In this document: piece after piece, positions 1 through 11,378 of the stretch | Layout: every line of letters starts with the position of its first letter | Numbering within the stretch: the first letter of the stretch is position 1 | Source: Spirochaetaceae bacterium | GTDB taxonomy: Bacteria > Spirochaetota > Spirochaetia > Treponematales > Breznakiellaceae | Direction: 5' to 3' | Assembly: GCA_031280115.1 (NCBI GenBank) | Contig: JAITHF010000073.1 | Location: forward strand, 1 to 11,378 | Length of the DNA stretch: 11,378 nt | Translations under genes and position numbers: made by a program | Notes under the pieces: generated by a model | What the model saw: only the letters and a program-made list of their open reading frames with translations | Told to the model about the DNA's origin: nothing | Database searches by the model: none

Positions 1-2
1 AG

Positions 3-1571
3 TTTAGCCGGCCCCTCATCGGCATTGCTTCCGCGAAAAGCGAGATTGTCCCGGGCCACGCCCATCTTGACGCGGTGGCGAAAGCCGCGTCTGACGGGGT
101 GCGCCTTGCAGGCGGGGTGCCGGCGGCGTTCCCTGCAATCGGCGTGTGCGACGGTATCGCCATGGGCCACGAGGGGATGCGCTATTCCCTTGTAACCCGG
201 GAGCTTATCGCTGATTCTATCGAATGTATGGCTATGGCCCACGGGTTTGACGGGATCGTCTTTATCCCGAACTGCGACAAAATCGTGCCTGCTATGCTCA
301 TGGCCGCGGCCCGCCTTAACCTGCCTTCGGTCTTTGTTTCAGGAGGGCCTATGCTCGCAGGCCGCCTGCGGGGGCAGCCTCTCACGCTTACGGCCATGTT
401 CGAGGCGGTAGGCGCCGTAGGCTCAGGGGGCATGGACGAAGGGGAGCTTTCCCGCCTTGAAGAGGCGGCCTGCCCCGGGTGCGGCTCCTGCGCGGGGATG
501 TTCACCGCTAATTCGATGAACTGCGTTACCGAGGCCCTGGGCATGGCGCTTCCGGGGAACGGGACCATTCCGGCGGTCATGGCCGCCCGCCTGCGGCTTG
601 CCAAGAAAACCGGTATGCTCATGCTTGAAGTTCTTGAGAAAGACCTGCGCCCCAGGGCGGTTATGACCGAACAAGCCTTTATGAACGCCCTTGCCCTGGA
701 CATGGCCCTGGGGTGTTCCACCAATACTGCGCTCCACCTGCCGGCGATTGCCCATGAAGCGGGCGTCGCCCTGGGCCTTGACCGGTTCGATGCGGCCAGC
801 GGGGTAACGCCGAACCTCTGCAAACTTGCCCCCGCAGGGCCGGCGGCTGTGGAGGACCTGCATGCCGCGGGGGGCGTTCCGGCGGTGCTTTTCGAGCTTT
901 CCCGGAAACATCTGATTGATACGGCGGCGCCCACGGTGTACGGCACCCTTGGGCAGGCTCTGGGGGCGAACCAGAACCCTGAGATCATACGCCCTATCGA
1001 CAACCCCTATTCGCCCACCGGCGGCATCGCGGTTCTGCGGGGCAACCTTGCCGCCGAAGGCTGTGTGGTGAAGCAGAGCGCTGTGGCGCCGTCGATGCTT
1101 GCCCACGAGGGGCCTGCGCGGGTGTTTGATTCTGAGGAGGCGGCTTTTGACGCGATTATGTCCCGGAAGATACAGGCCGCTGACGTGGTGGTTATCCGGT
1201 ACGAGGGGCCCAAGGGCGGCCCCGGGATGAAAGAGATGCTTGCGCCCACTGCGGCGCTGTGCGGCATGGGGCTTGACGACAAGGTGGCGCTTATTACTGA
1301 CGGGCGGTTTTCCGGCGCCAGCAGGGGCGCGGCAATCGGCCACCTGTCGCCGGAGGCCGCCTTGGGGGGGCTTATCGCGCTCGTGCAGGACGGGGACCGT
1401 AGTGTTATTGACATTGAGAACCGGTCTATCAATGTCCGCTTGGGGGATGATGAAATCCAGAAGCGCCGCGCCGCCTGGTCGCCGCCGCCGCCGAAAGTAA
1501 CTACAGGCTGCCTTGCCCGCTATGCCCGCCAGGTAAGTTCCGCCGCCGCCGGCGCCATACTCCCCCCATAG
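3..1571 (+). CDS. ilvD: Dihydroxyacid dehydratase, 5'-truncated by window edge
   Basis: The enzyme dehydrates 2,3-dihydroxy-isovalerate and 2,3-dihydroxy-3-methylvalerate to the 2-keto acids in valine and isoleucine synthesis, and supplies leucine and pantothenate precursors; it is cytosolic and needs an iron-sulfur cluster. The reading frame is open from the window edge: codons 3-74 already read [17 protein letters not shown], the family N-terminal region, so the GTG at 75 is internal and the true start lies upstream. About 522 residues are visible; the family is usually about 550-560. Family motifs are intact: [11 protein letters not shown] (from nt 273, first cluster cysteine), [18 protein letters not shown] (from nt 471, cluster cysteines), and [10 protein letters not shown] (from nt 1293, with the catalytic serine). 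The C-terminus is complete. The stop codon directly abuts repeat island 1, and no separate terminator precedes the island. Sugar-acid dehydratases (Edd-like) are relatives, but the motif set fits IlvD. Confidence 0.95.
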
Positions 1572-1749
1572 CAGCCGGAGGCTGTTTCACGTGCTTCTCG
1601 CGGTGAGCGGGTTTGTGGGTTTAGTCACAACCCAGAAGATGCGCCTCATCGCGCTTTGACAGCGTTAGCGGCGCAGCGCAGGAAGCCTTTAGGGGTGGCG
1701 TGGAGGGTCTATGACCCTCCACATCTCTTAAAAAAGGCGCGAAAGCGCC
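1572..1749 (+). repeat. Left arm of island 1
   Basis: It shares blocks with the other arms: TTTAGTCACAACCC, GCGTTAGCGGCGCAGCGCAG and GGAAGCCTTTAGGGGTGG. It then has a perfect hairpin GTGGAGGGTC (1700-1709) / GACCCTCCAC (1713-1722), and GGCGC-GAAA-GCGCC (1736-1749), a GNRA-type tetraloop stem. Read on the minus strand, that last stem is followed by six T's (complement of 1730-1735), so it is also a plausible intrinsic terminator for leftward transcription coming out of the island. Confidence 0.85.
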
Positions 1750-1931
1750 GGCAGCCTCCGGCTGTTTCAGCAACCGTAGTTTGCACTATGAGCCGCAAAC
1801 CATGAAGCGCCGGCAGCCTCCGGCTGTTTCAGCCAGCCGTAGTTTGCGCTATGAGCCGCAAACCATGAAGCGCCGGCAGCCGAAGGCTGTTTCAGCAGCC
1901 GTAGTTTGCGCTATGAGCCGCAAACCATGAA
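1745..1931 (+). repeat. Three tandem 62-63 bp hairpin units
   Basis: Units start at 1745, 1807 and 1870, each with GCGCCGGCAGCC, and a fourth start at 1932 runs into the terminator. Each unit holds CAGCC-(TCC or GAA)-GGCTG, which can alternatively pair GGCTG with the following CAGCC. Each also holds a second stem GTTTGCG / CGCAAAC around an 8-nt loop (1842-1863, 1904-1925; 6 bp in the first unit at 1779-1800), and ends CATGAAGCGCC. Two more units lie in island 2 at 6813-6936. Confidence 0.85.
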
Positions 1932-1939
1932 GCGCCGGT

Positions 1940-1964
1940 AAAAAAGCCCCAAAAAGTCTGGGGC
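1940..1964 (-). terminator. Intrinsic terminator, leftward
   Basis: On the minus strand, GCCCC (1964-1960) pairs with GGGGC (1950-1946) across a 9-nt loop and is followed by six T's (1945-1940). It would end the short leftward transcript proposed to start near 2024. The same position in islands 2 and 3 also has a stem followed by CTTTTTT, with a different stem sequence. Confidence 0.65.
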
Positions 1965-2024
1965 GGCCTGTTTCCCTGAGCAGGCCGGAGCATACAACAC
2001 CATTCCGCAACAAACCGTATGCTA
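1940..2024 (-). ncRNA. Candidate small RNA, about 85 nt
   Basis: This is a predicted transcript from a start near 2024 to the terminator at 1940. It contains three stems: GCATAC (complement of 2022-2017) with GTATGC (complement of 1995-1990), CGGCCTG with CAGGCCG (1987-1981 and 1970-1964), and the terminator stem. The first half (about 1985-2040) is well conserved, inverted, in island 2 at about 7465-7530. The sequence shows a promoter-like motif, hairpins and a terminator; expression is inferred. I do not recognise it as a known RNA family. Confidence 0.35.
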
Positions 2025-2030
2025 TGCTTG

Positions 2031-2039
2031 AATATAACA
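2031..2039 (-). promoter_or_regulatory. Extended -10 promoter-like motif TGTTATATT
   Basis: Read leftward, TG-T-TATATT has the TGn extension of an extended -10 element. No good -35 hexamer lies 17 bp upstream; that place is taken by the inverted repeat CAGACA-AAAA-TGTCTG. The nearest array 1a site (GACTCA at 2069-2074) would be centred about 47 bp upstream of the likely start, an activator-like distance. The same motif and spacing occur in island 2 at 7468-7476. Confidence 0.4.
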
Positions 2040-2057
2040 CTAAACGGCAGACAAAAA

Positions 2058-2202
2058 TGTCTGTATTTGACTCAAATACAGACATTTCTGACTCGGATAC
2101 AGCGTCCCCTGAGTCAGGGAAAGACATTTTTGACTCATCCCTCAGGATTTTTAGACCATCCCTCATGATTTTTGGCTCACCCCTCATGATTTTTGAGCCG
2201 CC
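2058..2202 (+). repeat. Array 1a: seven degenerate 21-bp units
   Basis: Sites lie exactly 21 bp apart at 2069, 2090, 2111, 2132, 2153, 2174 and 2195, reading GACTCA, GACTCG, GAGTCA, GACTCA, AGACCA, GGCTCA and GAGCCG. The flanks change in blocks: AAATACA near the promoter, CATCCCTC-ATGATTTTT at the far end. The first unit is a perfect 27-bp palindrome (2058-2070 and 2072-2084 around C2071), and the third contains CCCTGAGTCAGGG. The promoter-proximal units match island 2; the far flank matches the edge of island 3. Confidence 0.85.
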
Positions 2203-2254
2203 CCTAAAGGCCTCCTGCGCCGCGGCCTTTGCCGGCGGCTCCGGCGGGCGTTTT

Positions 2255-2474
2255 TTGGTGCCAAAGTGACTTATCTTGGCGCCAAGGAAACTTATCTTGG
2301 CGCCACGGAACTCTTTCTTGGTGCCACGGAAACTTATCTTGGCGCCACGGAACTCTTTCTTGGCGCCAAGGAAACTTATCTTGGCGCCAAGGAACTCTTT
2401 CTTGGCGCCAAGGAAACTTATCTTGGCGCCACGGAACTCTTTCTTGGTGCCACGGACACTTATCTTGGCGCCAA
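2255..2474 (+). repeat. Array 1b: eleven TTGGCGCCAA-type sites at exact 21-bp period
   Basis: TTGGYGCCAM sites begin at 2255, 2276, 2297, 2318, 2339, 2360, 2381, 2402, 2423, 2444 and 2465 with no indel. The intervening 11 bp mostly alternate between GGAAACTTATC and GGAACTCTTTC, giving a 42-bp higher-order repeat. TTGGCGCCAA is a perfect palindrome. All frames are open across the array, and one would encode alternating TYLGAKE / LFLGATE heptads from a GTG at 2266. No ribosome binding site precedes it, so coding is unsupported. Confidence 0.92.
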
Positions 2475-2522
2475 TATCACCGATCCTGTCCCCGGATAGA
2501 TCATTATGCTGCAACGGATTAC

Positions 2523-2845
2523 CGGCGCTTCGCGCCTCTTTTAAGAGAATTTGGGGGAACCAGTTCCCCCAAACCCCCGCTAAAGGCTTCCTGCGTTGCG
2601 CCCTTCCGCCTGCGGCGTCCGCTGAGGCGCCGCTTCGGGGTTGCGCCTCAAATTGCAAACCCTCCCGCTACAAGAAGCGCGTGAATCCCCCGCAGGGGGC
2701 TTCCTGCGTTGCGCCGCTCACGCCATCGAAGTCCGCTGAGGCGCCGCTTGTGGGTTGTGACTAAAATTGCAAACCCTATCGCAACAAGAAGCGCGTCAAA
2801 CAGCCTCCGGCTGCCCGCAGGGGGTTGAAAACCCCGCAGGGGGTG
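2523..2845 (-). repeat. Right arm of island 1 (inverted, partly duplicated)
   Basis: It begins GGCGC-TTC-GCGCC followed by TCTTTT (2524-2542), a terminator-like structure for rightward transcription. Next is an 11-bp perfect stem TTTGGGGGAAC (2550-2560) / GTTCCCCCAAA (2563-2573). Two copies of the distal arm block follow, with TTCCTGCG at 2588 and 2701, CCGCTGAGGCGCCGCTT, and CCCCCGCAGGGGG hairpins. It ends about 30 bp before thrA. Confidence 0.8.
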
Positions 2846-2854
2846 TGGTATGGT
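2825..2854 (+). promoter_or_regulatory. Possible thrA promoter overlapping island 1 edge
   Basis: TTGAAA (2825-2830), an 18-bp spacer and TATGGT (2849-2854) resemble a sigma-70 promoter. The predicted start near 2861 would leave a leader of about 15 nt carrying the GGAG ribosome binding site at 2865-2868, 7 nt before the ATG. The -35 hexamer lies inside the terminal repeat. The same -10 variant TATGGT is seen before the tRNA gene. Confidence 0.4.
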
Positions 2855-2875
2855 GGTAAAAAATGGAGTAGCATT

Positions 2876-5398
2876 ATGCTTGTTGTGAAATTTGGCGGCA
2901 CCTCCCTGGGATCAATAGACGCTATGGGCAGGGTTATCGCGCTATTAAAAGACCCGGAGCACGCGGGCAGGGTGCGCGTGGCAGTGGCCTCAGCGTTCTC
3001 CGGCATGACCGACGGGCTCATCGACCTCGCCCGCCGCGCCCGCGCCGGAGACCATACCTATACGGGCCTCCTTAAAATCATGCGGAAGCGGCACGAAGAT
3101 ATGGCGGCGTTCTTTCTTGCAGGCGAGGGAAAAAAACAGGCGCAAAATGACCTTGACGCGCTGTTCGCCGAACTTGCCCGTATGCTGGACGGCGTGTCCA
3201 TCCTGCAAGAGCTTTCCCCCAGAATACTTGACAGTATCATGAGTTTCGGAGAACGCCTCTCAGCGTCCCTCCTTGCTAAAATCCTCTCCGGCGCGGGTAT
3301 CAGCGCCCAGTATCTTGACGCCCGCACGCTCATCAAAACCGACCGCCACCACGGGAACGCCCACTTCCTTGCTGAAGAAACCTTTGACGCAATCGCCTCG
3401 TTTTTTAATGACGCGCCCCCTTCCCTCCTCTATGCGGCCACCGGCTTTATCGGTTCAAGCCTTCAGGGGGTTACCACCACTCTGGGGCGGGGCGGCTCGG
3501 ACTTGACCGCCTCGATTTTCGGCGCGGCCCTGGCAGTGGAGGAAGTGGAAATCTGGACCGACGTGGACGGCATTATGACCGCGGACCCGAAACTCGTGAA
3601 AAACGCCTTCAGGATTGACCAGATTTCCTATGTGGAGGCAATGGAACTTTCCCATTTCGGCGCCAAAGTGCTGTATACCCCCACGATTAAACCGGCGCTG
3701 AAAAAAGGCATCCCCATTTATATCCGCAATACCTTTAACCCCCGCGCAGGCGGGACCAGAGTAACCGAAAACGCCAAAGAAAGCCCCTATGCCATTCGCG
3801 GCATAAGCTCTATGACCCATGTGGCGGTCATCCGTATTCAAGGCTCCGGCATGGTGGGGGTTTCAGGCTTCTCCTCCCGCCTCTTCGGCGCCCTCGCGCG
3901 GCGGGGCCTCAACATCCTGCTCATTACCCAGAGTTCAAGCGAATACTCTATCTGCTTCGCAGTGCTGCCGGAAGACACGGAAAGCGCGGTCATGGCCGCG
4001 CACGAGGAGTTTTACCGGGAAATCAGCGCCGGCGCCATTGACGAGCCCTATGCCGAGCGGGATATGGCGGTTATCGCGGTGGTAGGGTCCCGCATGAAAA
4101 AGACCGCAGGCATCGCGGGGCGGGTCTTTCACGCCCTGGGCAGGAACGGCATCAACGTGGTGGCCGTCGCCCAGGGGTCTTCAGAGCTTAATATCTCGGC
4201 AGTTATCTCCCGCCAGGACGAGGCCAAAGCGGTAAACGCCATACATGAGGCGTTTTTCCTTGCAGGGATGCGCTCGGTAAACCTGTTCCTGCTGGGCACC
4301 GGCCTTATCGGCGGCACCATGCTCGACCAGATCGCGGAACACAGGGAGGCGCTGGCCCGGGATCATCAGGTACGGATTAACCTTGCAGGAGCGGCGAACT
4401 CGCGGTATATGCTCTTTGACCCGGAGGGGCTTGACCCGAAAGAAGCGAAGGCCCTCCTCAAAGCGCCGAAAGGCAAAGGCTCTGCCTGCGCCGCGCCTCA
4501 AGAGGAGGCTGCGGCAAAAGACGGGCGGCTTGAGGCGTTTGACCTTTCCCGCTTTATCGGCATTATGCAATCCATGAACCTGCCTAATTCGGCGTTCTGC
4601 GACTGTACCGCGGATGACGCGGTATCCGGCAGGTACGCGGATATTTTGATGGGCTCTATTCCGGTTGTTACGCCGAACAAGCGGGCGAACTCAGGCTCCC
4701 TTGCGTATTACAAGAAAATCGTGTCCTATGCCAAAGAGCGGGGGATACCCTACCTCTACGAGGTTACAGTGTGCGCGGGCCTTCCGGTTATCTCTACCCT
4801 GCGGGATCTGTTTCTTTCCGGCGACAAGGTGCGGCGCATTGAGGCGGTGCTTTCCGGCACGCTGAGCTATATTTTTAATAATTACGACGGGACCGCGCCG
4901 TTTTCCGCGCTGGTCCGGGCGGCGAAAGAAAAGGGGTACACCGAACCGGACCCGCGGGACGACCTTAACGCTATGGACGCGGCCCGGAAGGCGCTTATCC
5001 TTGCCCGTGAATGCGGGATGCCTCTTGAGTTTCCCGCAGTGGCCATCGAGCCGCTGCTGCCGGCCTCGTGCTTTGAGGCGCCCACGGTGGAGGCGTTTTT
5101 CACGGAGCTTGAGAAGGCTGACGCCTCTTTTGAGGAGCGCCGCGCCGCGGCGGCGGCGGAAGGCAAGGCCCTGCGGTATGTGGCGGTCATCGAGGAAGGG
5201 TCCGCGCGGCTTTCCCTGCGCCCGGAGAGCGCTGAAAGCCCGTTCCGCTCCCTGGTGGACGCGGATAATATGGTGGTTATCACGTCCCAGCGGTATTCCT
5301 CGCTCCCTATGGTGATAAAGGGCCCCGGCGCCGGCGCCCAAGTTACTGCCGGCGGGGTGCTGGCGGATATTCTCCGCATTGCCAAGACCCTGGTGTAA
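2876..5398 (+). CDS. thrA: Bifunctional aspartokinase I / homoserine dehydrogenase I
   Basis: The protein catalyses two steps of the aspartate pathway to threonine, methionine and lysine: phosphorylation of aspartate by ATP, and NAD(P)H reduction of aspartate semialdehyde to homoserine. The start at ATG 2876 is chosen for GGAG 7 nt upstream and because MLVVKFGGTSLGS is the canonical aspartokinase N-terminus; an in-frame TTG at 2825 lies in repeat DNA. The product is 840 residues. Domains: kinase about 1-300 (KFGGTS 5-10, SFGERLSA 123-130, GRGGSD 204-209); two ACT regulatory domains about 315-390 and 395-465; dehydrogenase with Rossmann motif GTGLIGG 474-480, NKRAN 601-605 and EPDPRDDLNAMDAARK 690-705. 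The protein is about 20 residues longer than E. coli ThrA (820); the excess maps to a Lys/Ala/Glu-rich stretch near 520-552. Threonine feedback is expected from the ACT domains. thrB and thrC are not adjacent. Confidence 0.95.
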   Translation: MLVVKFGGTSLGSIDAMGRVIALLKDPEHAGRVRVAVASAFSGMTDGLIDLARRARAGDHTYTGLLKIMRKRHEDMAAFFLAGEGKKQAQNDLDALFAELARMLDGVSILQELSPRILDSIMSFGERLSASLLAKILSGAGISAQYLDARTLIKTDRHHGNAHFLAEETFDAIASFFNDAPPSLLYAATGFIGSSLQGVTTTLGRGGSDLTASIFGAALAVEEVEIWTDVDGIMTADPKLVKNAFRIDQISYVEAMELSHFGAKVLYTPTIKPALKKGIPIYIRNTFNPRAGGTRVTENAKESPYAIRGISSMTHVAVIRIQGSGMVGVSGFSSRLFGALARRGLNILLITQSSSEYSICFAVLPEDTESAVMAAHEEFYREISAGAIDEPYAERDMAVIAVVGSRMKKTAGIAGRVFHALGRNGINVVAVAQGSSELNISAVISRQDEAKAVNAIHEAFFLAGMRSVNLFLLGTGLIGGTMLDQIAEHREALARDHQVRINLAGAANSRYMLFDPEGLDPKEAKALLKAPKGKGSACAAPQEEAAAKDGRLEAFDLSRFIGIMQSMNLPNSAFCDCTADDAVSGRYADILMGSIPVVTPNKRANSGSLAYYKKIVSYAKERGIPYLYEVTVCAGLPVISTLRDLFLSGDKVRRIEAVLSGTLSYIFNNYDGTAPFSALVRAAKEKGYTEPDPRDDLNAMDAARKALILARECGMPLEFPAVAIEPLLPASCFEAPTVEAFFTELEKADASFEERRAAAAAEGKALRYVAVIEEGSARLSLRPESAESPFRSLVDADNMVVITSQRYSSLPMVIKGPGAGAQVTAGGVLADILRIAKTLV

Positions 5399-5555
5399 CC
5401 CCCGCCGCAGGCGCCGGAGGGAAAAGGCTGGAACCGTATGCCCCGTAAACTAAGCCCCCCAGGGTACGCGGTTTTAGCGGCAGAAAGAACATACCCATAC
5501 GCCTGATGTACGCCATGCGCACGGGCATTAAAATAAAAAGCCCTTGGCGGCGAAG

Positions 5556-6695
5556 ATGCGTTTGAATCATTTTTTGTTTATTATAGGCTTGGCGCTTTTC
5601 TGGTACGCCCTGGTGCCGCTTGCCGGTTCTTTTATAAGCCGGCGTATATGGCGGGTGTTCCGGGAGCGGTTTAACGGTTTGCGGCTCCGGCCTTTTCTCG
5701 ATTACGCCGGATGCCGCAGGGCTGACGGGGAAACCTACCGGTTCATAGGCGGGGTTGAGGCGGTGGAAGAGGCGGTTCTTTGGGTGCGGAGCGAAACGCT
5801 GACCGTGCCGGTGCTCCTTGAGGGCGCGAAAACCTATATGCTTCCCACGCCGGAACGGGACGGCGATTGGGGCGCGGCGCCGGAGAAGATACGCTGGAAT
5901 CAGGTTACGGCGCTGACCGAAGGGGCGAAAGTCTTTGTGGGCGGGCCTTTGGTACGCAGGGGCCCGCGCCGCCTCTTTGCATCCACGGCGCAGCAGCCGC
6001 TCCTTATTATTTTCTACGACGGCCCTGACCGTTCCCTGGGCCTGCGGGCGGTCGGGGCGCGGCGGCATAAAAACGAATACTGGAACGCCCTAACCCCCTA
6101 TGCTTTTACCTGCGGCGCCTTTTCCCTGCTTATGGTGGCCATGAGTTTTCTCTCCAGGCCGGCGTTCCGCCTCACCATGATTACCGCGTTTTTTGCCCTT
6201 TTTATCCCGTTGTTCCCGTTCTTTCCGCCCGGGGTGCTGCTTACCCTGCTGTACCGGCAGCTGTGGTGGCAGGGGCGCTTATTCCGGGTGTATCAGGATC
6301 TGGTCATGGCCCCGCTCTGTTACGTGCCGCAGGCTCAGGGCAGCGGCGCGGCGCCTTGGGAGTGCCGCCTTCCTGACGGCGAGCGGTATGGCGCGGCGTA
6401 TCTCTCCCAGGAAGCCCTGCAAAGATGCCGTATCCCTCTGATTATTCCTGAAAGCCCGGTGAAAGACTGGTATGTTTTCGGCGCGCTCAGGACTGAAGAG
6501 GCAGGCAGGCAGGCGCTTGCGGAACCGCAAGACCCGTTTGCGCTGTTTGGGGCGGTGCCGGGGAAACCGGCGGCCCTGGCGTCCCGTTACAGGCGCAAAG
6601 CCCTGGTGCTGGAACTAGTTTCCTGCGCCGTATTCCTTGGGGGCATAGGGCTTAACATCCTGTTTATCTGGTTCGCCATCCTCCTCTTCGTATAG
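5556..6695 (+). CDS. Unrecognised membrane protein, about four TM segments
   Basis: I do not recognise the family. From ATG 5556 the product is 379 residues; a TTG at 5544 would add four residues, and neither has a strong ribosome binding site (GGCGG at 5546-5550 is the best). Hydrophobic segments: about 5-27, a pair at about 182-232, and a C-terminal one at about 351-379, ending at the membrane (FIWFAILLFV). Between the first and second is a soluble stretch of about 150 residues with beta-rich blocks (YRFIGGVEAVEE, TVPVLLEGAK, GAKVFVGGPLVRRGPRRLF) loosely resembling the small beta-barrel regions of NfeD/GIDE-type membrane proteins; that likeness is weak inference. A second soluble stretch (about 233-350) contains Pro- and aromatic-rich sequence. 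It lies 157 bp after thrA in the same direction, with no clear terminator or promoter between, so cotranscription is possible. Its stop abuts repeat island 2. Confidence 0.75.
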   Translation: MRLNHFLFIIGLALFWYALVPLAGSFISRRIWRVFRERFNGLRLRPFLDYAGCRRADGETYRFIGGVEAVEEAVLWVRSETLTVPVLLEGAKTYMLPTPERDGDWGAAPEKIRWNQVTALTEGAKVFVGGPLVRRGPRRLFASTAQQPLLIIFYDGPDRSLGLRAVGARRHKNEYWNALTPYAFTCGAFSLLMVAMSFLSRPAFRLTMITAFFALFIPLFPFFPPGVLLTLLYRQLWWQGRLFRVYQDLVMAPLCYVPQAQGSGAAPWECRLPDGERYGAAYLSQEALQRCRIPLIIPESPVKDWYVFGALRTEEAGRQALAEPQDPFALFGAVPGKPAALASRYRRKALVLELVSCAVFLGGIGLNILFIWFAILLFV

Positions 6696-6817
6696 TTTAC
6701 TGCGCCTCATCGCGCTTCTATGGCGCACTTGCTCAAAGCATGTTGCGCTAATGGGTGGTTTGGAGGGTCTATGACCCTCCAAATTCTCTATTCTCTTAAA
6801 AGAGGCGCGAAAGCGCC
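6696..6817 (+). repeat. Left arm of island 2
   Basis: A diverged copy of the island 1 left arm. It has TGCGCCTCATCGCGCTT, an 11-bp stem TTTGGAGGGTC (6759-6769) / GACCCTCCAAA (6773-6783), CTCTT/AAGAG, and the tetraloop hairpin GGCGC-GAAA-GCGCC (6804-6817). On the minus strand the last hairpin is followed by TCTTTT, a weak leftward terminator. Confidence 0.8.
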
Positions 6818-6936
6818 GGCAGCCTCCGGCTGTTTCAGCAGCCGCCGTTTGCGCTATGAGCCGCAAACCATGAAGCGCCGGCAGCCGAAGGCTGTTCCCT
6901 TACGGGAAGTTCGCAAAAGAATACGCGAAACATGAA
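6813..6936 (+). repeat. Two 62-bp hairpin units
   Basis: Units start at 6813 and 6875. The first matches the island 1 units and keeps GTTTGCG / CGCAAAC (6847-6868). The second differs in sequence but can still pair: TTCCC (6895-6899) / GGGAA (6904-6908), and TTCGC (6910-6914) / GCGAA (6925-6929), followed by the usual CATGAAGCGC. Changed sequence with kept pairing is a sign of structural constraint. Confidence 0.8.
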
Positions 6937-7483
6937 GCGCTGATAAAAAAGCCCCCAAATCCGCTTCGATGAGAAGCGGCGGGGACTTGTAATACCGGTC
7001 TTTGATGTCCTGCAATGTAACACGGACGCGGGTGTTCAAGACTTCCGAGCGGGGCGCGGCGCCGGCGGTTTGAAGCGCCGCCGGCGCGGGAAAATCCGGC
7101 TCAGGGGACGCTGTATCTGACTCAGGGGACGCTGTATCCGGCTCAGGGGACGCTGTATCCGGCTCAGGGGACGCTGTATCCGGCTCAGGGGACGCTGTAT
7201 CTGACTCAGGGGACGCTGTATCTGACTCAGGGGACGCTGTATTTGACTCAGGGGACGCTGTATTTGACTCAGGGGACGCTGTATTTGACTCAGGGGACGC
7301 TGTATCTGAGTCAGGGGACGCTGTATCTGAGTCAGGGGACGCTGTATCTGAGTCAGAAATGATTGTACCTGAGTCAGAAATGATTGTATTTGAGTCAGAA
7401 ATGATTGTATTTGAGTCAGAAATGATTGTATTTGAGTCAAATACAGACTTTTTTGTCTGCCGTTTAGTGTTATATTCAAGCAT
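6854..7483 (-). CDS. Doubtful ORF, 209 aa, heptad-repeat reading of the array
   Basis: The frame begins MLEYNTKRQTK, then 7-residue repeats (SNTIISD, SDTASPD, PDTASPE variants) encoded by the 21-bp array, then about 60 residues (VRVTLQDIKDRYYKSPP and onward) ending in the hairpin units. A frame with the same MLEYNTKRQTK start occurs in island 1 (plus, 2024-2269) but ends differently. No Shine-Dalgarno sequence precedes either ATG. Differences between units are frequently amino-acid-changing (D/E, S/P, N/D), which argues against selection on a protein. The predicted promoter at 7468-7476 points the opposite way. The tail VRVTLQDIKDRYYKSPP is the only stretch that looks like ordinary protein, and could be a gene remnant. 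Confidence 0.15.
   Translation of the reverse strand: MLEYNTKRQTKKSVFDSNTIISDSNTIISDSNTIISDSGTIISDSDTASPDSDTASPDSDTASPESNTASPESNTASPESNTASPESDTASPESDTASPEPDTASPEPDTASPEPDTASPESDTASPEPDFPAPAALQTAGAAPRSEVLNTRVRVTLQDIKDRYYKSPPLLIEADLGAFLSALHVSRILLRTSRKGTAFGCRRFMVCGS
6945..6984 (-). terminator. Intrinsic terminator at the far end of array 2, leftward
   Basis: On the minus strand an outer CCCC (6984-6981) / GGGG (6956-6952) stem encloses an inner perfect stem CCGCTTC / GAAGCGG (6979-6973 and 6967-6961), followed by C and six T's (6950-6945). It sits where islands 1 and 3 also have a stem followed by CTTTTTT, with different stem bases. Confidence 0.6.
7096..7445 (+). repeat. Array 2: seventeen 21-bp units with a TGASTCA core
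   Basis: Sites start at 7098 and recur every 21 bp to 7434 without a single indel. On the plus strand they read GGCTCA (7098, 7140, 7161, 7182), GACTCA (7119, 7203-7287) and GAGTCA (7308-7434). Neighbouring units are alike in blocks: 7203-7224 after CTGTATCT, 7245-7287 after CTGTATTT, 7308-7350 with GAGTCAGGGG, 7371-7434 with ATGATTGTA. TGACTCA and TGAGTCA are 7-bp odd palindromes. There are no unique spacers, so it is not a CRISPR array. The last unit adjoins the promoter-like motif at 7468. Confidence 0.93.
7468..7476 (+). promoter_or_regulatory. Extended -10 promoter-like motif TGTTATATT
   Basis: This is the same TGTTATATT with the same surroundings as in island 1, here facing right. No -35 hexamer is visible; the -35 region holds the inverted repeat CAGAC-TTTTTT-GTCTG (7444-7459). 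The last array site (7434-7439) is centred about 46 bp before the predicted start near 7483, and the other sites follow upstream in 21-bp steps, that is two helical turns. Confidence 0.4.
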
Positions 7484-7636
7484 AGCATACGGTTTACTGC
7501 GGGATAGTGCTGTATGCTCCGGCCTGCCTGTTGAGCCTGCCCCAAATACGCCTTGCGCCGCCTTTCTGATGAGCGCGGAACGAGTAAAAAAAGCGGGAAA
7601 AGCGGAGCGGGCATATATATTTGGGGGCGTTTTTTA
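7483..7636 (+). ncRNA. Candidate small RNA, about 150 nt
   Basis: This is the predicted transcript from near 7483 to the T-tract at 7630-7635. Stems: GCATAC (7485-7490) / GTATGC (7512-7517), shared with island 1, and a terminal stem CCCCAAATA (7540-7548) / TATTTGGGG (7618-7626) followed by GCGTTTTTT. The loop of that terminal stem is 69 nt, against about 9 nt in the island 1 counterpart. Transcription is inferred, not shown. Confidence 0.35.
7540..7636 (+). terminator. Intrinsic terminator with an expanded loop
   Basis: A nine-bp stem (7540-7548 with 7618-7626), then GCG and six T's. It lies where island 1 has GCCCC/GGGGC plus six T's. The 69 bp inside the loop look like an insertion. Confidence 0.45.
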
Positions 7637-7639
7637 TTG

Positions 7640-7945
7640 AGCGCTGCGCTTCGCTTGCGCTTTTTAAGAGAATTTGGAGGGTCATAGACCCTCCAAACCA
7701 CCCCTAAAGGCTTCCTGCGCTGCGCCGCTAACGCCATCGAATTCCGCTGAGGCGCCGCTTCTGGGTTGTGACTAAACCCCCAAACCCGCTCGCCGCGTGA
7801 AGCACGTGAATCCCCCGCAGGGGGCTTCCTGCGCCGCGCCGCTAACGCCATCGAATTCCGCTGAGGCGCCGCTTCTGGGTTGTGACTAAACGTGCAAACC
7901 CTCTCGCTACAGGAAGCACCTGAAACAGCCTCCGGCTGCGCAGGG
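7640..7945 (-). repeat. Right arm of island 2 (inverted, partly duplicated)
   Basis: It begins with AGCGC / GCGCT (7640-7644, 7657-7661) plus a T-run to 7665, a rightward terminator candidate. Next is an 11-bp stem TTTGGAGGGTC (7673-7683) / GACCCTCCAAA (7687-7697). Two copies of the distal block follow (TTCCTGCG at 7712 and 7826), with CGCTAACGCCATCGAATTCC, CTGGGTTGTGACTAAA and CCCCCGCAGGGGG. It ends in CAGCCTCCGGCTG and then related G-rich sequence that meets the glycosyltransferase stop codon. Confidence 0.8.
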
Positions 7946-7953
7946 GGCAGCCT

Positions 7954-9090
7954 TCAGCTGCGCCAGAGGGGTTTGACCCTGCAAAATCCTAATATCGTGA
8001 GAAACGTGAAATACAGGGGGGTAAAAACCGTGAGCGCAAGATATACCGGCCCTTTCCCGGGGAGCGCCGAACCGAAAAGACCGAGGGTGGCCGCCGTATT
8101 GAGGGACATCGCCGCCAGCACCGCCCCTGAAAGGGGCAGCAAAGACGGCGCGGCCCAAAGAAACGGCATGGCTGTCATGCCCATAGCAATCGTTATCATC
8201 AAAAAACCGAAATTAAAACGGGTAGCCCTGTCAGGACTAAAAAGCCCCCCGTTATTCCAGCGCAAAGTCTGGTTCACCAGGGCCTTCCAGGTCTGCTCCC
8301 CTTCGGTTATGACAAAAATATCCCTCCCCACTGCCGAGCGCACGCAGTACGCTGAGGAAGCGCGCACCTTGGCGATAAGCGCCGCGTCTTCCGTAGGGGA
8401 CCAGGGCACCGCGCCGTAGCCGCCTATGGCCTCAAGCGCGGCGCGGCGGACGATGAGGTTGTTGCCGAACCCGCCTCCTGCCGCCCCAAGGCCGGTGGAG
8501 CCTGCAAGGTACATATACCGTACTGCATGATCAAAACACTGGTACAGGTGGAAAAACCCCGCGCCCCCGGGACGCTTGAACACCGGCCCAAGGGTAACGC
8601 CGGTACGCGGGTCAGCCATCCGCGCCGCCATTGCCCGTATCCACCCTGGGGGAACCGCGCAGTCCCCGTCAGTAAAAAGCAGCAGCTCCCCTGCGGCGGC
8701 CTCGATGCCTTTCCCCAGGGCGTACTGTTTGCGGTTCTCTGCGGCGTTCTCTTCCAGGGTGATGATCCTGACCATGCTGCCCCGCTCAAGCGCGAAATGC
8801 CGGAGCATCGCCGGCGTCCCGTCAGAAGACCGGTCGTCAACAAAGATAAACTCCGCTGCCGGATAGTCCTGCGCCGCAAGGCTCTGAAGGAGGCCCCCCA
8901 GCCGGCGCTCTTCGTTATGCACCGGAATAACCACCGAGACCGGCGGGAGCGCTGAGGCGGGGCCCGCGCTGGAGGCGGCTTTATCCCGCCGCCATTCCAG
9001 GAAGAGCCCCAGGAGGAGCGCGGCGTGGAGGGACATGAAGAGCAGGGCAAAGCCGAATCTGAACACGTCATATAAAACAAAAAAAATCAT
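7954..9090 (-). CDS. Membrane glycosyltransferase, family 2
   Basis: A GT-A fold, inverting glycosyltransferase that probably transfers a sugar from a nucleotide sugar at the inner face of the cytoplasmic membrane; acceptor and product are unknown. The start at ATG 9090 has GGGGG 5 nt upstream. The product is 378 residues. An N-terminal hydrophobic segment (about 5-31) is followed by the catalytic domain: VSVVIPVHNEE 51-61, VDDRSSDGT 84-92, the DxD motif in FTDGDC 139-144, TED 233-235 as likely general base, and QTLRW 274-278 (the QxxRW-type motif of processive and related enzymes). Two or three hydrophobic segments follow (about 295-318, 320-342, 346-368). This topology resembles ceramide glucosyltransferase-like and polysaccharide-synthesis family 2 enzymes. 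The last codons (RVKPLWRS) lie at the edge of repeat island 2, so its C-terminus may have been shaped by the repeat. Confidence 0.88.
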   Translation of the reverse strand: MIFFVLYDVFRFGFALLFMSLHAALLLGLFLEWRRDKAASSAGPASALPPVSVVIPVHNEERRLGGLLQSLAAQDYPAAEFIFVDDRSSDGTPAMLRHFALERGSMVRIITLEENAAENRKQYALGKGIEAAAGELLLFTDGDCAVPPGWIRAMAARMADPRTGVTLGPVFKRPGGAGFFHLYQCFDHAVRYMYLAGSTGLGAAGGGFGNNLIVRRAALEAIGGYGAVPWSPTEDAALIAKVRASSAYCVRSAVGRDIFVITEGEQTWKALVNQTLRWNNGGLFSPDRATRFNFGFLMITIAMGMTAMPFLWAAPSLLPLSGAVLAAMSLNTAATLGLFGSALPGKGPVYLALTVFTPLYFTFLTILGFCRVKPLWRS

Positions 9091-9100
9091 TCAAACCCCC

Positions 9101-9129
9101 TTGATTATCCTACGTTATTCCGCTATGGT
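9101..9129 (+). promoter_or_regulatory. Sigma-70-type promoter of the tRNA gene
   Basis: TTGATT (9101-9106), a 17-bp spacer and TATGGT (9124-9129) lie 10 bp before the mature tRNA 5' end. A leftward TTTACC-17 bp-GATAAT reading overlaps it and could serve the divergent glycosyltransferase gene, but would leave a leader of only a few nucleotides. Confidence 0.6.
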
Positions 9130-9139
9130 AAAAGCAGCC

Positions 9140-9212
9140 GGGGAATTAGCTCAGTTGGTAGAGCGATAGGTTCGCAATCTATAGGCCAGGGGTTCAAATC
9201 CCCTATTCTCCA
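9140..9212 (+). tRNA. tRNA-Ala (anticodon CGC)
   Basis: A 73-nt cloverleaf. The acceptor is GGGGAAT / ATTCTCC with the G3-U70 pair that identifies alanine tRNAs, and discriminator A73. The D stem is GCTC/GAGC with GG in the loop. The anticodon stem is ATAGG/TCTAT with loop TTCGCAA, giving anticodon CGC, which reads the GCG codon common in this GC-rich DNA. The variable loop is AGGCC, the T stem AGGGG/CCCCT, and the T loop TTCAAAT. The 3' CCA is not encoded and must be added. No T-run terminator follows; the next sequence is the C-rich tract. Confidence 0.95.
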
Positions 9213-9374
9213 TCCGGCCCGCCGCCCGCGCCGCCCAGCCGCCCAGCCGCCCACCAGCACCAGCCCGCCGCCCACCAGCACCGACCAGCCGCCGCCCACC
9301 AGCACCAGCCCGCCGCCCACCAGCACCGGCCAGCACCAGCCGACCGCACTGACCAGCCCATACCGCCCAGCCGC
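9213..9374. repeat. C-rich low-complexity tract with four GCCGCCCACCAGCACC repeats
   Basis: Exact 16-bp copies start at 9246, 9267, 9291 and 9312 (spacings 21, 24, 21), inside a stretch made almost only of C, G and A on the plus strand. The minus strand is rich in GG and GGG runs. It fills the whole gap between the tRNA 3' end and the murJ stop. A minus-strand reading made of Gly, Ala, Val and Leu is open but is low complexity and not a credible gene. Confidence 0.85.
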
Positions 9375-10949
9375 TCACGGTTTCTTTTTCTTAAAAAATC
9401 TGATTATCCTCCGCGCATAGGGGTCTTGCGCCAGCGCAAGGAGCAGGAACCCTGCGGCGCCGTACACCAGCGCGCTGATGCCCAGGGGAAGGCCGTACAC
9501 GAGCATCCTGCTTGTGCGCCCTCCGAACAGGGCAGCAAGGGCCGGCTTGAGGGCATAGACCGGCAGCACCGCAAGGAGCGCGAACACGGCGATTTTGAGC
9601 GTGTACAAGAGGCCGGACCGCACCATCTTTCCTACTGCCGCGTGGGGGTTTTTCGTTAAAAAAAAGAAGAGGAGCGCCGTATTTATCCCGCTTGCTGCGG
9701 AAAGGGAGAGGGCGATGCCCGCGCCTTTAAGGGGGGCTGAGAGGGCGAGGGCGAGTACGCTGTTGGCGGCGAATGAGATGACCCCCGCAAGGGACGGGGA
9801 CGCGGAATCGTGACAGGCGTAGAACGCCGGCGCCAGCACCCGGTTAAGGGCGATGAAAAACAGCCCTATAATATGAAAGGTGAAGGCGTTTAAGGTGAGG
9901 CGCACGGATTCTTCCCCGAAACTGCGTATCTGAAAAAAGAGGCGGATAAGATATTCCCCTTGGACAAGGAGAAAAAAGGTGGCCGGAACCGTAATCAGCG
10001 CGATAACCCGCAGCGCCCCGGTGAGCTTCGCGCGGTACTGGTCCCATTGGGACGATTTCGCGTACTCCGCCAGGTCCGGCAGGAGCACTGTGCCTATGGA
10101 CACGGCGAACACCCCCAGCATAAGTTCCTGAAGGCGCAAAGAATACTGGAGGCTTGAGGCCACCCCTTCCCCGACGCGCCGGGCCAGGGCTGTGGAAACC
10201 AGATCATTCACCTGATACGCGGCCATCCCGATAATGGTGGGTACAATGAGGCGCAGGACCTTACGCACCCCCGGATTGGCCAGGGCCCGGGGCAGCGCCA
10301 CGAAACAGAAGGCCCAGCCTTTTTTAAGGATAAAGGGGAACTGGACAGCGGCCTCAAGAAAGCCCCCTGCCAGTATGCCTATGGCCATTGCCCGCGCCGG
10401 ATTAGCGGTGAAGCGGCTTAACCCAAAGGCCGCGCCGATCGTAACGAGGTTAAGCAGGATAGGCGCCAGCCCGGAGGGGGTGAATATCCGCAGGCTGTTA
10501 AGGATGCCCTGAAACAGCGCCGCAAGGGAGATAAAGGCCAGAAAGGGAAACATAAGGCGGGTGAGAAAGACCGTTTCGTCAAACAGTTCCTGTTCCATTT
10601 TGAAAAGGGGCATAATGAGGGGCGTAAAGGCCATGCCCGCGATGACCGCCAGGGTTACGAAAAAGGTGAGGAACGTCCAGATACAGGAGAGGAATTCCCG
10701 TATAGCCTCTTTGTCGCCCTCGATAAGATACGCCTTGAACGTGGGGATAAAGGCCACCGCGATAGAACCTTCGGCAAAAAGCCGGCGGAACAGGTTGGGG
10801 ATGAGAAAGGCCACGGAGAAAGCGTCGGAAAGCGCGGTGGTTCCCAAGAAGCTGGCTTTCACCATTTCCCTGAACAGCCCCAGCACACGGGAGGCCAAGG
10901 TGAGCAGGGATAAGACAGAACCGTGCCGCACTAGGAGAGAACGCGCCAT
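9375..10949 (-). CDS. murJ: Lipid II flippase MurJ (MviN family)
   Basis: A polytopic inner-membrane protein of the MOP superfamily that flips undecaprenyl-linked lipid II outward for peptidoglycan synthesis. The product is 524 residues against 511 in E. coli, strongly hydrophobic throughout, consistent with the usual 14 transmembrane helices. Recognised family blocks near the N-terminus are SRVLGLFREM (20-29) and SDAFSVAFLIPNLFRRLFAEG (41-61), holding the conserved Arg and Asp residues of the central cavity; later blocks include VPTIIGMAAYQVNDLV and APAFYACHDSASPS. The C-terminus ends in a Lys-rich tail (FFKKKKP). The start is ATG at 10949, with GAGG 8 nt upstream; the ribosome binding site sits in a tandem 17-bp duplication. 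The 3' end faces the tRNA gene across a C-rich tract with no evident terminator. It has no cotranscribed neighbour in the window. Confidence 0.95.
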   Translation of the reverse strand: MARSLLVRHGSVLSLLTLASRVLGLFREMVKASFLGTTALSDAFSVAFLIPNLFRRLFAEGSIAVAFIPTFKAYLIEGDKEAIREFLSCIWTFLTFFVTLAVIAGMAFTPLIMPLFKMEQELFDETVFLTRLMFPFLAFISLAALFQGILNSLRIFTPSGLAPILLNLVTIGAAFGLSRFTANPARAMAIGILAGGFLEAAVQFPFILKKGWAFCFVALPRALANPGVRKVLRLIVPTIIGMAAYQVNDLVSTALARRVGEGVASSLQYSLRLQELMLGVFAVSIGTVLLPDLAEYAKSSQWDQYRAKLTGALRVIALITVPATFFLLVQGEYLIRLFFQIRSFGEESVRLTLNAFTFHIIGLFFIALNRVLAPAFYACHDSASPSLAGVISFAANSVLALALSAPLKGAGIALSLSAASGINTALLFFFLTKNPHAAVGKMVRSGLLYTLKIAVFALLAVLPVYALKPALAALFGGRTSRMLVYGLPLGISALVYGAAGFLLLALAQDPYARRIIRFFKKKKP

Positions 10950-10981
10950 CGAAAGAACCTCACAATCGAAAGAACCTCACA
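10948..10981 (+). repeat. Tandem 17-bp duplication over the murJ ribosome binding site
   Basis: Two exact copies of ATCGAAAGAACCTCACA (10948-10964 and 10965-10981). Read on the minus strand, each copy carries TGTGAGG followed by TTCTTTCGAT. The inner copy leads into the ATG start; the outer one reads CGATTG at the matching place, so it has the Shine-Dalgarno element without a start codon. Confidence 0.9.
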
Positions 10982-11013
10982 AGCCGGCGCGCACACTGCC
11001 GCCGGCCCTCTGT

Positions 11014-11022
11014 AGTATAGCA
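11014..11022 (-). promoter_or_regulatory. Possible extended -10 promoter of murJ
   Basis: Minus strand TG-C-TATACT (complement of 11022-11014) gives a predicted start near 11007 and a leader of about 58 nt. That leader contains GCCGGC on both sides of a short loop (10983-11006) just before the duplicated ribosome binding site. The only -35-like hexamer, TTGCAT (11044-11039), has a long 19-bp spacer and overlaps the island 3 edge. Confidence 0.4.
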
Positions 11023-11233
11023 CGTGCTGCTTGCGCCTATGCAACCCCCTGCGCCCCCGAAGGGGGTTTTAAGTGCTTCTTGTAGCGATAGGGTTTGCAA
11101 TTTTAGTCACAACCCCGAAGCGGCGCCTCAGCGGGATTCGCAGGCGTTAGTGACGCATAGCACGTCGCGTTTATGGGGGGTTTGGGGGAACTGGTACCCC
11201 CATATTCTTTTAAAGAGGCGCGAAAGCGCCGAT

Positions 11234-11259
11234 AAAAAAGCCCTCCAAGTTCATGAGGG
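11234..11259 (-). terminator. Intrinsic terminator, leftward, island 3
   Basis: On the minus strand CCCTC (11259-11255) pairs with GAGGG (11245-11241) and is followed by C and six T's (11239-11234). The position equals the island 2 terminator at 6945-6984, with other stem bases. Confidence 0.55.
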
Positions 11260-11378
11260 ATGAGCCAGATTTGTCTAAACCTGAGCCAGATTTGTCTAAA
11301 CCTGAGCCAGATTTGTCTAAACCTGAGCCAGATTTGTCTAAACCTGAGCCAGATTTGTCTAAACCTGAGCCAGATTTG
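11260..11378 (+). repeat. Array 3: at least six 21-bp units, truncated
   Basis: GAGCCA sites start at 11262, 11283, 11304, 11325, 11346 and 11367, exactly 21 bp apart, with AGATTTGTCTAAACCT as the nearly invariant remainder. The complement of the first unit, TGGCTCATCCCTCATGA, closely matches the far end of array 1a (TGGCTCACCCCTCATGA at 2173), tying this array to the same family despite different unit sequence. Confidence 0.92.

Follow-up and report, generated by a model that had tools for sequence, protein, structure and literature searches.

A composite repeat with inverted arms and 21-bp tandem arrays, dispersed in a spirochaete genome

Results

Three intergenic islands with common inverted arms lie in the window, the whole 11,378-nt stretch of DNA analysed here: at 1572–2875 between ilvD and thrA, at 6696–7953 between an ORF without a Pfam match and a GT2 glycosyltransferase gene, and at about 11040–11378 upstream of murJ (Table 1). 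The third runs to the contig end, which truncates it so that a right arm cannot be shown there. Inverted arm matches reach 84% over 167 nt (1570–1736 against 7660–7826), 92% over 122 nt (1980–2101 against 7406–7527) and 73% over 169 nt (7657–7825 against 11053–11221), and within island 1 they reach 80% over 117 nt (1571–1687 against 2698–2814). The 62-bp hairpin units are repeated 3.1 times at 1743–1938, and in island 2 two copies, 94% and 66% identical, occupy 6821–6940. An earlier note on this DNA had seen the same assembly in three gaps, which is borne out with one correction: on its left, island 2 has just an incomplete copy of block A that has diverged. An arm is made up of border hairpin, block A, block B and, optionally, the 62-bp C units. 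The duplicated distal block that it described in the right arms of islands 1 and 2 is found again as repeats at 113 and 114 bp (repeat family D7). Border hairpins of the repeat family fall into two main classes, CAGCCGGAGGCTG and CCCCCTGCGGGGG. The composite-repeat anatomy of the islands is solid.

The island ORFs tested contain no transposase domain (Pfam), as the earlier note had held, and no gene of a known transposon or prophage of which the islands might be remnants. Initiator and partition genes are absent beside the arrays among the window genes (ilvD, thrA, the ORF without a Pfam match, GT2 and murJ).

Table 1 Features of the three islands, in window positions
Feature	Position	Strand	Remark
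Island 1 left border hairpin CAGCCGGAGGCTG	1572..1584	+	directly 3' of ilvD stop codon
Island 1 left arm, block A	1590..1698	+	70 matches in contigs C1-C40
Island 1 block B: palindrome GGAGGGTC..GACCCTCC and hairpin with outward T-run	1700..1752	+	
Island 1 block C: three 62-bp hairpin units	1753..1938	+	
Island 1 block T: terminator-like hairpin, T-run on minus strand	1936..1970	+	
Island 1 block K: conserved leader ahead of TGACTC-type arrays	1966..2065	+	
Island 1 first 21-bp array, ATTTTTGACTCATCCCTCATG type	2126..2205	+	degenerate units also just 5' of array
Island 1 second 21-bp array, x10.5, CTTG-GCGC-CAAG plus GAAACTTAT type	2255..2474	+	
Island 1 right block B, part	2522..2557	-	
Island 1 right arm, inner A copy	2574..2681	-	71% identity to left A
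Island 1 right arm, outer A copy	2698..2795	-	78%
Island 2 left arm, partial diverged A	6701..6757	+	
Island 2 left block B	6761..6820	+	
Island 2 C units, two copies	6821..6940	+	second copy diverged
Island 2 21-bp array, TGACTC-type units	7100..7439	-	
Island 2 block K	7442..7527	-	93% identity to island 1 K
Island 2 right block B, part	7661..7695	-	
Island 2 right arm, inner A copy	7698..7806	-	89%
Island 2 right arm, outer A copy	7823..7919	-	80%
Island 3 border hairpin CCCCCGAAGGGGG	11054-11066		ahead of block A
Island 3 block A	11073..11180	+	72%
Island 3 block B, part	11197..11231	+	
Island 3 21-bp array, x5.6, TGAGCCAGATTTGTCTAAACC	11261..11378	+	cut by contig end

The arms are not confined to the window. 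In the genome to which it belongs, a metagenome bin of probable termite-gut origin that is 62% complete and consists of 301 contigs, an arm query gives at least 88 matches (40 of 510 candidates scored) and a core query at least 91 (40 of 271 candidates scored), and the islands are therefore not a chance arrangement. The high genome-wide load that had been suspected is supported: in 228 kb sampled from this genome, the repeat family and its arrays make up 8.8% or more. The nearest arm points inward in 44 of 51 cases to the left of arrays and in 44 of 46 to the right, which supports the earlier reading of a dispersed composite element with inverted arms, and the inverted terminal arms have no gene inside. 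The palindromic modules are intergenic, high in copy number and alternating in orientation. Under a 400-bp joining rule, which drops inverted pairs without an array, 14 complete elements of 507–1359 bp were obtained, all located inside contigs. The earlier statement that every element exceeds 1.2 kb is thus correct for islands 1 and 2 but not as a general rule, and size does not distinguish the family, since half-kb copies exist.

What lies between the arms follows a rule. Among 19 neighbouring inverted A pairs up to 1.5 kb apart, 16 have between them a tandem array whose units are exactly 21 bp long, and an array was undetected in the other 3. The cores had been called variable, which is true of their sequence, but the constant 21-bp period and the often palindromic unit, the key feature, had been missed. 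Tandem Repeats Finder (TRF) arrays in the 228 kb number 49 at period 21 and none at 20, 22 or 23, compared with one array at period 21 in five pooled replicas of a Markov control. From array to array the sequence changes, giving 35 unit families (set apart by more than 6 of 21 base differences) for 68 arrays, and the period hardly ever does. Sites of the form TTG-N4-CAA up to 70 bp apart are spaced by 21 bp (68 cases) or 42 bp (4 cases) and by no other distance; as in iterons, the direct repeats thus recur about every two turns of the helix. Array density is 193 per Mb, or 118 per Mb if at least four units are required, and both values exceed 23 per Mb, the bacterial maximum tabulated in the accessible part of PMC6749651.

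Many units share one plan, a 4-bp half-site, a 4-bp variable centre, the complementary half-site and a 9-bp spacer. In 16 of 35 unit families, against 3.6 expected (largest value 10 in 200 shuffles), the 4+4 inverted repeat around the 4-bp centre is perfect. The half-sites differ from array to array in a matched manner, with 43 of 68 pair cells complementary, against 26.5 expected (maximum 39 in 5000 shuffles). In even-centred dyads the half-sites vary about half as much as the far spacer; in odd-centred dyads they show no conservation. Half-sites are homogeneous inside each array, where 16 double compensatory changes stand against 189 one-sided ones, and 41 of 70 own-genome arrays have a related spacer in common. 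At best 4 of 6 dyad pairs are formed in 26 of 68 arrays, which is near the level of a single shuffle. Where adjacent dyads differ in their half-sites, a spacing of 21 bp is not enriched (3 cases, other distances averaging 8.5). One example of phase kept across two different unit families was seen (L183), with no general excess.

Bins of sister species and of other genera of the family contain such arrays with the same 21-bp period, but with other arms or none, and arms and arrays are therefore separable. At one gene junction an array is present in a sister species, G001, and the junction is closed in the own genome. The intergenic DNA of the relatives has diverged beyond alignment. Upstream of murJ, where island 3 lies, G001 has a different 21-bp array, no array occurs within about 1.5 kb in the relatives G002, G004 and G005, and the G003 contig ends at that site; beside thrA in four relatives, neither an array nor a family block passed the thresholds applied. 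Both comparisons are anchored on the named gene alone. No sign of a viral origin emerged, in that exact searches of viral_contigs with three unit-pair patterns and one arm pattern, strict enough for diverged copies to escape, gave 0 matches. One exact arm pattern likewise gave 0 in genome_contigs, a strict search that diverged copies could escape and from which near-own records were maybe excluded. One exact unit-pair pattern gave 2 matches there, one on a contig equal to G003:C56 in length and in match positions and the other on a Bacteroidales-binned contig with the same sample code.

Discussion

The islands seem to represent a type of repeat, either protein-binding or selfish, that has so far gone unrecognised. 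The best explanation, to which we give a probability of roughly 0.4, is that they are copies of a lineage-specific, non-coding and non-autonomous composite repeat spread through the intergenic DNA of a spirochaete lineage, the phased palindromes of which dock putative dimeric DNA-binding proteins. As 21 bp amounts to two turns of the helix, all dyads in one array would lie on the same face of the DNA, and to judge from this geometry a docking platform is the most likely role. The array would then be a candidate platform for a dimeric protein and would work in the manner of an iteron or centromere. Transcripts leaving the core may be terminated by the arms, which may also supply homology or mobility for spread through putative trans-acting machinery. 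If the arrays are read by protein, they represent an abundant class of bacterial DNA element that is defined by geometry rather than sequence and escapes ordinary homology searches.

Shared descent of the arrays could hold the period without any function, and a selfish or neutral satellite is a close rival that may well be correct. Here, recombination or a cryptic transposase would spread the arms, while the arrays would be minisatellites lengthened through slippage or unequal exchange; few founders and rare indels would fix the period, and no protein would read the arrays. Copy number, lineage restriction and intergenic placement all fit, as do the homogeneous half-sites and few compensatory changes within arrays, and the related spacer suggests descent. 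Yet 35 such divergent families hold one period, and neither the 4-4-4 dyad excess nor the lowered variation of even-centred half-sites is expected of neutral repeats. If selfish, the arrays burden a bacterium with an unusually large amount of non-coding satellite DNA and offer a test case for how repeat length stays fixed under sequence turnover.

A more elaborate reading, which we consider unlikely, is that the arrays are private addresses: selection would keep the 21-bp phase and the 4-4-4-9 gapped dyad while half-sites diversify from array to array, and the readers would be diversifying putative dimeric DNA-binding proteins for chromosome organisation, or the arrays would counter iteron-type plasmids and phages as decoys or as incompatibility sites. 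If true, an element in which the plan is conserved but the sequence is not would be without precedent among described DNA elements.

Mobilisation of a BIME/REP-like mosaic by a REP-associated tyrosine transposase (RAYT, Y1_Tnp) is improbable and not supported by the data, even though the repeats are composite, intergenic, hairpin-rich and high in copy number and the own bin carries one Y1_Tnp gene. Gene counts run opposite to element load (own 1, G003 1, G004 16, G005 11, G001 8, G002 0), and the own gene, in an incomplete bin, has no family blocks alongside at E up to 1e-3. Foot tags of REP palindromes are named GTAG or CGTC in the accessible part of PMC3733652; the four bases ahead of the TTTGC hairpin in 31 C units are GTCG (10), GTAG (9), GTTG (5) and others (7); GTNG precedes it in 26 of 31 and the exact GTAG tag in just 9.

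It is just as improbable that the working form is a DNA hairpin or RNA structure (cruciform, mRNA stability, termination) rather than a docking site. Border and B palindromes do keep their pairing in two sequence classes (62 copies), and terminator-like sites exceed expectation (6 against 1.7 and 4 against 1.4), but a 4-bp stem such as TTTG/CAAA would be weak, hairpins would leave the strict 21-bp period unexplained, compensatory changes within arrays are few, and Rfam models other than tRNA have no match with E up to 1 in the window.

We rejected as very improbable the reading that the arrays code for heptapeptide-repeat proteins (21 bp being 7 codons), which the MLEY... frame of block K suggests. 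The ATG frame of K runs into the array in the 27 K copies found, open frames per array slightly exceed column-permuted controls (3.7 against 3.2), and repetitive frames have weak Pfam matches. All of these matches are under the curated cut-offs, however, the second codon position is the most variable in 29 K copies (pN/pS 0.77), and the codon-phase test on 48 arrays gave a mean p of 0.68 with one below 0.05; neither test found protein-coding constraint in arrays or K copies. An assembly artefact of a repeat-rich, incomplete bin is hardly credible despite its fragmentation and the 22 of 44 merged arrays in the sample that reach contig ends, given the complete elements inside contigs and the same period in bins of sister species and other genera. 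The arrays may themselves bear on the assembly of such bins in short pieces, with half of those sampled at contig ends.

A literature search, with most subscription journals outside its coverage, found no description of such arrays and no named family, as the earlier note had also stated. Plasmid iterons and centromere arrays are tandem sites at about two helical turns that are read by DNA-binding proteins. The spacing is alike, with protein reading only predicted here, but the present arrays are chromosomal and occupy well over 100 places per Mb-scale sample, each array tends to have its own unit sequence, and in the window they have no linked gene for an initiator or for partition. MITEs are non-autonomous, high-copy elements with conserved ends and a variable core, and so are Helitron derivatives and other elements of eukaryotes that contain tandem repeats. 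The present family shares this layout, but has no known mobilising enzyme, a bacterial host and a palindromic 21-bp core, and no end of a related transposon was recognised. BIME/REP elements and REPINs, as described in the accessible parts of PMC2817692 and PMC3116915, are likewise gene-free intergenic composites, rich in palindromes, built from short modules and present in high copy number, whereas the present family has long inverted arms, a whole of 0.5–1.4 kb and a fixed 21-bp array, and no link to Y1 transposases was found for it. Prokaryotic satellites, reported for Leptospira interrogans (PMC6749651, accessible part), are also dispersed tandem repeats that do not code for protein; compared with the satellites described there, the present family combines one fixed period across many unit families with inverted arms and a higher density.

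Results

The own genome bin, to which the window belongs as contig C108, comprises 1,844,453 bases in 301 contigs and is an estimated 62% complete. The three islands described in an earlier note are present between or adjoining the window's genes, and repeat finding bore out their inverted arms and hairpin units as well as the duplication of the distal block, at 113 and 114 bp. An arm consists of a border hairpin, block A, block B and optional 62-bp units of block C, while block K is a leader before the arrays. A further array, GC-rich and armless, directly follows the tRNA gene outside the islands.

Genes, islands and an armless array in the window
Feature	Position	Strand
ilvD	3-1571	+
Island 1	1572-2875	
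thrA (label used here; fused aspartate kinase-homoserine dehydrogenase)	2876-5398	+
ORF, no Pfam match	5556-6695	+
Island 2	6696-7953	
GT2 glycosyltransferase	7954-9090	-
tRNA-Ala (CGC)	9140-9212	+
21-bp-period array, GCCGCCCACCAGCACCA type	9241-9358	
murJ	9375-10949	-
Island 3 (cut by contig end)	~11040-11378	

Used as queries, the left arm of island 1 gave at least 88 matches in the own genome (40 of 510 candidates scored) and the core of island 2 at least 91 (40 of 271). The load was measured in contigs C1-C40 (228,194 bases), which approximate an unbiased sample, since contig numbering is arbitrary, without being randomly drawn. There, the 70 matches of block A are spread over 32 of the 40 contigs, and blocks B, C and K have 26, 25 and 5. 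Blocks and arrays cover 8.8% of the sample, a figure that includes gaps of up to 350 bp between adjacent matches and excludes element parts outside the modelled blocks. Among 61 clusters, 45 have one side without a called gene, at contig ends, and the others lie between convergent (6), divergent (3) or tandem (4) genes or within a crude ORF call (3).

TRF called 49 arrays at period 21 in C1-C40, further ones at 42, 63 and 84 and none at 20, 22 or 23, compared with one array at period 21 in five pooled third-order Markov replicas. Other periods, such as 44, 62 and 69, also occur in these contigs, and single calls at 20 or 22 were made outside them (G003, another genome of the genus; biased loci). 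Merging left 44 arrays (193 per Mb), half of which (22) touch contig ends. Successive TTG-N4-CAA sites up to 70 bp apart are spaced by 21 bp 68 times, by 42 bp four times and never otherwise; TGASTCA sites show 34 spacings of 21 bp and 4 of 42 bp, and CGCG-N4-CGCG sites 12 of 21 bp. None of these motifs gave 21-bp pairs in G003. Tandem repeats of 69 bp (GTAACGCTGGTAAGGC type; sequence stretches L126, 1841-2256, and L143, 1129-2288) are common to the own genome and G003.

Element anatomy was read from 352,510 bases, namely the window, C1-C40 and 20 contigs picked for having matches. This set holds 82 merged 21-bp arrays. Where a block lies within 450 bp of an array, the closest one faces inward on the left side in 44 of 51 cases and on the right side in 44 of 46. 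Blocks flank 22 of the arrays on both sides, and 7 arrays lack both blocks and contig ends nearby. An array lies inside 16 of 19 neighbouring inverted pairs of block A (up to 1.5 kb apart), the exceptions being in L130, L132 and L161. Joining blocks over at most 400 bp yielded 14 complete elements of 507-1359 bp; the 107 clusters so formed include 52 that reach a contig end and 20 lone arms with no array. Two conserved flanks adjoin the arrays (F1 41 times, F2 8 times), beyond which the units differ. In 62 copies of the arm, both the border hairpin and the B palindrome come in two main sequence classes with pairing kept, which may reflect module exchange and not base-by-base compensation; the remainder of the arm mostly shows little covariation. 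The T-run of the block B hairpin points outward from the core, and terminator-like sites number 6 in island 1 (1.7 expected, sd 1.3) and 4 in island 2 (1.4 expected, sd 1.4), some of them outside block B.

Sixty-eight indel-free arrays of at least three copies (45 own, 20 G003, 2 G001, 1 G004) form 35 unit families, more than 6 of 21 bases apart in every rotation and strand. Dyads with 6/6 complementary pairs occur in 12 arrays against 1.4 expected from shuffles, and with 5/6 in 30 against 16.2; the best dyad has at most 4/6 in the other 26, and few arrays are individually significant. For perfect 4+4 inverted repeats a 4-bp centre is commonest, in 16 of 35 families against 3.6 expected (highest among 200 shuffles, 10). 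Thirteen families show a 2-bp centre, which in part reflects these palindromes again, and centres of 9 and 11 arise when they are read circularly. The plan shared by many units is written 4-4-4-9: half-site, variable centre, complementary half-site and spacer.

By the 9-bp spacer alone, 41 of 70 own-genome arrays could be anchored, collapsing to 17 units; the 29 without an anchoring spacer fall outside this half-site test. Complementary outer pair cells number 43 of 68 against 26.5 with shuffled halves (maximum 39 in 5000), meaning that half-sites change together, with the caveat that the shuffle overstates independence because the units are partly related. The matched half-sites are TTTG/CAAA, CTTG/CAAG, GTTG/CAAC, CGCG/CGCG, TTGG/CCAA and TCTG/CAGA. 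Half-site variation is about half that of the far spacer in arrays with even-centred dyads, with no such reduction in odd-centred ones. Within arrays, 16 double compensatory changes versus 189 one-sided ones count against a strong reading.

Among the six genomes of the genus, arm matches number at least 53 in the own genome (40 of 536 candidates scored), at least 14 in G003 (40 of 133), 2 in G005, 1 in G002 and none in G001 and G004. A termite gut is the probable source of the own genome, judging from its relative G003, whose sample code leads to one paper, on termite guts. Small samples gave, beside the own 193, 177 arrays per Mb in G003, 42 in G001, 35 in G004 and 0 in G002 and G005; 19 other genomes of the family (one stretch each) gave 8. 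Since arrays occur in genomes without arm matches, they reach further than the arms. Of 117 genomes, six contain three TTG-N4-CAA sites in 21-bp phase (411 occurrences in the own genome, G061 9, G003 8, and G030, G056 and G064 1 each). A reversed control pattern occurs in own 11 times, G003 39, G061 11, G027 3 and G048 1, so a strong preference for TTG/CAA is confined to the own genome. The arrays of G061 and G056 are without the own-genome arms. The distribution of Y1 transposases does not follow that of the elements; Y1 matches number 16 in G004, 11 in G005 and 8 in G001, genomes where arms are rare or absent.

In G001 an array whose commonest unit includes GGTA-CAAT-TACC plus 9 lies between tolC-like and membrane-fusion-protein-like genes (names judged by eye); at the orthologous own junction the reading frames meet and the array is absent. 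At murJ the own genome has an island, G001 a different array, and G002, G004 and G005 none. The G001 array (L276, 3098-3250) sits just upstream of murJ, in the place of island 3, with unrelated unit sequence. In G003, upstream of the orthologue of the window's ORF without a Pfam match, four successive 21-bp arrays of unlike units precede a palindrome resembling that of block B and an arm of different sequence (L141, 1-1100): the plan is the same, the arms other. A Bacteroidales-binned contig (Pc512_bin96, JAITHZ010000018; GC 0.39 outside its terminal array) ends in an armless array of the same kind, CTTATTTTG-CTAG-CAAA (L264, 3766-3945), through either mis-binning or horizontal transfer.

Discussion

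The simplest functional reading is that the arrays dock dimeric proteins, as proposed from the matched half-sites, the variable centres and the lack of any sign of coding constraint. Two turns of B-DNA take 21 bp, and in iteron and centromere arrays the sites face one side of the DNA; the phasing would likewise put the array dyads on one side. Nearly as likely is the main rival, a selfish satellite that inherits its period. Adjacent 4-4-4 dyads with the same or nearly the same half-sites show a 21-bp excess (81 vs 1.7) and those with unlike half-sites none (3 vs a mean of 8.5), which likewise counts against a strong reading; the sole case of phase kept between unlike units is L183, from CGCG to TTTG units across 525 bp. 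Heptapeptide coding, a reading invited by block K, whose frame in the 27 copies found stays open into the array or up to the sequence end, was rejected, given that the second codon position of block K is the most variable (pN/pS 0.77, 29 copies) and an array codon-phase test (n = 48) gave a mean p of 0.68, with one below 0.05; open frames per array are slightly in excess (3.7 vs 3.2), and weak Pfam matches for two repetitive frames all fall under curated cut-offs.

On the same reading, the inverted arms, whose terminator-like hairpins face outward, would insulate neighbouring genes. The high copy number suggests spread in trans, as does the fact that none of the tested island ORFs showed a transposase domain.

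No published description of the 21-bp arrays was found in the literature searched, and PMC13067680 and PMC12236494 held nothing relevant under repeat terms. As far as its available part goes, PMC6749651 requires at least four repeats and internal regularity of a satellite, terms transposed non-coding satellite families rare and gives a maximum of 23 satellites per Mb in bacteria with more than 20 satellites. Because of those criteria the nearer figure, for a rough comparison, is that of arrays with at least four units, of which C1-C40 hold 27, or 118 per Mb.
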